The notes beneath the pieces are model-generated. The model was not told the DNA's origin. It worked only from the letters and a program-made list of their open reading frames with translations, and searched no databases. From positions 606,273 through 670,272 of the forward strand of contig CP070829.1 of the NCBI GenBank assembly GCA_020344755.1: a stretch of DNA of 64,000 nt, given 5' to 3'. The translations under genes were made by a program, and so were the position numbers. The stretch comes from Gemmatimonadales bacterium. GTDB lineage: Bacteria; Gemmatimonadota; Gemmatimonadetes; Longimicrobiales; Gaopeijiaceae. Positions 1-64,000 of this stretch are shown here, piece by piece. The stretch's first letter is position 1. Every line of letters starts with the position of its first letter.

Positions 1-805
1 CGATTCGGCCCTCCTCCTCATTGTAGAAGGCGTGGTGCCGATAGGCGTCTTCCTGAAAGTCCGTGCCGAACCGTCGATTCAGGACCCGAAGGGCGTTTCG
101 GTTGAACTCCGCCGTGACCCCGGCACCGTCATTGTACGCGGCTTCCAGCTCCGCCAGTGATTTCCGACGGGAGGGGCGCAGGTCCACACCCAGGAGGAAG
201 TGGTCCCCCGGCCGGAGGAACCGGGCCACATTCCGGAGGATGGCCGTGGCCTCGGGATCGGTGAAGTTCCCGATGGTGCTGCCCAGGAAGGCCAAGAGGA
301 GGGGCCGTGGCGCGTCCAGGTTCGGGTCGAGCGGGTGGGTCAGGTCTCCCTCCACCGGCCGGACCTCCAGGTGCGGGTATTCCCTCCGCAGCTGCGCGGC
401 GGTGTCCTCCAGGAACTCGGCGCTCACGTCGACGGGCAGGTAGCATCCGTGGATCCCCTGCGCCTCCATCTGGTCCAGCAGGATCCGGGTCTTCCGGGCG
501 CTGCCAGCCCCGAGCTCCAGGAGGGAGGCGGGACGGATGCGCCGGACGAGTTCCTCCGCCCACGCGTCCAGGAGGGCGTACTCCGTCCGGGTCGGGTAGT
601 ACTCCGGCAGCTTCGTAATCCGAACGAAGAGCTCCGAGCCACGGGTATCGTAGAAGTACCGGGAGGAGATCCGCTTCGGGTCCTGCCGAAGACCCTCCCA
701 TACTGCTTCGAGCTCTCTGGCGCCTTCGCACACCGATTCGAGCTCGGCGTCGCTCTCGCCGGGGTCTCCCCCGCTGATCCTGCCCTCCGGAGCGTCGGTC
801 CTCAC
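1..805 (-). CDS. egtD: L-histidine N-alpha-methyltransferase EgtD, 3' end cut by window edge
   Basis: EgtD transfers three methyl groups from S-adenosylmethionine to histidine to make hercynine, the first step of ergothioneine synthesis. I translated this frame by hand: it begins at a GTG (805-803) that overlaps the egtB stop as GTGA, so the two are translationally coupled. The readable 268 residues show the family pattern: SSRYFYDTRGSELF, then PEYYPTRTEY, the Rossmann SAM-binding motif LLELGAGSARKTR, and the conserved LGSTIGNF. The protein normally has about 320 residues, so roughly the last 50 lie beyond position 1. It is downstream of egtB in the same transcription unit. The family assignment is firm; only the C-terminus is unseen. 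Confidence 0.93.
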   Translation of the reverse strand, partial: MRTDAPEGRISGGDPGESDAELESVCEGARELEAVWEGLRQDPKRISSRYFYDTRGSELFVRITKLPEYYPTRTEYALLDAWAEELVRRIRPASLLELGAGSARKTRILLDQMEAQGIHGCYLPVDVSAEFLEDTAAQLRREYPHLEVRPVEGDLTHPLDPNLDAPRPLLLAFLGSTIGNFTDPEATAILRNVARFLRPGDHFLLGVDLRPSRRKSLAELEAAYNDGAGVTAEFNRNALRVLNRRFGTDFQEDAYRHHAFYNEEEGRI

Positions 806-2142
806 ACGCCCTCGACCTCGTCCCGAGCGCATCGGAATCCGGCGAAGATCTGCCTGCGGATGGGGTAGTCCCAGTTCCGGAAGGTGGCGCGGATGGCCCC
901 GGTGCGGGTGGCGAAGGACCCGCCCCGCAGAACCTTGTACTCGTCTCCGAAGAAGACCTCCGAGTACTCGGGGTACGGGAAGGTGCGGTACCCGGGGTAG
1001 CCGTGGAAGTCGGAGGACGTCCACTCCCAGACGTCGCCGATCATCCCGTAGCACCCCACCGGACTGACGTTCGATGGGTACGACCACACCGGAGCCGTGT
1101 CGAAGGCGAGGGCGTCGACGTTCGCACGCTCCGGCGTGGCGGGTCCATCTCCCCAGGGATAGAGGTGCCGCCGTGCCGCCAGGGGGTCCCAGGTGGCCGC
1201 GGCTTCCCACTCGAACTCCGTGGGGAGGCGCTTTCCGGCCCACCGGGCGTAGGCGTCGGCCTCCCAGTAGCACACATGGCAGACCGGCCGTTCCGGATCC
1301 AGCGGGCGGATCCGGTCGAAGAAGCGCTCGGTCCACCCCGATCCGGCCTCTTTCCACTCCTTGGGGGAGCCGATCCCCTCTTCACGGATCCAACGGAAGC
1401 CCTCCTCCTGCCAGAGCTCGGGCCGAGTGTACCCGCCGTCCTCCACGAAGGCCCGGAACTCCCCGTTGGTCACGGGAGCCGCGTCGATCCAGAAGGGGGC
1501 CAGCTCGACCTGGTGAGCCGGGCGCTCGTTGTCGTAGGACTGGGACCGGTCGTCCGTGCCCACATCGACCGTGCCCCCGGGAAACCGGACCATCGTTCCT
1601 GGCTCGGGGCGCTCCGATGGCGCCTCGGGAGGCTCCACCGCCCGGGGGGCCACATACGGATCGCCCCGCTTCAACTGGAGTGTCTGGAGGATCGTCTCGT
1701 CGTGCTGGTACTCGTGTTGCAGGACCATCCGATACACGAACGATTCCTCGAGCAGGGTACCCCGACTTTCCGCCGCCACCCGGTGGAGAGAGTCCAGGAC
1801 GCGGCGGCGAATGCCTCCGAGGAACTTCCGGACTTCCACGGCGCCGGGAAGGGGAAGCTGGTCCCGCACGGACCTGGGGTTCCGGAAAGGGTCGTACATT
1901 CCCCGGAGCCCCTCACTCCCCCCTGCCCCCTCCAGGTTCTCCAGCAGCCAGACCTCTTCGAAGTGGGCGATGTGACCCAGGTCCCACACGATGGGAGACA
2001 TGAGGGGGTCGTGTTGCCGACGAAGCTCCTCGTCGGCGAGGGTGCCCACGAGGAGAAGCGTTCGGGCCCGGGCCTCGTGGAGGAGTTCGGCGATTTCGTG
2101 GGGTGCGAGGGTCCTGCCGGGCTTCAGATCCATGGGGCGCAT
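802..2142 (-). CDS. egtB: Ergothioneine sulfoxide synthase EgtB
   Basis: EgtB is a non-haem iron enzyme that joins hercynine to a thiol (cysteine or gamma-glutamylcysteine) with oxygen, giving the sulfoxide precursor of ergothioneine. The 446-residue product has an N-terminal DinB-like four-helix domain with candidate iron ligands H57 (WDLGH) and the HxxxHxE motif H143/H147 in LQHEYQHDE. A formylglycine-generating-enzyme (FGE-sulfatase) domain follows, with PVTNGEFRAF in the middle and the typical end VLRGGSF...FAGFRCARD. Length fits the family. The first ATG (MRPMDL) is preceded by AGGGAG three bases upstream, which favours it over the second ATG. It is the first gene of an egtB-egtD pair; egtA, egtC and egtE are not in view, so the thiol donor cannot be told. 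Confidence 0.93.
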   Translation of the reverse strand: MRPMDLKPGRTLAPHEIAELLHEARARTLLLVGTLADEELRRQHDPLMSPIVWDLGHIAHFEEVWLLENLEGAGGSEGLRGMYDPFRNPRSVRDQLPLPGAVEVRKFLGGIRRRVLDSLHRVAAESRGTLLEESFVYRMVLQHEYQHDETILQTLQLKRGDPYVAPRAVEPPEAPSERPEPGTMVRFPGGTVDVGTDDRSQSYDNERPAHQVELAPFWIDAAPVTNGEFRAFVEDGGYTRPELWQEEGFRWIREEGIGSPKEWKEAGSGWTERFFDRIRPLDPERPVCHVCYWEADAYARWAGKRLPTEFEWEAAATWDPLAARRHLYPWGDGPATPERANVDALAFDTAPVWSYPSNVSPVGCYGMIGDVWEWTSSDFHGYPGYRTFPYPEYSEVFFGDEYKVLRGGSFATRTGAIRATFRNWDYPIRRQIFAGFRCARDEVEGV

Positions 2143-2278
2143 CCGCTCCCTTTGCGCGGGAAGTCAACGCAAGATAGGGTTGCTCTCGAACCGGATCTAC
2201 CGCGACTCCGGTCCGTGACCAACGCTTTTCCGGCGGCGTGGGTTCCACGGGGCGGTTGTCCCTCTCCCTGGCGCTCCT

Positions 2279-3034
2279 CTGAACGCTTCGCCCACCGCAG
2301 AACCCACCCCGGCGCTGGAGGGACGTTCCCTCGTCAAGCGGTACGGCGCCCATCGGGCTCTGGACTCGGCCGACCTCACGGTGCGGCAGGGTGAGACCGT
2401 CGCGTTGGTGGGCGAATCGGGCTCCGGGAAGACCACGCTCCTCAGGGTCTTCAATGCCCTGGTGGCCCCCGAGGCGGGCACCGCCTGGGTGGCGGGGCGC
2501 CCGGTGTCCCAGGAGGACCCGGTGCAGTTGCGGCGCCGTCTCGGATACGTCCCCCAGGAGGGAGGTCTGCTCCCGCACTGGAGCGTCCTGCGGAACGTCG
2601 CGCTCGTCCCGACCCTTCTGCAGAGGGACGATCCGGAGGACCTGGCGCGGCGTGCGCTCGCCCGGGTGGGGCTGGACCCGGCGGCCTTCGAGGGCCGGTA
2701 TCCCCGGACGCTGTCCGGCGGACAGCGCCAGCGTGTGGCCCTGGCCCGAGCACTGGCGGCGGATCCCAGGGTGATCCTCCTGGATGAGCCCTTCGGCGCC
2801 CTGGATGCCCTGAGCCGGTCTGCCCTGGTGGAGACCTTTCAGGAGGTGCTGAAGGAGGCGGGGGTCTCGGCCCTTCTGGTCACCCACGACCTGGGGGTGG
2901 CGTTTCGCCTGGCCGGGCGCGTGGCGGTCCTTCGGAACGGGAGAGTCGTGCAGTGCGCGCCTCCCTCGGTACTGCGAGCCGACCCCTCCGACGCCTACGT
3001 GCGCGCCCTCCTCCAGCGCGGAGGTGTGGCGTGA
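2279..3034 (+). CDS. Osmoprotectant/glycine betaine-type ABC transporter ATP-binding protein
   Basis: Cytoplasmic ATPase that powers the binding protein-permease encoded next to it. It shows Walker A GESGSGKTT, signature [15 protein letters not shown], Walker B VILLDEPFGALD and the H-loop THD. The only ATG/GTG/TTG start in this frame is GTG 2381, but homology to ABC ATPases (SLVKRYGAHRALD) clearly begins about 20 codons before it. The frame is open back to an in-frame TGA near 2216-2218. I therefore set the start at CTG 2279; CTG 2315 is the other non-standard candidate and GTG 2381 the conservative one. Lengths are 251, 239 or 217 residues. The stop overlaps the next gene as GTGA. Substrate is inferred from the partner. 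Confidence 0.82.
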   Translation: MNASPTAEPTPALEGRSLVKRYGAHRALDSADLTVRQGETVALVGESGSGKTTLLRVFNALVAPEAGTAWVAGRPVSQEDPVQLRRRLGYVPQEGGLLPHWSVLRNVALVPTLLQRDDPEDLARRALARVGLDPAAFEGRYPRTLSGGQRQRVALARALAADPRVILLDEPFGALDALSRSALVETFQEVLKEAGVSALLVTHDLGVAFRLAGRVAVLRNGRVVQCAPPSVLRADPSDAYVRALLQRGGVA

Positions 3035-4929
3035 GCCGGGTCGACGGCCCTGTCGACGGGAGCCCGGGAGACCGTCGGTGGAGATGTGGGGGTGCACGGA
3101 CGCCCGGCGGCCGTGCCTCCGGGCCCGCTCTCGCCCTCCTCGTCCTGGCCACGGCGGCGGGAGCTACCCTGCCCCCGACGGACTCGGTGGGCCCCGGCGG
3201 GGGTAGCGTCACCCAAGATTCGTCACCACCCCGGCCCCCGGAGTCCGGGCCGCGTCCCGTGGTGGTAGCCAGCAAGAGCTTCGCCGAGAGCCTGCTCCTG
3301 GGCGAACTCTTCGCACAGCTCCTGGAAGCGCGGGGCACGACCGTGGATCGCCGATCCGGCTTGGGGTCCACGGAGGTCCTCTTCCGGGCGCTCGTGGCCG
3401 GAGAGGTGGACGTCTACCCGGAATACTCGGGCACGGGACTCCTGGTGATCCTGGGAGAGGAGGCCGGTGGGTCCACGCCGCTGGAGGTCTACCGTCGGGT
3501 GCGGACGGCCTTCGACCAGCGCTGGGGCTTGCGCTGGCTTCCAGCCCTGGGCTTCCAGAACACCTACGCCGTGGCGGTGCGAAGGTCCACCGCGGACTCG
3601 TTGCAGCTGCGCACCCTTTCCGACCTGGCGGTTCGTGCTCCGCAATTGGTGGCAGGCCTGACGCCGGACTTTATCGGACGGAGCGACGGCCTTCCGGGGT
3701 TGGAGGCGGCGTACGGGATGCGATTCGGTGAGGTGCGACCCCTGCTCCAGGCGGTGAAGTACCAGGCACTCGCCGCCGGCGAGGTGGACGTCATCGATGG
3801 GTACTCCACGGACGGGGCGCTGGCCCGGTACGCCCTGGTGGTCCTCCGGGATGATCAGGGTTTCTTCCCCCCCTACGAGGCCGCCGCGCTGGTGGGGCGC
3901 GAGCTGGCGCGGTCCCGACCCGAGGCCGTGACGGCCCTGACCGAGCTGTCGGGTCTCCTGGACGAGGCCACCATGCAACGGGCGAACCGCGCCCTGGAGG
4001 TGGAAGGGGAGGCGGTGGAGGCGGTGGCCGCTCGGCTCCTCGGGGAGCTGGGGCTGGTGAGCGGCGAAGCGTTGGGCCCCGACGTCCCGACGTCCGAGCG
4101 GCAGAGCTTCCTCCCCTTCTTCTGGGAACGCCGACGGGAGACGCTGGCCCTGACGGTGGAACACCTGGTGCTGGTGGGCGTCTCCCTCCTGGCGGCGATC
4201 CTGTTTGCGGTTCCAGGGGGATTGGCCCTGGCCGGACGCCCGGGTTCCGCCGAAGGGGTGATCCGGGGAGTGGGACTTCTCCAGACCGTTCCCTCCATCG
4301 CCCTCCTGGCCTTCATGATCCCCCTCCTGGGGATCGGGTTCCTCCCGGCTGCCGCCGCCCTCTTCCTCTATTCGCTCCTTCCCGTGATTCGCAACACCTA
4401 CACGGGTGTTGTGGAGGCCGATCCCGCTGCGGTGCGGGCCGGCACGGCGTTGGGCATGACCGGTGGGCAGGTCCTCCTGCAGATCCGACTGCCCCTGGCG
4501 GCTCCCGTCATCATGGCCGGGATCAGAACCGCTGCCGTCATCAACGTCGGGACGGCGACCCTGGCCGCCTTCATCGGTGCCGGCGGACTGGGCGAGCCCA
4601 TCGTGGCGGGCCTCGCCCTCTCGGACACCCGCCTCATCCTCTCCGGAGCCCTCCCGGCGGCCCTCCTGGCCGTCCTGGTGGATGGACTCCTCGCCCGGGT
4701 GGAAGTTGCGGTGGCTCCCCGGGGTCTCCGGGACCGTGGTCCCGGAGGACGCGGCCGACATCCCCGGTACCCCGGGGACGAGTCGGATGCGGACCTCCCC
4801 CTCCGGCCCCCTGCTCTTCCGGCCGAGTCCGACGGCCTCGCACGACCGTCCGGGGACCTCACCGTGCCCTCCGACGACCTTGCCTCGCGCCGTTCTGGCG
4901 CCCACCCCCGACGAGATCCCCCCTCATGA
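3031..4929 (+). CDS. Fused glycine betaine/choline-type substrate-binding protein and ABC permease
   Basis: A 632-residue importer subunit. Residues about 32-47 form a hydrophobic export/anchor segment. Residues about 75-345 are an OpuAC/OpuBC-like substrate-binding domain (VVVASKSFAESLLLGELFAQ, EVDVYPEYSGTG, GEVDVIDGYSTDG). Residues about 369-560 are a BPD_transp_1 permease with several membrane helices and the EAA loop (AAVRAGTALGMTGGQVLLQIRLP). The last 70 residues are polar and Pro/Arg-rich. The start is GTG 3031, overlapping the ATPase stop; a longer reading from 2953 would lie inside the ATPase gene. The family usually takes up glycine betaine, choline or related osmolytes, but the exact ligand is not readable here. 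The order, binding domain before permease, is the reverse of the usual fusions I know. Confidence 0.88.
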   Translation: MSRVDGPVDGSPGDRRWRCGGARTPGGRASGPALALLVLATAAGATLPPTDSVGPGGGSVTQDSSPPRPPESGPRPVVVASKSFAESLLLGELFAQLLEARGTTVDRRSGLGSTEVLFRALVAGEVDVYPEYSGTGLLVILGEEAGGSTPLEVYRRVRTAFDQRWGLRWLPALGFQNTYAVAVRRSTADSLQLRTLSDLAVRAPQLVAGLTPDFIGRSDGLPGLEAAYGMRFGEVRPLLQAVKYQALAAGEVDVIDGYSTDGALARYALVVLRDDQGFFPPYEAAALVGRELARSRPEAVTALTELSGLLDEATMQRANRALEVEGEAVEAVAARLLGELGLVSGEALGPDVPTSERQSFLPFFWERRRETLALTVEHLVLVGVSLLAAILFAVPGGLALAGRPGSAEGVIRGVGLLQTVPSIALLAFMIPLLGIGFLPAAAALFLYSLLPVIRNTYTGVVEADPAAVRAGTALGMTGGQVLLQIRLPLAAPVIMAGIRTAAVINVGTATLAAFIGAGGLGEPIVAGLALSDTRLILSGALPAALLAVLVDGLLARVEVAVAPRGLRDRGPGGRGRHPRYPGDESDADLPLRPPALPAESDGLARPSGDLTVPSDDLASRRSGAHPRRDPPS

Positions 4930-6023
4930 AGAGTCCACTTCCGACGCTCAAGCAGTTGATCCTCCCCGGACTCGTCTTCCAGTCCGTGGTCATCGCCGGA
5001 GGATACGGTACCGGACGTGAGCTGGTGGAATTCTTCCTCTCCATCGGCCCCGCCCAGGGTCTCTGGGCCATGGCCATGGCGACGCTCCTCTGGAGCGCGG
5101 TGGCCATGGCCACTTTCGAGTTCGCCCGGATGACCCGGAGCTTCGACTACCGGGCGCTCATGAAGAACCTGATGGGGCCCGGCTGGGTGGCGTACGAGGT
5201 CGCCTACCTGGGAATGCTCCTGCTCGTCCTGGCCGTGGTAGCTGCCGCCGCCGGTGAGATCGTCCGGGATACCTTCGGACTCCCGTATCCCCTCGGAGTG
5301 GGCTTCATGATGTGCCTGGTCGGCTTCCTGACCCTCAAGGGAAGCGAGCTGATCGAGCGGGTCCTGACGGTTTGGTCCATCCTTCTCTACGTGACCTATG
5401 CGGTCTTTGCCGGGTGGGCGGTGCTGCGTTTCGGGCCCCAGATGGCCGAGGCCCTTCGCTCGCCCGCCACCGGAGACGCCAACTGGGCCCTGAGCGGTGT
5501 CCGCTACGCCGGCTACAACATCGGCATTCTCCCGGCGATCCTCTTCGTCCTCCGGAACCACCGCAGCCGAAGCGTGACGTTGGGGGCCGGACTCCTCGTC
5601 GGGCCCCTGGCCATGATCCCGGCGCTCCTCTTCTACATCGCCCTTCTGGGTGCGTGGCCCGAGGCGTTGGACCGGGCGGTACCGGCTGCCGCCGTTCTCG
5701 AGGCGTTGGGCTCACCCCTCTTCCGCGGCCTCTTCCAGTTGGTGCTCCTGGGAACCCTGGTGGAGACCGGGACCGGGCTGATCCATGCCGTGAACGAACG
5801 GATCGCGCATGGATTCGAGGCCGGAGAGCGCCCCTTCCCCTCCTGGGGCCGCCCTGCGGTTGCGGCGGTGCTCCTCCTTCTGGGGAGCGGCCTCTCCGCC
5901 TTCGGCCTGGTAGACCTGATCGCCCGTGGATACGGACTCATGACCTGGATCTTCCTGCTGGTCTTCGTGCTCCCGGTTCTCACCCTGGGAAGCTGGCGGA
6001 TCGCCACCAGCCGCGACCGGTAG
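4926..6023 (+). CDS. YkvI-family multi-spanning membrane protein
   Basis: A 365-residue polytopic inner-membrane protein with about ten hydrophobic segments and the N-terminal motif FQSVVIAGGYGTGRELVEFF, typical of the YkvI family, relatives of the APC-type (LeuT-fold) transporters. No substrate is established for the family as far as I know. ATG 4926 overlaps the stop of the binding protein-permease gene as ATGA, so it is made together with the osmoprotectant transporter. That suggests a solute-handling or osmotic role, which is inference. Glycines in the first helix (GGYGTG) could form an unwound substrate-binding segment as in LeuT-fold carriers. It is the last gene of the operon; a GC-rich hairpin follows. 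Confidence 0.8.
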   Translation: MKSPLPTLKQLILPGLVFQSVVIAGGYGTGRELVEFFLSIGPAQGLWAMAMATLLWSAVAMATFEFARMTRSFDYRALMKNLMGPGWVAYEVAYLGMLLLVLAVVAAAAGEIVRDTFGLPYPLGVGFMMCLVGFLTLKGSELIERVLTVWSILLYVTYAVFAGWAVLRFGPQMAEALRSPATGDANWALSGVRYAGYNIGILPAILFVLRNHRSRSVTLGAGLLVGPLAMIPALLFYIALLGAWPEALDRAVPAAAVLEALGSPLFRGLFQLVLLGTLVETGTGLIHAVNERIAHGFEAGERPFPSWGRPAVAAVLLLLGSGLSAFGLVDLIARGYGLMTWIFLLVFVLPVLTLGSWRIATSRDR

Positions 6024-6084
6024 CCGGGATCGGAGACGATACGGGGGCAGCGGACCCCGGGTTCCTGGTGCGCTGGGTGGGGAG

Positions 6085-6104
6085 CCCGCGTCAACGCACG
6101 CGGG
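6085..6104. terminator. Hairpin between convergent genes, possible terminator
   Basis: CCCGCGT (6085-6091) pairs perfectly with ACGCGGG (6098-6104) across a six-base loop, with partial extension of the stem on both sides (GGG/CCC). It lies between the end of the YkvI-family gene and the end of thrB, which converge. There is no T-run, so it may be a Rho-assisted end or only a GC-rich chance stem. Confidence 0.35.
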
Positions 6105-6112
6105 ATTCCCGA

Positions 6113-7114
6113 TCAGTCGCGGGGGGATCCCTGGTCGGCGGCTTCCTCCACCCCCCAGCGGGTGCCCTCGTGCCAGGGTCTCAGGTGCAGGGAGAATCCG
6201 CCGCCCGCCTCCGGAGCCCTTTGGAAGGCCCGGACCATGGCTTCCCTCACCGGTCTCACCCGCTTCAGGGGGCAGACCGCGATGAGTCCCGAGCCGGCCC
6301 CGGAGAGGGTCACCGCCCACGCGCCTGCAGCGCGGCCGGCAAGGGCGGCCGCCTCTCCACCGGGAACGAGGGGGAGCCGGTACGGGACGTGGAGCTCGTC
6401 GTCCATGGCCTCCGCCAGGACCTCGCCCTCCCCGCGCGCCAGCGCCGAAAGGAGGAACGCCATCCGCGCAGCGGTCCGGACCGCGACCCCGTGGGGCACG
6501 GTCTCCGGGAGGGCCGCCCGGGCTGTGGCGGTGTCCAGCGGTGCCTCGGGGGCGGCGTACACCCACCCGAGGCGTGGGCTGACCGGATAGTCCGTACACC
6601 GCACCTCCCCGCTCTCGGCGATCCGGGCTGCCACGAGGCCCCCGGTGATGGCAGGGGCCGCGTTGTCCGGGTGCCCCTCCCTTGCCGCGACCCAGTCCAC
6701 CACGGCTCCTCCATCCACGGCACGACCAACGGACAGCAGCCCCAGGACGCGACCTGCGATGCGGGCTGCTGCTGAGGAACCCAGCCCGCGCCCCACCGGA
6801 ATCCGCGAATGAACCTCGAGCACTCCGCCCGGCGGTGCGTCTCCTTGAGCCACGTCGGTCTCGCTCCGCAACTCCATTTCCATCTCTGGTAGCGACTTGA
6901 GCCCATATGTCTCAAGTAACGCCTCAAGCACCAGGTCGTGGCTCGGATCCACGGAGATCTCGGCCAACGTTCCGCTCCGGAGGAGCACGAGGGGGTCGGG
7001 CCCGGGGCGGTAGCGGGCCTCGAGAAAGACGTCCACCGCCATCCCCAGGACATCGAAGCCCGGACCCAGGTTGGAGGTGGAGCCCGGTACCCGCACCCAG
7101 TATCCGTCGCTCAC
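6113..7114 (-). CDS. thrB: Homoserine kinase (GHMP kinase family)
   Basis: Phosphorylates L-homoserine with ATP to O-phosphohomoserine, the substrate of threonine synthase encoded just upstream. The product (333 residues) starts with the GHMP-kinase substrate motif GSTSNLGPGFDVLG, has the ATP-binding loop IPVGRGLGSSAAA, an EGHPDNAAPAITGG segment, and the C-terminal glycine-rich motif SGAGSGLIA. I choose GTG 7114 because it overlaps the thrC stop as GTGA, like many junctions here; an ATG five codons upstream (7129) would overlap thrC by 19 bases. Length and motif order match bacterial ThrB. Confidence 0.93.
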   Translation of the reverse strand: MSDGYWVRVPGSTSNLGPGFDVLGMAVDVFLEARYRPGPDPLVLLRSGTLAEISVDPSHDLVLEALLETYGLKSLPEMEMELRSETDVAQGDAPPGGVLEVHSRIPVGRGLGSSAAARIAGRVLGLLSVGRAVDGGAVVDWVAAREGHPDNAAPAITGGLVAARIAESGEVRCTDYPVSPRLGWVYAAPEAPLDTATARAALPETVPHGVAVRTAARMAFLLSALARGEGEVLAEAMDDELHVPYRLPLVPGGEAAALAGRAAGAWAVTLSGAGSGLIAVCPLKRVRPVREAMVRAFQRAPEAGGGFSLHLRPWHEGTRWGVEEAADQGSPRD

Positions 7115-8427
7115 GTCCCTTCCTCGCATCGGTACGGGTCCCCGGCCCCGGAAAGGACCGCGTCCAGGGCCTCAAGGTCACCCTCCAGGGAGAGGACGAC
7201 CTCTGGCAGCCTCGCCTCTGCCGACAACCGGGGGTGGGCCGGGACCGGAACACCGGTACACCGCTCCACCACTCGGGGGAACTTGGCCGGGTGGGCCGTG
7301 GCCAGGACGGTGACCCGTCCTGCACTCCAGGGCTCCCGCCGCGCCACCGCCACACCTACGGCAGTATGCGGATCCAGATGGGTGCCGCAGGTCGTCCAGG
7401 CCCACCGGATGGCGGCCTCGACTTCCTCATCCGGGACGGAGGTCGGATTCAGCGCCGCCTGAAGCCGGGAGGGGTCGTACCCGAAGAGGTCCTCGAGGCG
7501 CTCCAGGTTCGAGGGGTGCGCCACATCCATGGCGGTGGCGAGGGTTCGGCGCACCGGCGCGTCCCTCACGACGCCTTCCCGGCAATAGCGGAGCAGCGCG
7601 TCATTGGCGTTGAGGGCGGCCACCAGGGAGCCCAGGGGCGCTCCGGTCCGGCTTGCCAGGACCCCGGCGGTGATGTTCCCCAGGTTTCCCGAGGGGACGA
7701 TCACGGGCCGCCTCGCCGGCTCTCCCTTCCCCCACCCTTCCAGCCGCGCCAAGTGCAGGTAGTAGAAGACCTGGGGGAGAAGCCGACCGAGGTTGATCGA
7801 GTTGGCGGAAGTGAGTCGGTGCCGACGTCGGAGTGTTGGGTCCCGGAGTGCGGCCTTCACCAGCTGCTGGCATCGATCGAAGGGTCCGTCCACCTGGACC
7901 GCGACAACGTTTCCCCCCAGGGTGGTGAACTGGCGCCGCTGTACGTCGGAGACGCGCCCTTTCGGAAAGAGCACCACCACCCGGACCCCGGCCAGGCCGT
8001 GGCAGGCCCGGGCCACGGCCCCACCCGTGTCCCCGGAGGTGGCCACCAGCACGGTTCGCGGGGTCGGGTCCTCCAGTCGGGACCAGACCCGGGCGAGGAA
8101 CCGGGCTCCCACGTCCTTGAAGGCGAGAGTGGGACCGTGGAACAGCTCGAGGAGCTGAATCCGCCCGTCCAGCGAGGTGAGGGGGACCGGGAAGTTCAGG
8201 GCCTCGCGCGCCACCGCTTCCAACTCCGACCTCTGGAGCATCCCTTCAACGAGGTGCGGCGCAGCCCACGCCGCCGTGTCGGAGAGGGTCTCACCCAGAG
8301 AGGGCGGTGGAGGTGGGAGCGCGGGCCACTCCATGGGCATGTAGAGCCCGCCGTCTGGCGCGAGCCCTTCTTCCAGTGACTGGACCAGGCCGACCGGGCC
8401 GCTCTCCCTGCTGCTTCTCGCCTGCAC
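7111..8427 (-). CDS. thrC: Threonine synthase
   Basis: PLP enzyme converting O-phosphohomoserine to L-threonine. The PLP lysine is in HGPTLAFKDVGARF, and phosphate/cofactor-binding motifs ATSGDTGGAVA and PSGNLGNITAG are present. The beginning (SGPVGLVQSLEEGLAPDGGLYMP) fits the family's N-terminal domain. The reading frame is open far upstream to 8811, but that extension is Arg/Gly-rich and non-homologous. GTG 8427 has an AGGAGG ribosome site five bases upstream, giving 438 residues, normal for the family. It is the first gene of thrC-thrB; aspartate-pathway genes such as hom are not in the window. Confidence 0.93.
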   Translation of the reverse strand: MQARSSRESGPVGLVQSLEEGLAPDGGLYMPMEWPALPPPPPSLGETLSDTAAWAAPHLVEGMLQRSELEAVAREALNFPVPLTSLDGRIQLLELFHGPTLAFKDVGARFLARVWSRLEDPTPRTVLVATSGDTGGAVARACHGLAGVRVVVLFPKGRVSDVQRRQFTTLGGNVVAVQVDGPFDRCQQLVKAALRDPTLRRRHRLTSANSINLGRLLPQVFYYLHLARLEGWGKGEPARRPVIVPSGNLGNITAGVLASRTGAPLGSLVAALNANDALLRYCREGVVRDAPVRRTLATAMDVAHPSNLERLEDLFGYDPSRLQAALNPTSVPDEEVEAAIRWAWTTCGTHLDPHTAVGVAVARREPWSAGRVTVLATAHPAKFPRVVERCTGVPVPAHPRLSAEARLPEVVLSLEGDLEALDAVLSGAGDPYRCEEGT

Positions 8428-8726
8428 GAATCCCTCCTGGAAGCCGCGCCCACCGGGACGGAGCACCAGGCTATCCCAGCCCCCCCCCCGGCGCCAGCCC
8501 TCGGAGCGGGACCCGATGCCGTGCGACACCCCTCCTCCCCGGCGCCACGGCGGGTGACACATCGGCACACGCCGCGCCGAAGTGCCCATCTCCACCGATC
8601 GTGCCGGCACCCCGATGGGCCGCAAGTCCGCGCGGACGCCTATCACCGGCGCCCCCGTGGACGGGCGGCCACGGCACCCTCCTTGCCCGAAGATTCGGCG
8701 AACCCCCTCTTCCCGCGGAGCCGAGA
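8428..8726. other. Divergent intergenic region between thrC and the Usp gene
   Basis: About 300 bases separate the two divergent starts and should hold both promoters. I found no convincing -35/-10 pair, no threonine/isoleucine-rich leader peptide and no T-box or riboswitch fold. A run of ten C residues (8480-8489) is the one striking element. An open frame across it in the thrC direction is Arg/Gly-rich and looks non-coding. Confidence 0.5.
8433..8438 (-). promoter_or_regulatory. Ribosome binding site deciding the thrC start
   Basis: AGGAGG on the minus strand lies five bases before GTG 8427. It supports that codon over earlier in-frame starts, which have no homology downstream of them. Confidence 0.7.
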
Positions 8727-9689
8727 ATGATCGATAGGATCCTCCTACCCCTGGACGGCTCCGAGCGGGCCGCCTCCGCCATCCCGGTGGTCCTTGACAT
8801 CGCCGGCGCATTCGGCAGCCGGGTGATCCTCTTGCGGGTCGTCCGGAAGGGGGAGGTCAGCGGGGGCGCTTTCCCCCCGGATCCATCCGAGTGGATGTTG
8901 GGGCGCACCGAGGCGGAAGCCTACCTGGAGACGCTCCGGGCCCGATTTCGAGAGGCCCATGTCCCCGCTGAGGTGGTGGTCACCGTGGGGTGTCCCGCCG
9001 ACGAGATCGTTGAAGCGGCCGAAAAGCACCGGGTCCAGCTCGTCGCCGTCACGACCCACGGCGAAGGAGGGGGGTCCCAGTTTCCGATCTCCGGCACGGC
9101 CAACAAGGTGCTGAAGGGGGCGCGCACCTCCGTGCTACTCCTCCCGTGCGGCATGCCGGGGCCCTGGACCCGCTCCCTGCGGAGGGTCCTGGTACCGGTG
9201 GACGGCTCCCACCGGGCGGAGTGGGCCTTCCGCATGGCCCTCATCCTGGCGAGGGAGGAGCGAGGGAAGGTGATGCTCCTCCACGTGGTCCGGCCCCCGG
9301 CCCTGGAGGTGCCCGGGGCCGACGATCAACTGCGCTCTCTGGCGGAGCAGTATACCTCCCACAGCGAGTGGCTGGCCCGCAGGTATCTGACCGCTCTGAC
9401 AGCGCGCCTGGGAATCCAGGACGTGGCAGTGGACCACCGGGTCCTGGTCGACGAAAACGTCTGTACCGCCATCATGGAGCTGGCGGCCAGGGAGCAGGCG
9501 GAATTCGTGGTGCTGAGCGCCCACGGGTCGGGTGCGGCACCCGGGACCGGGTTCGGCACAGTGACCCGGGCCCTCCTGGATCGCTCGGAGCTTCCCGTTC
9601 TCGTCCTCCAGGACGCCCCCGCCGCCGCCCCACGCCGGGAAGAGGTGGTCCCGCATGAGGGCACTCGGGAGCCGAGTCCCCGGGCCTGA
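8727..9689 (+). CDS. Tandem-domain universal stress protein
   Basis: Cytoplasmic stress-associated nucleotide-binding protein of 320 residues with two UspA domains, about residues 1-140 (IDRILLPLDGSERAASA) and 150-300 (RRVLVPVDGSHRAEWAF). Each ends with a glycine-containing ATP-binding stretch (THGEGGGS...GTANKVL and SAHGSGAA...GTVTRALL). ATG 8727 begins the first domain exactly; longer readings add unrelated sequence. GGAG sits six bases upstream. It ends only two bases before the start of the cyclic glucan synthase gene, so the two are almost certainly cotranscribed, suggesting stress-linked control of glucan production (inference). Confidence 0.9.
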   Translation: MIDRILLPLDGSERAASAIPVVLDIAGAFGSRVILLRVVRKGEVSGGAFPPDPSEWMLGRTEAEAYLETLRARFREAHVPAEVVVTVGCPADEIVEAAEKHRVQLVAVTTHGEGGGSQFPISGTANKVLKGARTSVLLLPCGMPGPWTRSLRRVLVPVDGSHRAEWAFRMALILAREERGKVMLLHVVRPPALEVPGADDQLRSLAEQYTSHSEWLARRYLTALTARLGIQDVAVDHRVLVDENVCTAIMELAAREQAEFVVLSAHGSGAAPGTGFGTVTRALLDRSELPVLVLQDAPAAAPRREEVVPHEGTREPSPRA

Positions 9690-9691
9690 TC

Positions 9692-12600
9692 GTGAGCGGG
9701 TCCGAGGATCCCGGCCTGACGTCGGCGGCGGAGGACTTGGCCCACACCACCGCCGCCCGAATGGTGCGTGGTCCGGTCCGGCGAGGCCGGCGGCGGCTCA
9801 TTCGGCTGAGAGACCGTGTACAGGGGGTCTATGCCGGGTTGGAGACGGGGGAGCGACGGGGAGCCTCCGCCGAAGAGTGGCTCCTGGACAACCGGCACCT
9901 CGTCATGGGAGCCTGCACCCAGATCCGAACCGACCTCACCCCCGACTTCCTCGCCTCACTCCCCAAGGCCGACGACCAGGGGACCACCCGGGTGGAGCTC
10001 CTGGCCCGGGAGCTCATGACGGTGTCCGGTGGCTTCGCGGACCGGGACGCCATCGAGCGGTACGTGACCGCGTTCCAGAGGGTCGCGGCGTTGCGGGTGG
10101 GAGAACTCTGGGCTCTCCCGGCATTCCTGCGCGTCTGCGCGCTGGAGTCGCTGGTGCGAGCTGCCGGAACGACTGCGGGATCCCCGCCGGAGGGGGAAGC
10201 CATCGAGGAGGTGAGCAGCGAGGAGGTCTCCACGGCAATCCTCTGTCTCAGGAGCCTGGACGCGGAGGACTGGAAGGAGGTGGTGGAGACACTCAGCGTC
10301 GTGGACCGATGCCTTCGCACCCTGGATCCCGCCGGGACATACGAGGGAATGGACTTCCACACTCGGGACCGGTACCGGCAAGCCGTGGAGGAGCTGGCCC
10401 GCTGGAGCGGACGGTCGGAGCTCGCGGTGGCCCAAGCGGCCGTCCGAGCGAGCCGTGAGCGAGGCGGCAACGGCGCCCACGTGGGCGAGGTCTTGATCGG
10501 GTCCGGGCGCCGCCGTTTCGAGTCGGGGCTGGAGGTCGGGCACCCGCCGCAGCGATGGCTACGCCGCGTGCTCTTCCGTTGTGTGGGCCCAGGGTATTTC
10601 GCGGTCCTGGTGGTCCTCACCGCGGCACTCGCGTTGCTCATGATCTCGCCGCTGGCGGAGGGGGGCGTGTCGAGCTGGCTCCTGGTCGCCGTGTGCTTCG
10701 TGGCGGTCATCCCCGCCAGCGCCGTGGGGGTGGCCGTGGCGAATGCCCTGGCCATGCGGCTCGTACCTCCCCGGGCCCTCCCGAAGATGGACTTCGGCCG
10801 GGGCCTGCCCCCGGATTGCCGCACCTGCGTCGCCGTGCCGGCCATCCTGGGGAGGGTGGAGGAGGTCCAGGAGCTGCTTCGGGGGCTGGAGGTGAACTAC
10901 CTGGCGAACCGGGACCCGAACCTCCGCTTCGTCCTCCTGGCGGACCCTTGTGATGCGCAAGAGGAGGTCACCCCGCGGGACGAGGCGATCCTGGCAACGG
11001 CCGTCGACGGAATGCGGGGGTTGAACCTCCGACACGGCGGACCGGAGGGGGGACCCTTCTACCTTCTCGCCCGCTCTCGCCTCTGGAACCCCAAGCAGCG
11101 CCGTTGGATGGCCTGGGAACGAAAACGGGGGAAGTTGCAGGAGTTCAATCGTTTCCTGATCACCGGCGAGCTCGGGGGTCTGGTGCCTCGGGTTGGAGAG
11201 CCAGTGGACCTCCGCGGCACGCGGTTCGTCCTGACCCTTGACGCGGACACCCGTCTGCCCTCCGGCGTGGCGGCGCGCCTCGCAGGGGCGCTGGCCCACC
11301 CCCTCAATCGGGCCGTGTGGGGTCCGGACGGTCGGGTGATCGGGGGATACACGGTGCTCCAACCCCGGATCGACACCCACCCGGGCCACCCGGCCTCCCT
11401 CTTCACCCGCATCTTCCAAGGGGAGGAGGGCCTGGACCTCTACTCCAACGCCGCCTCCGACGTCTACCAGGATCTGTTCAGGGAAGGGATCTTCGCCGGG
11501 AAAGGCATCTATGACGTGGCCGCATTCGGGCGAGCGGTGGAGGGTAGAGTTCCCACCGATGCGATCCTGAGCCACGATCTCTTCGAGGGCGTCCTGGGTC
11601 GCGCCGGGCTGGTGTCGGACGTCGCGGTGCTGGAGGACTTCCCGGCTACGCCCGGGTCTCATATGCGAAGGCTCCACCGGTGGATTCGAGGGGATTGGCA
11701 ACTCCTCCCCTGGCTTCGCCGGAGCGTGCCGTCCACCGGGGGGCCGCGCATATCGAATCCCCTTTCCTGGCTGGCCCAGTGGAAGGTCCTGGACAACCTC
11801 CGAAGGAGTCTCCTCGCACCGGGGTTGCTGGTGCTCCTCCTCATGGGATGGAGCGGGCTCCCCGGAGGTGCATCGTGGTGGACCGCATGGTGCGCGGGGC
11901 TCCTGGCGGTGCCGATCCTGCTACCCCTCTTGGTGGGGACCCGGAGCTACCTGACGGCTTCCCCGTCCATGGCGCCGTTCTGGAGGACGCAGCGGGCGCG
12001 CTCGGCGCTGGGTCGGTGGTTGGTGGGGCTGGTGCTCCTTCCCTGGGAGGCCTGGGTGGTGTTGGACGCGGTCACTCGGACTCTCTTCAGGTTGGCCGTG
12101 ACGCGCAGATTCCTCCTGCAGTGGACCCCAGCGGCCGCCACCTCTCGGGTGACGGGTGGAGAACTGGGGCCTCGCTTCTACTTCACCGAGATGCGCTGGG
12201 CGCTCCTGGTTCTGGCGGCCTTCGGGGTGTCGAGTGCAGCGGTGGGGGTGCTGGCCACAGGGGCGGCCCTTCCCTGGCTCCTGGTCTGGATCGGCTCGCC
12301 CTTCGCCGCGTGGTTCCTCGGGCGGCCATCCGGAGCCACGGCGATCGCAGGATTCTCCCGGGCGGAGCGCCAGGAGCTTCGGCTCATTCTCCGGAAGGGG
12401 TGGGCCTTCTTCGAGCGGTACGCAGGCCCGGAGGATCACTGGCTTCCTCCGGACCACGTCCAGTTCGACCCCCCGGTGGGAACGGCACACCGGACCTCTC
12501 CCACCAATGTGGGCCTCTCCCTGGTGACCGCGCAGATCGCCCTGGACCTGGGACACCTGTCGCCGGGCAGGTTCGTGGCCCGGATCGCCGCGATGTTGGA

Positions 12601-15600
12601 TACCCTTTCCCGCCTGGAGACCTACCGAGGGCACCTTCTCAACTGGTACGACACGCGGAGGCTCGTAGCCCTCCACCCCCGATACGTGTCCACGGTGGAC
12701 AGCGGCAACCTCGCCGCCTGCATGTGGTCCGTGTCCGCCGGGCTGCAGGCGCTGTTGACGACTCCGCCCCCACTCCTCCGCGCCATGAGCGGATTGGCGG
12801 ACAGCCTCGACCTGGCCGCCGAACGTCTCCGGGCCCTCGGCCTCTCCGATGCATCCACCCTGCGACTCGCCCAGGGGCTCCGCCGCTGGCCCGAGCAGCC
12901 GGTGGCCCTGGGATCACTCTCCCCCGCCCCGCCGTTCGACGTCTGGCACGCGCAGCTCCTGGGGCTGGAGCAGGAGGTCCTGGCGTCGGTTGCCGGGACC
13001 CGGCCACCGGCGGCGGAGATGGCCGAGCTGCGTTGGTGGTTGGCGGCAACCGGGCGCTCCCTGGCGGCGCTGCAGGAGGAGTGGGAGACCCTCCTCCCCT
13101 GGGGCCCCGTCCTGCGAGCACCTCCGAATCAGTTGAGCGGGGCGCCGGAGGATTCCTCGGTGGGTCGCGCATGGGGAGAGCTTCGCGCTGCGCTGTCGGA
13201 CCGACCCACCCTGGAGGCGCTCCCAGCCTACCATCGACGACTCCAGGAGATCGTCACCCGCCTGATCCGGGCGGTCAGAGCTCCCAGCCACGGTCCCGAC
13301 GGTGGGTTCGACCGCCCTGGGGTGGAAGCTTGGGCCGAGAACCTCCGCGTCTCACTGGCAGAGGCGGAGGCCGCCGCCCATCAGCTCTGCGAGACCACGG
13401 CGCAGTGTGCAGAGCGCCTGGACCGGTTCGTGCGTGACATGGACTTCCGCTTCCTCTTCGATCCGTCGCGGAAGCTGTTCCACATCGGCTACAATGCCGA
13501 CGCGGTGACCCTGGACCAGAGCTACTACGACCTCTTCGCCTCCGAGGCACGCCTGGCCAGTTATGTCGCCATCATGCTGGACCAGGTCCCAGCCGAGCAC
13601 TGGCTGACCCTCCGACGCCCCTTCCGCCGTCTGGAACAAGGGGCTGCCCTCGTCTCGTGGGGGGGGAGCATGTTCGAGTATCTCCTCCCATCCCTCTTCC
13701 TCCGGACTCCGGAAGGCTCCCTCTCGCATGAGGCCTGCCACGGGGCTGTTCGGGCTCAGATCCAGTTCGCAAGGAAGCTCGGGCTCCCGTGGGGCGTGTC
13801 CGAGTCGGCCTACGGCGAGACGGACGAGGGGCGCCGGTACCGGTATCGTGCGTTCGGCGTCCCGTCCCTGGCCCTTCATCGTGACGCCGCCCCCCGGGTC
13901 GTGGTGGCGCCGTACGCCATGGGGCTGGCCATGACGGTCGCACCCCGGGAAGCCCTCGAGGAACTCCGACGAGCGCACGCCATGGGTCTGGAGGGGCCGG
14001 TGGGGTACTGGGATGCCGCCGACTTCGGAGAGCCCGGGGGCCGGGGAAGCGCTCCGCGAGTCGTGCAGACCATCATGGCGCACCACCAGGGAATGCTCCT
14101 GGCCGGCATACACCACGCCCTCACCGGTGGGGCCATGGTGGACCGCTTCCACCGTGGCGCCGAGGCCCAGGCGCTGGAGTTCCTCCTGCATGAGCGGGCG
14201 CCGGGATCCGTTCGCGTGACCTGCGAGGTGGCGGCGCCTCGGGTGCGCCCGGTCACTCCCCCTCTCCCTGCCCCCGTTCCTCCCTGGCATGTGGCCCTGG
14301 CGACCTTCCCGCCGGAGAGCACGGCCCTGGCCAACGGCCGCCTCAGCGCTTTCGTCATGGCCAACGGAGGAGGAGGCCTCCGCTGGGAGGGATTCGACAT
14401 CTTTCGGTGGCGGCCGGACCCCACTTCCGTGGCATGGGGGGAGTGGGGCTATGTCCTGGACCGGAGCACCGGCGAGATGCACTCGGTGGCCCGGGCCCCG
14501 ACCTGGGAGAAGGCCGAGCATGAAGAGGTCCTGTTCGGCGAGAGCTCCGTCGAGCTCCATCGCGACGTCGGCCCCCTTCGCCTTCGGACCCGGATCACTG
14601 TGGCTCCCTCCGCCGACGTGGAGATTCGGGAGGTGGGGGTGGTGAACGAGACCTCGGGGCCCCGGACCGTGGAGGTAACCACCCTGGCCGAGGTGGCTCT
14701 GGCCCGCCCCTCCGAGGACCGTCGCCATCCGGCGTTCGCCCGTCTCTTCGTGGAGGCGGACCCCGACCTGAGGACCGGCACGCTCTGGTTCGGTCGCCGC
14801 GCCGAGGGCCTGGACGACACACCCGTCTGTCTCGGGGTCCGGTACGTGCCCGTAACGGGTGATTGGACCATGGTGGGTTGGGAGGTGGATCGTGAGCGTT
14901 TCCTGGGCCGGCTCGGTGACCTCTCCTCCCCCCGGGGAGCCCGGATCCCCCACGCCGGTCGTCCCCCTGGCGGGGCCTGGGCCCCCATCGACCCGGTGGC
15001 GTCCTGGAGCCTTCGGGTGACGATTCCGCCCGGCGGCGAGGCCGTGGTCGCATTCCTCAACGGTGTGGGGCACAGCAGGGGATCCGTGGCGCGGGCCCTG
15101 GAGACGCTGCACTCTCCCGGGAGCTTCGCCGTGGCGCAGAACCACCTGAGAGATCGGTGCCGGAGGCTCCGGCAGCGCCTGGGGGTGGAGCCCCACGAGC
15201 CTCCCCTGTTCCAGAGGCTGCTCACCCACCTCGCATTCCCGTACCGGGTGCAACCCACGGACCCGGGGCCGGCGAGCGATGGCGGAGCGGGACAGGAGTT
15301 CCTCTGGTCCCTCGGTGTCTCGGGGGACCGGCCCGTCTTGACCGTGGTGCGCCGCCCGGAGGCGCAGGGCCCCCTCCTGCGGCAGCTCCTGCGTGCGCAT
15401 CCCTACCTGGGGGCCCGCGGGGTGGAGTTCGACCTCGTGGTGGTCGGGCGCGAGCAAGATGCCTACGGTGAGCCTGTGCGGGGGTCGATCGAGGCCACGC
15501 TCCGGGACATGGGACTCCTTCGCCTGCTGAACGCCGCCGGAGGCGTCTTCTACGTCCCCGGGGGACGGATCTCGGGAGCTTCCGAGGCGCGCCTGAGGGA

Positions 15601-18190
15601 GGCCAGCACCCTGTTCCTAGGCGAGGACGTCGATTCCCTCGAAGGGTTCCTCGGCGAATCCCCGGAGGAGGGAATCGAGCTGCCCGTCTTCGTCCCCGTT
15701 CCCTCCTCGCCGCTGGAGGCCACCCACGACCCGCCCCTACCGGCCCTGGCGGGCCTCCACTTCCGCGGGCGCTGGGGAGGGCACGCACCTCGCGCCCGCA
15801 GCTTCGTCATCGAAATGGATGAGGGTGGGCATACCCCCGCGCCCTGGAGCAACGTCCTCGCCAACCCGGGTTTCGGAACGCTGGTGACCGAGTCCGGCGG
15901 CGGGTACACCTGGGCCGAAAACGCGGGAGAGTCCCGACTCACGCCCTTCGCCAACGACCCGGTACGGGACCCGGCGGGAGAGATCCTCTATCTCCGGGAC
16001 GAAGAGACGGGAGAAATCTGGACGCCTACCCCGGCCCCGGCTGGCATCCCTCCGCATCGGGTGGTCCATCGCGCGGAAGAGACGGTCTTCCGGAACCGGG
16101 CCCACGGACTGGACCAGGCCCTGCGCATCTGGGTTCCGGAGGAGGGTTCCGCAAAGGTGTACGACCTCCGCGTATCAGACTGCCGGAACCGCCCCCGAAG
16201 GGTGACGGCAACCCTGTATGTCGAGTGGGTGCTGGGGAATCGCCGCGCCGTCACCGCACCCCACGTCACCACCGGCTTCGATCCTGGGAAGGGGATCCTG
16301 CGGGCCCGGTGCCCCTTCCCGCCCGGCTCCTACCCTCGCGTCGGGGCGGTGGCCGCGGACGCGGTGGTCCACGGTTTCACGTGCGACCGGCGGGAGTTCC
16401 TCGGGGACGAGGGGGATCGGGCCCGACCCGCGGGTCTCCTCCGGGTGGGGCTCGCCGGGAAGGTGGGTGCGGGACTGGATCCATGTGCCGCACTCCAACT
16501 CCACCTCGACATTCCGGCCGGCGGGCGGCGGCGCGTACGCTTCTTCCTCGTCTCGGCCCGGACTCTCGAGGTCGCCGAGGAAGCGGTGGCCGCACTCCGT
16601 GGGGAGGGGGGTGGAGCCCGGGCCCGCGTGGCGGTCCGACGCCGGTGGAGCGGGCTCCTGGACTCCCTCCTCGTACGGACCCCGGAGCCCGCCATGGACC
16701 GGCTCCTGAACGGGTGGCTCCTTCATCAGACGCTCTCGTCTCGCATCTGGGGTCGGACCGGATACTACCAGTCCAGCGGCGCATTCGGCTTCCGAGATCA
16801 ACTCCAGGACTCCCTGGCCTTCCTCCACCAGGCGCCGGACCTCTGTCGCGAACGAATCCTGGATGCCGCCCGGCACCAGTTCCCCGAGGGGGACGTCCTG
16901 CACTGGTGGCATCCCCCGGACGACCGGGGAGTGCGGACCCGGTGTTCGGACGACCGGCTCTGGCTCCCGTTCGTCACGGCCGAGTACCTGGCAGCCACCG
17001 GAGACCGGGGCCTTCTGGACGAGCCGGTACCCTACCTGGACGGTCCGCTCCTCGAGCCAGGTGAGTCGGAGCGCTACGACGTCTATCCGGCGTCGGGAGA
17101 GGCGCCCCTCTACGACCACTGTCTGCGCGCCCTGGAGCGGGACGGCATCCTCTCCCCCCGGGGACTCCCGCTCCTGGGCACCGGGGACTGGAACGACGGG
17201 CTCAACCGGGCCGGCCGGGCGGGCCGCGGTGAGAGCGTCTGGCTGGCGTGGTTCCTCATCGATGTCCTGACCCGGTTCGCACCCGTCTGTCGGGAACGCG
17301 GGGAGCCTTCCCGTGGCGAGGCTCTGGAGGTTCGTGCAAGGGCGCTCAGGGAGGCGGTGGAGCGACTCGCTTGGGATGGGAACTGGTACATCCGGGGGAC
17401 CTACGACGATGGGTTTCCCCTGGGGTCCAGCGCCAACGAGGAGGGTCGGATCGACTCCCTGCCCCAGACGTGGGCCGTGCTCTCCGGGGCCGGGGATCCC
17501 CAGCGGTGCCGGACCGCCATGGAGAGCGTCTGGCGAGAGCTCGTGGACCGGGAGGCCCGGATCGTACGCCTCCTGAAGCCACCCTTCCACCTGACACGCA
17601 GATCCCCCGGGTACATCAAGAGCTACCCGCCGGGGGTGCGAGAGAACGGGGGCCAGTATACCCATGCAGCCACCTGGGTCGGCTGGGCATTCACCCTCCT
17701 GGGGGACGGCGACCGGGCAGAAGAGGTCTTCCGGATCCTGAATCCCCTCCTCCGCCCCGACAGCGGGGCCTCGCCGGATCCCTACCGGGTGGAGCCCTAC
17801 GTGGTGGCCGGAGACGTCTACGGGGAGCCGCCCCACCGGGGGCGCGGAGGGTGGACCTGGTACACGGGCTCCGCTGCCTGGCTCTATCGACTCGGTATGG
17901 AACAGATCCTCGGGATCCAACCCGTCCCCGGGGGGATCCGGATCCAGCCCTGCATTCCACGCAGGTGGACCGGGTACCAGGTGGAGCGGCGCGTGGGTGC
18001 AGCTCGCTACCTGATCCGGGTGGAGAATCCGGGACGCGGGACGGGGGAATTGGAGACCCTCAAGCTGGATGGGACACCGCTCCCCGGGCCGGTGGTGCCC
18101 CTTCTGGACGACGGGCACCGCCACGAGGTGGTCGCTCGGGTCGTGCCGGCGCGGGAGGGGGTGGGCCGACCGGCTGTGTCGCCGTCGTGA
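9692..18190 (+). CDS. ndvB: Cyclic beta-1,2-glucan synthase (GT84/GH94 multidomain)
   Basis: A 2832-residue inner-membrane enzyme that makes periplasmic cyclic beta-1,2-glucan from UDP-glucose. Length and layout match NdvB/ChvB/Cgs. A soluble N-terminus is followed by membrane helices near 288-363, a GT84 glycosyltransferase core with LTLDADTRLPSG near residue 513 and HRWIRGDWQLLPWL near 660, further helices near 710-880, and a glycoamylase-like cyclisation region starting near 930 (SPTNVGLSLVTAQIALD). Two beta-sandwich/GH94-type modules complete it; the last has GTGDWNDGLNRAG near 2496, which holds the GH94 catalytic aspartate. Start GTG 9692 is two bases after the Usp stop. Cyclic glucans usually serve in osmotic adaptation, which fits the osmoprotectant importer upstream. 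Confidence 0.93.
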   Translation: MSGSEDPGLTSAAEDLAHTTAARMVRGPVRRGRRRLIRLRDRVQGVYAGLETGERRGASAEEWLLDNRHLVMGACTQIRTDLTPDFLASLPKADDQGTTRVELLARELMTVSGGFADRDAIERYVTAFQRVAALRVGELWALPAFLRVCALESLVRAAGTTAGSPPEGEAIEEVSSEEVSTAILCLRSLDAEDWKEVVETLSVVDRCLRTLDPAGTYEGMDFHTRDRYRQAVEELARWSGRSELAVAQAAVRASRERGGNGAHVGEVLIGSGRRRFESGLEVGHPPQRWLRRVLFRCVGPGYFAVLVVLTAALALLMISPLAEGGVSSWLLVAVCFVAVIPASAVGVAVANALAMRLVPPRALPKMDFGRGLPPDCRTCVAVPAILGRVEEVQELLRGLEVNYLANRDPNLRFVLLADPCDAQEEVTPRDEAILATAVDGMRGLNLRHGGPEGGPFYLLARSRLWNPKQRRWMAWERKRGKLQEFNRFLITGELGGLVPRVGEPVDLRGTRFVLTLDADTRLPSGVAARLAGALAHPLNRAVWGPDGRVIGGYTVLQPRIDTHPGHPASLFTRIFQGEEGLDLYSNAASDVYQDLFREGIFAGKGIYDVAAFGRAVEGRVPTDAILSHDLFEGVLGRAGLVSDVAVLEDFPATPGSHMRRLHRWIRGDWQLLPWLRRSVPSTGGPRISNPLSWLAQWKVLDNLRRSLLAPGLLVLLLMGWSGLPGGASWWTAWCAGLLAVPILLPLLVGTRSYLTASPSMAPFWRTQRARSALGRWLVGLVLLPWEAWVVLDAVTRTLFRLAVTRRFLLQWTPAAATSRVTGGELGPRFYFTEMRWALLVLAAFGVSSAAVGVLATGAALPWLLVWIGSPFAAWFLGRPSGATAIAGFSRAERQELRLILRKGWAFFERYAGPEDHWLPPDHVQFDPPVGTAHRTSPTNVGLSLVTAQIALDLGHLSPGRFVARIAAMLDTLSRLETYRGHLLNWYDTRRLVALHPRYVSTVDSGNLAACMWSVSAGLQALLTTPPPLLRAMSGLADSLDLAAERLRALGLSDASTLRLAQGLRRWPEQPVALGSLSPAPPFDVWHAQLLGLEQEVLASVAGTRPPAAEMAELRWWLAATGRSLAALQEEWETLLPWGPVLRAPPNQLSGAPEDSSVGRAWGELRAALSDRPTLEALPAYHRRLQEIVTRLIRAVRAPSHGPDGGFDRPGVEAWAENLRVSLAEAEAAAHQLCETTAQCAERLDRFVRDMDFRFLFDPSRKLFHIGYNADAVTLDQSYYDLFASEARLASYVAIMLDQVPAEHWLTLRRPFRRLEQGAALVSWGGSMFEYLLPSLFLRTPEGSLSHEACHGAVRAQIQFARKLGLPWGVSESAYGETDEGRRYRYRAFGVPSLALHRDAAPRVVVAPYAMGLAMTVAPREALEELRRAHAMGLEGPVGYWDAADFGEPGGRGSAPRVVQTIMAHHQGMLLAGIHHALTGGAMVDRFHRGAEAQALEFLLHERAPGSVRVTCEVAAPRVRPVTPPLPAPVPPWHVALATFPPESTALANGRLSAFVMANGGGGLRWEGFDIFRWRPDPTSVAWGEWGYVLDRSTGEMHSVARAPTWEKAEHEEVLFGESSVELHRDVGPLRLRTRITVAPSADVEIREVGVVNETSGPRTVEVTTLAEVALARPSEDRRHPAFARLFVEADPDLRTGTLWFGRRAEGLDDTPVCLGVRYVPVTGDWTMVGWEVDRERFLGRLGDLSSPRGARIPHAGRPPGGAWAPIDPVASWSLRVTIPPGGEAVVAFLNGVGHSRGSVARALETLHSPGSFAVAQNHLRDRCRRLRQRLGVEPHEPPLFQRLLTHLAFPYRVQPTDPGPASDGGAGQEFLWSLGVSGDRPVLTVVRRPEAQGPLLRQLLRAHPYLGARGVEFDLVVVGREQDAYGEPVRGSIEATLRDMGLLRLLNAAGGVFYVPGGRISGASEARLREASTLFLGEDVDSLEGFLGESPEEGIELPVFVPVPSSPLEATHDPPLPALAGLHFRGRWGGHAPRARSFVIEMDEGGHTPAPWSNVLANPGFGTLVTESGGGYTWAENAGESRLTPFANDPVRDPAGEILYLRDEETGEIWTPTPAPAGIPPHRVVHRAEETVFRNRAHGLDQALRIWVPEEGSAKVYDLRVSDCRNRPRRVTATLYVEWVLGNRRAVTAPHVTTGFDPGKGILRARCPFPPGSYPRVGAVAADAVVHGFTCDRREFLGDEGDRARPAGLLRVGLAGKVGAGLDPCAALQLHLDIPAGGRRRVRFFLVSARTLEVAEEAVAALRGEGGGARARVAVRRRWSGLLDSLLVRTPEPAMDRLLNGWLLHQTLSSRIWGRTGYYQSSGAFGFRDQLQDSLAFLHQAPDLCRERILDAARHQFPEGDVLHWWHPPDDRGVRTRCSDDRLWLPFVTAEYLAATGDRGLLDEPVPYLDGPLLEPGESERYDVYPASGEAPLYDHCLRALERDGILSPRGLPLLGTGDWNDGLNRAGRAGRGESVWLAWFLIDVLTRFAPVCRERGEPSRGEALEVRARALREAVERLAWDGNWYIRGTYDDGFPLGSSANEEGRIDSLPQTWAVLSGAGDPQRCRTAMESVWRELVDREARIVRLLKPPFHLTRRSPGYIKSYPPGVRENGGQYTHAATWVGWAFTLLGDGDRAEEVFRILNPLLRPDSGASPDPYRVEPYVVAGDVYGEPPHRGRGGWTWYTGSAAWLYRLGMEQILGIQPVPGGIRIQPCIPRRWTGYQVERRVGAARYLIRVENPGRGTGELETLKLDGTPLPGPVVPLLDDGHRHEVVARVVPAREGVGRPAVSPS

Positions 18191-18259
18191 AGACGCCGCG
18201 CCCACAACTCCGGCCGCATCCGCATCTCCCACCCCCTCCCTCAGCCCGGACGAGTTCTC

Positions 18260-19516
18260 TCAGGCCGAGCGCCGCCGCCTGCGGAGGGTCACCATGCTCA
18301 AGATCCCCAGGGCGGGCCCGATGGCCAGCAGGGAGAAGCCTGCCCCCCACCCGGAGCTGTCCACCACGCGGCTGGCCAGATCGATGGAGAAGCCCGTGAG
18401 TGCGAATCCCAGGGCGGTCTGGAGCGTGAGGGCGGTGCCCACGGCATGCGCTGGCGCCACCTCGGTCACCACCGCGCTGAACTGGGCGGAGTCGGCCACC
18501 ACGCTGAACCCCCACACCAGGGTCAGTGGAAGGAGGAGGGCGAGGGGGGCCGCGACGAGCCACCCCACGGTCAGCGCGCATCCGCCGCTCACCGCCATGG
18601 CCCAGATGGTGATTCGCTCCCGTCCCAGGATGTCCGCCCAGCGGCCCGCCAGCACCGCTCCGGCGCCCCCGGCGGCGATGGTAGCGAAACCCAGGAGGTC
18701 GGCCGAGAGCCAGGAGCCCTCGAGCCCACGACCCCCCAGGGCCACCATGAAATACGCAGGGACCAGGGTCCACATGGCATACAGCTCCCACATGTGCCCC
18801 AGGTAGCCCCCCGTGGCCAGCATGGTGGGCTTGTGGCGCACCAGCTCCCCGACCCGCGACCAGGCGAAGGGGCGGGACGGAAAGGCGTGGGGTCCGTCTC
18901 GGTAGAGGACCAGGACCAGGAAGCTGGCCACCACACCGGCCGCGGAGGTCCCCAGCACCACCGCCTCCAGGCTGGTCCCCCCCAGTGCCTTCAGGAGGTA
19001 GGGCGCCGCCTTGCCCACGGTCAGGGCTCCCACGACGGTTCCGATGGCCAGCCCACGGGCGGACCGGAACCAGGTGGAGATCATCTTCATGGCCGGCGGA
19101 TACACTCCGGCCAGGAAGAGACCCGTGAGGAACCGGAGGACGGCGCCCTCGGAGAATCCCGGCGACGCCAGGAGGGCGGCGTTCACCCCAGCGGCCCCCA
19201 GCGCGGAGAGGGAGAAGAAGACCCGGGATGGAACGACGTCCGCCAGGTTCAGCACGGCGGCGACTGCGGTTCCGGCCACGAAGCCCCACTGCACCAGGAC
19301 CGTGAGCGCCGCAACCTGCTGAGCGGTGAGGCTCCACCGCTCCTGGAGTTGTGGGGCCACCGCCGTGGCGGTGAACCACTCGCTCATCCCCAGGAGGAGC
19401 GCAGTGGAGAGGAGGGCCAGAACCGCCCAGCGGCGGGAGGGCTGGTGAAACGGTGCCGCACCTCCCGCCCCGGATCCGTGCGCGTCGGGGGGCACCGAGC
19501 CCGTTGAGGGGTTCAC
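18260..19516 (-). CDS. Major facilitator superfamily transporter
   Basis: A 418-residue inner-membrane carrier with about twelve hydrophobic helices (first WAVLALLSTALLLGMSEWF) and MFS-like loop motifs such as GRWADILGRERITIW between the two halves. The start GTG 19516 overlaps the proline dehydrogenase stop as GTGA; an upstream reading to 19585 would run into that gene. The substrate cannot be read. Coupling to proline dehydrogenase suggests uptake of proline or a proline-containing compound, but that is inference only. It converges on the glucan synthase gene with a 69-base gap lacking a clear terminator. Confidence 0.8.
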   Translation of the reverse strand: MNPSTGSVPPDAHGSGAGGAAPFHQPSRRWAVLALLSTALLLGMSEWFTATAVAPQLQERWSLTAQQVAALTVLVQWGFVAGTAVAAVLNLADVVPSRVFFSLSALGAAGVNAALLASPGFSEGAVLRFLTGLFLAGVYPPAMKMISTWFRSARGLAIGTVVGALTVGKAAPYLLKALGGTSLEAVVLGTSAAGVVASFLVLVLYRDGPHAFPSRPFAWSRVGELVRHKPTMLATGGYLGHMWELYAMWTLVPAYFMVALGGRGLEGSWLSADLLGFATIAAGGAGAVLAGRWADILGRERITIWAMAVSGGCALTVGWLVAAPLALLLPLTLVWGFSVVADSAQFSAVVTEVAPAHAVGTALTLQTALGFALTGFSIDLASRVVDSSGWGAGFSLLAIGPALGILSMVTLRRRRRSA

Positions 19517-20430
19517 CGCTTGAGCATCTGTCGCAGCACGAATCCCACGTTGGCGGGCCTCTCCGCCAGCCGGCGCATGTACCACGGGAACCAGTGCGCA
19601 CCGTACGAGATGAGCACCCGCAGTGGGATGTCGCTGCGGCGCAGCCTTCCCTGCTCCGAGACACCGATCCCGTAGAGCATCTCCACTTCCCAGTCCGATC
19701 CCGGTACGTCCAGCTCGCGGGCCGCCCGCGACGCTTCTCGAATGAGCCGCGGGTCGTGCGTGCCCAGGGCCACGAACCCCATCCGACCCGCCTTCCGGTC
19801 GCGGAGCATGCGCACCGCGAGGCGGCGGAAGGCCTCGTCCACATCCGTCTTCTGTGGGAGCGCGACCTCCGGGGGCTCCAGGTAGGCCCCCTTGACCAGT
19901 CGGAGGTTGGGGATGTCGGGGAGGAGTGCCTCGTAGTCGGCCTCGGTACGGTGCAGGTACGCCTGCAGGCAGACCCCCACGTTCGGGACCCTGCTCCGGG
20001 CCTCCCGCACGAGCTCCAGCGTGGGATCGACGTAGGGACTCGACTCCATGTCCACCCAGACGATACCGTCCGCCTCCCGGGCGAGCCGCACCACGTTCTC
20101 CGCCGCCCCCGCCAGCCCCTGGTCCAACCCCAGGTGTGTGGGCTTCACCGACAGCTGCATGTCCAGGCCACGGGACCGAACCTCTCCCGCCAGGCGCAGG
20201 TACTCGTCCACCACCCTCTGCGCCGCTGCCGCCGAGTCCACGTTCTCACCCAGCTCTGTCACGAGGGTCGGGGTGCCCAGGGCCGCCAGCGCCTCACCCT
20301 CCCGGAGCGCGTCGTCCATGCGCTCGCCGGGCATGAAGCGACGTACCGCCCGCTGGACGAAGCGGTAACGGGGCAGACGCTGCGCCATCGTGGGATTGGT
20401 GGACGCCCAGAGGAGGGCGGATTTCAGCAT
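19513..20430 (-). CDS. Proline dehydrogenase (monofunctional PRODH)
   Basis: FAD enzyme that oxidises L-proline to pyrroline-5-carboxylate and passes electrons to the respiratory chain. The 305-residue product carries the family's TIM-barrel signatures: LSVKPTHLGLD, VWVDMESSPYVD, RLVKGAYLEPPE, WEVEMLYGIG and the C-terminal YMRRLAERPANVGFVLRQML. I use ATG 20430 (MLKSALLWAS), where family homology begins; a TTG at 20508 would add 26 glycine-rich residues. No P5C dehydrogenase domain is fused and none is nearby. It lies 81 bases downstream of a BNR protein gene and overlaps the MFS gene. Confidence 0.88.
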   Translation of the reverse strand: MLKSALLWASTNPTMAQRLPRYRFVQRAVRRFMPGERMDDALREGEALAALGTPTLVTELGENVDSAAAAQRVVDEYLRLAGEVRSRGLDMQLSVKPTHLGLDQGLAGAAENVVRLAREADGIVWVDMESSPYVDPTLELVREARSRVPNVGVCLQAYLHRTEADYEALLPDIPNLRLVKGAYLEPPEVALPQKTDVDEAFRRLAVRMLRDRKAGRMGFVALGTHDPRLIREASRAARELDVPGSDWEVEMLYGIGVSEQGRLRRSDIPLRVLISYGAHWFPWYMRRLAERPANVGFVLRQMLKR

Positions 20431-20511
20431 GGTGTGGCCCCAGTTCAGGTTGAACTTCCCTGTGGGGGCGGCGTTGGCCTCCGGCCCGCCGCCCCCGGAG
20501 TCCCGCAAACC

Positions 20512-23500
20512 CTACGGATCTTCTCGACGCACCGGTGTCAGCTCCGGAAGGGGCGTGTACCCGGCGGCCCGGAGCGCATCCCGGAACGCGCTCACGCGCC
20601 CCTCGAGCGCGCCGTTGACCTCCTGGAGCACGACTTCCAGAGCCGCTTCGGCGCGGTCCAGCAACTCCTCCTCCAGCGGCGTGGGTGCGCCCTTCCCGCC
20701 TCTCAGCCGGCGCAGCGGCTGTCCCACCTCGCTGGCCACCGGATCGCCGGGGCAGATCCCCTGACACTCCGGTCCGGTGAAGAGGCGCTCCCGGAGCGCG
20801 GAGAGGGACTCCAGGAGGTCACGACCCTCGGCGCGAAGATCTCCGTCCAGGTTCGAGAGTGCCGCCTCGACCCCTTCCACGACCTGCCGGAGTCGGGTCC
20901 GGGCCTCGTTCGCGGTCTCCGTCAGGGCCATGGCCTCCTTGTAGGCCGCGAGCCGTGCTCGCATCTGGGCACGAGAGACCGGAGGAACCCGGGGGTCGTC
21001 CACGACCTCCAGCACTCCACTGACCGCGACACCGTCCTTTTCGACCGTGACCGTATAGGGGCCCGGGAGGACTTCCGCGCCGTCCGCGGCGTCGGGGCTC
21101 TCCTCCACCTCCCCGCCTGCCCGGAGATTCCAGACCCACCGGTTCAGTCCCACCTCCGCAGGAATCGATTCGGTCCGGACCGCGCGCCCGGCCGCGTCGG
21201 CCACCGTGACATCCACCGTGCCGGGGCCGCTGTCCGGGTGGACGCCGAAATAGACCAGCGCGCCGTAGGGGCGAGTGGCCCCCTGCCACATGGCCATCCC
21301 GGTGGAGCGGTATCCGATGGCTTCGGCCACGTCGTGGAGAATCGCCCGGTTCACCTCGTAGATCCGGAGAGGTTGGGAACCGGGTCCGTCCCGAGCCAGG
21401 GCCCGGAGGGGGTGGATGTCGTCCAGGACCCAGAGCCCACGCCCGTGGGTTCCCAGCACCAGGTCGCCCTCCCGGGGATGAATCTTCAGGTCCCGGACGG
21501 GCATGGCGGGCACATGGGTCCACCGCTGCCAGCTGCCCCCTCGGTCGGTGGAGAAGTAGAGCCCGAATTCGGTTCCCAGGAAGAGCAGGTTGGGCTCGCG
21601 CGGGTCCTCTTCGATGGCATGCGCGAAGCCGTCCACCCCGGAACCGTCCAGCCGCTCCCAACGCTCTCCGTAGTCTTCGGTGCGATAGAGGTATGTCTCC
21701 CAGTTGCCCCGTCGGTGATCCTCGAAGACCACGTAGGCCGTGGCGGGATCATGGAGGGAGGGCTGTACATCGGGGACCCACGTGCCCGCAGGGACCCCGC
21801 GGATGTTCTCCCCCACCGGGGTCCAGCTCGCACCGCCATCCCGGGTGAGCTGCACATTGCCGTCGTCGGTCCCCACCCAGATCACCCCCGGCTCCGTGGG
21901 AGATGGGGCGATGGCGATGACGCTGGTGTGCGTTTCGGCGCCGGTCGCATCCAGGCTGAGGCCTCCGGTTGCAGGGTCCTGCTTGGCCGGATCATTCGTG
22001 GTGAGGTCGGGGGAAATGATCTCCCACGAGGCACCGTGGTCCCGGGTCCGATGGACAAACTGGCTTCCGAGGTAGAGCGTGCCCGTCTCGTGCGGGTCCA
22101 GGGCCAGCCCGGCGTTCCAGTTGAACCGGAGCGGGATCCCCTGGGGATGGACCGGCTGGATACTCTCGCGATGTCCAGTGATGCGGTCGAATCTCTGGAG
22201 CGCACCGCCCTGGGACATGGAATAGCCGTACCGCTCGTCGGCAGGGTCGTCCAGCACGCTGAACCCGTCGCCGCCCCCCACCCGGGTGAAGTGGGCATTG
22301 AGGATGCCTTTGGTCTCCCAGACGTCGCTCGGGCCAAACCAGGAGCCGTTGTCCTGGAGCCCCCCGTAGATGTTGTAGGGAACCCGATCGTCCAGGGAAA
22401 CGTGGTAGTACTGCGCCAGGGTGAGGTTCTCAACGAACCGCCAGTGGTCTCCCCGGTCGAAGGAGATCCCGATGCCGCCGTCGTTCCCGATGATCATGTG
22501 GCGGGAGTCACCGGGGTCGATCCACAGCTCGTGCACATCGCCGTGGATGATGGCCGAAGGCACCACGGTCCTCCACGTCCGTCCGGCGTCTTCGCTCACC
22601 TGGATCGCGCTGTGGAGGGAGTAGATACGGTTTTCGTTCGCCGGGTCGATGCGGAGGTCCGCATAGTAGAACGGGCGAGGCACGATTCCCGGATTGTCGT
22701 TGACCGTTCGGAAGCTCCGACCCCCGTCGTCGGACCGGAGCAAGGCGCTGCGCGTGGCCTCCACCAGGGCGTAGACCACCTCCGGATTGGAGGGCGAGAT
22801 CGCCAGGCCCATCCGCCCCAGCTCGCCACTCGGGAGCCCGTCGCGCTCGGTGCGCTCCACCCAGGTGTCGCCCCCGTCGTGGGTGACGTACAAGCCGCTG
22901 CCGGGCCCCCCTGACCGGAAGAACCACGGATCGCGGCGAAAGTCCCACATGGCCGCCATGAGCTTGTCGGGGTTGGCCGGGTCCATGACGAGCTCCGCGA
23001 CCCCGGTTCCGGCATCGATGTGCAGGACCCGCTCCCACGTCTCGCCTCCATCGGTGGTGCGGTACACCCCCCGAACCTCGCCGTCACTCCAGGCGGGACC
23101 CATGACGCCGGCGTAGACTACGTCCGGGTCCGTGGGGTGGGTCAGGACCCGGTGGATCCGCTCCGAGCCCGACAGCCCGGCGAGGCTCCAGGTCTCCCCA
23201 CCGTCGATGGACTTGTAGATCCCGTTTCCGACCCCGGCGGAGTTGCGGGGATTCCCTTCCCCGGTGCCGACCCAGACGAGGGCCGGATTGGGCTGGAAGA
23301 CCGCGATGGAGCCCACCCCCAGGACCGGCTGGTCATCGAACACCGGGTTCCAGGTGACACCCCCGTCAGTGGAGCGGAAGACTCCACCGGTGGCCGCACC
23401 CACGAAGATGACGTTGGGATCGGAGAGCACCACCTCCACGTCCGCCACCCGTCCGCTCATTCCGGCGGGTCCGATGTTGCGGGCCTGGATGGCGTCCAGG

Positions 23501-23637
23501 TGGCTCATGTCCCACTGGCCCGCGAGCCCCACCGGGACCGCCACGAGCAACGCCATCGATCCGGCTGCCCCGAGCATCCGGCGGACGCTCCCCAGGGCTC
23601 CGGCCCGACTCGCCACGGCCCCGGTGCCCGCTCTCAT
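20512..23637 (-). CDS. Secreted Asp-box (BNR/VPS10-sortilin-like) beta-propeller protein A
   Basis: A 1041-residue exported protein. An N-terminal signal-like helix (SMALLVAVPVGLAGQ) is followed by repeated Asp-boxes of the S/T-x-D-x-G-x-x-W type: STDGGVTW, SIDGGETW, TTDGGETW, HDGGDTW, SEDAGRTW, TRDGGASW, STDRGGSW. They predict a large beta-propeller of the sialidase/VPS10 type. The C-terminal third has an Ig/FlgD-like strand region and a helical tail. No catalytic sialidase residues can be named, so enzyme activity is not claimed. ATG 23637 overlaps the stop of the upstream paralogue as ATGA. The frame is open further upstream to 23808, inside the neighbour, and is non-homologous there. Confidence 0.85.
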   Translation of the reverse strand: MRAGTGAVASRAGALGSVRRMLGAAGSMALLVAVPVGLAGQWDMSHLDAIQARNIGPAGMSGRVADVEVVLSDPNVIFVGAATGGVFRSTDGGVTWNPVFDDQPVLGVGSIAVFQPNPALVWVGTGEGNPRNSAGVGNGIYKSIDGGETWSLAGLSGSERIHRVLTHPTDPDVVYAGVMGPAWSDGEVRGVYRTTDGGETWERVLHIDAGTGVAELVMDPANPDKLMAAMWDFRRDPWFFRSGGPGSGLYVTHDGGDTWVERTERDGLPSGELGRMGLAISPSNPEVVYALVEATRSALLRSDDGGRSFRTVNDNPGIVPRPFYYADLRIDPANENRIYSLHSAIQVSEDAGRTWRTVVPSAIIHGDVHELWIDPGDSRHMIIGNDGGIGISFDRGDHWRFVENLTLAQYYHVSLDDRVPYNIYGGLQDNGSWFGPSDVWETKGILNAHFTRVGGGDGFSVLDDPADERYGYSMSQGGALQRFDRITGHRESIQPVHPQGIPLRFNWNAGLALDPHETGTLYLGSQFVHRTRDHGASWEIISPDLTTNDPAKQDPATGGLSLDATGAETHTSVIAIAPSPTEPGVIWVGTDDGNVQLTRDGGASWTPVGENIRGVPAGTWVPDVQPSLHDPATAYVVFEDHRRGNWETYLYRTEDYGERWERLDGSGVDGFAHAIEEDPREPNLLFLGTEFGLYFSTDRGGSWQRWTHVPAMPVRDLKIHPREGDLVLGTHGRGLWVLDDIHPLRALARDGPGSQPLRIYEVNRAILHDVAEAIGYRSTGMAMWQGATRPYGALVYFGVHPDSGPGTVDVTVADAAGRAVRTESIPAEVGLNRWVWNLRAGGEVEESPDAADGAEVLPGPYTVTVEKDGVAVSGVLEVVDDPRVPPVSRAQMRARLAAYKEAMALTETANEARTRLRQVVEGVEAALSNLDGDLRAEGRDLLESLSALRERLFTGPECQGICPGDPVASEVGQPLRRLRGGKGAPTPLEEELLDRAEAALEVVLQEVNGALEGRVSAFRDALRAAGYTPLPELTPVRREDP

Positions 23638-26600
23638 CGGCCCACGGTCTCGAACTCGGGGAACAGGTCCAGCTCCGCGGACCGTACCTGTGCCCGGAAC
23701 TCTGCGACGGGTCCCGTGATCATGTCGTTCAGGTCCGACTCGATGGTGTCGAGGGCCGCAGCCATCCGCTCGAGGGCCAGGCGCTCGAAGGTAGTGGGCG
23801 CGTCCCACGAAGACTGCAGGGCGAACATCCCCCTCCGCTGCGAGGCGGCCGGGTCGAAGTCGACGCTCTCTTCCATGGCTTCCTTGAGCGCCTCGCCGGC
23901 GGCCCGCAGAGCCTCCGCGTCCTCCCCCTCCAAGCCGCGCACGGTGGAGAGAACCCGGTCCACGGCCTCCATGATCTCATCGTACCGGGAGTCGGCCTCC
24001 GTGTAGCGGCGGTTCAGGACCGCGGCTTCCATGGATGCCTCGAACTTGGCGATCCGATCGGCCATGGGTACATCCACCCGCGGATCCGCACGGACGGTCA
24101 GCGACTGCTCGCTCGACTGCTCGCCCACCGTCACCCGGACCATGTAGCTGCCCGGGACCACCTCGGGCCCCTGGGGCTGACGGAAGAAGCCTCCCCCGCC
24201 TCCCTCGCCCGAGGGCTCGGCCTCGCCTCCAGGAAGGTCGACCCGGAGGTCCCAGCTCGTCCGGTTCAATCCGGAGTTTGCCTGTCCGTCCAAGGTGCGG
24301 ACCACCTCGCCGGATGCGTCCCGGATCTCGATGGCGGCCCCCCGGGCGTCCAAGCCGTCCGGGACCCAGTAGCTGAGCATGGCGCCCCGGGACCGGGTTT
24401 CCCCCTTGAACATGGCGTCGCCGCTGAAGTGGTAGCCGCTCATGGCGGCGATGCGGGCCAGGTAGGCATCCGGGACGGGAAAGAGGGACACCGCTGCGGG
24501 GGCCCCGCCGGTCATTCCCCGAAGGGGCCGAACGTCGTCCAGGATGTAGATGGCGCGGCCGAAGGTTCCGATGGCCAGATCGTGATCCCGGGGATGCACC
24601 ACCAGGGAACGCACCGGGACCGTGGGGAAGCCGTGCGTCCACTTGAACCAGGAGCCCCCGCGATCCAGCGAGACCCAGAGGCCCAGCTCACTCCCGGCGA
24701 AGAGGAGGTTCGGATCCACCGGGTCCTCTTCGACGGTGTGGACAAACCCCTGGATCCCCGCTCCGTTTCGACCGTTGGCGATATTCCGCCAATTCTCGCC
24801 GTAGTCGTCTGTGACGAAGATCCAGGGCTCCCATCCACCCCGCCGGTGGTCTTCCTGCACCACGTAGGCGCGCCCGGCCACGTGCTTCGAGGCCTCGATG
24901 TGGGGCACCCAGGTGTGGGCATCGGGGCCGTCCAGCTCCTCGGCGAAGTTGGTCCAACCGGCCCCGTCGTCCCGGGTGAGCTGCACGTTCCCGTCGTCGG
25001 TGCCCACCCAGATCACGCCCCGCTCCACCGGGCTCGGGGCGATGGTGAGGATGGTGGTGTGGTTCTCCGCTCCGGTGGCGTCCCGCGTGAGGCCGCCGCT
25101 CTCGTCGTAGTTCTGCTTCTCCGGGTCGTTGGTGGTGAGGTCCGGGGAAAGAAGCTCCCAGGTGCCTCCCTGGTCCGGGCTCCGGTGCAGGAACTGGGAG
25201 CCGTAGTAGATCGTTCCCGGCTCGTGGGGATCCAGGGCCAGCGCCGCGTTCCAGTGGAAGCGGAGTTCCACCTCGGGATCCGGATGGTACGGGCGGATCG
25301 GCTTTCGCTCGCCGGTACGGTTGTCCCACCGCTGGAGGTTTCCGCCCTGGCTCATCCCGAAGCCCTGCATGGGGCTCGTGGGGTCCACGATGGAGTTGAA
25401 GCCGTCGCCGAAGGTCGTCTCGTCCCACATCCAGTTCCGGATGCCGTCCACCACCCAGGCGTCCGAGGGCCCCTTCCACGAGCCGTTGTCCTGCATTCCG
25501 CCGTAGACGTTGAAGGGAACCTCCATGTCGACGGAGATGTGGTAGAACTGCCCCGCGGGGAGGTTGTCCGTCACCCGCCAGCTGGCGGCCCGGTCCTGAG
25601 AGACCACAAAGCCACCGTCGTTCCCGAGATAGATGAGTTCGCCCCCGGTGGGCTCGATCCACATGGCGTGGAAGTCCGAGTGCACGTCGTTGGGCATCCG
25701 CTCGAAGCTACGCCCGCCGTCATCGGACACGCGGACCACCGAACTCAGGTTGTACACCCGGAGGTGGTTGGTGGGATCGACGTGGATCTCGGCGTAGTAG
25801 AAGGGCCGGTTCAGGACCCCGTTGTCGTCGTTGATGAGCTCGAAATTCCGACCGCCATCGGTGGAGAGGTAGAGACCCCGGTCCTCCTCCGCCTCGATCA
25901 GGGCGTACACCCAATTGGGATCCGACCGGGCGATGGCCAGCCCCATCCGCCCCATCCGGCTCGCGGGAAGCCCGTTCTCCTCCCCGAGCTCCTCCCAGCT
26001 CTCGCCTCCGTCATAGGTCACATGGAGGCCGCTTCCGTCGCCGTATCCCGACTCGAAATACCAGGGCCACCGGCGGAACGACCACATGGCTGCGAACATC
26101 TTGTTGGGATTCACCGGGTCCTGCACCATCTCGGAGATCCCCGTGTCCTCGTCGACATAGAGGACCTTCCGCCAGCTCCGGCCTCCGTCGGTGGTCTTGT
26201 AGACCCCCCGCTCCTCACCGGCGGACCAGATGGGACCCATGGCGCCCACCCAGGCCACGTCCGGGTCCGTGGGGTGGAGGTGGATCCGGTGGATCTGACG
26301 GGTCTCCTCGAGCCCCAGGAACTCCCAGGTCTGGCCCCCGTCCATGGACTTGTAGATCCCCGCGCCGGGGTCCGCCGAGTTCCTTGGGTTTCCCTCGCCC
26401 GTCCCGACCCAGACGATGTCGCGGTAGGTCTGGTGCACCCGCACCGCCCCGATGTTCGCAATGGGCTGGTCGTCGAAGAGAGGCGTCCATGTATCGCCCC
26501 CGTTCGTGCTCTTCCAGACTCCGCCCGAAGCCGCTCCCGCGTACACCGTCATGGGGTCGGACTCCAGCGCGTCGATGGCGGTGATCCGGCCACTCATTCC

Positions 26601-26747
26601 CGCAGGACCGATGCTCCGAGCGTGCATAACCTCCAGATGGGCCGGGTCCACCTGTCCCAGGAGGGGGTTGGCGTGACCTACCAGGGCGAGCATGAAGGCC
26701 CGGAGGATCCAGCGGGCCAGGGGTCGGGACGGACGGGGGACGTTCAT
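23634..26747 (-). CDS. Secreted Asp-box (BNR/VPS10-sortilin-like) beta-propeller protein B
   Basis: A 1037-residue paralogue of the next gene downstream: both begin the mature region with an ARSIGPAGMSGR / ARNIGPAGMSGR block and keep the same order of Asp-boxes (STNGGDTW, SMDGGQTW, TTDGGRSW, YDGGESW, STDGGRNF, SLDRGGSW). The N-terminus (ILRAFMLALVGHANPLLGQ) is a signal peptide starting from ATG 26747; upstream in-frame sequence is Pro/Gly-rich and unlike the family. A glycine run (EGGGGGFF) links to the C-terminal Ig-like and helical part. The substrate or partner is unknown. It is upstream of paralogue A with a four-base overlap, so the two are made together. Confidence 0.85.
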   Translation of the reverse strand: MNVPRPSRPLARWILRAFMLALVGHANPLLGQVDPAHLEVMHARSIGPAGMSGRITAIDALESDPMTVYAGAASGGVWKSTNGGDTWTPLFDDQPIANIGAVRVHQTYRDIVWVGTGEGNPRNSADPGAGIYKSMDGGQTWEFLGLEETRQIHRIHLHPTDPDVAWVGAMGPIWSAGEERGVYKTTDGGRSWRKVLYVDEDTGISEMVQDPVNPNKMFAAMWSFRRWPWYFESGYGDGSGLHVTYDGGESWEELGEENGLPASRMGRMGLAIARSDPNWVYALIEAEEDRGLYLSTDGGRNFELINDDNGVLNRPFYYAEIHVDPTNHLRVYNLSSVVRVSDDGGRSFERMPNDVHSDFHAMWIEPTGGELIYLGNDGGFVVSQDRAASWRVTDNLPAGQFYHISVDMEVPFNVYGGMQDNGSWKGPSDAWVVDGIRNWMWDETTFGDGFNSIVDPTSPMQGFGMSQGGNLQRWDNRTGERKPIRPYHPDPEVELRFHWNAALALDPHEPGTIYYGSQFLHRSPDQGGTWELLSPDLTTNDPEKQNYDESGGLTRDATGAENHTTILTIAPSPVERGVIWVGTDDGNVQLTRDDGAGWTNFAEELDGPDAHTWVPHIEASKHVAGRAYVVQEDHRRGGWEPWIFVTDDYGENWRNIANGRNGAGIQGFVHTVEEDPVDPNLLFAGSELGLWVSLDRGGSWFKWTHGFPTVPVRSLVVHPRDHDLAIGTFGRAIYILDDVRPLRGMTGGAPAAVSLFPVPDAYLARIAAMSGYHFSGDAMFKGETRSRGAMLSYWVPDGLDARGAAIEIRDASGEVVRTLDGQANSGLNRTSWDLRVDLPGGEAEPSGEGGGGGFFRQPQGPEVVPGSYMVRVTVGEQSSEQSLTVRADPRVDVPMADRIAKFEASMEAAVLNRRYTEADSRYDEIMEAVDRVLSTVRGLEGEDAEALRAAGEALKEAMEESVDFDPAASQRRGMFALQSSWDAPTTFERLALERMAAALDTIESDLNDMITGPVAEFRAQVRSAELDLFPEFETVGR

Positions 26748-26945
26748 GGTCGATTCGGGTTGTACGTTCCAGTGACCTGCCGCCTGCGGGGCGAAGCTGC
26801 ACCCGCGGTGGGCGGAACGTACGTCGGGCCCCGAACCGCCGCCACCGGAAGGAGGGGTGAGTCCCGCACCGGTCGACCGAGGCGGCTCAGGTGGAGTTCC
26901 CGAGGGGCCGACCCGACCCGGCTCCACCCTCGAGAAGAGCCGGAT

Positions 26946-27872
26946 TCAGCGCTGCCCGTGCCCTTCCATGTGGTGGTGATAGACGACCCGCGAGAGCGCG
27001 GCCGCGAAGGCCTCGCCCTGGTCGTCGGCCGGGTGATTCCGCAGGAGGATCACCAGGACGTACGGGGGTGCTCCCTCGGGAAAGACCAGGGCCGCGTCAT
27101 GGTTGATACCGGTGATCCACCCCGTCTTGTTGGCCACGCGCGTCCCTTCCGGCAGGCCCGCAGGGATGTTCTCCCGGAAGTGCTGCCGTTCCAGGATTCC
27201 CAGCATCTCGTCTCTCGCCCGTGTCCCCGCCAGCCGCGGATCCAGGATCGCCTCCATCACGGCGGCCAGGTCCCGGGCCGTGGTGGTGTTGCTCAGCCCG
27301 GCTTCGAATGCGGGGATATCCTCCACCCCCCGGAGCACCTCCATGGAATCGGCGCCCAGACCACGGAGCATGGCGGTGACCCGCGCCGCCTCCACGTCTT
27401 CGATCAGGAGGTTCGTGGCCAGGTTGGAGGACCAGGTGATCATGCGGTCGATGAGCTCACGCCGCGATACCCCTTCCCCCACACGCCCGTAGAGAGTCGA
27501 ATCCGAGTCCGACGACGGGGTCAGCTCGAAGGACGAGCCATCCACGATGGAGCGAAAGGTGGTGCGGATCTCCACCGGATCGTCCAGGTCCAGCACTCCG
27601 GCGGTCTCATCCATGTAGAGGCGCAGCATGACGGGGACCTTCATCGTGCTGGCGGCGTGCATTCGGAGGTCCGGGTTCACCAGGAGCGAGTCGGAACCGT
27701 CCAGGGAACGATAGACGAGCCCCACCTCGGCCCCGCTCTGCTCCACCATGGAGCGGACCTCGGCGGCGGCGCCCTCGGGTTCGGGCACGCACGCCGCCAC
27801 CACCACGACGCAGGTGGCGAGTCCGGCGGTGAAGGGTCGGAGGGAGCCCGTGGGCGAGGGGCGAAAGTGCAT
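26946..27872 (-). CDS. Beta-lactamase-like serine hydrolase, putative lipoprotein
   Basis: A 308-residue exported protein of the class A beta-lactamase/transpeptidase-like fold. From ATG 27872 it has a lipoprotein signal ending in VVVVAAC. The active-site motifs are SxxK (ASTMK), an SSN in place of the usual SDN (MITWSSNLATNLLI), and KTG (ANKTGWITG). A glutamate in GVEDIPAFE could stand for the deacylating Glu166, but spacing differs. Family members may be beta-lactamases or cell-wall peptidases; resistance cannot be claimed from sequence. An earlier ATG at 27965 is possible but would bury the signal peptide. The 198 bases to the BNR gene downstream hold no gene that I can support. Confidence 0.8.
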   Translation of the reverse strand: MHFRPSPTGSLRPFTAGLATCVVVVAACVPEPEGAAAEVRSMVEQSGAEVGLVYRSLDGSDSLLVNPDLRMHAASTMKVPVMLRLYMDETAGVLDLDDPVEIRTTFRSIVDGSSFELTPSSDSDSTLYGRVGEGVSRRELIDRMITWSSNLATNLLIEDVEAARVTAMLRGLGADSMEVLRGVEDIPAFEAGLSNTTTARDLAAVMEAILDPRLAGTRARDEMLGILERQHFRENIPAGLPEGTRVANKTGWITGINHDAALVFPEGAPPYVLVILLRNHPADDQGEAFAAALSRVVYHHHMEGHGQR

Positions 27873-27990
27873 CCAGATGCCGGAGCCGAGGGAGCGGGTG
27901 ATCGGGGCAACTGACGGTGACCGGGATGCCAGGGCAAGCCTCCGAACCGGACGTTGACCGGGCATGGCGGGACCTTAACTTCCCTTGAAC

Positions 27991-30057
27991 ATGGCCGACA
28001 CCCTTCCCCACGACCGGCGGGTTCCGCCGCGGGTCCTGATTCTGTCCGTCCTGGCACTGGTGGTGCCGGTGGCGACGACGCTCGCGGTTCCCCACGCCGT
28101 CGGGGACTACGGCGCCCTTTTCTGGCTCGCGGCGCTCATTCCGGCCTTCGCCCTCTCGTTCTACCGTGGAATCCGAGGGGTCGCCTCGGCCCTGGTGCTC
28201 GGGCTCGTGGCCATGCTGGTGACCTACGGGGTGGCCTCCTGGATGCTGCTTCCGATCCCCGGGGCCCTTACCTGGGTCGTGGTGGCGTACCTGATCATCG
28301 CCCTCTGGATCGCCGTACAGGCCGAATACATGCACCGTGAGCGGGACGCGGTGGAGCGCATGGCCTTCACCGATGCCCTCACGGGTCTGCCGAATCGCCG
28401 ACACGCCCTGCTGCACCTGACCAAGGAGTTCGCCGCAGCGCAGCGGGGGCGGGCCGTGACCGTCGTGCTCTTCGACCTGGACCGGTTCAAGCAGTTCAAC
28501 GACACCTACGGCCACGCTGCGGGGGACGACGCGCTCCGCGCCTTCGGAGAGATCCTGGCGGGCCTCTCCCGGCAGATGAATCTCTCGGGTCGCTTGGGGG
28601 GGGAGGAGTTCGTCAGCATCCTCGGCGGCGCCAATTCCCAGGGGGCCGTGGTCTTCGCCAACCGGGTGTGCGAGGCCCTGCGAGATCGGAATCTCGGAGA
28701 CGGCCCCCTCACCGTCAGCGCCGGGGTGGCGTCGTTCCGTCCCGAGATGGAGGCCATGGAGGAACTCCTGGCCGCTGCGGACTCGGCGCTCTACGAGGCC
28801 AAGCGTGCGGGGCGCGACACCGTGGAGGTCTACGCCGGCGGGCCGCTCGAGCCAGCCGACCCTTCGACGCGGCGCCGTCACCGCGATTCTGAGGAGCACC
28901 AGGCCGAGAGTGGAGGTGCCTCCACCGGCGGCACTCCCGATCGCAGGTCTGCGTCCCGCGCCCGGATCGAACCGTCGGGACTGGGCCGTTCCCGCCGTGT
29001 CCTGCTCGTGGAGTCCGAGTCCCACATGACGGACATCCTCCTGACCTACCTGGCCTCGGAGGAGTTCGACGTGCTGCACGCGCCGGACGTCCGCGCCGCC
29101 TTTCTTGAGCTGGACGGGTCTGTGGACATCCTCGTCTCCAACCTCCACCTCCCCGGGGGGGGAGGGCCCCAGCTCGTCACGGCCGTGAAGGCGCGCTGGC
29201 CAGCGATCCAGGTGGTCGTGACCACGGGTGTGGAAGGAACCCAGGCCGCCGTGGAGGCCCTCCGGGCCGGAGCCGACAGTTACCTGGTCAAGCCGTTCGG
29301 GGTCCCGGAGCTGCGCCGTCACCTGGTGGAGGCCATGGAGCGCCGCTCGACTCTGCTGGAGGGTGCCTCCCATGCCCCGGAACTCACGGACGACGACAAG
29401 GCCCGGGTCCGGGCCCGGCAGGCGCACGAGAGCGTCCGCCGAGGTGTCATGGACCTGGTCAGGGCGGTGGAGCTGCGAGACCCGTTCACCCGGGGACACT
29501 CGGCTCGGGTGGCGGCCTACGCGGCGGTTCTCATCGACGGACTGGATCCAGGCCGCAGCCAGGTGGACCGGGACCGGCTTCAGCTGGCCTGTGAAGTGCA
29601 TGACCTGGGGAAGATCGCCGTGCCGGACGCCATCCTGAACAAGGAGGGCCGCCTGACCGAAGCCGAGATGGACCAGGTCCGGACCCATCCCCGGGTGGGA
29701 CGCCAGATGTTGGCTCCTCTCCTGGACGACGAACTGATTCTCGGTGTGGTGAGCTGGCATCACGAACGGTGGGACGGGACGGGATATCCGGACCACCTGG
29801 CGGGCCAGGCGATCCCGGTGGCGGCCCGCGCGGTGGCCGTTGCGGACACGCTGGATGCCCTGACCCGGCCCCGTGCGCATCGGGGAGCCGTGCCATGGGA
29901 CGAAGCGGTCGAACAGATCCTCGCTCAGTCCGGGACGGGCTTCGATCCGACGCTGGTGTCGCACATGGAACGTGTGCTTCCGGAGCTGAAACGCATCCAT
30001 GACGAGTCGGGGGGCGTAGCCTTCCCGGGCGACTCCGTCGAGGGGACGGAGGGCTGA
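27991..30057 (+). CDS. Membrane GGDEF - degenerate receiver - HD-GYP protein (c-di-GMP turnover)
   Basis: A 688-residue inner-membrane signalling protein. Residues about 13-110 form four or so membrane helices. Residues about 120-285 are a GGDEF domain with an intact GGEEF motif (203-207), so diguanylate cyclase activity is likely; the inhibitory I-site reads RQMN rather than RxxD. Residues about 340-455 are receiver-like, but the phosphoacceptor is Asn384 (LVSNLHLP) and the acidic pocket reads VESE, so it should not be phosphorylated. Residues about 480-670 are an HD-GYP phosphodiesterase with HDLGK and HHERWDGTGYP intact. ATG 27991 lacks a Shine-Dalgarno site and may be leaderless. The domain order suggests a switchable bifunctional enzyme. 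Confidence 0.9.
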   Translation: MADTLPHDRRVPPRVLILSVLALVVPVATTLAVPHAVGDYGALFWLAALIPAFALSFYRGIRGVASALVLGLVAMLVTYGVASWMLLPIPGALTWVVVAYLIIALWIAVQAEYMHRERDAVERMAFTDALTGLPNRRHALLHLTKEFAAAQRGRAVTVVLFDLDRFKQFNDTYGHAAGDDALRAFGEILAGLSRQMNLSGRLGGEEFVSILGGANSQGAVVFANRVCEALRDRNLGDGPLTVSAGVASFRPEMEAMEELLAAADSALYEAKRAGRDTVEVYAGGPLEPADPSTRRRHRDSEEHQAESGGASTGGTPDRRSASRARIEPSGLGRSRRVLLVESESHMTDILLTYLASEEFDVLHAPDVRAAFLELDGSVDILVSNLHLPGGGGPQLVTAVKARWPAIQVVVTTGVEGTQAAVEALRAGADSYLVKPFGVPELRRHLVEAMERRSTLLEGASHAPELTDDDKARVRARQAHESVRRGVMDLVRAVELRDPFTRGHSARVAAYAAVLIDGLDPGRSQVDRDRLQLACEVHDLGKIAVPDAILNKEGRLTEAEMDQVRTHPRVGRQMLAPLLDDELILGVVSWHHERWDGTGYPDHLAGQAIPVAARAVAVADTLDALTRPRAHRGAVPWDEAVEQILAQSGTGFDPTLVSHMERVLPELKRIHDESGGVAFPGDSVEGTEG

Positions 30058-30082
30058 TCCCACTCTCGGCGCCCTTCCCACC

Positions 30083-32392
30083 ATGATCCAGATCCTGGCG
30101 GTCTCCGCCACCCTACTTCAAGCGGTCCCCCAGTCCCACTCCGGGCGCCAGGGGGACCTGGAGATGGAGGTCCCTCGGGTGGAAGCCGTCTCCGTCACCA
30201 TCGACGGCGTCCTGTCGGAGACGGAGTGGACGCGGGCGGTGCGGGCCACGGGCTTCACCCAGTACGAGCCGGTGGAGGGGGAACTTCCGGATCAAGAGAC
30301 GGAAGTCCTGGTCTTCTACGACGCCGAGGCCATCTACTTCGGTATCCGCGCCCTGGACTCCCAGCCGGATCAGATCCTCGCCCACATGAGTGAGCGCGAC
30401 CGGTCCATCTTCGCGGACGACTGGGTCCGCATCATGCTGGACACCTTCGACGATGCCCGGCAGGCGTACGTCTTCTACGTCAACCCCTACGGAATCCAGA
30501 CCGACGGGCTCTGGATCGAAGGCCTGCAGTCTCGGATGGGAAGCGTCTCCATCGACTTCAACCCGGACTTCATCTGGGAGAGTCAGGGGATCGTCACCAA
30601 CGAGGGATGGCAGGCGGAGATCCGTGTCCCCTATGCCTCACTCCGATTTCGGGATCAGGAGGAGCAGGTCTGGGGCTTCAACGTGCTTCGTGAGGTGCGG
30701 CGGACGGGGTACACACAGGCCTGGGCCCCCATCACCCGGGACAATCCCAGCACGCTGGCGCAGAGTGGAAGGCTTCGGGGACTGAGGGAACTCCGCCCCA
30801 AGCGCCTGGTGGAGGTCAACCCCGTGGCAACCGGGAGGCGCATCGGGCACCTGGACGACCAGGGGAACTTCCGGCGGGATGACTTCGACGAGGAGTTCGG
30901 CCTCAACGCCCGGTACGGCCTCACCCGCAATCTCACTCTGGACGCCACCCTGAATCCCGATTTCTCACAGGTGGAGGCGGACGTGAACCGCCTCACCATC
31001 AACGAACGCTTCGCCCTGTTCTTTCCCGAAAAACGGCCGTTCTTCCTCGAGGGATCGGAGATCTTCCAGATGCCCCGGAACCTGGTCTACACCCGTCAGA
31101 TCGTGGATCCCCTGGCGGGGGGCAAGGTGACCGGAAAGGTGGGCGCGTTCCAGGTCGGATACCTGGGTGCCGTGGACGAGAGTCCTTCCCTCTCCGACGC
31201 GGACGCGAGCGACGCCGTCTTCAACGTGATCCGGGCCCGCCGAGACGTGGGAGCCGGATCCACGGTCGGCTTCGTCTACACCGACCGCACGGTCTCCGAC
31301 GACGACTACAACCGTGTCCTGGGAGGTGACCTCCGCCTACTGGCGGGGAGGCACACCTTCACCGCCCAGGTCGCCGGCGCGTGGACGGGCGATCCCGGGG
31401 GGGAGGCCCTGTCGGGTCGGCCTCTCTTCTACACTCAGGTGGAGCGGAGCGGGCGAGCGTTCGGGTGGCAGCTCCGACTCGAGGGCGTCGACCCGGAGTT
31501 TCGCACCCGGACGGGCTTCATCAATCGCACCGGGGATGCGCAGCTGTTCGGGCAGGTGCGCCGGGCCTGGTTCACGGAGCCCGGTTCGTTCCTCGAGAGC
31601 GTGAGCGTGGCGCTCCAGTCGGAGAACTTCCTGGGCTACGACGATCTCTGGGCGGGGCGCCGACCCTATGAGCACGAGCTCCAGCTCATGGCGACCTTCA
31701 GCTTCCGAGGCGGTCGGACGCTGACCCCTATCGTCCGCAACTCCTACTTCCGCTTCCGTGCCGAGGACTACGCGGGTTGGGGTGTCAGGAACCCCGACGG
31801 CACCGTGGGGGGCTTCGCCCTCCCCGGTTCACTTCGCAATCTACTCGGCGCAGGCATCGTCTCGCGGATGCGGATCAACAACGCCGTGAGCCTGAACGGC
31901 CGCGTGTACGTCCGGGAGATCCCCATCTTTCTGGAGGCGGCCCGGGGCTTCGAGATCCAAGCCGCCCCGGACCTGACGCTCCGTCCCACCACCAGCCTCG
32001 CCCTCACCCTGGGCTACACCTACTCCCGCATCACCCGGGACCGGGATGGGTCGGAGTTCTCCACTGCCCAGATCTCGCGGGCAAACCTCCAGTATCAGTT
32101 CAGCCGAGCCCTCATGGTGCGGGGCCTCGCCCAGTACGACCTGCAGCGACGGGACGGACTGATCGATCCCACGACGGGGCTCCCGATCACCGTGGCGGGC
32201 GGAGTCGTGAGCGCCTCGGAGAGCGGGAGCTTCCAGGCGCAGTTGCTCCTCCAGTACGAGCCCAGCCCGGGCACGATCTTCTATGTGGGGTACAGCCGCC
32301 TGGAGCGAGGCGACCGGGGGTACGACCTGGACGGCATGAACCCGGTGGAAGACGGCCTCTTTCTGAAGCTGAGCTACCTGTTCCGCCTCTAG
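30083..32392 (+). CDS. DUF5916-type exported protein: CBM9-like domain plus outer-membrane beta-barrel
   Basis: A 769-residue protein. A short hydrophobic N-terminus is followed by a carbohydrate-binding-family-9-like domain at about 35-195 (VTIDGVLSETEWTRAVRATGF, FYDAEAIYFGIRA), then a long region of alternating hydrophobic/polar strands ending in LFLKLSYLFRL. A terminal aromatic-ending strand is usual for outer-membrane barrels. The central motif INERFALFFPEKRPFFLEGS is typical of the DUF5916 family. The ligand is unknown; family members are often linked to polymer or peptide use. It starts 25 bases after the GGDEF/HD-GYP gene and may share its transcript. No clear ribosome site precedes ATG 30083. 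Confidence 0.85.
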   Translation: MIQILAVSATLLQAVPQSHSGRQGDLEMEVPRVEAVSVTIDGVLSETEWTRAVRATGFTQYEPVEGELPDQETEVLVFYDAEAIYFGIRALDSQPDQILAHMSERDRSIFADDWVRIMLDTFDDARQAYVFYVNPYGIQTDGLWIEGLQSRMGSVSIDFNPDFIWESQGIVTNEGWQAEIRVPYASLRFRDQEEQVWGFNVLREVRRTGYTQAWAPITRDNPSTLAQSGRLRGLRELRPKRLVEVNPVATGRRIGHLDDQGNFRRDDFDEEFGLNARYGLTRNLTLDATLNPDFSQVEADVNRLTINERFALFFPEKRPFFLEGSEIFQMPRNLVYTRQIVDPLAGGKVTGKVGAFQVGYLGAVDESPSLSDADASDAVFNVIRARRDVGAGSTVGFVYTDRTVSDDDYNRVLGGDLRLLAGRHTFTAQVAGAWTGDPGGEALSGRPLFYTQVERSGRAFGWQLRLEGVDPEFRTRTGFINRTGDAQLFGQVRRAWFTEPGSFLESVSVALQSENFLGYDDLWAGRRPYEHELQLMATFSFRGGRTLTPIVRNSYFRFRAEDYAGWGVRNPDGTVGGFALPGSLRNLLGAGIVSRMRINNAVSLNGRVYVREIPIFLEAARGFEIQAAPDLTLRPTTSLALTLGYTYSRITRDRDGSEFSTAQISRANLQYQFSRALMVRGLAQYDLQRRDGLIDPTTGLPITVAGGVVSASESGSFQAQLLLQYEPSPGTIFYVGYSRLERGDRGYDLDGMNPVEDGLFLKLSYLFRL

Positions 32393-32455
32393 CCTTCGCC
32401 ACCTGGCCGGGGTGCCCCGTACAGGCGTGTGTGCCGGCGAGAGTGTGGCCGGAGC

Positions 32456-34576
32456 CTACGGAGCGCCGTCGCCTCCGGTCACCCAGCTCCACAGGGCGAG
32501 TGCCCGCTCCAGGGCGCGCGGCACGTCCTCCGCAAGCAGGAATCCCTCCGAGACCAGGTCCTCCGCTGCCGCCTCGAGGCGCAGGCGGTAGGCCTCCCGG
32601 CTTCCGTACATCCGCTGGAGTGATGGCCGGCCGTCCCCCTGGGCCTCTGCCGCACCCTCGGTAAGGGGAAGCGGATAGGTGGCGCCGATGAAGTCCCGCA
32701 TCTCCCCGTTGCCGCCCGGGTAGCCCTGCCTCAGGAGCCACGGCGTATAGGTAGCGACAGGTACCCGCAGCTCCAGGCCACGGATTCCGCCCAGCTCGTT
32801 TCCGAAGCCGTCGACCTGTGGGACCAGCGTGGTGAACGTCAGGCCGAGGCGAGGAGGTTCATTGTCGACAATGCCCTCCGAGTGAAACCGGGGGCCGTAG
32901 TCGGCGCGGTAGGCCTCGTGTGCTCGTGTGGGGAGTTCAACCCCCGGAATGGCCGGAAATGCCACCCCCGTGGGGCGGACCAGGGTCCCCGTCGCCACGG
33001 ACGGCGTGCGAGTCGGAGGGGGCATCACGTCATTGCCGACCCATTCCACCAGGCGAACCGACAGGGCCCTGAGCGTGAAGAGGAAGTCCACCGGGTTTCC
33101 CGAGAAGCCGGTCGTGCCCTGGACGACCGCCGCCGAATCCGGGGGGAACGCTCCCACGAAGTGCTGTCCACCCGCCAGGTGATACAGGCGTTCCGTGGGC
33201 ACCGGCTCCACGTCCGCGCTCCCGTCCACCGCGGTGTGGATCAGGGATGCGGCCCGACCCCAGTACTCATACCCGGTGTTGGTGACCATCACCCGAGGTC
33301 GAAACTCCGGGTCGAGAGCGTCCAGGAGTCCCTCTTCCCGGCCGGTCACCGGGTCTCGCTGCGCACGACTCGTGAAGGGGAAGAGGTCCGTGGGGTAGAA
33401 GAAGGCCGAATAGCGGTGCGCGTCTCGACTGGCCTGGGCGAACCGGTGGTTGAAGCTGCCGCGTCCGGCGCCCGCGGTGTGGATGAGCATCCCGTCGAAG
33501 ACCTTCCGCCCACCCTCGTCCGCATTGAAACCCTGGTAGAGGAAGTGGCGCAGGAACCGGCCGGTCTGCGAAACGCCGAAGGCGATCCCCAGGTTCGTGG
33601 GAAACTCGCTGTCCAGATCGTACTTCGAGTAGGAAATGATGTCCCGGATGGCCGCCAGCCCGAGACCCACCACTCGGGGATCGGATCCCATGTAGACCAG
33701 TTCGTAGATCCTTCCCGCCTCGAAGCCCCCATCCACGGTGATGTTCGCGAGACGCCCGGTGTCCATCCCGGTGCTGGCTTCCACGAACCGCCAGGATTCC
33801 CGGGGAACCACCTCCCGTTCACCGTCTCGGCCATCCCGTACAGTCAGGATATGGAGGTCCGCCAGTGGGAGGGCCGGCAGGTAGGGACGGTGGCCCCGGT
33901 GACCGAGGGCGAGGGTGTCCACCGGTTCGTCCACAACCCAGTCGGACCGGACCCAACCCTGGATCGAAGAGCCGTCATCGTTCCGCACGAGGGGGCCGTG
34001 CAAGCGCACGAGGCGGTCGTCGTCCGGCACGTCCCACTGCCACCCGACCCAGATCACGGTCAGCCCCTGCCGCATGAGCAGTCCGTCTCCGAAGTCGTCG
34101 GACACCGTGGGGTCGGAGGCGCCCCGCCCCGCCCGGTTGAAATACCTCAGGCTGGCCTTTCCGCCCCGGTTGCTCACCTCGAGCCAGGCAATCCCCCTTC
34201 GACGCGAGGGGTCCTTCGGCTGCAGGACCATGAAGTCGGACCATGCCTCCACCCGCCCGTCGGCGTTCACCGGAGCCCGGGAGAGGTCCACGATGGCAGC
34301 GTTGGCCGGGCTGCGGGGGTCGAAGGCGAAGTAGATCCGGCCGACGATCTTCTCGTAGGCCCCTGCGTCGCCGAACGGTCGTCCCCCCAGGACGTCCTCC
34401 CGAAGGGTGATGTCCACCCGCACCACATCCGCCACCCCCGGCTGCGGACCCAGCGCCAGAGTCCCGAGGAGGCCGAGGACGAGGGTGGCCAGCATGCCGG
34501 CGAGGCCCTGGCCGCCGGGCCCCCGCCGGGGCGACGCGGCCTTTCGAGGGCTCCGGGAGCGATCTGTGGATTCCAT
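32456..34576 (-). CDS. Exported alpha/beta-hydrolase-domain protein
   Basis: A 706-residue protein with an N-terminal membrane/signal helix (GMLATLVLGLLGTLALG) and a long alpha/beta-hydrolase-type body of the 'alpha/beta hydrolase domain' family. The nucleophile is the serine of IAFGVSQTGRFLRHF, near residue 335, in a GxSxxG elbow. I start at ATG 34576 (MESTDRS), which has AGGGGG just upstream; the open frame to 34879 overlaps the divergent aminotransferase gene and is not homologous. An esterase or lactonase-like role is plausible but the substrate is unknown. It converges on the DUF5916 gene with 63 bases between. Confidence 0.78.
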   Translation of the reverse strand: MESTDRSRSPRKAASPRRGPGGQGLAGMLATLVLGLLGTLALGPQPGVADVVRVDITLREDVLGGRPFGDAGAYEKIVGRIYFAFDPRSPANAAIVDLSRAPVNADGRVEAWSDFMVLQPKDPSRRRGIAWLEVSNRGGKASLRYFNRAGRGASDPTVSDDFGDGLLMRQGLTVIWVGWQWDVPDDDRLVRLHGPLVRNDDGSSIQGWVRSDWVVDEPVDTLALGHRGHRPYLPALPLADLHILTVRDGRDGEREVVPRESWRFVEASTGMDTGRLANITVDGGFEAGRIYELVYMGSDPRVVGLGLAAIRDIISYSKYDLDSEFPTNLGIAFGVSQTGRFLRHFLYQGFNADEGGRKVFDGMLIHTAGAGRGSFNHRFAQASRDAHRYSAFFYPTDLFPFTSRAQRDPVTGREEGLLDALDPEFRPRVMVTNTGYEYWGRAASLIHTAVDGSADVEPVPTERLYHLAGGQHFVGAFPPDSAAVVQGTTGFSGNPVDFLFTLRALSVRLVEWVGNDVMPPPTRTPSVATGTLVRPTGVAFPAIPGVELPTRAHEAYRADYGPRFHSEGIVDNEPPRLGLTFTTLVPQVDGFGNELGGIRGLELRVPVATYTPWLLRQGYPGGNGEMRDFIGATYPLPLTEGAAEAQGDGRPSLQRMYGSREAYRLRLEAAAEDLVSEGFLLAEDVPRALERALALWSWVTGGDGAP

Positions 34577-34694
34577 GGGACCCCCTGTGCGGAGCCTCCT
34601 GCGGGCGCGGCGGCTTGCCGATGCCCTCACCGGAATCGACACTACGTTCCACCTGCCCCGGGACACAACCACAGAGTAGGAGTCTTGCCCGAGC

Positions 34695-35861
34695 ATGCTG
34701 CGCCCCGCCATCCGTACCGAGACCTTCACCGAGTCCGTGATCCGTGAGATGACACGGGTCGCTCGGGAGCACGACGCCCTCAACCTGGCCCAGGGGTTCC
34801 CCGACTTCCCCGCCCCGACCCGGATCAAGGAGGCGGCCTGCCAGGCGGTCATGGACGACGTGAACCAGTACGCCATCACGTGGGGTGCCCCGGAGCTCCG
34901 AAGCGCCCTGGAGGAGAGCTACCGGGAGCTGTACGGGATGGAGGTGGAAGGTGACCGGGAAATCACCGTCACCTGCGGCGCAACGGAGGCCATGGCGTCC
35001 GTGGTGCTCGCCCTCCTGAATCCGGGCGACGAGGTGATCGTCTTCGAGCCGTTCTACGAGAATTACGGTCCCGACACCATCCTCTGCGGTGCCACCCCTG
35101 TCTTCGTTCCCCTGGACCCGCCGGACTATCCCCTCCACCCGGATCGACTCGAGGCGGTGGTGACTCCCAGGACCCGTGCGGTGATCCTCAACACACCGAA
35201 CAATCCCACCGGCCGGGTCTTCGGCCGCACCGAACTCGAGGCGGTGGCGAGTCTATGCATACGACACGACCTGGTGGCCATCACCGACGAGATCTACGAG
35301 CACATTCTGTACGAGGGCGAGCACATCCCCCTGGCGACGCTGGAGGGCATGCGAGAGAGGACGGTCACGGTGAGCGGCGCCTCGAAGACGTTCTCCGTCA
35401 CCGGATGGCGCATCGGCACCATCGTGGCCCCGCCGACCCTCACTGGGGCGATCCGGAAGGTCCACGACTTCCTCACCGTCGGTGCTCCGGCCCCCTTCCA
35501 ACGCGCCGTGGCGGTGGGTTTGCGGGAGCTGGGACGTCCCTACTACGCCTCCCTGGCCGAGGCCTACCGGGAGCGGCGGGACACGCTGGTGGCGGGCCTC
35601 CAGGCCGCGGGATTCCAGTGCACGCCACCCCAGGGAGCCTACTACGTCCTCGCGGACTTTTCGAACCTGAGCCGCCAGGACGACCGCGCCTTCTCCCGCG
35701 TGCTGACCCGAGAGGCGGGCGTGGCTCCCGTCCCGGGCTCCAGCTTCTTCTCGGAGGGCGCGCGCGGAAGCCGGCTGGTGCGCTTCGCCTTCTGCAAGCG
35801 CCTCGAGACGCTCCAGGAGGCCGCCGAACGACTTCGCCGCTTCGGGGGCCTGGGAAGCTAG
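34695..35861 (+). CDS. Class I/II PLP-dependent aminotransferase
   Basis: A 388-residue cytoplasmic fold-type I enzyme. Visible motifs are NLAQGFPDFPAP, VTCGATEAMAS, ILNTPNNPTGRVF, ITDEIYEHI, the PLP lysine in SGASKTFSVTGWRIG, and the C-terminal substrate-carboxylate arginine in SRLVRFAFCK. The closest match by motif is the aspartate/methionine/kynurenine aminotransferase group (YbdL- or KAT-like), so the amino donor could be methionine, glutamine or an aromatic amino acid; I cannot choose. It is divergent from the exported hydrolase with a 118-base gap that should hold both promoters. ATG 34695 has only a distant purine-rich stretch (TAGGAG) upstream. Confidence 0.88.
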   Translation: MLRPAIRTETFTESVIREMTRVAREHDALNLAQGFPDFPAPTRIKEAACQAVMDDVNQYAITWGAPELRSALEESYRELYGMEVEGDREITVTCGATEAMASVVLALLNPGDEVIVFEPFYENYGPDTILCGATPVFVPLDPPDYPLHPDRLEAVVTPRTRAVILNTPNNPTGRVFGRTELEAVASLCIRHDLVAITDEIYEHILYEGEHIPLATLEGMRERTVTVSGASKTFSVTGWRIGTIVAPPTLTGAIRKVHDFLTVGAPAPFQRAVAVGLRELGRPYYASLAEAYRERRDTLVAGLQAAGFQCTPPQGAYYVLADFSNLSRQDDRAFSRVLTREAGVAPVPGSSFFSEGARGSRLVRFAFCKRLETLQEAAERLRRFGGLGS

Positions 35862-35910
35862 GCCGGAGGCCGCTCGTCGGGGACCCTGCCCTGAAGGGCC
35901 GGGATCGTCG

Positions 35911-37236
35911 TCACTCCCACGACATGTCCAGGTCGTCGTCGGACAGGTCGAGCCCCTCCCAGGTGATCTCCTCTTCGCTCCCCTGGTCCGGCCCGGGGTC
36001 GGCGGGGGGGTCTGGGGACCGTGCGGGGGTGGGTGACGGCGGGCCCGAGGCGTCGGATCCCCGGGAACCGGGGCCACGAACCGGCTGATCCGGCCGCTCC
36101 ACGTATGCCAACTGCCCCTCCCAAGAGCGCATCATCCGTACGAATGCGCGGGTCAGGTCCGAGTCGAACTCCGATCCCACGCCTTCTTCGAGGTATCGGA
36201 GGACCCGGTCCTGGCCCCAGGCGTTCCGATACGGGCGGTGGGTACGGAGGGCGTCGAAGACGTCACACACGTGCACCAGATCCGAGGCCTGGTGACACTT
36301 CCGGGGATACTTGAACGAGGGATACCCCGTCCCGTCGATCTTGATGTGATGCTCGTAGGCCACGACGGCCGCCAGATCCAGGTGCTCCTCCGTGTCCAGG
36401 ATGAGTCGGGCACCCTCCACCGTGTGGTTGTTCATGACCTCCCGCTCCTGCTCGGTGAGCTTCCCCGGCTTGTTCAGGATCTCGTCGGGCACCGTCACCT
36501 TGCCGAGGTCGTGGAGCAATCCGGAGATGCCGAAGGACCGGACTTCCTTCGGTCCCAGCCCGATATACTCCGCCAGGGCCATGGAAAGGACGGCGACGTT
36601 CATGGCATGGGTGGTGGTGTACTGGTCGAAGTCCTTCATGCGGAGGAGCGGGATGAGGAACTCCTGATCCCCGTGCATGGCGACGGTGAGGGACCGGACG
36701 ATGGTCTCCGCCTCGAGCAGGTTCAGGCGCTTGCTCCCCTTCAGCTCCTGGTGGATCCACTCCACGGCACTCACCTCCTCCTGGAGGTCGTAGCTCATGG
36801 TGGCTGTGGCCAGGGATTCCTCTTCGTCGGTCTCCTCGGTCAGGCCCACGGACCCGTACCGAATCTGGGTCGGCCGGGAATGTCGCGTTTCGCTGGAGGA
36901 TCGCGGCTCGCCCGAAACCCGGGTGGCGACCTCTTCGAGAAAGGCCTCGACATCCCACCGCTCCACCGGCCCCACCAACTCCAGACGCTGAATCCCGGCC
37001 CGGGACAACCTTCCTCCCCACTCCCAGCTTCGTAGCGCTCGCAGGGGACGCGCATCCATGAGGATCTCGTCGCCGAGGATGGTGAAGCTGGGGGTGGGGA
37101 CCCTCTCCTGCAGGCGGTGGGCCGCATGGTGGACCGCATCCAGGGCCCGTTCCCGGGCGGGATGCCCGTCTTCGTACAGGAGCATGGTGCTGAGCGCCTG
37201 CGCGATGGAGGTCAGGAACCGGATGGCCTCGCTCAC
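35911..37236 (-). CDS. HD-GYP domain protein, probable c-di-GMP phosphodiesterase
   Basis: A 441-residue cytoplasmic protein. The N-terminal half (to about 170) is helical and unrecognised. The C-terminal half is an HD-GYP domain with THAMNVAVLSMALAE, the metal-binding HDLGKVTVPDEILNKPGKLT, NNHTVEGA, and EHHIKIDGTGYPSF. All key residues are present, so hydrolysis of c-di-GMP is likely. The tail is Pro-rich, then strongly acidic (SEEEITWEGLDLSDDDLDM), suggesting a protein-docking segment. GTG 37236 overlaps the stop of the HEAT-repeat gene as GTGA. The pair probably works together; no receiver or sensor domain is fused. Confidence 0.88.
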   Translation of the reverse strand: MSEAIRFLTSIAQALSTMLLYEDGHPARERALDAVHHAAHRLQERVPTPSFTILGDEILMDARPLRALRSWEWGGRLSRAGIQRLELVGPVERWDVEAFLEEVATRVSGEPRSSSETRHSRPTQIRYGSVGLTEETDEEESLATATMSYDLQEEVSAVEWIHQELKGSKRLNLLEAETIVRSLTVAMHGDQEFLIPLLRMKDFDQYTTTHAMNVAVLSMALAEYIGLGPKEVRSFGISGLLHDLGKVTVPDEILNKPGKLTEQEREVMNNHTVEGARLILDTEEHLDLAAVVAYEHHIKIDGTGYPSFKYPRKCHQASDLVHVCDVFDALRTHRPYRNAWGQDRVLRYLEEGVGSEFDSDLTRAFVRMMRSWEGQLAYVERPDQPVRGPGSRGSDASGPPSPTPARSPDPPADPGPDQGSEEEITWEGLDLSDDDLDMSWE

Positions 37237-39323
37237 GCGTCACCTCCTTGCACCGCTGCCCGGACGTCCGGGTCTCGGGCACGCCGCGCGAGCTCCACGA
37301 TCTCCTCCACCTCGGGGTCCTCCCCCCAGTCCCGGGACAGAACCTCCAGGGCCACCAGCATGACGGGACTCGGCTCCGCCAGGCGGCTCTTCCCCAGAAT
37401 GGACCGGCCGGTGACGGCCAACTCCAGAAGCGCATCGCGGACCAGGGGGGATCGGCTCCCTCCCAGGGCCCGCACCGCGACCCGTTTCAGCGCCGGGTCG
37501 CGTCGACCCCGCAACACCCGCTGGACCAGGGAAGGAACGAGCGGCTCAGGAATCGGCGACGGGAGCTGGGACACCGCCGTGCGGCAGTTCCGCTCGTCGG
37601 GATCCGCCAGCGCCATGGCCAGCGCCCGGTCCCGGAGCTCCGGTCGGTCCAGTGCCAGGGGCAGCGCCTCCCGCCGGACCCGGGGCTCCGGATCGCGGAG
37701 GTACCCAAGGATGTCGATTCGGGCGGCCGACTCCGGGAAGAAGCGGAGGAGTGCCAGCCAGTTCCGCACGACGTACCACCGAGACTCATTCGGGAGCCGG
37801 GCCACCACCTCCGCTCCCACCGCACTCCCCATCTCGCTGAGCCGGTCGAACACCTTCCGGCGAACGGCACGGGATTCGGAGTCGGCCAGGGCGTCGAGAA
37901 AGAGGGTGACCGCCTCGGCACCGAGGGCCTCGGCCAGCGATGAGAGCGCCGCCTCGTCCACATCGTGTCGGGCGAGGAATCGCCGAACCTGGGGTGGGCG
38001 GGTCAACTCCTGGAAGACCTCCCGCGCCGCCCCTTCCTCCTCGGCCGCGTCTCGCACCAGGGAAAGCACGACTCCCACATAGCCCATGTCCACCAGGTCC
38101 AGGACCGCCGCCTCGACCGTGGGTCCGTAGGAATCCACCTCCAGCGCCGTCTCCAACAGTCGCAGCGCTCCGGGAATGTCGTCACCCCACTCGCCGAGAT
38201 CGGCCCGGCGCTCATGGGCCTGGAAGATCGGTGCTGCTTTCGCGATGGAGTCGAGGGTGCGGGTGTAGTCGTCCGGATTCGGGTCGTCCAGGTCCCATCC
38301 GTCCATGAGCCGCTCCACGTTGTCCCGAAGGGCCGACCCTGCCTGCATCCGTAGGCGGGCGGGCCCGTCGTCGGCATGGAGCGCCAGCTTGGACAGCAGG
38401 CGGGTCATGGAGTTGGAGACGTTCTGTCCGGAGGCCGATGCGGCGGACCGGAGGACCTTCACCACCGCGTCCACGGAGAGGCTCTCGTTCGCGTCCAGGA
38501 CGAATCGCTTCCGTTGGGCGTGGTCCCCTCCCATCTCCACGAGACGCGTCAGGGTCGCGTCATCCATCTCCCGCATGAGGGCTGCCATCCGCTTACGAAT
38601 CCGGTCCGCCTCCTGGGTCTTCTCCGACTTGAGCTCGTCGGCGAGTTGGAGCATGTATCCCACGATGACCTGATCGTACGCAGCGTCCTGCTTCCGCTCT
38701 TCCACGCTCCTCGCCAGGAGCTCGGCGCTGTCGGCCTCTTCCGGCGGGACCTCCTCCTTCCCCAGCGCGGCTCGGGCAAGCCCTAGCCAGAGTTGGGTGG
38801 ACCGGTCCGACTCGACGACGGCTCCGCCGTCTTCCCGAATCGTGAGTCGCTCGTATCCCAGGGGATGGATCCTGAGGTGGGGCCACGTAGGAAGTTCCTC
38901 CGAAGGCCGAAGACCCAGGGGAACGGCGTCCGGGTCCACCTCCTCGGACAGCGTCCGTAGCAGGTCGCTGATCTCCTGGCCCGTGGCCCCGACCTCGAAG
39001 GACACCGCGCCCAGCTGCAGTTCATGCAGGCGCCGGGCCATCTCGGACAGGACGGGGTGCTTCTCGTCCGTCGCCACCCCCTCGATGACGAGCTGGCGGC
39101 GCGCCACTCCGATGTTCAGCGAGTGACGATTCGCCAGGAGTGGACCCAGGCGGCGCACGATCCCGCGCACGGCAGGCTCCAGGGTCGGGTGCCCAGGCGG
39201 GTACATGGCGAAGCGATGCACACCGATCGACAACTCGATGAGGAAGTCGCCAAGTTCCTTCGACAGGGCCCTGGTACCCGGTCGGGTGCCGCCGGATGTT
39301 TCGGGAGGGTCGGATTCGGTCAA
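37233..39323 (-). CDS. HEAT-repeat-like scaffold protein paired with HD-GYP gene
   Basis: About 696 residues, soluble and mostly helical. The N-terminal 250 residues have no recognised motif. The C-terminal half carries degenerate HEAT-type repeats (LRDPEPRVRREALPLAL, LRGRRDPALKRVAVRALG, SRSPLVRDALLELA), which usually form a binding surface. The start is uncertain: TTG 39323 lies after the divergent -10 element at 39381-39386. A GTG at 39440 would run through that element and over the neighbouring gene's start. It is translationally coupled to the HD-GYP gene, so it could be the sensor, scaffold or target of that phosphodiesterase (inference). Confidence 0.75.
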   Translation of the reverse strand: MTESDPPETSGGTRPGTRALSKELGDFLIELSIGVHRFAMYPPGHPTLEPAVRGIVRRLGPLLANRHSLNIGVARRQLVIEGVATDEKHPVLSEMARRLHELQLGAVSFEVGATGQEISDLLRTLSEEVDPDAVPLGLRPSEELPTWPHLRIHPLGYERLTIREDGGAVVESDRSTQLWLGLARAALGKEEVPPEEADSAELLARSVEERKQDAAYDQVIVGYMLQLADELKSEKTQEADRIRKRMAALMREMDDATLTRLVEMGGDHAQRKRFVLDANESLSVDAVVKVLRSAASASGQNVSNSMTRLLSKLALHADDGPARLRMQAGSALRDNVERLMDGWDLDDPNPDDYTRTLDSIAKAAPIFQAHERRADLGEWGDDIPGALRLLETALEVDSYGPTVEAAVLDLVDMGYVGVVLSLVRDAAEEEGAAREVFQELTRPPQVRRFLARHDVDEAALSSLAEALGAEAVTLFLDALADSESRAVRRKVFDRLSEMGSAVGAEVVARLPNESRWYVVRNWLALLRFFPESAARIDILGYLRDPEPRVRREALPLALDRPELRDRALAMALADPDERNCRTAVSQLPSPIPEPLVPSLVQRVLRGRRDPALKRVAVRALGGSRSPLVRDALLELAVTGRSILGKSRLAEPSPVMLVALEVLSRDWGEDPEVEEIVELARRARDPDVRAAVQGGDA

Positions 39324-39380
39324 GGTCGAACGGTCCGCGGGACGCTGTCCAGTGGGAGCTTGGGAGGAACCGGGGTCGAA

Positions 39381-39388
39381 GATATACT
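39381..39388. promoter_or_regulatory. Overlapping divergent -10 elements
   Basis: GATATACT reads as TATACT (39383-39388) toward the zinc-ribbon gene and as TATATC (39386-39381, minus strand) toward the HEAT gene. This is unusually AT-rich for the window and sits between the two divergent starts. No good -35 at 17 bases is visible on either strand, so the call rests on the -10 elements alone. Confidence 0.4.
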
Positions 39389-39430
39389 CCCGGCCGGACC
39401 CAGGCGACTCACCAACGGAGATCCCCCTGC

Positions 39431-39838
39431 ATGCACTCACCCGACACCCTGCGGATCCGGGGAACGCTGCGCGTCTTCGGTTACCCGGAGACCCCCGCGG
39501 AGGTGGTGATCCTCCGGCGATCCGTGCCGTGGAGGGGAGTCCGGGCCGGGGCGTTCGGGTTGGGAGGCCTCGTCGTGGCCCCGGTGGTGGCGCTCATCCC
39601 CCCTCACGCCGCCTGGGCGTTGGCCGCGGTGGTGACCGGCCTCGTCCTCGGAGGCTTGAAGTGGGCCGAGCGATACACGCTCCTCACCCTCTCCAGCCGC
39701 TGTCCCCGTTGTGGGGCACCGGTGGAGGTCCAGGGGCCCACCCGATTGAAGGGTCGCCTCATGGTAGACTGCGAGGGGTGCCACCATGGCTCCACCCTCA
39801 CTCTTCCCGCCGACTCCTTCCCTCCGGGCGGAGCGTAG
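39431..39838 (+). CDS. Small membrane protein with C-terminal zinc ribbon
   Basis: A 135-residue protein of unknown function. Two hydrophobic segments at about 35-77 (GAFGLGGLVVAPVVALI and AAWALAAVVTGLVLGGL) are followed by a CxxC...CxxC zinc-ribbon (CPRCGAP at about 90, CEGCHH at about 114). Both cysteine pairs face the same side as the C-terminus. ATG 39431 is chosen because the hydrophilic start MHSPDTLRIRG follows the -10 element by about 40 bases; longer in-frame readings overlap the divergent HEAT gene. No family name is recognised. Confidence 0.7.
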   Translation: MHSPDTLRIRGTLRVFGYPETPAEVVILRRSVPWRGVRAGAFGLGGLVVAPVVALIPPHAAWALAAVVTGLVLGGLKWAERYTLLTLSSRCPRCGAPVEVQGPTRLKGRLMVDCEGCHHGSTLTLPADSFPPGGA

Positions 39839-39913
39839 GCTCGGCCCGAGTGAAGCCCCGGGCGCCCCGCCATCAAACCGGACCCGTGCCAGGACGTCCC
39901 CGGGACCGTAGCA

Positions 39914-42448
39914 CTACTCCCCACGCAGCACGGGAAGCGGCGGCTTTCTCAGCAGTTCCTGGGATCCCAGGAGGCCGGTCGCCAACGTAAGAGCCGAAAC
40001 CCCGGCCCAGATTCCGAGGAGGACGCGGTAGTCGGGAATGAAGGGGATCTGGAAGCCGAGGGACACGAGGAACCCCGAGGCCGCCAGTGCCAGGACCAGT
40101 CCCGCCAGGGTGGCGAGGACTCCCAGCGCGAGGTATTCGGCGAATATCACCGCGAGGATCTGGGGCCGGCGTGCGCCCAACGTTCGAAGGAGCGCGCCCT
40201 CCTGGAGCCGCTGGTGCCGGGAGCTGGCCAGGGCGCCCCCGAGAACCAGCACGCCGGCCAGAGCGGCGAACAGCGCGAGGAAGGCGATGGCCTGCGTAAC
40301 CCGAGCGAGGATGGCGTCCACGGTCTCCTGGACCCGCGTCAGGTCCAGGACCGAGACGTTGGAGTACCGATTCACCAGGTCGCGCTGGAACAGAGCGCGA
40401 GCCTCCTCGCCCTCCATCCGCGTGAGGATCACGTAGGTGGACGGCGCGGCATCCAGCGAACCTGGCTCGAAGACCACGAAGAAGTTGGTCTGGAAGCGGC
40501 TCCAATCCACCTCCCGGAGACTGACGATCTCCGACTCGACACGCACACCACTCACATCCCAGGAGATCCGGTCACCCAGCCCCACCTTCAAGTCGTCTGC
40601 CAGTTCCGACTCCATGGAGATTCGAGCGACCCCCGGCTCCACCTCCCGCGCGTCGTCCCACCACTCCCCCGCCACCAGGATCTCCGCCTCCGTGAGCTCC
40701 CACCGGAAGGTGTGCCGGTAGTCCCGACGGACCGCCCATCCCGCGGGTCGCTCCTCACGAGGCAGGGACGAGAACTCCCCACGGGTCACTCCGTTGATGG
40801 CCGTGAGCCGTGCCGGGACCAGGGAGGTGACCTCGGCCCGGGAGCGGACCGCAGGGGAGAGCAGGTCCACCACGCCATCCCGCTGGTCGGACTGGATGTC
40901 GAAGACCAGGAGGTTCGGCTGACCTTCCGTCGCCTGGATCGAGAGTTCCCGCGTCAGGTTGGATCGGATCAGGAGCACCGTGCCCACCACGAAGGCCCCG
41001 AATCCCAGGGCCAGTGTCACGGAGATCGTCTGGTTGCGGGGGCGGAAGAGGTTGGAGACCCCTTGCCGCAACGGATACGGGGCTCGCTGGAGGTTGAGCC
41101 GCCTCGCCACGCCGGCGAGCCCCTTCCCCACCCCGGCCAGAAGCGCCGCCGTGACGGCCAGGGCCCCGGCGAAGGCCAGGCCCTCGCCGGGAGATGGAGC
41201 TTCCAGGACCGCCAGCAGCGTCACGGTGAGGCCGGCGAGCCCCACCGCCCCCACCCGAAGCGGATCCAGTGCCGATCGGGTCGGTTCCAGGCCGTGACGC
41301 AGGGCGCGCAGGGGCGGCACGTCGCGGATGGTGAGTAGCGGGAGGAGGGCGAAGATCAGGGCCACCCACATCCCCATTCCCACCCCCCACGCGACCGTGA
41401 CCCACGACAGGCGCGGATCCACCTGGACCGGGAGAGCGCTGGCCAAGAGGACCGGAAGGGTCTGCTGCAGGCCGACGCCGATCCCGGCTCCCAGCAGCGC
41501 CCCCAGAAGCCCCAGCCCTCCCGCCTGCAGCAGATAGGCGCTGAAGACACTCCCTTGCCGCGCACCGATGCAGCGAAGGACCGCCACCTCGGTGAGGCGC
41601 TCCTTCACGAAGACGTGGATGGCGCTCCCCACCCCGATCCCACCCAGGAGGAGCGCGGCCAGCCCCACGAGGCCCAGGTACCGCCCCAGGAATCCCACAG
41701 CCTCGGTGAGGTCGTCCGCCTGCTCTTCTGCGGTCTGGACCACCACCTGCGCGGCCCGGAAGGTGTCCTCGTGGCGTTCTTCCAGACGGGCCCGATCCTC
41801 GGCGTCGGGGATGGTCAGAAACGTCTCGTACCGGGCGATGCTACCGAATCCGATGATCCCCGTGGAAGCCAGGGCCTCGAGGGGGATGAACACCCGGGGC
41901 GCCACCGCCGTCTGGAAGCCCAGGTCGGTGGGGAGGTCCCGGACGGTGCCCGCAACAAGGAACCGGGACTCGCCGATCCGGATCGTGTCCCCCACCCCCA
42001 CGCCCAACTGAGTGACCACGGCTGGATCCACCAGAGCTTCGTCCCGCTGGAGGGCCCCCCAACGGTGCTCCGGTGTGGTGACAACGGCGCCGTAGAACGG
42101 CCAACCGCCCTCCACGGCCCGCACCTGGAGGAGCCTCACATTCCCGGAAGCGGGGGCCAGCACCATGGAGGCCGCCGTCACCATGCGGGCCCTCTGGTGA
42201 CCCGCGGCTTCCAGAGAGTCCACCACCTGCCGGATGGAGTCCCGGAGCGGCTGTCGGGAGGACATCCGCACGTCCGCTCCCAGCAGCACCTGGGCTTCCC
42301 GCTCGATGGAGCGGGACACGTCGGCCCGAAAGGACCGAACCGCGACCAGGGCTGCCACCCCCAGGGAGATGGAGAGCATGTAGACTCCGACGCGGCTCAG
42401 GGCGTGTCGACCCTCCCACCTTGCCAGGATCAGGGGAAAGCGTGTCAC
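39914..42448 (-). CDS. FtsX-family ABC permease (YbbP-like)
   Basis: An 844-residue inner-membrane protein with the double-FtsX layout of YbbP: a first helix (LSRVGVYMLSISLGVAALVAV), a large periplasmic domain, a helix group at about 255-390, two extra helices at about 398-450, a second periplasmic domain, and a final helix trio (about 720-840, beginning AIAFLALFAALAGVLVLGGAL). It forms a transporter or mechanotransmission complex with the ATPase encoded upstream. GTG 42448 overlaps that gene's stop as GTGA. In Escherichia coli, ybbA-ybbP are also divergent from tesA, the same order as here. The role is probably envelope lipid or protein handling; substrate unknown. Confidence 0.85.
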   Translation of the reverse strand: MTRFPLILARWEGRHALSRVGVYMLSISLGVAALVAVRSFRADVSRSIEREAQVLLGADVRMSSRQPLRDSIRQVVDSLEAAGHQRARMVTAASMVLAPASGNVRLLQVRAVEGGWPFYGAVVTTPEHRWGALQRDEALVDPAVVTQLGVGVGDTIRIGESRFLVAGTVRDLPTDLGFQTAVAPRVFIPLEALASTGIIGFGSIARYETFLTIPDAEDRARLEERHEDTFRAAQVVVQTAEEQADDLTEAVGFLGRYLGLVGLAALLLGGIGVGSAIHVFVKERLTEVAVLRCIGARQGSVFSAYLLQAGGLGLLGALLGAGIGVGLQQTLPVLLASALPVQVDPRLSWVTVAWGVGMGMWVALIFALLPLLTIRDVPPLRALRHGLEPTRSALDPLRVGAVGLAGLTVTLLAVLEAPSPGEGLAFAGALAVTAALLAGVGKGLAGVARRLNLQRAPYPLRQGVSNLFRPRNQTISVTLALGFGAFVVGTVLLIRSNLTRELSIQATEGQPNLLVFDIQSDQRDGVVDLLSPAVRSRAEVTSLVPARLTAINGVTRGEFSSLPREERPAGWAVRRDYRHTFRWELTEAEILVAGEWWDDAREVEPGVARISMESELADDLKVGLGDRISWDVSGVRVESEIVSLREVDWSRFQTNFFVVFEPGSLDAAPSTYVILTRMEGEEARALFQRDLVNRYSNVSVLDLTRVQETVDAILARVTQAIAFLALFAALAGVLVLGGALASSRHQRLQEGALLRTLGARRPQILAVIFAEYLALGVLATLAGLVLALAASGFLVSLGFQIPFIPDYRVLLGIWAGVSALTLATGLLGSQELLRKPPLPVLRGE

Positions 42449-43155
42449 GCCTGAACTCCCCCGGAGGGTGTCGTCTCGTCCGCCACCAGGCGCCCACCCG
42501 ACAGTCGGATCACCCGGGGGGTGCGTTCGGCCAACGCCGGATCGTGGGTCACCATCACCAAGGTGGTCCGGGCTTCCCGGTTCAATTCGTCCAGGAGATC
42601 GATCACCGTCGCCCCGGTCTCCTGATCGAGGTTCCCGGTGGGCTCGTCCGCGAAGAGAATCCGGGGCCGGGTGCTGAAGGCCCTTGCAAGGGCGACACGC
42701 TGCTGCTCGCCGCCGGAGAGCTGCAGCGGGTAGTGTTCCATCCGGTCGCCAAGGCCCACGCGATCCAGGAGGCGTGCGGCCCGGTCACGGCGCTCGCGCC
42801 CCGACCCATCACCCAGGAGTTCCAGAGGCACACGGACGTTCTCCAGGGCGGTCAGGGAGGGGAGGAGGTGGAAAGACTGGAAGACGAAGCCCACATTTCG
42901 GGCCCGGAAGGCCGCGCGGTCGTCCTCACTCAGACGGGAGAGATCCTGTCCGGCGAGGATCACGCGGCCGGTGGAGGGGGTGTCCAGCCCAGCCAGGAGA
43001 CCCAGGAGGGTGGTCTTTCCGCTTCCCGATGGACCCAGGATGGCGAGCCGTTCCTCCGGGGCGACCCGGAGGGTTACCTCTTCTAGGACCGGTAGGGGAC
43101 GACCCCCGCTCTGATAGGTCTTGCCAAGTTCTTCTGCAACGATGACATGCGACAC
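42445..43155 (-). CDS. ABC transporter ATP-binding protein (YbbA/LolD-like)
   Basis: A 236-residue ATPase of the MacB/LolD/YbbA type: Walker [27 protein letters not shown]-loop, signature [15 protein letters not shown], Walker [15 protein letters not shown]-loop THD. The only plausible start is GTG 43155 ([15 protein letters not shown]), which lies inside the first codons of the divergent tesA gene. The frame is open to 43797 but that stretch is antisense to tesA. It is translationally coupled to the YbbP-like permease. Confidence 0.88.
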
Positions 43156-43884
43156 GCGCCATATCCCCTGATCCTGGCCGCTCTGGCCGCCCTCTCCTGT
43201 TCGGCCGCGGAGGAACCCGTACCGGAGGCTCCAGAGGACCGGTCTTTCACGGAGGAACCCCGCCGGCCCCCCCCGGGATCCCCCGATGTGGTCCAGATGG
43301 TGGTGGTGGGAACGAGTCTCACTGCGGGGATGGGTCTTCCGGACCCGGTACCCCAGAGCTGGGCCGGGCGACTCCAGTGGATGGCGGACTCCGCCGGTCT
43401 CAACGTCCAGGTGACCAACGCCGGAGTCAGCGGAGACACCAGCGCCGGTGGGCTTCGCCGACTCGCTTGGCTCCTGGAAGACCGGCCTGCCGACGTGGTG
43501 GTCCTCGAGCTTGGCGCCAACGACGGCCTCCGAGGGCTCGACCTTCCGGCCATGGAGGCCAACCTGCGCGAGATGGTTCGGCTCAGTCGGGATGCCAATC
43601 CCGCGGTGGCGGTGGTCCTGGCGGGCATGGAGGCGCCGCCCAACCTGGGTGAGTCCTATACCGAGGGATTCCGTGAGGTCTTCGCCCGGGTGGCGTCCGA
43701 GCCCGGGGTGCGGATGATCCCCTTCCTGCTGGACGGCGTGGCCGGCGTGCCCGAGTTGAACCAGGCGGACGGAATCCACCCCACCCCTGAGGGCCATCGA
43801 AGAATGGCCGAGACCGCGTGGCCGGTCCTCGAGCCGGTCATGCGGGAGGCGGCGAGCCGCCGGGCCCGGCGGGAGGGCTCATGA
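43147..43884 (+). CDS. tesA: GDSL/SGNH esterase, TesA-like thioesterase I/lysophospholipase
   Basis: A 245-residue exported SGNH hydrolase. Block I is VVVGTSLTAGMG with catalytic Ser57, block II NAGVSGDTSAGG, block III ELGANDGLRG, and block V DGIHPTPEGH with the catalytic Asp/His. TesA-type enzymes cleave acyl thioesters, lysophospholipids and other esters in the periplasm. The N-terminus (PLILAALAALSC) looks like a lipoprotein signal with Cys18, followed by a Pro/Glu-rich linker, unlike the soluble E. coli enzyme. ATG 43147 is required to include the signal; an ATG five bases earlier is out of frame. It overlaps the SRPBCC gene downstream as ATGA. Confidence 0.87.
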   Translation: MRHAPYPLILAALAALSCSAAEEPVPEAPEDRSFTEEPRRPPPGSPDVVQMVVVGTSLTAGMGLPDPVPQSWAGRLQWMADSAGLNVQVTNAGVSGDTSAGGLRRLAWLLEDRPADVVVLELGANDGLRGLDLPAMEANLREMVRLSRDANPAVAVVLAGMEAPPNLGESYTEGFREVFARVASEPGVRMIPFLLDGVAGVPELNQADGIHPTPEGHRRMAETAWPVLEPVMREAASRRARREGS

Positions 43885-44396
43885 CCTACCTGAAGGGCTT
43901 CATCAGCGTGCTGGCGCTGGGCCTGCTCGCATTCGTGGGCGTCGGGCTGCTTCTTTCAGGGGAGTGGAGCGCAGAGCGCCAGCGGTTCCTGGAGGCCCCG
44001 CCGGAGACGGTCTTCACCTACCTGGAGGACCTGGCGCTCTGGGCGGAGTGGTCCACTATGGAGCAGGTCGAGGGCGAGTTGTCCACCCCTTCCCATGGGG
44101 TCGGTGCCACCCTCGCCTGGGACGATCCCCAGTGGGGCCAGGGGAGGTTCGAACTCGTTTCCCTCACTCCAGTCCGCGCCGTGGAGTACCGGGTATCGGT
44201 GGAGGGAGGAGCCATGGAGACCCGGGGGCGCCTCGACCTGATCCCGGAAGCCGGTGGGACGACCCTGACCTGGCGTGAAGAAGGGGACTTTGGCTGGAAC
44301 CCACTGCTCGCCTACTTCGCTCTGGGGATGGAGCGGATGCAGGGCGCCGAACTGGACAAGGCGCTGGACCGCCTGGAGCGATTGGTCGAGGGATGA
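43881..44396 (+). CDS. Membrane-anchored SRPBCC (START/polyketide cyclase-like) protein
   Basis: A 171-residue protein with one N-terminal membrane helix (FISVLALGLLAFVGVGLLL) and an SRPBCC lipid/ligand-binding domain: APPETVFTYLEDLALWAEWSTM, GVGATLAWDDPQWGQGRFELVSL and a C-terminal helix FALGMERMQGAELDKALDRLERL. Such domains bind hydrophobic ligands; no enzyme motif is seen. ATG 43881 overlaps the tesA stop, so a role linked to the lipid-type substrates of TesA is plausible (inference). Confidence 0.8.
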   Translation: MTYLKGFISVLALGLLAFVGVGLLLSGEWSAERQRFLEAPPETVFTYLEDLALWAEWSTMEQVEGELSTPSHGVGATLAWDDPQWGQGRFELVSLTPVRAVEYRVSVEGGAMETRGRLDLIPEAGGTTLTWREEGDFGWNPLLAYFALGMERMQGAELDKALDRLERLVEG

Positions 44397-44445
44397 CCCT
44401 GACCGTCCCGGCCTACCTCCGAGCCTTGGGGGCCATCCCCATCGC

Positions 44446-44466
44446 GGCTCGCACCCGGGGCGAGCC
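44446..44466. terminator. Perfect 7-bp hairpin between convergent SRPBCC and rho genes
   Basis: GGCTCGC (44446-44452) pairs with GCGAGCC (44460-44466) around a seven-base loop, 50 bases after the SRPBCC stop and 70 bases before the rho stop. No T-run follows on either strand, so its terminator role is uncertain. Confidence 0.35.
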
Positions 44467-44535
44467 CTCCAACGGCTTCCGGACGCGGATCCCGGGAGCC
44501 TCCGCGCTCCGTCCCCCTCGGGCCGGGCTGCCGCT

Positions 44536-45891
44536 CTAGACCCGCTGCTTGTAGTAGTCCACCAGGTCCTGGTTGGTCGGCATCCGCCGCATCGCGCCAC
44601 TGAGCTCGGTCATGGCCTCCGCGGTCCCCGTACCGGAGAGCTGCCGCCGTAGGGCCCGGGACAGATCCAGGTAGTCGGGCTCCAGGAGGAGCTCCTCCTT
44701 TCGAGTGGCGGATGCATTCAGATCGATGGCCGGGTAGATCCGGCGGTCCGCCAGCTCGCGGCTCAAGACCAGCTCGCTGTTCCCGGTCCCCTTGAACTCC
44801 TCGAAGATGACCTGATCCATCCGGGAGCCCGTATCCACCAGGGCCGTCGCGATGATGGTGAGCGACCCGCCACCCTGGTCGGGTGCGATCTTGCGGGCGC
44901 TGCCGAGGAAGCGCTTGGGCTTCTCCAGCGCCTGGGTGTCCAGCCCGCCGGAGAGGGTCCGCCCGCTCCCGCCGGCCACCGTGTTGTAGGCTCGGGCCAT
45001 CCGGGTGATGGAGTCCAGGATGATGACCACGTCGTCTCCCATCTCCACACGACGGCGCGCCCTCTCGAGGGTGATCTCCGCCACCTGGCAATGCCGGTCC
45101 GCCGACCGGTCGAAGGTGGAGGCGATCACCTCCCCGAAGCCCACCATCTCCATCTCGGTCACCTCCTCGGGACGCTCGTCCACGAGAAGGATGAAGAGGA
45201 CGCACTCCGGATGGTTCAGTGAAACGCCCTCGGCGATGGCCTGCATGACCGTGGTCTTACCGGCCTTTGCCGGTGCCACGATCATGGCGCGCTGACCCTT
45301 CCCCAGCGGGCACAGCAGATCGACGACCCGGTTCGTGAAGTCCGGCTGACCCCCGATGGTGCGGCCACACTCGAGGCGGAGCTGCTCGTCGGGGTGCATG
45401 GCCGAGAGGCGATTGAAGTCCGGCCGGTTCTTCGCCTCGGAGGGAGCGCGCCCGTTCACGAGGCGGAGGTGGGTCAGGGGCGGGCTCTTCCCGCTCCGGG
45501 GGCGGTTTCCCACCTCTCCCCAAAGCTCGTCCCCGGTGCGGAGATCGAACTTGTTGATGATGCGGGCGCCGACGTAGATGTCGTCGTTCCCGGGGATGTA
45601 CCCCCCTTCTCTCCGCCGAATGAAACCGGACCCGCCGCCGAGAACCTCGAGGATCCCGAGGGAGGGCTCCGTCAGCCACTCCTCGATCTGCTCGGGTGTG
45701 GGCTCCTGGTCGTTCCGTTCGTCATCGGTGTCCTCGTATTCCGAGACATCGACCACGTCGTTCTGGTTTCCGCCCCCGTCCCTGCGCCTGTTTCCTCGCC
45801 GACGGGAGGAACGCCTGCGCCTGGGCTTGCGCCCGCGATCCTTGCTGGAGTCGCTACTCACGGTCTTCCTTGGTTGGTCTTGGATTGGCAT
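44536..45891 (-). CDS. rho: Transcription termination factor Rho
   Basis: Hexameric RNA-dependent ATPase that ends transcription. From ATG 45891 the product has 451 residues. A very basic, Arg-rich N-terminal insert (RGRKPRRRRSSRRRGNRRR) is followed by the OB-type RNA-binding domain (GILEVLGGGSGFIRRREGGY, NDDIYVGARIINKF). The RecA-like motor has P-loop APAKAGKTTV, VDERPEEVTEM, Walker B VVIILDSITR and TGSRMDQVIFEEFKGTGN. The frame is open to 46194, but that part is not homologous and overlaps the divergent neighbour. Basic N-terminal inserts occur in Rho of several high-GC bacteria. The 260-base leader toward the divergent gene has no clear promoter. Confidence 0.95.
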   Translation of the reverse strand: MPIQDQPRKTVSSDSSKDRGRKPRRRRSSRRRGNRRRDGGGNQNDVVDVSEYEDTDDERNDQEPTPEQIEEWLTEPSLGILEVLGGGSGFIRRREGGYIPGNDDIYVGARIINKFDLRTGDELWGEVGNRPRSGKSPPLTHLRLVNGRAPSEAKNRPDFNRLSAMHPDEQLRLECGRTIGGQPDFTNRVVDLLCPLGKGQRAMIVAPAKAGKTTVMQAIAEGVSLNHPECVLFILLVDERPEEVTEMEMVGFGEVIASTFDRSADRHCQVAEITLERARRRVEMGDDVVIILDSITRMARAYNTVAGGSGRTLSGGLDTQALEKPKRFLGSARKIAPDQGGGSLTIIATALVDTGSRMDQVIFEEFKGTGNSELVLSRELADRRIYPAIDLNASATRKEELLLEPDYLDLSRALRRQLSGTGTAEAMTELSGAMRRMPTNQDLVDYYKQRV

Positions 45892-46151
45892 CCCCCGGCC
45901 ACTCCGCACGTGCGTGCTGGACGCCAGGGCATCGGGGATCCTGGAGCACCCGGGGGAGACTGGCGAACCCCTCGGCGGGGAAACAACTTCCGCCAGAACG
46001 ATCTCGGGAAAGCACGGCGACTGCCGGTTCCGATTCGGCCTCCGGGAAGGGAGAATCCGAGGTCCGACCTTGAGCCGGACGTACCACAATCTTCCATGGT
46101 TCCTCGCCGCTGGCAAGGGAGTGGAGCCACAGAGCAGGGAGTCAAGACTCC

Positions 46152-47450
46152 ATGAGTGACTGGCCTCTCCCCCGCCGGAGGTTTCTCCGGGCACTGTCCG
46201 GTTCCCTCGCCGGCGCCGCGCTCGTGTCTCCGCTGGAGGCCCGGGCCGCCGAGCTGGTAGAGGTCACGGGGAGGCTCGAGGGAATCCGAGACCGGAGAGC
46301 CTGGCGCGAAGCCCTCCGAGCGGAGTACCTGCTCTCCCCGGAGGTCCTCTACGTCAACCACGCCTCCATCGGCACCATCCCGCGTCGTGTACACGAGGCG
46401 AGGGTGGAGCTGCTGAGGATGTGCGAGGAGAATCCCTGGCTCCACATGTGGGGCGGTGCCTGGGAGGGAGCGCGGGAGGATGCTCGGGCCGCCGTGGCCG
46501 GTTTCCTGGGGACGACGGCCGAAGGCGTGGCGTTGACCCACAACACCACCGAGGGCTTCAATCTCCTGGCCAACGGACTTCCCCTGGCCGCCGGAGACGA
46601 GGTGGTCTTCACCAGCCTCAACCATGACGGAGCCTCCGTCGCGTGGCACCACAATGCCCGGCGCAGGGGGTTCGCCGTCCGGCGTGTGTCCTTCCCATTG
46701 CGGGATGCGGCGTCCCTCTCCCGGGAAGACGTGGTTCAGCTCCATCGGGACACCCTCTCGCCCCGTACCCGGGTCCTCGTCCTCCCCCACGTGGACAACA
46801 TGGTAGGGATTCGCCACGACGTGGCCGCCATCGCCACAGCGGCACGGGACGCCGGGGTGGAGTTCGTGGTGGTGGACGCGGCACAATCTGCGGGGATGAT
46901 CCCGGTCGCAGTGGACGGGCTGGGGGTGGACGCGTACGCCGGAAGCCCCCACAAGTGGCTGCAGTCAGCCAAGGGCATCGGCTTCGCCTACCTTTCCTCG
47001 CGGATCCAGGCATCCCTCGAACCCATGTGGGTCACGTGGGGTCAGGCGCGTTGGGCCGGTACCGTCCGGCGCTTCGAGGACTATGGGACCCGGAACCTGG
47101 CCGAGACGGTCAACCTGGCCGACGCCGTCGCATTTCAGCAGGGGCTTCGGGGGGAGTTCGCGGAACGGGGATACAGGCAGATTCGGGGCTGGATGAGGGA
47201 CCGGGTGGACGGTTCCCCCAGGCTCTCGTGGCATTCCCCTCCCCGCTGGGAGGACGGAGCCTCCCTCGTCGCCATCGGAGTCCGGGGCCGCTCCGCCCCC
47301 GAGGTAGGCGAGTGGCTATGGCGAGAGCACAGGGTCGTGCTGCGAGCCTTCGGGGACCCCCTGAATGCATTGCGGGTCTCACCTCACCTGATCACGACCC
47401 AGGAGGAGCTGGAGCGGCTCTTCCGTCTTATGGAGGAGGCGGCGACATGA
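46152..47450 (+). CDS. Tat-exported class V PLP-dependent aminotransferase-like protein
   Basis: A 432-residue fold-type I PLP protein of the isopenicillin-N epimerase/cysteine-desulfurase-like class V group. The PLP lysine is in YAGSPHKWLQSAKGIGF and the cofactor aspartate in VVVDAAQSAGM; HNTTEGFNLLANGL is the phosphate-binding region. The N-terminus PRRRFLRALSGSLAGAALVS is a twin-arginine signal, which suggests export folded with its cofactor to the periplasm. The substrate is unknown. ATG 46152 has GGGAG ten bases upstream. Its stop overlaps a 52-residue membrane protein gene. Divergent from rho. Confidence 0.82.
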   Translation: MSDWPLPRRRFLRALSGSLAGAALVSPLEARAAELVEVTGRLEGIRDRRAWREALRAEYLLSPEVLYVNHASIGTIPRRVHEARVELLRMCEENPWLHMWGGAWEGAREDARAAVAGFLGTTAEGVALTHNTTEGFNLLANGLPLAAGDEVVFTSLNHDGASVAWHHNARRRGFAVRRVSFPLRDAASLSREDVVQLHRDTLSPRTRVLVLPHVDNMVGIRHDVAAIATAARDAGVEFVVVDAAQSAGMIPVAVDGLGVDAYAGSPHKWLQSAKGIGFAYLSSRIQASLEPMWVTWGQARWAGTVRRFEDYGTRNLAETVNLADAVAFQQGLRGEFAERGYRQIRGWMRDRVDGSPRLSWHSPPRWEDGASLVAIGVRGRSAPEVGEWLWREHRVVLRAFGDPLNALRVSPHLITTQEELERLFRLMEEAAT

Positions 47451-47605
47451 GCACACCCGAGGATGGGCAACCTCAGGAATCGGATGCACCCGGGGAGGTC
47501 CCGGTGACGGACCTCCCGCACAGACTGGCGCTCCTGGGCATGGTGGTCACGCCCCTGGCCTTGGCGCTTTTGGTCTACGGCGTGCTCAAGACCCTCAACG
47601 GCTGA
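47447..47605 (+). CDS. Small single-pass membrane protein
   Basis: A 52-residue protein read by hand. ATG 47447 overlaps the stop of the Tat-exported PLP protein gene as ATGA. The first half is acidic and Pro-rich (STPEDGQPQESDAPGE), the second a single membrane helix (LALLGMVVTPLALALLVYGVL). No family is recognised. The coupling suggests it is a partner or anchor of the upstream protein; that is inference. Confidence 0.6.
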   Translation: MSTPEDGQPQESDAPGEVPVTDLPHRLALLGMVVTPLALALLVYGVLKTLNG

Positions 47606-47678
47606 CCTCCCTGGGCTGCGGACCCTGTCCGTTCAATGGGACACCTGCCAGCCCAAGCCCCGCCGCGTTGACCGCCCT

Positions 47679-47708
47679 GGGCCCCGGGAAGTCCCTGTAT
47701 CCGGGCCC
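47679..47708. terminator. GC-rich hairpin upstream of the secreted repeat protein
   Basis: GGGCCC at 47679-47684 pairs with GGGCCC at 47703-47708, extended by GG/CC across a one-base bulge. It follows the small membrane protein gene by 73 bases and precedes the next gene by 73. It may end the upstream transcript; no T-run is present. Confidence 0.3.
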
Positions 47709-47781
47709 TTCCCCGGTTCTCACCGTTCCTGGCACGGAGGCTGCACTCCTCCTGGGCGGACGATCATATGGGAGGTGAACC

Positions 47782-49287
47782 ATGAGACGGTGGACGGCAC
47801 TCGGAACCGCGGGCATCCTCGCAGCGGGACTCCTCTCCGCGACCCCCACGGAGGGCCAATTCTCCGGGGTCTCGGTGGGTCTCAGCTTCGGTCTCTGGGA
47901 CGGAGTGGGGATCGGGTTCTACGGATCCTCCTGGGATGGTCCCCACGCCGACGGCTTCTTCTTCGGTGCGGGATTCGGCCTTGGCTACACCGGAAGTCAC
48001 GGGATCTACTCCGACTACGGCAACGGGTGGACGCACTGGTCCCACCGGGCCGGATATTGGCGCCACCCCTTCTACTACAGCTCCGGATACGGAGCTTCTT
48101 CGTGCTGGGTGGACGTGTGGGATCCCTACTGGGATCCCTGGTACTGCAACCGTCCCGTCCGGTCGGTCTGGCTCGCCTCCTCGTGGTGGCGTCCGGCTCC
48201 TCGGGTGGTGGCCAGCGTCTACTGGCGTGATCCCTTCTGGGATCCGTGGGGTCCGTATTACGCGCCCAATCCGGTCTACGTGGTGGGCGGAGGCACGGGA
48301 TGGTATTCGGGATGGTACCCCCGGATCGGTACCCGAGTGGTCTGGGGTGGAAGCTCCCGAGGAGCCTGGAGAGGCGGGTACGGCACACCCATCGGGTACA
48401 AGGCACCCGCGAGGGGAAGGACCGCATCGGCCCGGCCTCGTGCGGCGGTAGCGGCACCCACGACGCGGAGCACGATCCGGGGGGAAACCACAAGGGTGTC
48501 AGCGCCGCGTGTGACGCGACCGATCACCCGGTCTGCTCCTGGCGCCGGGGCGGCGCGAGCTCCGTCCACCCGCGGGGGTGTCCGGGGTGCGCCGAGCACG
48601 GGTGCCGGGCGGAGTTCCCCCACGGGCCGGACCAGGGAGGCACCCGCCGTGCGGAGCTCTGCAGGACGTTCGTCGACCACGGGTGGCGCCGTTCGTAGCT
48701 CCCCCACGGGTCGGACGAGAGGTGCGCCAGCCGTGCGGAGCTCAACGGGACGTGCGTCGCCCACCGGGGGTGCGGCCCGCACGTCTCCCACCGGTCGGAC
48801 GAGGGGAACGACCGCGGTGCGGAACTCCACGGGACGTTCTTCCCCGACCGGGGGCGCGGTCCGGAGTTCGCCCACGGGTCGGACCGGCGGGCCCGCGGCG
48901 CGCACGTCGCCGAGGGGGTCGCCCACCCGAGCGGCCCCGGTACGGTCCTCCGTGGGCCGGGTGTCGCCGAGTCGTGGTGCCAGCGCCGGGTCTGCGACTC
49001 GGACCGCTCCCACGAGAGGGAGTGTCCGGAGTGCGCCGTCGTCTCGGAGCAGCGGCTCCGTGCGCAGCGCGCCGTCTCGCGCCGGGTCCGGATCCGTCCG
49101 GACCGCCCCGAGTCGTGCGGGCCGGGCCCCGGCAACCCGGACGGCACCGGCTCGGACCGGGAGTCGGCCGCCAGTTGCCCGGTCCGGGGGCGCCCGCAGC
49201 GGCACGGTGACGCGCGCGCCTGCCCGGAGTTCTGCTCCGACGCGGGCCCGCACCGGCTCGGCCACCCGGCGACGGCCCGGGGGCTGA
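47782..49287 (+). CDS. Secreted Trp/Tyr/Gly-rich protein with long basic Arg/Ser/Thr/Pro tail
   Basis: A 501-residue exported protein of no recognised family. ATG 47782 has an excellent ribosome site (GGAGG, six bases upstream). A signal peptide (TALGTAGILAAGLLSATPTEG) is followed by about 190 residues extremely rich in Trp, Tyr and Gly with two near cysteines (ASSCWVDVWDPYWDPWYCNR). Residues about 205-501 are a low-complexity, strongly basic tail lacking acidic residues almost entirely, with 28-residue tandem repeats at about 277-360. The layout suggests a surface or matrix protein binding acidic polymers (DNA, polysaccharide), which is inference. A strong terminator follows. Confidence 0.75.
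   Translation: MRRWTALGTAGILAAGLLSATPTEGQFSGVSVGLSFGLWDGVGIGFYGSSWDGPHADGFFFGAGFGLGYTGSHGIYSDYGNGWTHWSHRAGYWRHPFYYSSGYGASSCWVDVWDPYWDPWYCNRPVRSVWLASSWWRPAPRVVASVYWRDPFWDPWGPYYAPNPVYVVGGGTGWYSGWYPRIGTRVVWGGSSRGAWRGGYGTPIGYKAPARGRTASARPRAAVAAPTTRSTIRGETTRVSAPRVTRPITRSAPGAGAARAPSTRGGVRGAPSTGAGRSSPTGRTREAPAVRSSAGRSSTTGGAVRSSPTGRTRGAPAVRSSTGRASPTGGAARTSPTGRTRGTTAVRNSTGRSSPTGGAVRSSPTGRTGGPAARTSPRGSPTRAAPVRSSVGRVSPSRGASAGSATRTAPTRGSVRSAPSSRSSGSVRSAPSRAGSGSVRTAPSRAGRAPATRTAPARTGSRPPVARSGGARSGTVTRAPARSSAPTRARTGSATRRRPGG
48610..48882 (+). repeat. 84-bp tandem coding repeats (three full copies plus part)
   Basis: Copies start at 48610, 48694 and 48778, with a partial fourth from 48862. Each encodes a 28-residue unit beginning RSSPTGRTR and containing AVRSSTGR and a TGGA end, with a few substitutions per copy. 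The in-frame length means copy number could change without breaking the protein. Confidence 0.85.
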
Positions 49288-49337
49288 ACACGGGGGGACG
49301 TGGCGCTCCCGCGCTCCACGAGTGAGGAGGAGTGAGG

Positions 49338-49371
49338 CGGCGGCCTCCGGGGCGACACCCGGGGGCCGTCG
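49338..49371. terminator. Strong bidirectional terminator-like hairpin
   Basis: A 14-bp stem, CGGCGGCCTCCGGG (49338-49351) against CCCGGGGGCCGTCG (49358-49371), with only two G-U wobbles and a six-base loop. It lies between the convergent ends of the secreted repeat protein gene and hutI. A short CGTTTCG tail follows on the plus strand instead of a full T-run. Confidence 0.6.
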
Positions 49372-49402
49372 CTCGTTTCGGGGGTCGACCGGACCCGAGC
49401 GG

Positions 49403-50626
49403 TCAGGCGTGCACCGGCACGCCGGCCTTGACCCGAGCCAGAAGCGGCGATGCCCCTCCCAGCCAGTACGAGAGCTCCGAGGGGTGGTCCACCCCCCAGA
49501 TCGCCAGGTCGGCGCGGAGCCCCTCACGGAGTTGCCCCCGGTCCGAGAGTCCCATCGCCGAGGCTGCGTGGCGCGTGACCCCGCAAAGGGCCTCCTCCGG
49601 CGTCAGCCCGAAGAGCGTGCAAGCAAGGTTCATGGCCAGACGCAGGGACCGCACCGGTGAGGATCCGGGGTTCAGGTCGGTGGCCACCGCCATGTCCACA
49701 CCGTGATTCCGGAAGGAAGCGACCGGAGGCCTCCTCTCCGCACCCAACACGAGGTAGGCCCCCGGAAGCAGTACCGCAGTGACACCGGCCCGCCCCATGG
49801 CCCGCGCGCCATCGTCGGAGGTGTACTCCAGGTGATCGGCCGACGCGGCGCCCCACTCGGCGGCGTACCGGCCCCCGTCCCCGTCCTCGAGCTGGTCGGC
49901 GTGGAGTCGCAGGACCAGCCCCGCGTCACGTGCTCGGCGGAAGAACGGCTCCACCTCCCGCGGGGCGAAGGCGATCCCCTCCAGGAAGGCGTCGACGGCG
50001 GTGATCAATCCCTCGCCCAAGGCGGCCGGTAGCATCTCGTTCGCCGCAAGGTCCAGGTAGGCGTCCCGCCGACCCGAGAACTCCGGGGGCACCGCGTGAA
50101 GCGCCAGGAGAGTGCCCTTGACCTCCACGCCGGCCATGGGGCCGGCCTCTCGAGCCGCCCGGAGCATGCGGAGCTCGTCGGCCACCGTGAGCCCATATCC
50201 GGACTTGACCTCGACCGTGGTGACCCCGTCGGTCGCCAGGTCCTGCAGCCGGAACGCGGCACCCCTCGTGAGCTCCTCCCGAGAAGCGGCCCGGGTGGCC
50301 CGCACGGTGCTCAGGATCCCTCCGCCCTGCCGGGCCAGCTCCGCGTAGCTGATGCCCCGGAGCCGGGCCTCGAACTCCTGAGCTCGGTTGCCGCCGAAGA
50401 CGGCGTGGGTGTGACAATCGATGAGGCCGGGTGTGATCCAGCCGCCCTCGGCGGAATGGACCTGGCGGGCCAGCGCCCCCGGGGTTCCCGGGAGGTCCGC
50501 ACGGCGGCCGATCCACGCGATGTGCCCACCGCGGATCCCCACCGCCCCGTCCCGGATCGACCCGTAGGGCTCGGGTCCCGGGATCATCGTGGCGAGGTGC
50601 GCATCCACCCAGAGGGAATCGAACAT
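49403..50626 (-). CDS. hutI: Imidazolonepropionase
   Basis: Third step of histidine breakdown: hydrolyses imidazolone-5-propionate to N-formimino-L-glutamate. The product (407 residues from ATG 50626) is an amidohydrolase with the metal-binding HxH in PGLIDCHTHAVFGGNR, EFEARLRGISYAE, VEVKSGYGL, LHADQ, SADHLEY and AVATDLNPGSSP, all typical of HutI. A GTG at 50653 would extend it by nine residues toward the divergent hutF. It stands alone on this strand, separated from hutUH by the plus-strand hutF. Confidence 0.94.
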   Translation of the reverse strand: MFDSLWVDAHLATMIPGPEPYGSIRDGAVGIRGGHIAWIGRRADLPGTPGALARQVHSAEGGWITPGLIDCHTHAVFGGNRAQEFEARLRGISYAELARQGGGILSTVRATRAASREELTRGAAFRLQDLATDGVTTVEVKSGYGLTVADELRMLRAAREAGPMAGVEVKGTLLALHAVPPEFSGRRDAYLDLAANEMLPAALGEGLITAVDAFLEGIAFAPREVEPFFRRARDAGLVLRLHADQLEDGDGGRYAAEWGAASADHLEYTSDDGARAMGRAGVTAVLLPGAYLVLGAERRPPVASFRNHGVDMAVATDLNPGSSPVRSLRLAMNLACTLFGLTPEEALCGVTRHAASAMGLSDRGQLREGLRADLAIWGVDHPSELSYWLGGASPLLARVKAGVPVHA

Positions 50627-50637
50627 GTGAATCTCGG

Positions 50638-50666
50638 TTGACGGGACTGGCACGGGAATCTAGGGT
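50638..50666 (+). promoter_or_regulatory. Candidate promoter of hutF
   Basis: TTGACG (50638-50643) and TAGGGT (50661-50666) are separated by exactly 17 bases. The -35 is near consensus and the -10 is weak. If used, transcription would begin almost at ATG 50675, and the AGGGTGA that otherwise looks like its ribosome site would not be transcribed. The two readings exclude each other. The 48-base gap must also serve hutI. Confidence 0.4.
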
Positions 50667-50674
50667 GACGCCCC

Positions 50675-52051
50675 ATGGCTCGGTACTTGGCACCCGTGGC
50701 TCTCCTCCCCGGAGGCTGGGCGGAGAACGTCGTCTTCGAGGTGGACTCGGAGGGATCCCTCCAGTCCGTGACCGAGGGGTTGGCTACGGTAGCGGGGTCG
50801 GTGGACGCACGCCTCCCGGGGGCGGTGGTGCCCGGGGTGGTGAATGGCCACTCGCATGCCTTCCAGCGGGCGCTGGCGGGAGGCGCAGAGACCCGAACCG
50901 CAGCCGGGGACTCCTTCTGGACGTGGCGCGACCAGATGTACCGTCTCCTGGGTTCGATCTCGCCGGAGGCGGTGGAGGCAGTGGCCGCGCAACTCTACGT
51001 GGAGCTGCTGCGGCAGGGGTACACCCGTGTGGTGGAGTTCCATTACCTCCACAACGATCCAACTGGAGCCCCTTACGGGGATCCCACGGAGATGGCCCGA
51101 CGGATCGTCCGTGCGGCTGAGCGCGCAGGGATCGGGCTCACACTCGTTCCCGTGCTCTATCGGACCTCGGACTTCGGAGGAGTCCCGCCCACGGAGGGCC
51201 AGCGCCGCTTCGTCCTGGAGGTGGACTCCTTCCTCCAGTTGGTGGAGGCTGTCCAGGACTGGAGCTCCTCGCTCGTCTCTCCGGGATTCGCTTTTCACTC
51301 TCTTCGGGCGGTGACGCCACGGGAGATGGAGGCCGTCCTCGAGTCGGTCGCCCGAGAGGGACTCCCGTGCCACATCCACGTCGCCGAGCAGCCGCGGGAG
51401 GTGGAAGCCTGTCGCAACTGGTACGGAATGCGGCCGGTGGAATGGCTGCTGGACCAGTTGCCCGTAGGCCCCGACTGGCACCTGATCCACTGCACCCACA
51501 TGGTCGAGCGAGAGATCCAGGGGCTAGCCAGATCCGGGGCCACCGCGGTCGTGTGCCCCACCACGGAGGCGAACCTTGGAGACGGTATCTTCCCCCTCCA
51601 GCGCTTCCAGTCGCTCGGGGGCTCGCTCGCCGTGGGCTCGGACTCGCACGTCTCCACCTCGCCGGTGGAGGAGCTCCGCTGGCTGGAGTATGCCCAGCGG
51701 CTCGTGCAAGGGTCCCGGGCCGTCGCGGCGGACCAGGACACACCTTCTGTGGCGCGAGCCCTGCTGACCTGGGTCTGGGAGGGCGGAGCCCGCTCGGCGG
51801 GAATCGATGCGGGCCGGCTCGCCCCGGGCCAGCGCGCCGACTTCGTTGTCCTGGATCGTTCCCACCCAGTGCTCACCGGGCGTTCCGGGGACGGATTACT
51901 GGACGCATGGATCTTCTCCGGGAACGACACCCCAGTCCGGGAAGTGTGGGTGGCGGGCCGAAGAGTGGTGGTCGATGGGCGGCACCCGGAGGGCGGGTCG
52001 GTGGCCAGCTCGTTCCGGGCGGTGATGCGGCGCCTCCTCGCCCCGGCCTGA
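50675..52051 (+). CDS. hutF: Formimidoylglutamate deiminase
   Basis: Converts N-formimino-L-glutamate to N-formyl-L-glutamate and ammonia, the branch of histidine degradation that needs HutG to finish. The 458-residue amidohydrolase shows the HxH motif in VNGHSHAFQRALAG, then FWTWRDQMYRL, CHIHVAEQPREVEAC, HLIHCTHM, CPTTEANLGDGIFP and SDSHVSTSP, all hallmarks of HutF rather than guanine deaminase. AGGGTGA lies six bases before ATG 50675. It runs opposite to the other hut genes and converges on hutU with 18 bases between. No hutG is visible in the window. Confidence 0.93.
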   Translation: MARYLAPVALLPGGWAENVVFEVDSEGSLQSVTEGLATVAGSVDARLPGAVVPGVVNGHSHAFQRALAGGAETRTAAGDSFWTWRDQMYRLLGSISPEAVEAVAAQLYVELLRQGYTRVVEFHYLHNDPTGAPYGDPTEMARRIVRAAERAGIGLTLVPVLYRTSDFGGVPPTEGQRRFVLEVDSFLQLVEAVQDWSSSLVSPGFAFHSLRAVTPREMEAVLESVAREGLPCHIHVAEQPREVEACRNWYGMRPVEWLLDQLPVGPDWHLIHCTHMVEREIQGLARSGATAVVCPTTEANLGDGIFPLQRFQSLGGSLAVGSDSHVSTSPVEELRWLEYAQRLVQGSRAVAADQDTPSVARALLTWVWEGGARSAGIDAGRLAPGQRADFVVLDRSHPVLTGRSGDGLLDAWIFSGNDTPVREVWVAGRRVVVDGRHPEGGSVASSFRAVMRRLLAPA

Positions 52052-52069
52052 CCCGACCTCGCGATCCCC

Positions 52070-53752
52070 CTACAGCATTGGGTGGCGAAGGTCGTCGGCT
52101 GCCCGAAGCGTCTCGACCGCCTCCGGATATCCGGCGTCGGCGTGGCGAAGGACGCCCAGCCCGGGATCGTTGGTCAGCACCCGCTCGATCCGGAGCTCCA
52201 TCTCGGGCGTTCCATCGGCCACCAGGACCTGCCCCGCGTGGAGGGAGTTGCCGATGCCCACTCCTCCACCGTGATGGAAGGAGACCCAGGACGCCCCGGA
52301 GGCGGTGTTCACCAGCGCGTTCAGGATCGGCCAGTCCGCCACCGCGTCGGTGCCGTCCTTCATCCCCTCCGTTTCCCGGAAGGGTGACGCGACGGATCCC
52401 GTGTCCAGGTGATCCCGCCCGATCACCACGGGCGCCGAAAGCTCACCCTTGGCCACGAGCTGGTTCAGCGCCACTCCGAACCGGGCCCGGTCTCCCTGTC
52501 CGAGCCAGCAGATCCGCGCGGGAAGGCCCTGAAACGCCACCTGCTCCTGCGCCATGCGGATCCACTGGACCAGGTGCTCATCCTGGGGAAACATCTCGAG
52601 GACGAGCTGATCGGTGCGGTGCAGTTCCTCAGGGTCACCGGAAAGGACGGCCCAGCGGAAGGGGCCCTTCCCCTGGCAGAAGAGTGGCCGAATGTAGGCG
52701 GGGACGAACCCGGGGTAGGCGAACGCGTCCTCGAACCCCGCCTCCTGGGCGTACCCTCGGAGGTTGTTCCCGTAATCCACGGCGACGGCCCCGGCCCGCA
52801 TGAGCTCCACGATGGCCTCGCAATGGACCCGGATGGACTGCATGGACCGCCGCAGGTACTCGTCCGGGTCCGAGGCCCGCAACGCATTCGCGCCGTCCAG
52901 GGAGAGACCCGCGGGGACGTAGCCGTTCAGGGGATCGTGCGCCGAGGTCTGATCCGTCACGATGTCCGGCACGACGCCACGGTGCACCAGCTCGGGAAGC
53001 ACTTCGGCGCAGTTGCCGACCAACCCTACGGACAGGGCCTCATGCCGCGCCGTCGCCTCCCGGATCCAACCCAGGGCTTCGTCCAGCTGCTCCGTCATGC
53101 GGTCACAATATCGGGTCTCTACCCGGCGGCGGATCCGATTCGGGTCCACCTCCACGCAGAGGATCGCAGCTCCGTTCATGGTCCCGGCCAGCGGCTGGGC
53201 TCCTCCCATTCCTCCCATTCCCCCGGTGAGGATCCAACGGCCGGCGAGGCGGCCTCCGAAGTGGGCATGGGCCATGGCGCCGAAGGTCTCATAGGTCCCC
53301 TGCAGGATCCCCTGGGTCCCGATGTAGATCCAGGATCCCGCCGTCATCTGCCCATACATCATGAGCCCTTTCCGCTCCAGGTCCCGGAAGTGCTCCCAGG
53401 TGGCCCACTTCCCCACCAGGTTCGCATTGGCGATCAGGACCCGGGGGGCCCCGGTGTGCGTCTTGACGACACCCACCGGCCTTCCGGACTGAACCAGCAG
53501 GGTCTCGTCGGCCTCCAGCTCCAGAAGGCTCCGGACGATCGCGGCCAGGCTGGCCGGGTCGCGGGCGGCCTTGCCCGTACCACCGTAGACCACCAGATCC
53601 TCAGGCCGCTCCGCGACATCGGGATCGAGGTTGTTCAGGAGCATCCGGAGCGCCGCCTCCTGCTGCCATCCGCGACAGTGCAGCGTGCTTCCCCGAGGCG
53701 CCCGATAGGGCTGGGTGAGGAGTTCTTCGGCCACGGAAAGCGTCTGGGTCAT
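52070..53752 (-). CDS. hutU: Urocanate hydratase
   Basis: Second step of histidine breakdown: adds water to urocanate to form imidazolone-propionate, with tightly bound NAD. The 560-residue product shows the family motifs [31 protein letters not shown], the NAD-binding [25 protein letters not shown] with a conserved cysteine, and [17 protein letters not shown] 53752 overlaps the hutH stop as ATGA; an open frame to 53986 lies within hutH and is not used. Length is normal. Confidence 0.95.
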
Positions 53753-55281
53753 GGCTCTGCCCGGTAATGGGGATCGATGACGTCTGCACGGAACCGACCC
53801 TGGTCCACCAGGTGTCGGAGTCCCTCGAGCTCGGCGGCGAGGGACCGGTCTCCTTCGAGGGGCGAAAGGGCCTCCCGAACGGCGGTATGGGCTCCCTCGA
53901 CGCCCACGCCGGCCCGGAGGGGTCGGCGGTACTCCAGGCCCTGTGCCGCGGCCGCCAGCTCCACGGCGACAACGTATTGGAAGCACTCCACCGATCGCAC
54001 CAGCTTCCGGGCCGCCGTGAGCCCCATGGAGATGTGATCCTCCTGATTGGCGCTGGTCGGTACCGAGTCTACGCTGGCGGGGTGGGCCAGGACCCGCATC
54101 TCCGCCAGGAGATCACATGCCGTGACCTGCGCAATCATGTACCCGGACTCCAGGCCCGCCCGCCTGGCCAGGAACGCGGGCAGTCCCTGGGAAAGGTCCG
54201 GATTCAGCAGGCGTTCGATCCGTCGCTCGGAGACGGCAGCCAGGTCCGCCAACGCGATGCACGCGAAGTCGAGAGCCTGACTGACCACCTGGGCGTGGAA
54301 ATTCCCCGCGCTGGTCACCGCACCGGCCTCGGCGAAGATGAGGGGATTGTCCGTGACGCTGTTGGCCTCCGTCTCCAGGACCCCCCGCACGTACTCGAGC
54401 GCTTGACGGGCCGCGCCGTGGATCTGCGGAATGCAGCGAAGCGCGTAGGCATCCTGGATCCGCGGATCTCCTTCCCGGTGGGATTCCCGAATCTCGGAAT
54501 CCCGAAGGAGGCGGCGCTGGAGGGTGGCGGAGCTGGACTGCCCCGGATGGGGCCGAACCGCCGAGACCTCTGGCCGGAAGGCCTCGGGAGTGCCCAGGAG
54601 GGACTCGAGACTCATTGCGCCCGCCGCCTCCAGCGCCGCGAGCGCATCCTCGGCCTGGAGAAGTGCCAGGATGCCCAGAGCGGTGGTGGCCTGGGTGCCA
54701 TTGATCAAGGCCAATCCCTCCTTGGCTCGCAGCTCGAGGGGATCGGCCCCGGCCGCCGCCAGCACCGGGCCGGAGGGTCGGCGCTCGTCTTCGATCCAGA
54801 GTTCCCCCTCACCCAGGAGGGTCAGGGCCACGTGGGCCAGTGGAGCAAGGTCTCCGCTGGCCCCCACGGATCCCGCGGACGGAACCACGGGGATCCAGTC
54901 CCGCTCGAGCATCTCGAGCAGCCGCTCGACGACGGTGATTCGGACCCCAGAGACGCCACGAGCCAAAGCATTGGCCCGCAATAACATGATTGCTCTGACC
55001 TGAGAAACGGAAAGAGGTTGACCTACGCCCACTGCGTGGGACCGGATGAGGTTGGACTGGAGGAGGGTCCGCTCCTCCGGAGAGATGACCACCTCCGCCA
55101 GGCGACCGAAGCCGGTGGTCACACCATAGACCCGCTCTCCCCGCGCCACCCGTGATTCCACCAGGTCACGGCTTGCCTGCATCCCCTCCTTCGCCGACGC
55201 AGCCAGTGCCACCTTCACTCCCCCGCGACTGACGGACCGAACGTCCTCGAGGGCGAGATCCCGCCCGGTCAGGCGGATCAC
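53749..55281 (-). CDS. hutH: Histidine ammonia-lyase
   Basis: First step of histidine breakdown: removes ammonia from histidine to give urocanate, using the self-made MIO prosthetic group. The MIO triad Ala-Ser-Gly is in [16 protein letters not shown]. Other motifs are [35 protein letters not shown] and SGNFHAQ-like [10 protein letters not shown]. From GTG 55281, preceded by a G-rich ribosome site, the product has 510 residues, the usual length. The frame is open to 55623 but that is non-coding. First gene of hutH-hutU. Confidence 0.94.
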
Positions 55282-55430
55282 GCGGTCCCCCCTGTCCCCC
55301 CGGGCCCGACCCACATCCGGGCAGACAGCCTCGAGACCCGCGAGGCGTCCGGGGTGCGGGGACGACCGATCAGTTCGAGTTCGGGGTGCGGAGTCATGAA
55401 CCTGGCCGGGGGAGGTGGCACGGACGCCGA

Positions 55431-55459
55431 ATTCTGCCGACGCCCTCCTCCGCGGGCAA
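55431..55459 (-). promoter_or_regulatory. Candidate promoter of hutHU
   Basis: On the minus strand TTGCCC (55459-55454) and CAGAAT (55436-55431) are 17 bases apart, each matching four of six consensus positions. It lies about 150 bases before the hutH start, in the gap downstream of the GH18-like gene. No operator repeat was recognised. Confidence 0.35.
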
Positions 55460-55463
55460 GGCT

Positions 55464-56588
55464 CTAGTGCCGCCCTGTGGCGGCGAATTCCTCGACGTCG
55501 CGCCAGACGTCCGCGGTCGCATACGCCAGGGGAAACAGGGCGACCCCCGCCAGGCCGTGTGCCCGCACGAACTCCAGCTTCTCCCTCAGACTCTGCCGGT
55601 CCTCGAACCACCCTTGCACCCACCCACCGCCGGCGTCCCGGAAGACGTAGTACGGGATTCCGCTCTCGGGATCCCTCTGCGTTCCGTGTCGAGCCGCCTC
55701 ACGCCAGGCACGTGGCGAGTTCGGCAGTACCGACACAGGCGCCGCCAACGGTGCAGCGACCCCTTCCCCCCGGGTCGGGGAGCCAGGAAGCTCGGTCTCG
55801 GTCGGCCACTGGTATCCGTAGAGAGGGACCCCCATGACGAGCCGCGACCGGTGGATTCCCAGGGCGTCGTAGCGCGCCACCACCGTCTCCCAATTCAGCC
55901 GACCCCACCCCCTCAACGCGGCGACGGGCCCCGCGCGGGTGTCGGTTCGGTCGTGGAGGTCGTAGCCCTGAACCACGAGGAAGTCCGCGATGGCCGCAAG
56001 TGCACGCTCGTTGTATGCATCGGCGTCGTCGAAGGCCAGTGTGAAGATCGAGAGCCCGAGCCCGGGATCCATGGCCTGCATTCCGGCCCTGAGCCCGGCG
56101 GCGAACGCGGTATAGCCATCCCGGGCCTCCCGGGGCACCGGCTCGAAGACCTCCACGTCCAGGTGGAGGCCCCGGATCTCCGGGGAGTCCCGCAAGAGGT
56201 CCAGGAGGCCCTCCACGGCCCGGTCGACGGCAAGGGGATCCGAAAAGAGCTGGGCGAACGCCCCCGATCCATGGAGGGTGACGGTGGGAACGACCTGGAC
56301 CCCTCGGCTCACATGGTGCGCCACCAACGGATCCCATTCGTGGGGCCATCCATGGAGGTCTCCGGGTGATCCGTCGGGAGCCAATTCCAGCTCGAAGAAG
56401 AAGAGCTGACGGAGGTGATCGGACGGGTATTCCCTCCAGGCGTCGCCGGCCCAGTAGGGGTGGTATCCGGCAAGGAAGAACGTACCCGCCTCGGGTACGA
56501 CCGGCTGGGGAGGGGACGAGGCGCAGCCGGCCATGACGAGCGCTGCGACGGGGCCATAACACCAACGCGGCAAACGGGAGTGCCGCAC
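55464..56588 (-). CDS. GH18-like glycoside hydrolase lipoprotein of the exopolysaccharide operon
   Basis: A 374-residue exported protein. GTG 56588 shares one base with the upstream stop (TAGTG). The signal ends in a lipobox with Cys22 (LVMAGC). The body is a TIM-barrel of the GH18 type: AGYHPYW near the start, GLHLDVEVFE (140-149) with E146 as candidate catalytic acid, VQGYDLHD and MGVPLYGYQW. Of the classic DxxDxDxE, only the last D and E remain. Such hydrolases beside a synthase usually trim or release the polymer, as the hydrolase parts of PgaB and PelA do. It is the last gene of the operon. Confidence 0.8.
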   Translation of the reverse strand: MRHSRLPRWCYGPVAALVMAGCASSPPQPVVPEAGTFFLAGYHPYWAGDAWREYPSDHLRQLFFFELELAPDGSPGDLHGWPHEWDPLVAHHVSRGVQVVPTVTLHGSGAFAQLFSDPLAVDRAVEGLLDLLRDSPEIRGLHLDVEVFEPVPREARDGYTAFAAGLRAGMQAMDPGLGLSIFTLAFDDADAYNERALAAIADFLVVQGYDLHDRTDTRAGPVAALRGWGRLNWETVVARYDALGIHRSRLVMGVPLYGYQWPTETELPGSPTRGEGVAAPLAAPVSVLPNSPRAWREAARHGTQRDPESGIPYYVFRDAGGGWVQGWFEDRQSLREKLEFVRAHGLAGVALFPLAYATADVWRDVEEFAATGRH

Positions 56589-58513
56589 TAGTTCTCCCGG
56601 TCGGCTGCCGACTCCATGCGAACGAAGGAGATCCTGCGGGGCTGGCCCGCCTCCAGGTGCCCTACCGGGATCCGCATTCCCCACGGGGTCGACGCGAAAT
56701 CCGACGGCCTTCCCGCGACCCAGGGTACCACACCCTCGGTTCCCCTCGGGAGTGTCACGTCCACCCAGAGACCGTCCAGAGACAATCCCGAGGCCGCAAG
56801 CTCCACGATGAGCGTAGGGACCCCTGTGGGCGAGACGCCCCGATATCCCTGCACATTGTCGTTGTCTCCGGTGACGAAACGGAGTCGCAACCGCTGTCGG
56901 GCCAGCCACCAGTCCGCCAGGTCCCGTCCCTCCGCCAGCCACCAGTCCCCTTCGGCTCGAGCCGTATCGGCCACCTCCACCAGCGCTGCACGGCGCTCGG
57001 CTGAGTTCAGGATCTGGGTCCGGCCCGAGATCACTGCCAGTCCCCCGAGCGACCGAAGCTTCGCGGCGCCCTCGAGGTAGGCATCGGCCAACCGCTGGGA
57101 CCGGATGGCGCTCTCCTGGACGAACACGTTGTAGTCGTCCTTCATGAGACGCGGGAGTACGACGATGGGCCCCGCCCGTGTCTCGTGGACCTCCGGGCTC
57201 GCGGAGCGTGCACCATTCACCGCCAGGAGGTAGCGACCCCCGGCCCGGGCCCACCCCTCGAGGGTGAAGGCGTCGAACGTCTCTTCCGGCGGATGAAGCC
57301 CAACGGGTGCCTCCCCGGTCCAGTCCTCCGAATCCAACCAGCTCCGGCCGAGGCGGAGGAACTGCTCCTGGGCGGTGCGTCCCGCCACCGGGGCATGGTC
57401 CGTGGTCTGGCTGGCCACCTCACCGGACCGAAGCAGTCGCTGACCGAGCGCCAAGTCCTCCTGTACCAGACTGGTTACCGCGAAGTAGGTCGCGGGTACG
57501 TCCGCCTCCTGGAGAACGTCGGCCACGGCCCAGGCGTTCTCGGGCAAGGATTCCACGTCCACCGAATGGAGCATCGCCGCACGGTTGCCTTGGGGCCACG
57601 CGGCGGGCGCCGCAGTGGGAAGGCCCGCGGCCCAGAGGATCCCGTTTCTGACCACCATGCGCAGCAGCCGTGCATCCTCCGGGGTCGCTGCCTGTCCCAG
57701 CCGCATGCCGAACCAGGCCACGCGTCCACCGGAAGGCGTGCGGCGAACGGCCGCGGCCGCGTCGGCGCCGCCGCCGCTCTCGTCGGGCGCCGGGTTGAGC
57801 GCCCAATCGGACCAGAAGACCCGGGATCCACCCATGCGAAGGGCCGGGGATCGGTCCCCCCGAAGCTGAAGGCGCGTGCCCGGGTCCAACCCCGGGGAGA
57901 GAGCGTGACCACCGGGCACCGTGACGTGCAGCGCCCGGCGCTCCTGGAGCTCCCTGACGTCCTCCGCTCCGGTGAGGTCGGCAACCGGGCCCCAACCACG
58001 CCATCCGCACGCGCCGTCACGGGCTCCCATCGACCAGTTGGCCACCACCCCTCCGCCCCGCTGGAGATGACGCTCGACGGCATCGAGCTCCCGGTCGGAA
58101 AGACACAGCGCCTCCGCGAGCACCAGCACCTGGTCGGCGCTCAGCGTGTCCAGGGTCGCAACGGAGTACGCGAGCTGGGCGCGCCCTCCGACGTCCTCCA
58201 CCAGGCTCCACCACCGCTCCAGGCTCTCCGGGTAGAAGGACGGATCGAGGTAGTAGCGCGCGCTGGCCTCGGACCAGTAGACCACCGCAGGGAACGGCGT
58301 CGGGCCGTAGGCTGGCCGCACCGCTGGGCGCGCCAGCGGGGGAGGCGGGGGCGTCGCGACGAAGCCTGGGGAGAGCTCCCGGACGTCCACATTCTCCCAC
58401 AGGGTCACCGCGGCGGCTACGGCTCCCGCCCCGACGAAGCCCAGCACCATCAGACCGCCCAACCAGATCCAGGAATCCCTGGCCCTGGGGAGGGGTTCAC
58501 GCCGACGGCGCAT
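56588..58513 (-). CDS. Membrane-anchored NodB-like polysaccharide deacetylase-type protein
   Basis: A 641-residue protein with one N-terminal membrane helix (16-40) and a Pro-rich linker. Residues about 74-298 resemble a Rossmann/class I amidotransferase-like domain without a catalytic triad I can name. Residues about 310-500 resemble a NodB deacetylase: MLHSVDVE (catalytic-base position D319), ASQTTDH where the usual HxxxH is QxxxH (Q369, H373), and GLHPPEE. A beta-rich C-terminus follows. The metal site is therefore altered and activity is uncertain. ATG 58513 overlaps the small membrane gene by 17 bases. Context suggests modification of the polymer in the periplasm, like PgaB or PelA. Confidence 0.72.
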   Translation of the reverse strand: MRRRREPLPRARDSWIWLGGLMVLGFVGAGAVAAAVTLWENVDVRELSPGFVATPPPPPLARPAVRPAYGPTPFPAVVYWSEASARYYLDPSFYPESLERWWSLVEDVGGRAQLAYSVATLDTLSADQVLVLAEALCLSDRELDAVERHLQRGGGVVANWSMGARDGACGWRGWGPVADLTGAEDVRELQERRALHVTVPGGHALSPGLDPGTRLQLRGDRSPALRMGGSRVFWSDWALNPAPDESGGGADAAAAVRRTPSGGRVAWFGMRLGQAATPEDARLLRMVVRNGILWAAGLPTAAPAAWPQGNRAAMLHSVDVESLPENAWAVADVLQEADVPATYFAVTSLVQEDLALGQRLLRSGEVASQTTDHAPVAGRTAQEQFLRLGRSWLDSEDWTGEAPVGLHPPEETFDAFTLEGWARAGGRYLLAVNGARSASPEVHETRAGPIVVLPRLMKDDYNVFVQESAIRSQRLADAYLEGAAKLRSLGGLAVISGRTQILNSAERRAALVEVADTARAEGDWWLAEGRDLADWWLARQRLRLRFVTGDNDNVQGYRGVSPTGVPTLIVELAASGLSLDGLWVDVTLPRGTEGVVPWVAGRPSDFASTPWGMRIPVGHLEAGQPRRISFVRMESAADREN

Positions 58514-58733
58514 CGGCCGCCAAAGGCTCCACGGAGGTCCCGGAGGCGGAGCGTGTCCGCTCCTCCACGGGCTCGTACTGCACGAAGTATCGGAGCGCAG
58601 AGTCCGCGGGCTCCAGGGAACTGGGCTCCCGCGCGAGTCGAAGCTTGTAGGCCACGTACGTCACCACCGCGAGTACGATGGTCACGAGGATGGTGACCAC
58701 CACGATGGTAACCAGGAGATCGACGACGTTCAT
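58497..58733 (-). CDS. Small membrane protein downstream of the GT2 synthase
   Basis: A 78-residue protein with one long N-terminal hydrophobic helix (LLVTIVVVTILVTIVLAVVTYVAY written across residues 6-29) and a polar tail rich in Glu, Ser and Pro. It begins nine bases after the GT2 synthase stop and overlaps the next gene. It resembles no family I can name. By position it could be an accessory subunit of the synthase, in the way PgaD assists PgaC, but it is shorter and has one helix, not two. Confidence 0.7.
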   Translation of the reverse strand: MNVVDLLVTIVVVTILVTIVLAVVTYVAYKLRLAREPSSLEPADSALRYFVQYEPVEERTRSASGTSVEPLAADAPSA

Positions 58734-58742
58734 GCACCTACC

Positions 58743-60098
58743 TCATTGTATGGGAGAGACCATGGGGGCCCCCGGCTCGGGCCGCCCCACACGCTCGAGC
58801 TTGCCCCATCGCATGTCGAGCCGGAGCGCCTCCTCGAGCGTGGCGAACGTCTTCACCACGTCCAGGAAGAGCACGAAGAAGAACCGATAGATCATCGCCA
58901 GCGGAACGAGGGAGAGGCTTTCCTCCTCCATGGCGACCGTGACCAGGGCCGCGACCAGGTCCAGCAGGGTCAGAAGGACCACCCAGTAGAGGATGAGCTC
59001 GGACGCTCCGAATCCCAGCGCCACGATGGCGAAGAACAAGTGTGCGAAGATGTTGAGAATCGGCCAGATCACCGCCTCGAAGCCCATCTGAAGGGTGGAG
59101 ACGAAGAGGGGGAAGTCGGGGAGGGGATCGAGGAGGACTCCCCTGCGCTTCCGAAGGGCCTGGAGGATGCCCCGGGTCCACCGATACCGCTGCTGGATCA
59201 GGTCCAGCCATCGGATCGGCGCTTCGGTCCACGCGATAGCCTGGTCTTCGTAGACCACGCGCCATCCGGCGAACATGAGGCTTAGGGTGAGATCGGCGTC
59301 CTCGGCGAAGGTGTCGCGCTTGTAGCCTCCCACCTCCTCGATCGCCTCCCTGCGGAACATCCCCACCGGGCCGGGAACGATGTTCACGGCGGCGACGAAA
59401 CCCTGGGCGCGCCGAGGCATGTTCAGGCCTTCGATGTACTCCAGTGCCTGCAGGCGGGTGATGAACTTCTCCCGGTTCTCCACCTTCACGTTTCCGGCCA
59501 CGGCGCCCACGCACGGATCCGCGAAGTGCCGCACCGCCTTCCGAAGGGTCTGTGGCTCCAGGTGGGAGTCGGCGTCCATGCAGAAGAGGAGGGGGTGCCT
59601 CGCGGCCTGGATCCCTACGTTCAGGGCGCTGGCCTTCCCCCCATTCGGCTTGGTGAGGACACGGACCAGTGCGTTGCCGTGGTGGCCCTCCCATCGCGTC
59701 GCGACCTCCAGCGTCTCATCGCTGGAACCGTCGTCCACCACGATCACCTCGAACTCCGGGTAGTCCAACGCCAGAACACTCTGGAGGGCCTTGTCGAGCA
59801 CCTTGCCCTCGTTGTAGGCGGGGACCAGGACCGAGACCGGGGGCACTTCCCGCATGGGCTTCACCCCGAGGACGTTCCGCTCGGCGTGGCCCAGGTAGGC
59901 GAACCAGAGGAGGCTGAAGAAACGCAGGAAGAGGATTGAGAGGAAGATGATGAGGAGCACCATCACCGCCCGCATGAGCAGGAGCTGGAGCTCCGGACCC
60001 ACGAGGACCACGAGCATGGCGAACCCCACCGTCACCGCGGTGAGGACCACCACAAGGGCCAAAGATGCGACCACGGACCACCGGATCCGCGTCTTCAT
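58743..60098 (-). CDS. Processive family 2 glycosyltransferase (PgaC-like exopolysaccharide synthase)
   Basis: A 451-residue inner-membrane synthase. Two N-terminal helices (about 8-34 and 38-66) precede a GT2 domain with PAYNEG, VVDDGSSD (120-127), the DxD-type MDADSH (174-179), FAEDAD (264-269, catalytic-base region) and the processivity motif QRYRW (303-307). Three or more helices follow (about 331-415). Size and topology match PgaC/IcaA-type poly-N-acetylglucosamine synthases better than BcsA, which carries a PilZ domain that is absent here. The sugar is not provable from sequence. ATG 60098 overlaps the exporter gene stop as ATGA. Confidence 0.88.
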   Translation of the reverse strand: MKTRIRWSVVASLALVVVLTAVTVGFAMLVVLVGPELQLLLMRAVMVLLIIFLSILFLRFFSLLWFAYLGHAERNVLGVKPMREVPPVSVLVPAYNEGKVLDKALQSVLALDYPEFEVIVVDDGSSDETLEVATRWEGHHGNALVRVLTKPNGGKASALNVGIQAARHPLLFCMDADSHLEPQTLRKAVRHFADPCVGAVAGNVKVENREKFITRLQALEYIEGLNMPRRAQGFVAAVNIVPGPVGMFRREAIEEVGGYKRDTFAEDADLTLSLMFAGWRVVYEDQAIAWTEAPIRWLDLIQQRYRWTRGILQALRKRRGVLLDPLPDFPLFVSTLQMGFEAVIWPILNIFAHLFFAIVALGFGASELILYWVVLLTLLDLVAALVTVAMEEESLSLVPLAMIYRFFFVLFLDVVKTFATLEEALRLDMRWGKLERVGRPEPGAPMVSPIQ

Positions 60099-62404
60099 TC
60101 GGCGCCCCCCCTACGAAGGACGTCCAGGAGTCCCAGGCTCAGGCGGGCACCCCAGGAGTGGTATCCCTGGAATCGGGTCTGGAGGTAGAAGACCTCCAAC
60201 GCCGCCGTGAAGCGATCACGGCGCATCCGAAGCCCGGTCTCGCCCGAGAAGTGCGGGACCCGATCGAAACCGTCCTCAGGCCGCTCGTCCATGAGGGCGA
60301 CACCCGTGGAGACCCGTCCCGTGACCGTCCAGACCCGGTTCAACTCCAGGGCAATGCGAGCGAAGGGTCCAGTCGTGACCACCAGCCTGGGGTCCCACCA
60401 GAGCCGACGGGGACCCGTTGCGGGTGCCGGGTCCTGGAATCCGAGGGCTTGTGCCGAGAGACCCAGGGTGAAGCCGGGTCGGAGCGCGCGTCCGACGGCC
60501 AAGACCCCTTCGTAGCGAAGTGATCCCGACGCCCCGGCAACTCCGCCCGCGTCCAGGTGGGCCAGGCGTGCCTCGGCCCAGAGATCCCAATAGGGCGTGA
60601 GCTGGTTGGTGATCGTCACCCGGACCTCGTCCAGCGTCACGTCGGCGAAGACACTCTCGAGCGTCGCGGTGCGGCCGTAGGCCGGACCATGCTGGTAGGC
60701 CGCCTCGAAAGTATAGGTCCCCAGGTCCGTGAAGAGCGCGGAGGCACCGCCGGAGAGATCCATCTTCCCGGACCGTACCGACTCGACGCCGATCTGGACC
60801 GCGGTTCGGACCGTACCCCAACGCCACCACCGGCCGCCCTCGGCGTGGGCGAACATCCCGGACGGGGCCGCCGAAGCGCCCGAAGGGTCATAGCCCTCCA
60901 GCCAGCGGTTTCCGGCGAAGACGTTCCAGACCCAGTCGCCTTCCGTGCCCAACCATTCGGCACCCAGGTCGGCCATGAGGAAGTCGTCCGTGTCCCGAAG
61001 GGTAGATCCCCGACTCCCGAGACGCGGACTCTCCGCCTCATAGATGGCCACGTCCACGTCTTCCCGGAGCGCCACGAGACCCTCTTCCGCCTGGCGGTTC
61101 CCGGGATTCACGGCCAGCGCGGCCTGGTACCGGCGGGCGGCCCCGTCCCGGTCCCCTCGCCAACGGGCCATGTCCCCGAGGAGCACCTGCAACTGGGCCT
61201 CTTCGAGCCGTCGCGGAGTGCCGTCAGCGAGGGGTGGAAGCGCAATCGGGCCCTGCGCCTGGACCTGCGAAAGAAGCTCCTGGTACCGCGTTTCTGCGGC
61301 GCCCTGCTCCCCGGTCCAGCTCTCCAGCTGGGCCATGCGGAACCGCGTCGCGGGGTCCACCGCCCCGAGGCGTTCCACCTCCCTCAACGCTGCCAGCGCT
61401 CCGCTGAAGTCCCGGAGTTCGTACTGGAGCAGGTCGGCATAGGCGCGCCATCCGTCCCGGTGGTCCGGCGCGGCCTCGAGGAACGCCCGGTACAGGCGTG
61501 CAGACTCCTCGAGGTCTCCCACGGCCCGGGCCTCGGCAGCTCGCTCGAGCAGTGTGGGTGGTTCGGGTCGCTCCTCCACCGGCACCGCCAGGGCCGCTTC
61601 CACGTCGGCGCGCAGTTGGAGCGCGCCGAGTCTGCGGAGGGTTGCTTCGTCTAGAGTGGAGAGAATCGCCCGAGCCGCGTCCAGGTCGCCCGAGGCGTAC
61701 TGGACCCGCGCGAGCTCTACCAGAAGGGCTGGATTGCCCGGGTTGCGCTCAAGGGCCCACTCGAGGACCCGGGCGGCGTCGCCGTACCGCTGGGCCCAGG
61801 CCAGGGCGCGGGCCCACTCCAACGGCAAGCCGTCGTCCACGGCTCCCTGGTTCCAAAGGGTCTCGTATTCCTCGGATGCGGCATCTACGCGCCCCAGGTC
61901 TCGGAGCATACGGGCCCGGAGGAGGCGCAGATCCGGCTCATCCCGCTCCCAGATCAGCTCAGCGAGTTGGCCGACCGCCTCGTCACCCTGCCCCGCGCGG
62001 AATAGCGTGAGGGCGTACTCGCGGCGCACGCCCCGGTCCCGGGGGTAGCGGGCGAGGTACTCCCGGAACAGGGCCAGGGCCTCGTCGTAGCGCTCCGCCT
62101 CGATAAGCGGGAGTACCCGGTCCCAGAAGACCTCCGCGGGGCCCCGGGGGACCGCCGCGTCGGTGATGGGAAGGGGCTCCGGGGGAGGGGGTGCGGTCCG
62201 CTGCACCAGGGTCCCGGTCGCCACCGGGGTGGTGCTCACCGGGAAGTTCATACCGGACTCACGAAAGCCCGAGCTGAGCACATATCGCCGAGGTAGGACC
62301 ACAAGGACCAGCACCAGGGTGGCGGTCACGAGGAAGATCGCGGCGACCCCGAACTTGAGGGGATAGTGGGAGCCGCCGGGCCTACCGTCAGTCCTTCCCA
62401 GCAC
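60095..62404 (-). CDS. TPR and outer-membrane barrel exporter of the exopolysaccharide operon
   Basis: A 769-residue envelope protein. An N-terminal hydrophobic helix (about 18-38) and Pro-rich linker precede tetratricopeptide repeats from about 75 to 450 (for example EALALFREYLARYPRD, AARVLEWALERNPGNPALL, AARRYQAALAVNPGNRQ). Residues about 480-769 are amphipathic strands typical of an outer-membrane barrel. PgaA, PelB and BcsC share this periplasmic-TPR plus barrel plan for moving polymer out of the cell. GTG 62404 has GGAGG six bases upstream and overlaps the preceding gene by 17 bases. An uncleaved helix would tie it to the inner membrane, as in PelB. Confidence 0.85.
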   Translation of the reverse strand: MLGRTDGRPGGSHYPLKFGVAAIFLVTATLVLVLVVLPRRYVLSSGFRESGMNFPVSTTPVATGTLVQRTAPPPPEPLPITDAAVPRGPAEVFWDRVLPLIEAERYDEALALFREYLARYPRDRGVRREYALTLFRAGQGDEAVGQLAELIWERDEPDLRLLRARMLRDLGRVDAASEEYETLWNQGAVDDGLPLEWARALAWAQRYGDAARVLEWALERNPGNPALLVELARVQYASGDLDAARAILSTLDEATLRRLGALQLRADVEAALAVPVEERPEPPTLLERAAEARAVGDLEESARLYRAFLEAAPDHRDGWRAYADLLQYELRDFSGALAALREVERLGAVDPATRFRMAQLESWTGEQGAAETRYQELLSQVQAQGPIALPPLADGTPRRLEEAQLQVLLGDMARWRGDRDGAARRYQAALAVNPGNRQAEEGLVALREDVDVAIYEAESPRLGSRGSTLRDTDDFLMADLGAEWLGTEGDWVWNVFAGNRWLEGYDPSGASAAPSGMFAHAEGGRWWRWGTVRTAVQIGVESVRSGKMDLSGGASALFTDLGTYTFEAAYQHGPAYGRTATLESVFADVTLDEVRVTITNQLTPYWDLWAEARLAHLDAGGVAGASGSLRYEGVLAVGRALRPGFTLGLSAQALGFQDPAPATGPRRLWWDPRLVVTTGPFARIALELNRVWTVTGRVSTGVALMDERPEDGFDRVPHFSGETGLRMRRDRFTAALEVFYLQTRFQGYHSWGARLSLGLLDVLRRGGAE

Positions 62405-63998
62405 GGTCGGCCTCCAGGAGCGAGCGGATCTGCTCACCATCCACGGGGTGGCTCAGGACCTCTACCGAGAGCTCACGCTTCTTTCTTCCCGACTCCGCCC
62501 CCACCCGGGCACGCAGGCGATCCAGGAAAGGTTCCGCCTGTGCCGCCCGGGCACCCTGGAGAAGGACCATGGGCTCTGCTCCATCGCACAGGAGGTCCCC
62601 GTCCTCGTCCCGGATCTCCGCATCCATGATCTCGACCAGACGGGCGCTCTTGATGCCGGTGGCACTCACGGTGAGGAGGGAGAACACCCCGAGATCCGAA
62701 GTCGACGCACGCCGCAGCACCTCGGACCGGAATGCCGCCGGGTCCAGCCGGCCTCCCTCGGTCCGCCCACCGTCCGTCTCCTCGCCGGCGGAGTCCTCGT
62801 CCTGAACCATGGGGCGGGCATTGGTGGACATGGCCTGGGTCAGCCGAAGCTCCAGCTCCCGGAAGTCGACACCGCCACTCAGGCAATCGTCGGCGCCGGC
62901 CTCGAAGAGCTGGACCCGGTCCATGGATCGAATGGCGTCGTCCGACACGAACACCAGGGCAGCCTGTGTCAGCGGCCGCAGGGCCCGGCACGCCCGAATC
63001 GCGTCTCGAACCTGCCCACGCGATGCGTGAACGACCACCGAACCATGCCCCGTCTGAGCCTGGATCTCGTTCACGGCATCGAAGGGATCGGTAACAACGG
63101 CGGCTTCGAACGTGGTCTCGGCCCACATCTTCAGGTCCCGCGCAGGGGCGTCCGCCAGAGAAACGAGGAGGAGTCGGCGACGGTCGAGGCCCTCCCGGTC
63201 ACGCCTGCGGCGGGAGGGGAACGCCTCGGGCCGCACCATTCCTGCACCGGGCTTGAGCTGCAGTGAGACCGGTGCCTCCTCGTCCGCCTCGTGGGGGACC
63301 GAGCGGATGAGCGACATCTCGAACAGGCCACCCGCCGTGGGAACGACCACCAGCCGGCCGGTGGTGCCGTGGACCAGCCAATCGGCGGAGGATGGGAGAC
63401 GTCCGGTCTCCGTGTCCACGGAGAAAGTGACGCACACGGTTGCTTCCTGACCCCGTACCCAACGAAGGAAGGCGCCACCCAGAAGGGTCTTGATCCCTCC
63501 CCCGAGGAAGAGAGTCCCCGGATCCACTGCCAGCCGCTCGACACCCCCGGGGATCTGGCCCTGGAGTTCCTCCAGTACCTCTTCGGGGGCGATGGTCCGG
63601 GCCGCGCGCAACTCGAAGTCGTCGCGGAAGCCCAGAATCTGGAGGGCACCACTGCGCCAGTGTTCGTCGAGGTCGAAGCCCCAACCCCGAGCCGCGTAGA
63701 GGAGGCCCCGGGCGTCCGCGCCCGTGAGAAGCACGGTCGCTTCCCCAGAGCGGAGCCCTTCGTGGAGGAACTGGAGGGCGGTCACCATCTTGGCGGGGCC
63801 CGGAGGGCCGACGACAAGGTAGCTGCCTCCCTTCTCGAGCCCACCGAGCCGCTCGTCGACCGGCCCGATTCCCAAGGGGATCCGATGGATTGGGGTGACC
63901 GAGCCCTTCCCGGCGCTGCGCTTGTCTGTCGGCAGGGACCGATCTCGCACCGGAGTCGGGCCAGCGCCGCTCCGAGTCGAGGTGAGTGATTCGCTCAT
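62388..63998 (-). CDS. BcsE-like c-di-GMP receptor: degenerate RecA/KaiC-like, receiver-like and GGDEF-like domains
   Basis: A 536-residue cytoplasmic protein at the head of the operon. Residues about 40-250 resemble a KaiC/RecA-type P-loop domain, but the P-loop reads GPPGPAKM (64-71), lacking the Thr/Ser after Lys. Residues about 275-390 look like a receiver without a phosphoacceptor Asp (VVVHASRG). Residues about 420-500 align with GGDEF: the catalytic motif is DGAEP (472-476), while RDED (463-466), exactly five residues upstream, matches the c-di-GMP-binding I-site RxxD. This is the domain order of BcsE, the cellulose-secretion c-di-GMP sensor. The start is at the window edge (ATG 63998), so an upstream extension is possible. 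Confidence 0.82.
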   Translation of the reverse strand: MSESLTSTRSGAGPTPVRDRSLPTDKRSAGKGSVTPIHRIPLGIGPVDERLGGLEKGGSYLVVGPPGPAKMVTALQFLHEGLRSGEATVLLTGADARGLLYAARGWGFDLDEHWRSGALQILGFRDDFELRAARTIAPEEVLEELQGQIPGGVERLAVDPGTLFLGGGIKTLLGGAFLRWVRGQEATVCVTFSVDTETGRLPSSADWLVHGTTGRLVVVPTAGGLFEMSLIRSVPHEADEEAPVSLQLKPGAGMVRPEAFPSRRRRDREGLDRRRLLLVSLADAPARDLKMWAETTFEAAVVTDPFDAVNEIQAQTGHGSVVVHASRGQVRDAIRACRALRPLTQAALVFVSDDAIRSMDRVQLFEAGADDCLSGGVDFRELELRLTQAMSTNARPMVQDEDSAGEETDGGRTEGGRLDPAAFRSEVLRRASTSDLGVFSLLTVSATGIKSARLVEIMDAEIRDEDGDLLCDGAEPMVLLQGARAAQAEPFLDRLRARVGAESGRKKRELSVEVLSHPVDGEQIRSLLEADRAGKD

Positions 63999-64000
63999 GC

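Follow-up and report, generated by a model that had tools for sequence, protein, structure and literature searches.

Six closely packed genes on a Gemmatimonadota chromosome raise the question of whether they encode one of the classic exopolysaccharide systems or a system of their own. They lie in the window, the 64,000-nucleotide stretch of DNA analysed here, from a genome that consists of one 4.1 Mb contig. A first-pass annotation had described them as a c-di-GMP-gated exopolysaccharide operon that fits none of the classic systems, and literature searches returned no description of the operon. Our analysis finds the operon to be composite, conserved and genuine, and makes it probable that a core of five genes (A-E), together with the accessory gene F, provides synthase-dependent exopolysaccharide secretion gated by c-di-GMP.

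Organization and conservation of the operon

The six genes are the following:

A, 62388..63998, minus strand: BcsE-like protein with a RecA/KaiC-like domain, a degenerate receiver and a degenerate GGDEF domain; proposed c-di-GMP receptor
B, 60095..62440, minus strand: N-terminal membrane segment, TPR repeats and strand-rich C-terminal region; proposed exporter
C, 58743..60098, minus strand: membrane GT2 synthase, PgaC-like
D, 58497..58733, minus strand: 78 residues, single helix, conserved tail motif; proposed membrane partner of A
E, 56588..58513, minus strand: membrane-anchored alpha/beta domain, CE4-type deacetylase domain, beta-rich end
F, 55464..56588, minus strand: accessory GH18 lipoprotein of 374 aa with the lipobox VMAGC

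All six open reading frames are in place as first annotated, overlapping or nearly touching. A and B overlap if B starts at 62440, B and C overlap by 4 bp (ATGA), C and D are separated by a gap of 9 bp, and D and E overlap by 17 bp, as do E and F by 1 bp, with F starting from the GTG at 56588. From this layout a single transcript for the A-F block is plausible. More than 600 bases upstream of A lies a large open reading frame in the same direction, which we take to be a putative glutamate dehydrogenase. About 180 bases downstream of F, again in the same direction, there is an aromatic amino acid lyase gene, by context HutH, and histidine-degradation genes adjoin the operon (window 49403-55284). 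Rfam gave zero matches within the window.

The occurrence of A was assessed in a sample of 395 Gemmatimonadota genomes. The A profile matched 47 of these, five of them over no more than a short stretch in the KaiC part; with these five left out, A is carried by 42 genomes in seven families. In the neighbourhoods that were fetched, A-B-C-D-E is complete and in order at 15 distinct loci from six families. The recurrence of the same order in distant families argues that the arrangement is not due to chance, and a lack of clustering in relatives, named in the first-pass annotation as an outcome that would speak against it, did not occur. A scan for the GT2 gene C with six exact peptide patterns, using one genome per species, gave 11 loci, every one in Gemmatimonadota; those of sufficient length contain A-B-C-D-E, and the closest ones F too. 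The pairwise divergences of A to E are strongly correlated (r 0.85 to 0.96, reached by 0 of 999 permutations), as expected for joint inheritance, although common descent alone would yield the same.

The operon is patchily distributed: the five other genomes in the genus of the window contain no match to E. In the neighbourhoods examined, F is seen only in the window's own family. The conserved core therefore consists of the five genes A-E, with F as a lineage-specific add-on, and the GH18 gene can no longer be counted in the conserved set, where it had been placed at first. Some loci depart from the standard arrangement. In genome G226, a single contig, the operon is split (L083 and L088), with A and a shortened B located about 1.6 Mb from C-D-E. 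In three loci of one family (L093, L094 and L095) B is apparently present as two genes, one short and one long, and genome G046 has a second E-like gene (L032, 4520-6451) with neither C nor D adjoining.

A probable receptor of BcsE-type architecture and its proposed membrane partner

In Pfam, NCBIfam and PDB profile searches the first part of A matches KaiC and the second part receivers, including PleD. An AlphaFold model of A built from eight sequences was modest, with low overall confidence (pLDDT 68, pTM 0.39). When this model was used in a fold search, ranks 1-4 were E. coli BcsE chains, each aligned over all three domains and more than 500 columns, and KaiC ranked below them. Sequence matches and fold search together place the domains of A in the BcsE order of degenerate NTPase, receiver and GGDEF. 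At the sequence level, the REC-GGDEF segment of BcsE scored 13.4 bits against a profile of 36 A proteins, compared with a maximum of 4.3 in 2000 shuffles (1367 returned any score, with a mean of -4.1). The first domain of BcsE was not significant against this profile, nor was a profile-profile comparison of a 12-member A alignment with the single BcsE sequence. As the curated BcsE model is absent from the Pfam/NCBIfam matches of A at E-values up to 0.1, we do not file A as BcsE.

The motifs R306ATD and R415TGD of BcsE reportedly bind c-di-GMP as an intercalated dimer (PMC11470070). In the alignment to the A profile, which used no structural input, R306ATD falls on R357xxD360 of A and R415TGD on R463xxxG467D468. 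Among the 36 A proteins R357 is conserved in 35, D360 in 30, R463 in 35, and G467 and D468 in all; D360 is replaced by T in five distant members. The second motif is mostly RxxxGD rather than a strict RxxD, and the spacing of the second arginine differs from that in BcsE. On the basis of the fold matches, the profile score and the aligned, conserved motifs, A is most likely a c-di-GMP receptor that acts like BcsE, and these three lines agree with the RecA-receiver-GGDEF receptor of BcsE type that the first reading had recognized.

The 78-residue membrane protein D has no accepted family match. With 21 invariant columns in and around the helix across 10 homologues, it is a real gene, as annotated; its conserved parts are a single helix and a short motif in the tail, and it is kept in 35 loci. 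In four genomes of one genus (L075, L077, L086, L087) D directly follows A, and B, C and E are gone. No close C homologue was found in these four genomes, the best match to C having an E-value of 6e-20 at 33% identity; as the genomes are 82-88% complete, the absence of C is not proven. The same kind of gene follows A-D in L075 and L077 and C-D-E in L026, with the N-termini GEKDIR.ELDSSDLRVFTQ and GEKEVHLAVDQEELRVFTQ, so that the genes flanking D on either side seem to have been lost and D retained.

Since D is kept beside A after the loss of B, C and E, it looks like the membrane partner of A, analogous to BcsF rather than to PgaD, which changes how this protein had been read at first. BcsF of E. 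coli is a one-helix protein that brings BcsE to the membrane by adding a strand to the first domain of BcsE (PMC11470070; PMC7439463). A comparison of D with BcsF was not significant, and the match of one of 10 D members to the BcsF model (E-value 0.013) was treated as chance level; as homology is not detectable, the comparison of D with BcsF extends to function alone. D also lacks a significant match to PgaD, which has two helices as opposed to one in D.

The window's genome contains four strong GGDEF domains, which fits the proposed gating by c-di-GMP, and no match to EAL. The statement that PilZ is missing is true of the operon, whereas the genome as a whole has one weak PilZ match outside it. 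Within the window (27985-30057, plus strand) a 690-residue protein combines a GGDEF domain (GGEEF-type), a receiver and an HD domain, and possibly makes and breaks c-di-GMP.

Proposed functions in polysaccharide synthesis, modification and export

PgaC_IcaA is the top family of C, which bears out its description as a PgaC-like synthase, but the score of 205.8 bits is about half the cutoff of 422.3, and C is thus below the level of an equivalog; NodC is the second-best family. C is 33% identical to E. coli PgaC over 230 residues, and its catalytic motifs are invariant in homologues. Against the CelA model it reaches 68 bits, with a cutoff of 699, so the synthase encoded beside A is not of the cellulose (BcsA/BcsB) type. 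GT2 is the sole glycosyltransferase type in the operon, which contains neither a PelF-type GT4 enzyme nor PelG.

Relatives of C outside the phylum show that its association with CE4 and GH18 enzymes is not confined to this operon. The best GT2 matches among plasmid records are proteins of about 1100 residues; according to Pfam, those of Deinococcus and Prevotella are GH18-CE4-GT2 fusions, and the relative from a Sphingobium plasmid is a CE4-GT2 protein whose N-terminal part aligns with F (BLAST). The GT2 part of the fusion proteins is 36-40% identical to C. The four regions read around the fusion genes lack a BcsE-like receptor, a TPR exporter and D, and searches of the plasmid records with A and E gave single-domain matches only. 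The Sphingobium gene adjoins an LPG-synthase-type gene and no exporter. Given these fused proteins, the GH18/CE4/GT2 trio is a pre-existing combination, and the distinguishing parts of the operon are the BcsE-like receptor, D and the TPR exporter. A literature search for the enzyme trio in connection with c-di-GMP found none.

E matches Polysacc_deac_1 (Pfam), and its model (pLDDT 81) contains a helix, an alpha/beta domain, a CE4 domain and a beta-rich end. The CE4 fold is supported by PDB profile matches and by a fold search that returned CE4 enzymes; an assignment to CE18 was rejected on these matches, and E has no match to E. coli PgaB. The last three domains of PelA follow the same order, with the deacetylase between an alpha/beta and a beta-rich domain (PMC12022489), in line with the resemblance to PelA that had been noted. 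The catalytic motifs of E vary among relatives. In the window's E they are not intact: Q369 occupies the place of the motif 2 His, H407 that of the motif 3 Arg and R498 that of the motif 5 His, residues kept by 16, 23 and 24 of 27 relatives, respectively. Because these three residues differ from those in most relatives, deacetylase activity of the window's E appears doubtful from its motifs, and of the full synthesis, modification and export set originally put forward, the modification part is the one in doubt.

F is assigned to GH18 by Pfam (7.9e-24) and by PDB matches. In its DxxDxDxE motif the first two D are replaced, and the last D and the E, the catalytic residues at the end of the motif, are invariant in four homologues.

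For B, Pfam matches are to TPR repeats. Its score against PgaA (35 bits, cutoff 367) comes from the TPR part alone, and B is not a PgaA-type exporter by this measure. The C-terminal region is conserved and strand-rich, with no match to a known family, to a known exporter or to PgaA. Its hydrophobic alternation, equalled in 48 of 2000 shuffles, hints weakly at a barrel.

A proposed mechanism and alternative readings

We propose that A is a cytosolic protein that, in the fashion of BcsE, binds c-di-GMP between the receiver and the GGDEF domain, and that D keeps A at the inner membrane, beside the PilZ-less GT2 synthase C. In its c-di-GMP-bound form, A would assemble or switch C, which would polymerise a sugar, probably an N-acetylhexosamine, and pass the chain across the inner membrane. 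With its inner-membrane anchor, E would bind the chain in the periplasm, and in many relatives it could also act on the chain as a deacetylase. If present, F would cut the chain, and B would guide it through the periplasm and export it.

The most serious competitor, though an unlikely one, is that the locus is a divergent pga (PNAG) operon in which B corresponds to PgaA, C to PgaC, D to PgaD, and E and F to a split PgaB, with C and D sensing c-di-GMP and A as an add-on regulator. The E. coli PgaC-PgaD pair reportedly senses c-di-GMP, C is nearest to PgaC_IcaA, and the set of activities (TPR exporter, deacetylase, hydrolase) is the same, with a small membrane protein adjoining the synthase. The scores, however, reach only half the cutoff for PgaC and a tenth of it for PgaA, E is unlike PgaB and the C-terminal region of B unlike PgaA, and D is a single-helix protein without a significant match to PgaD that remains with A, not with C, in decayed operons. 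We give far less credence to the idea that no exopolysaccharide is exported and that the task of C, E and F is to make and reshape a short glycan, either chitooligosaccharide-like or belonging to the envelope, under regulation by A and D. The second place of NodC among the families of C would fit such a role, as would the LPG-synthase-type neighbour of the Sphingobium relative, but this leaves the conserved TPR protein B, with its strand-rich C-terminal region, in the middle of the operon.

A further alternative concerns A itself, which could be a signalling protein of the ATPase or receiver type, without c-di-GMP binding and with a GGDEF remnant that is purely structural. We regard this as improbable, slightly more so than a divergent pga operon. 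It draws on the Walker A motif, which is intact in many distant A members, and on the acidic residue that some receivers retain near the phosphoacceptor position. Yet the phosphoacceptor position is not conserved, the window's group keeps neither this position nor an intact Walker A, which is degenerate there, and the two motifs aligned with BcsE are among the best-conserved positions of the family. Secretion gated by c-di-GMP through a BcsE-like receptor thus remains our preferred reading.

More tentatively, and with somewhat less than even confidence, we suggest that a BcsE-type receptor and its one-helix partner form a portable c-di-GMP switch and are not an invention of enterobacterial cellulose secretion. 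In Gemmatimonadota the A-D pair would gate a PilZ-less, PgaC-like synthase in an undescribed secretion system, perhaps with a polymer of its own, and in one genus it would act apart from a polymer operon. The synthase with which BcsE works in E. coli carries a PilZ sensor itself, and the effect of BcsE alone is therefore hard to separate. A, by comparison, would stand out as the c-di-GMP input of its operon, so that the role of a BcsE-like protein could be tested directly. For a phylum in which biofilm biochemistry is scarce, the operon moreover offers a specific candidate for the matrix polymer.

Comparison with known systems

The operon fits no pga, pel or bcs type, in agreement with the composite nature first ascribed to it. 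The scores for PgaC, PgaA and BcsC are far below the cutoffs, and the HMM searches did not place all genes inside one characterised operon type, the other outcome that had been named as telling against the annotation.

With E. coli BcsE-BcsF the operon shares a receptor with the same order of three degenerate domains, in which conserved motifs align with both c-di-GMP motifs of BcsE, albeit with a different spacing of the second arginine, and a one-helix protein from the same operon as a proposed partner (D) or a known one (BcsF). Unlike in this pair, A misses the curated BcsE model and homology between D and BcsF is not detectable. In contrast to type II cellulose secretion, a PgaC-like synthase without PilZ takes the place of BcsA, and BcsB, BcsQ, BcsR and BcsG are missing from the operon.

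Similar to pgaABCD, the operon combines a PgaC-type GT2 enzyme with a TPR exporter, deacetylase and hydrolase functions and a small membrane protein. It differs in its scores, which are far below the equivalog cutoffs, in the lack of matches between E and PgaB, D and PgaD, and the C-terminal region of B and PgaA, and in the presence of a BcsE-like receptor. Instead of a deacetylase joined to GH153 as in PgaB, the hydrolase is a separate GH18 protein.

The likeness to Pel (PelA, PelB, PelD) lies in a degenerate GGDEF receptor without PilZ and in the PelA-like domain order of E, whereas the glycosyltransferase is a GT2 enzyme and not a GT4 PelF with PelE/PelG, the fold of E is that of CE4 enzymes, and the glycoside hydrolase is again a separate GH18 protein. 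The GH18-CE4-GT2 fusions of Deinococcus and Prevotella unite in one chain the activities that are distributed here over F, E and C; compared with their regions and that of Sphingobium, the Gemmatimonadota operon has in addition the BcsE-like receptor, the TPR exporter and D.
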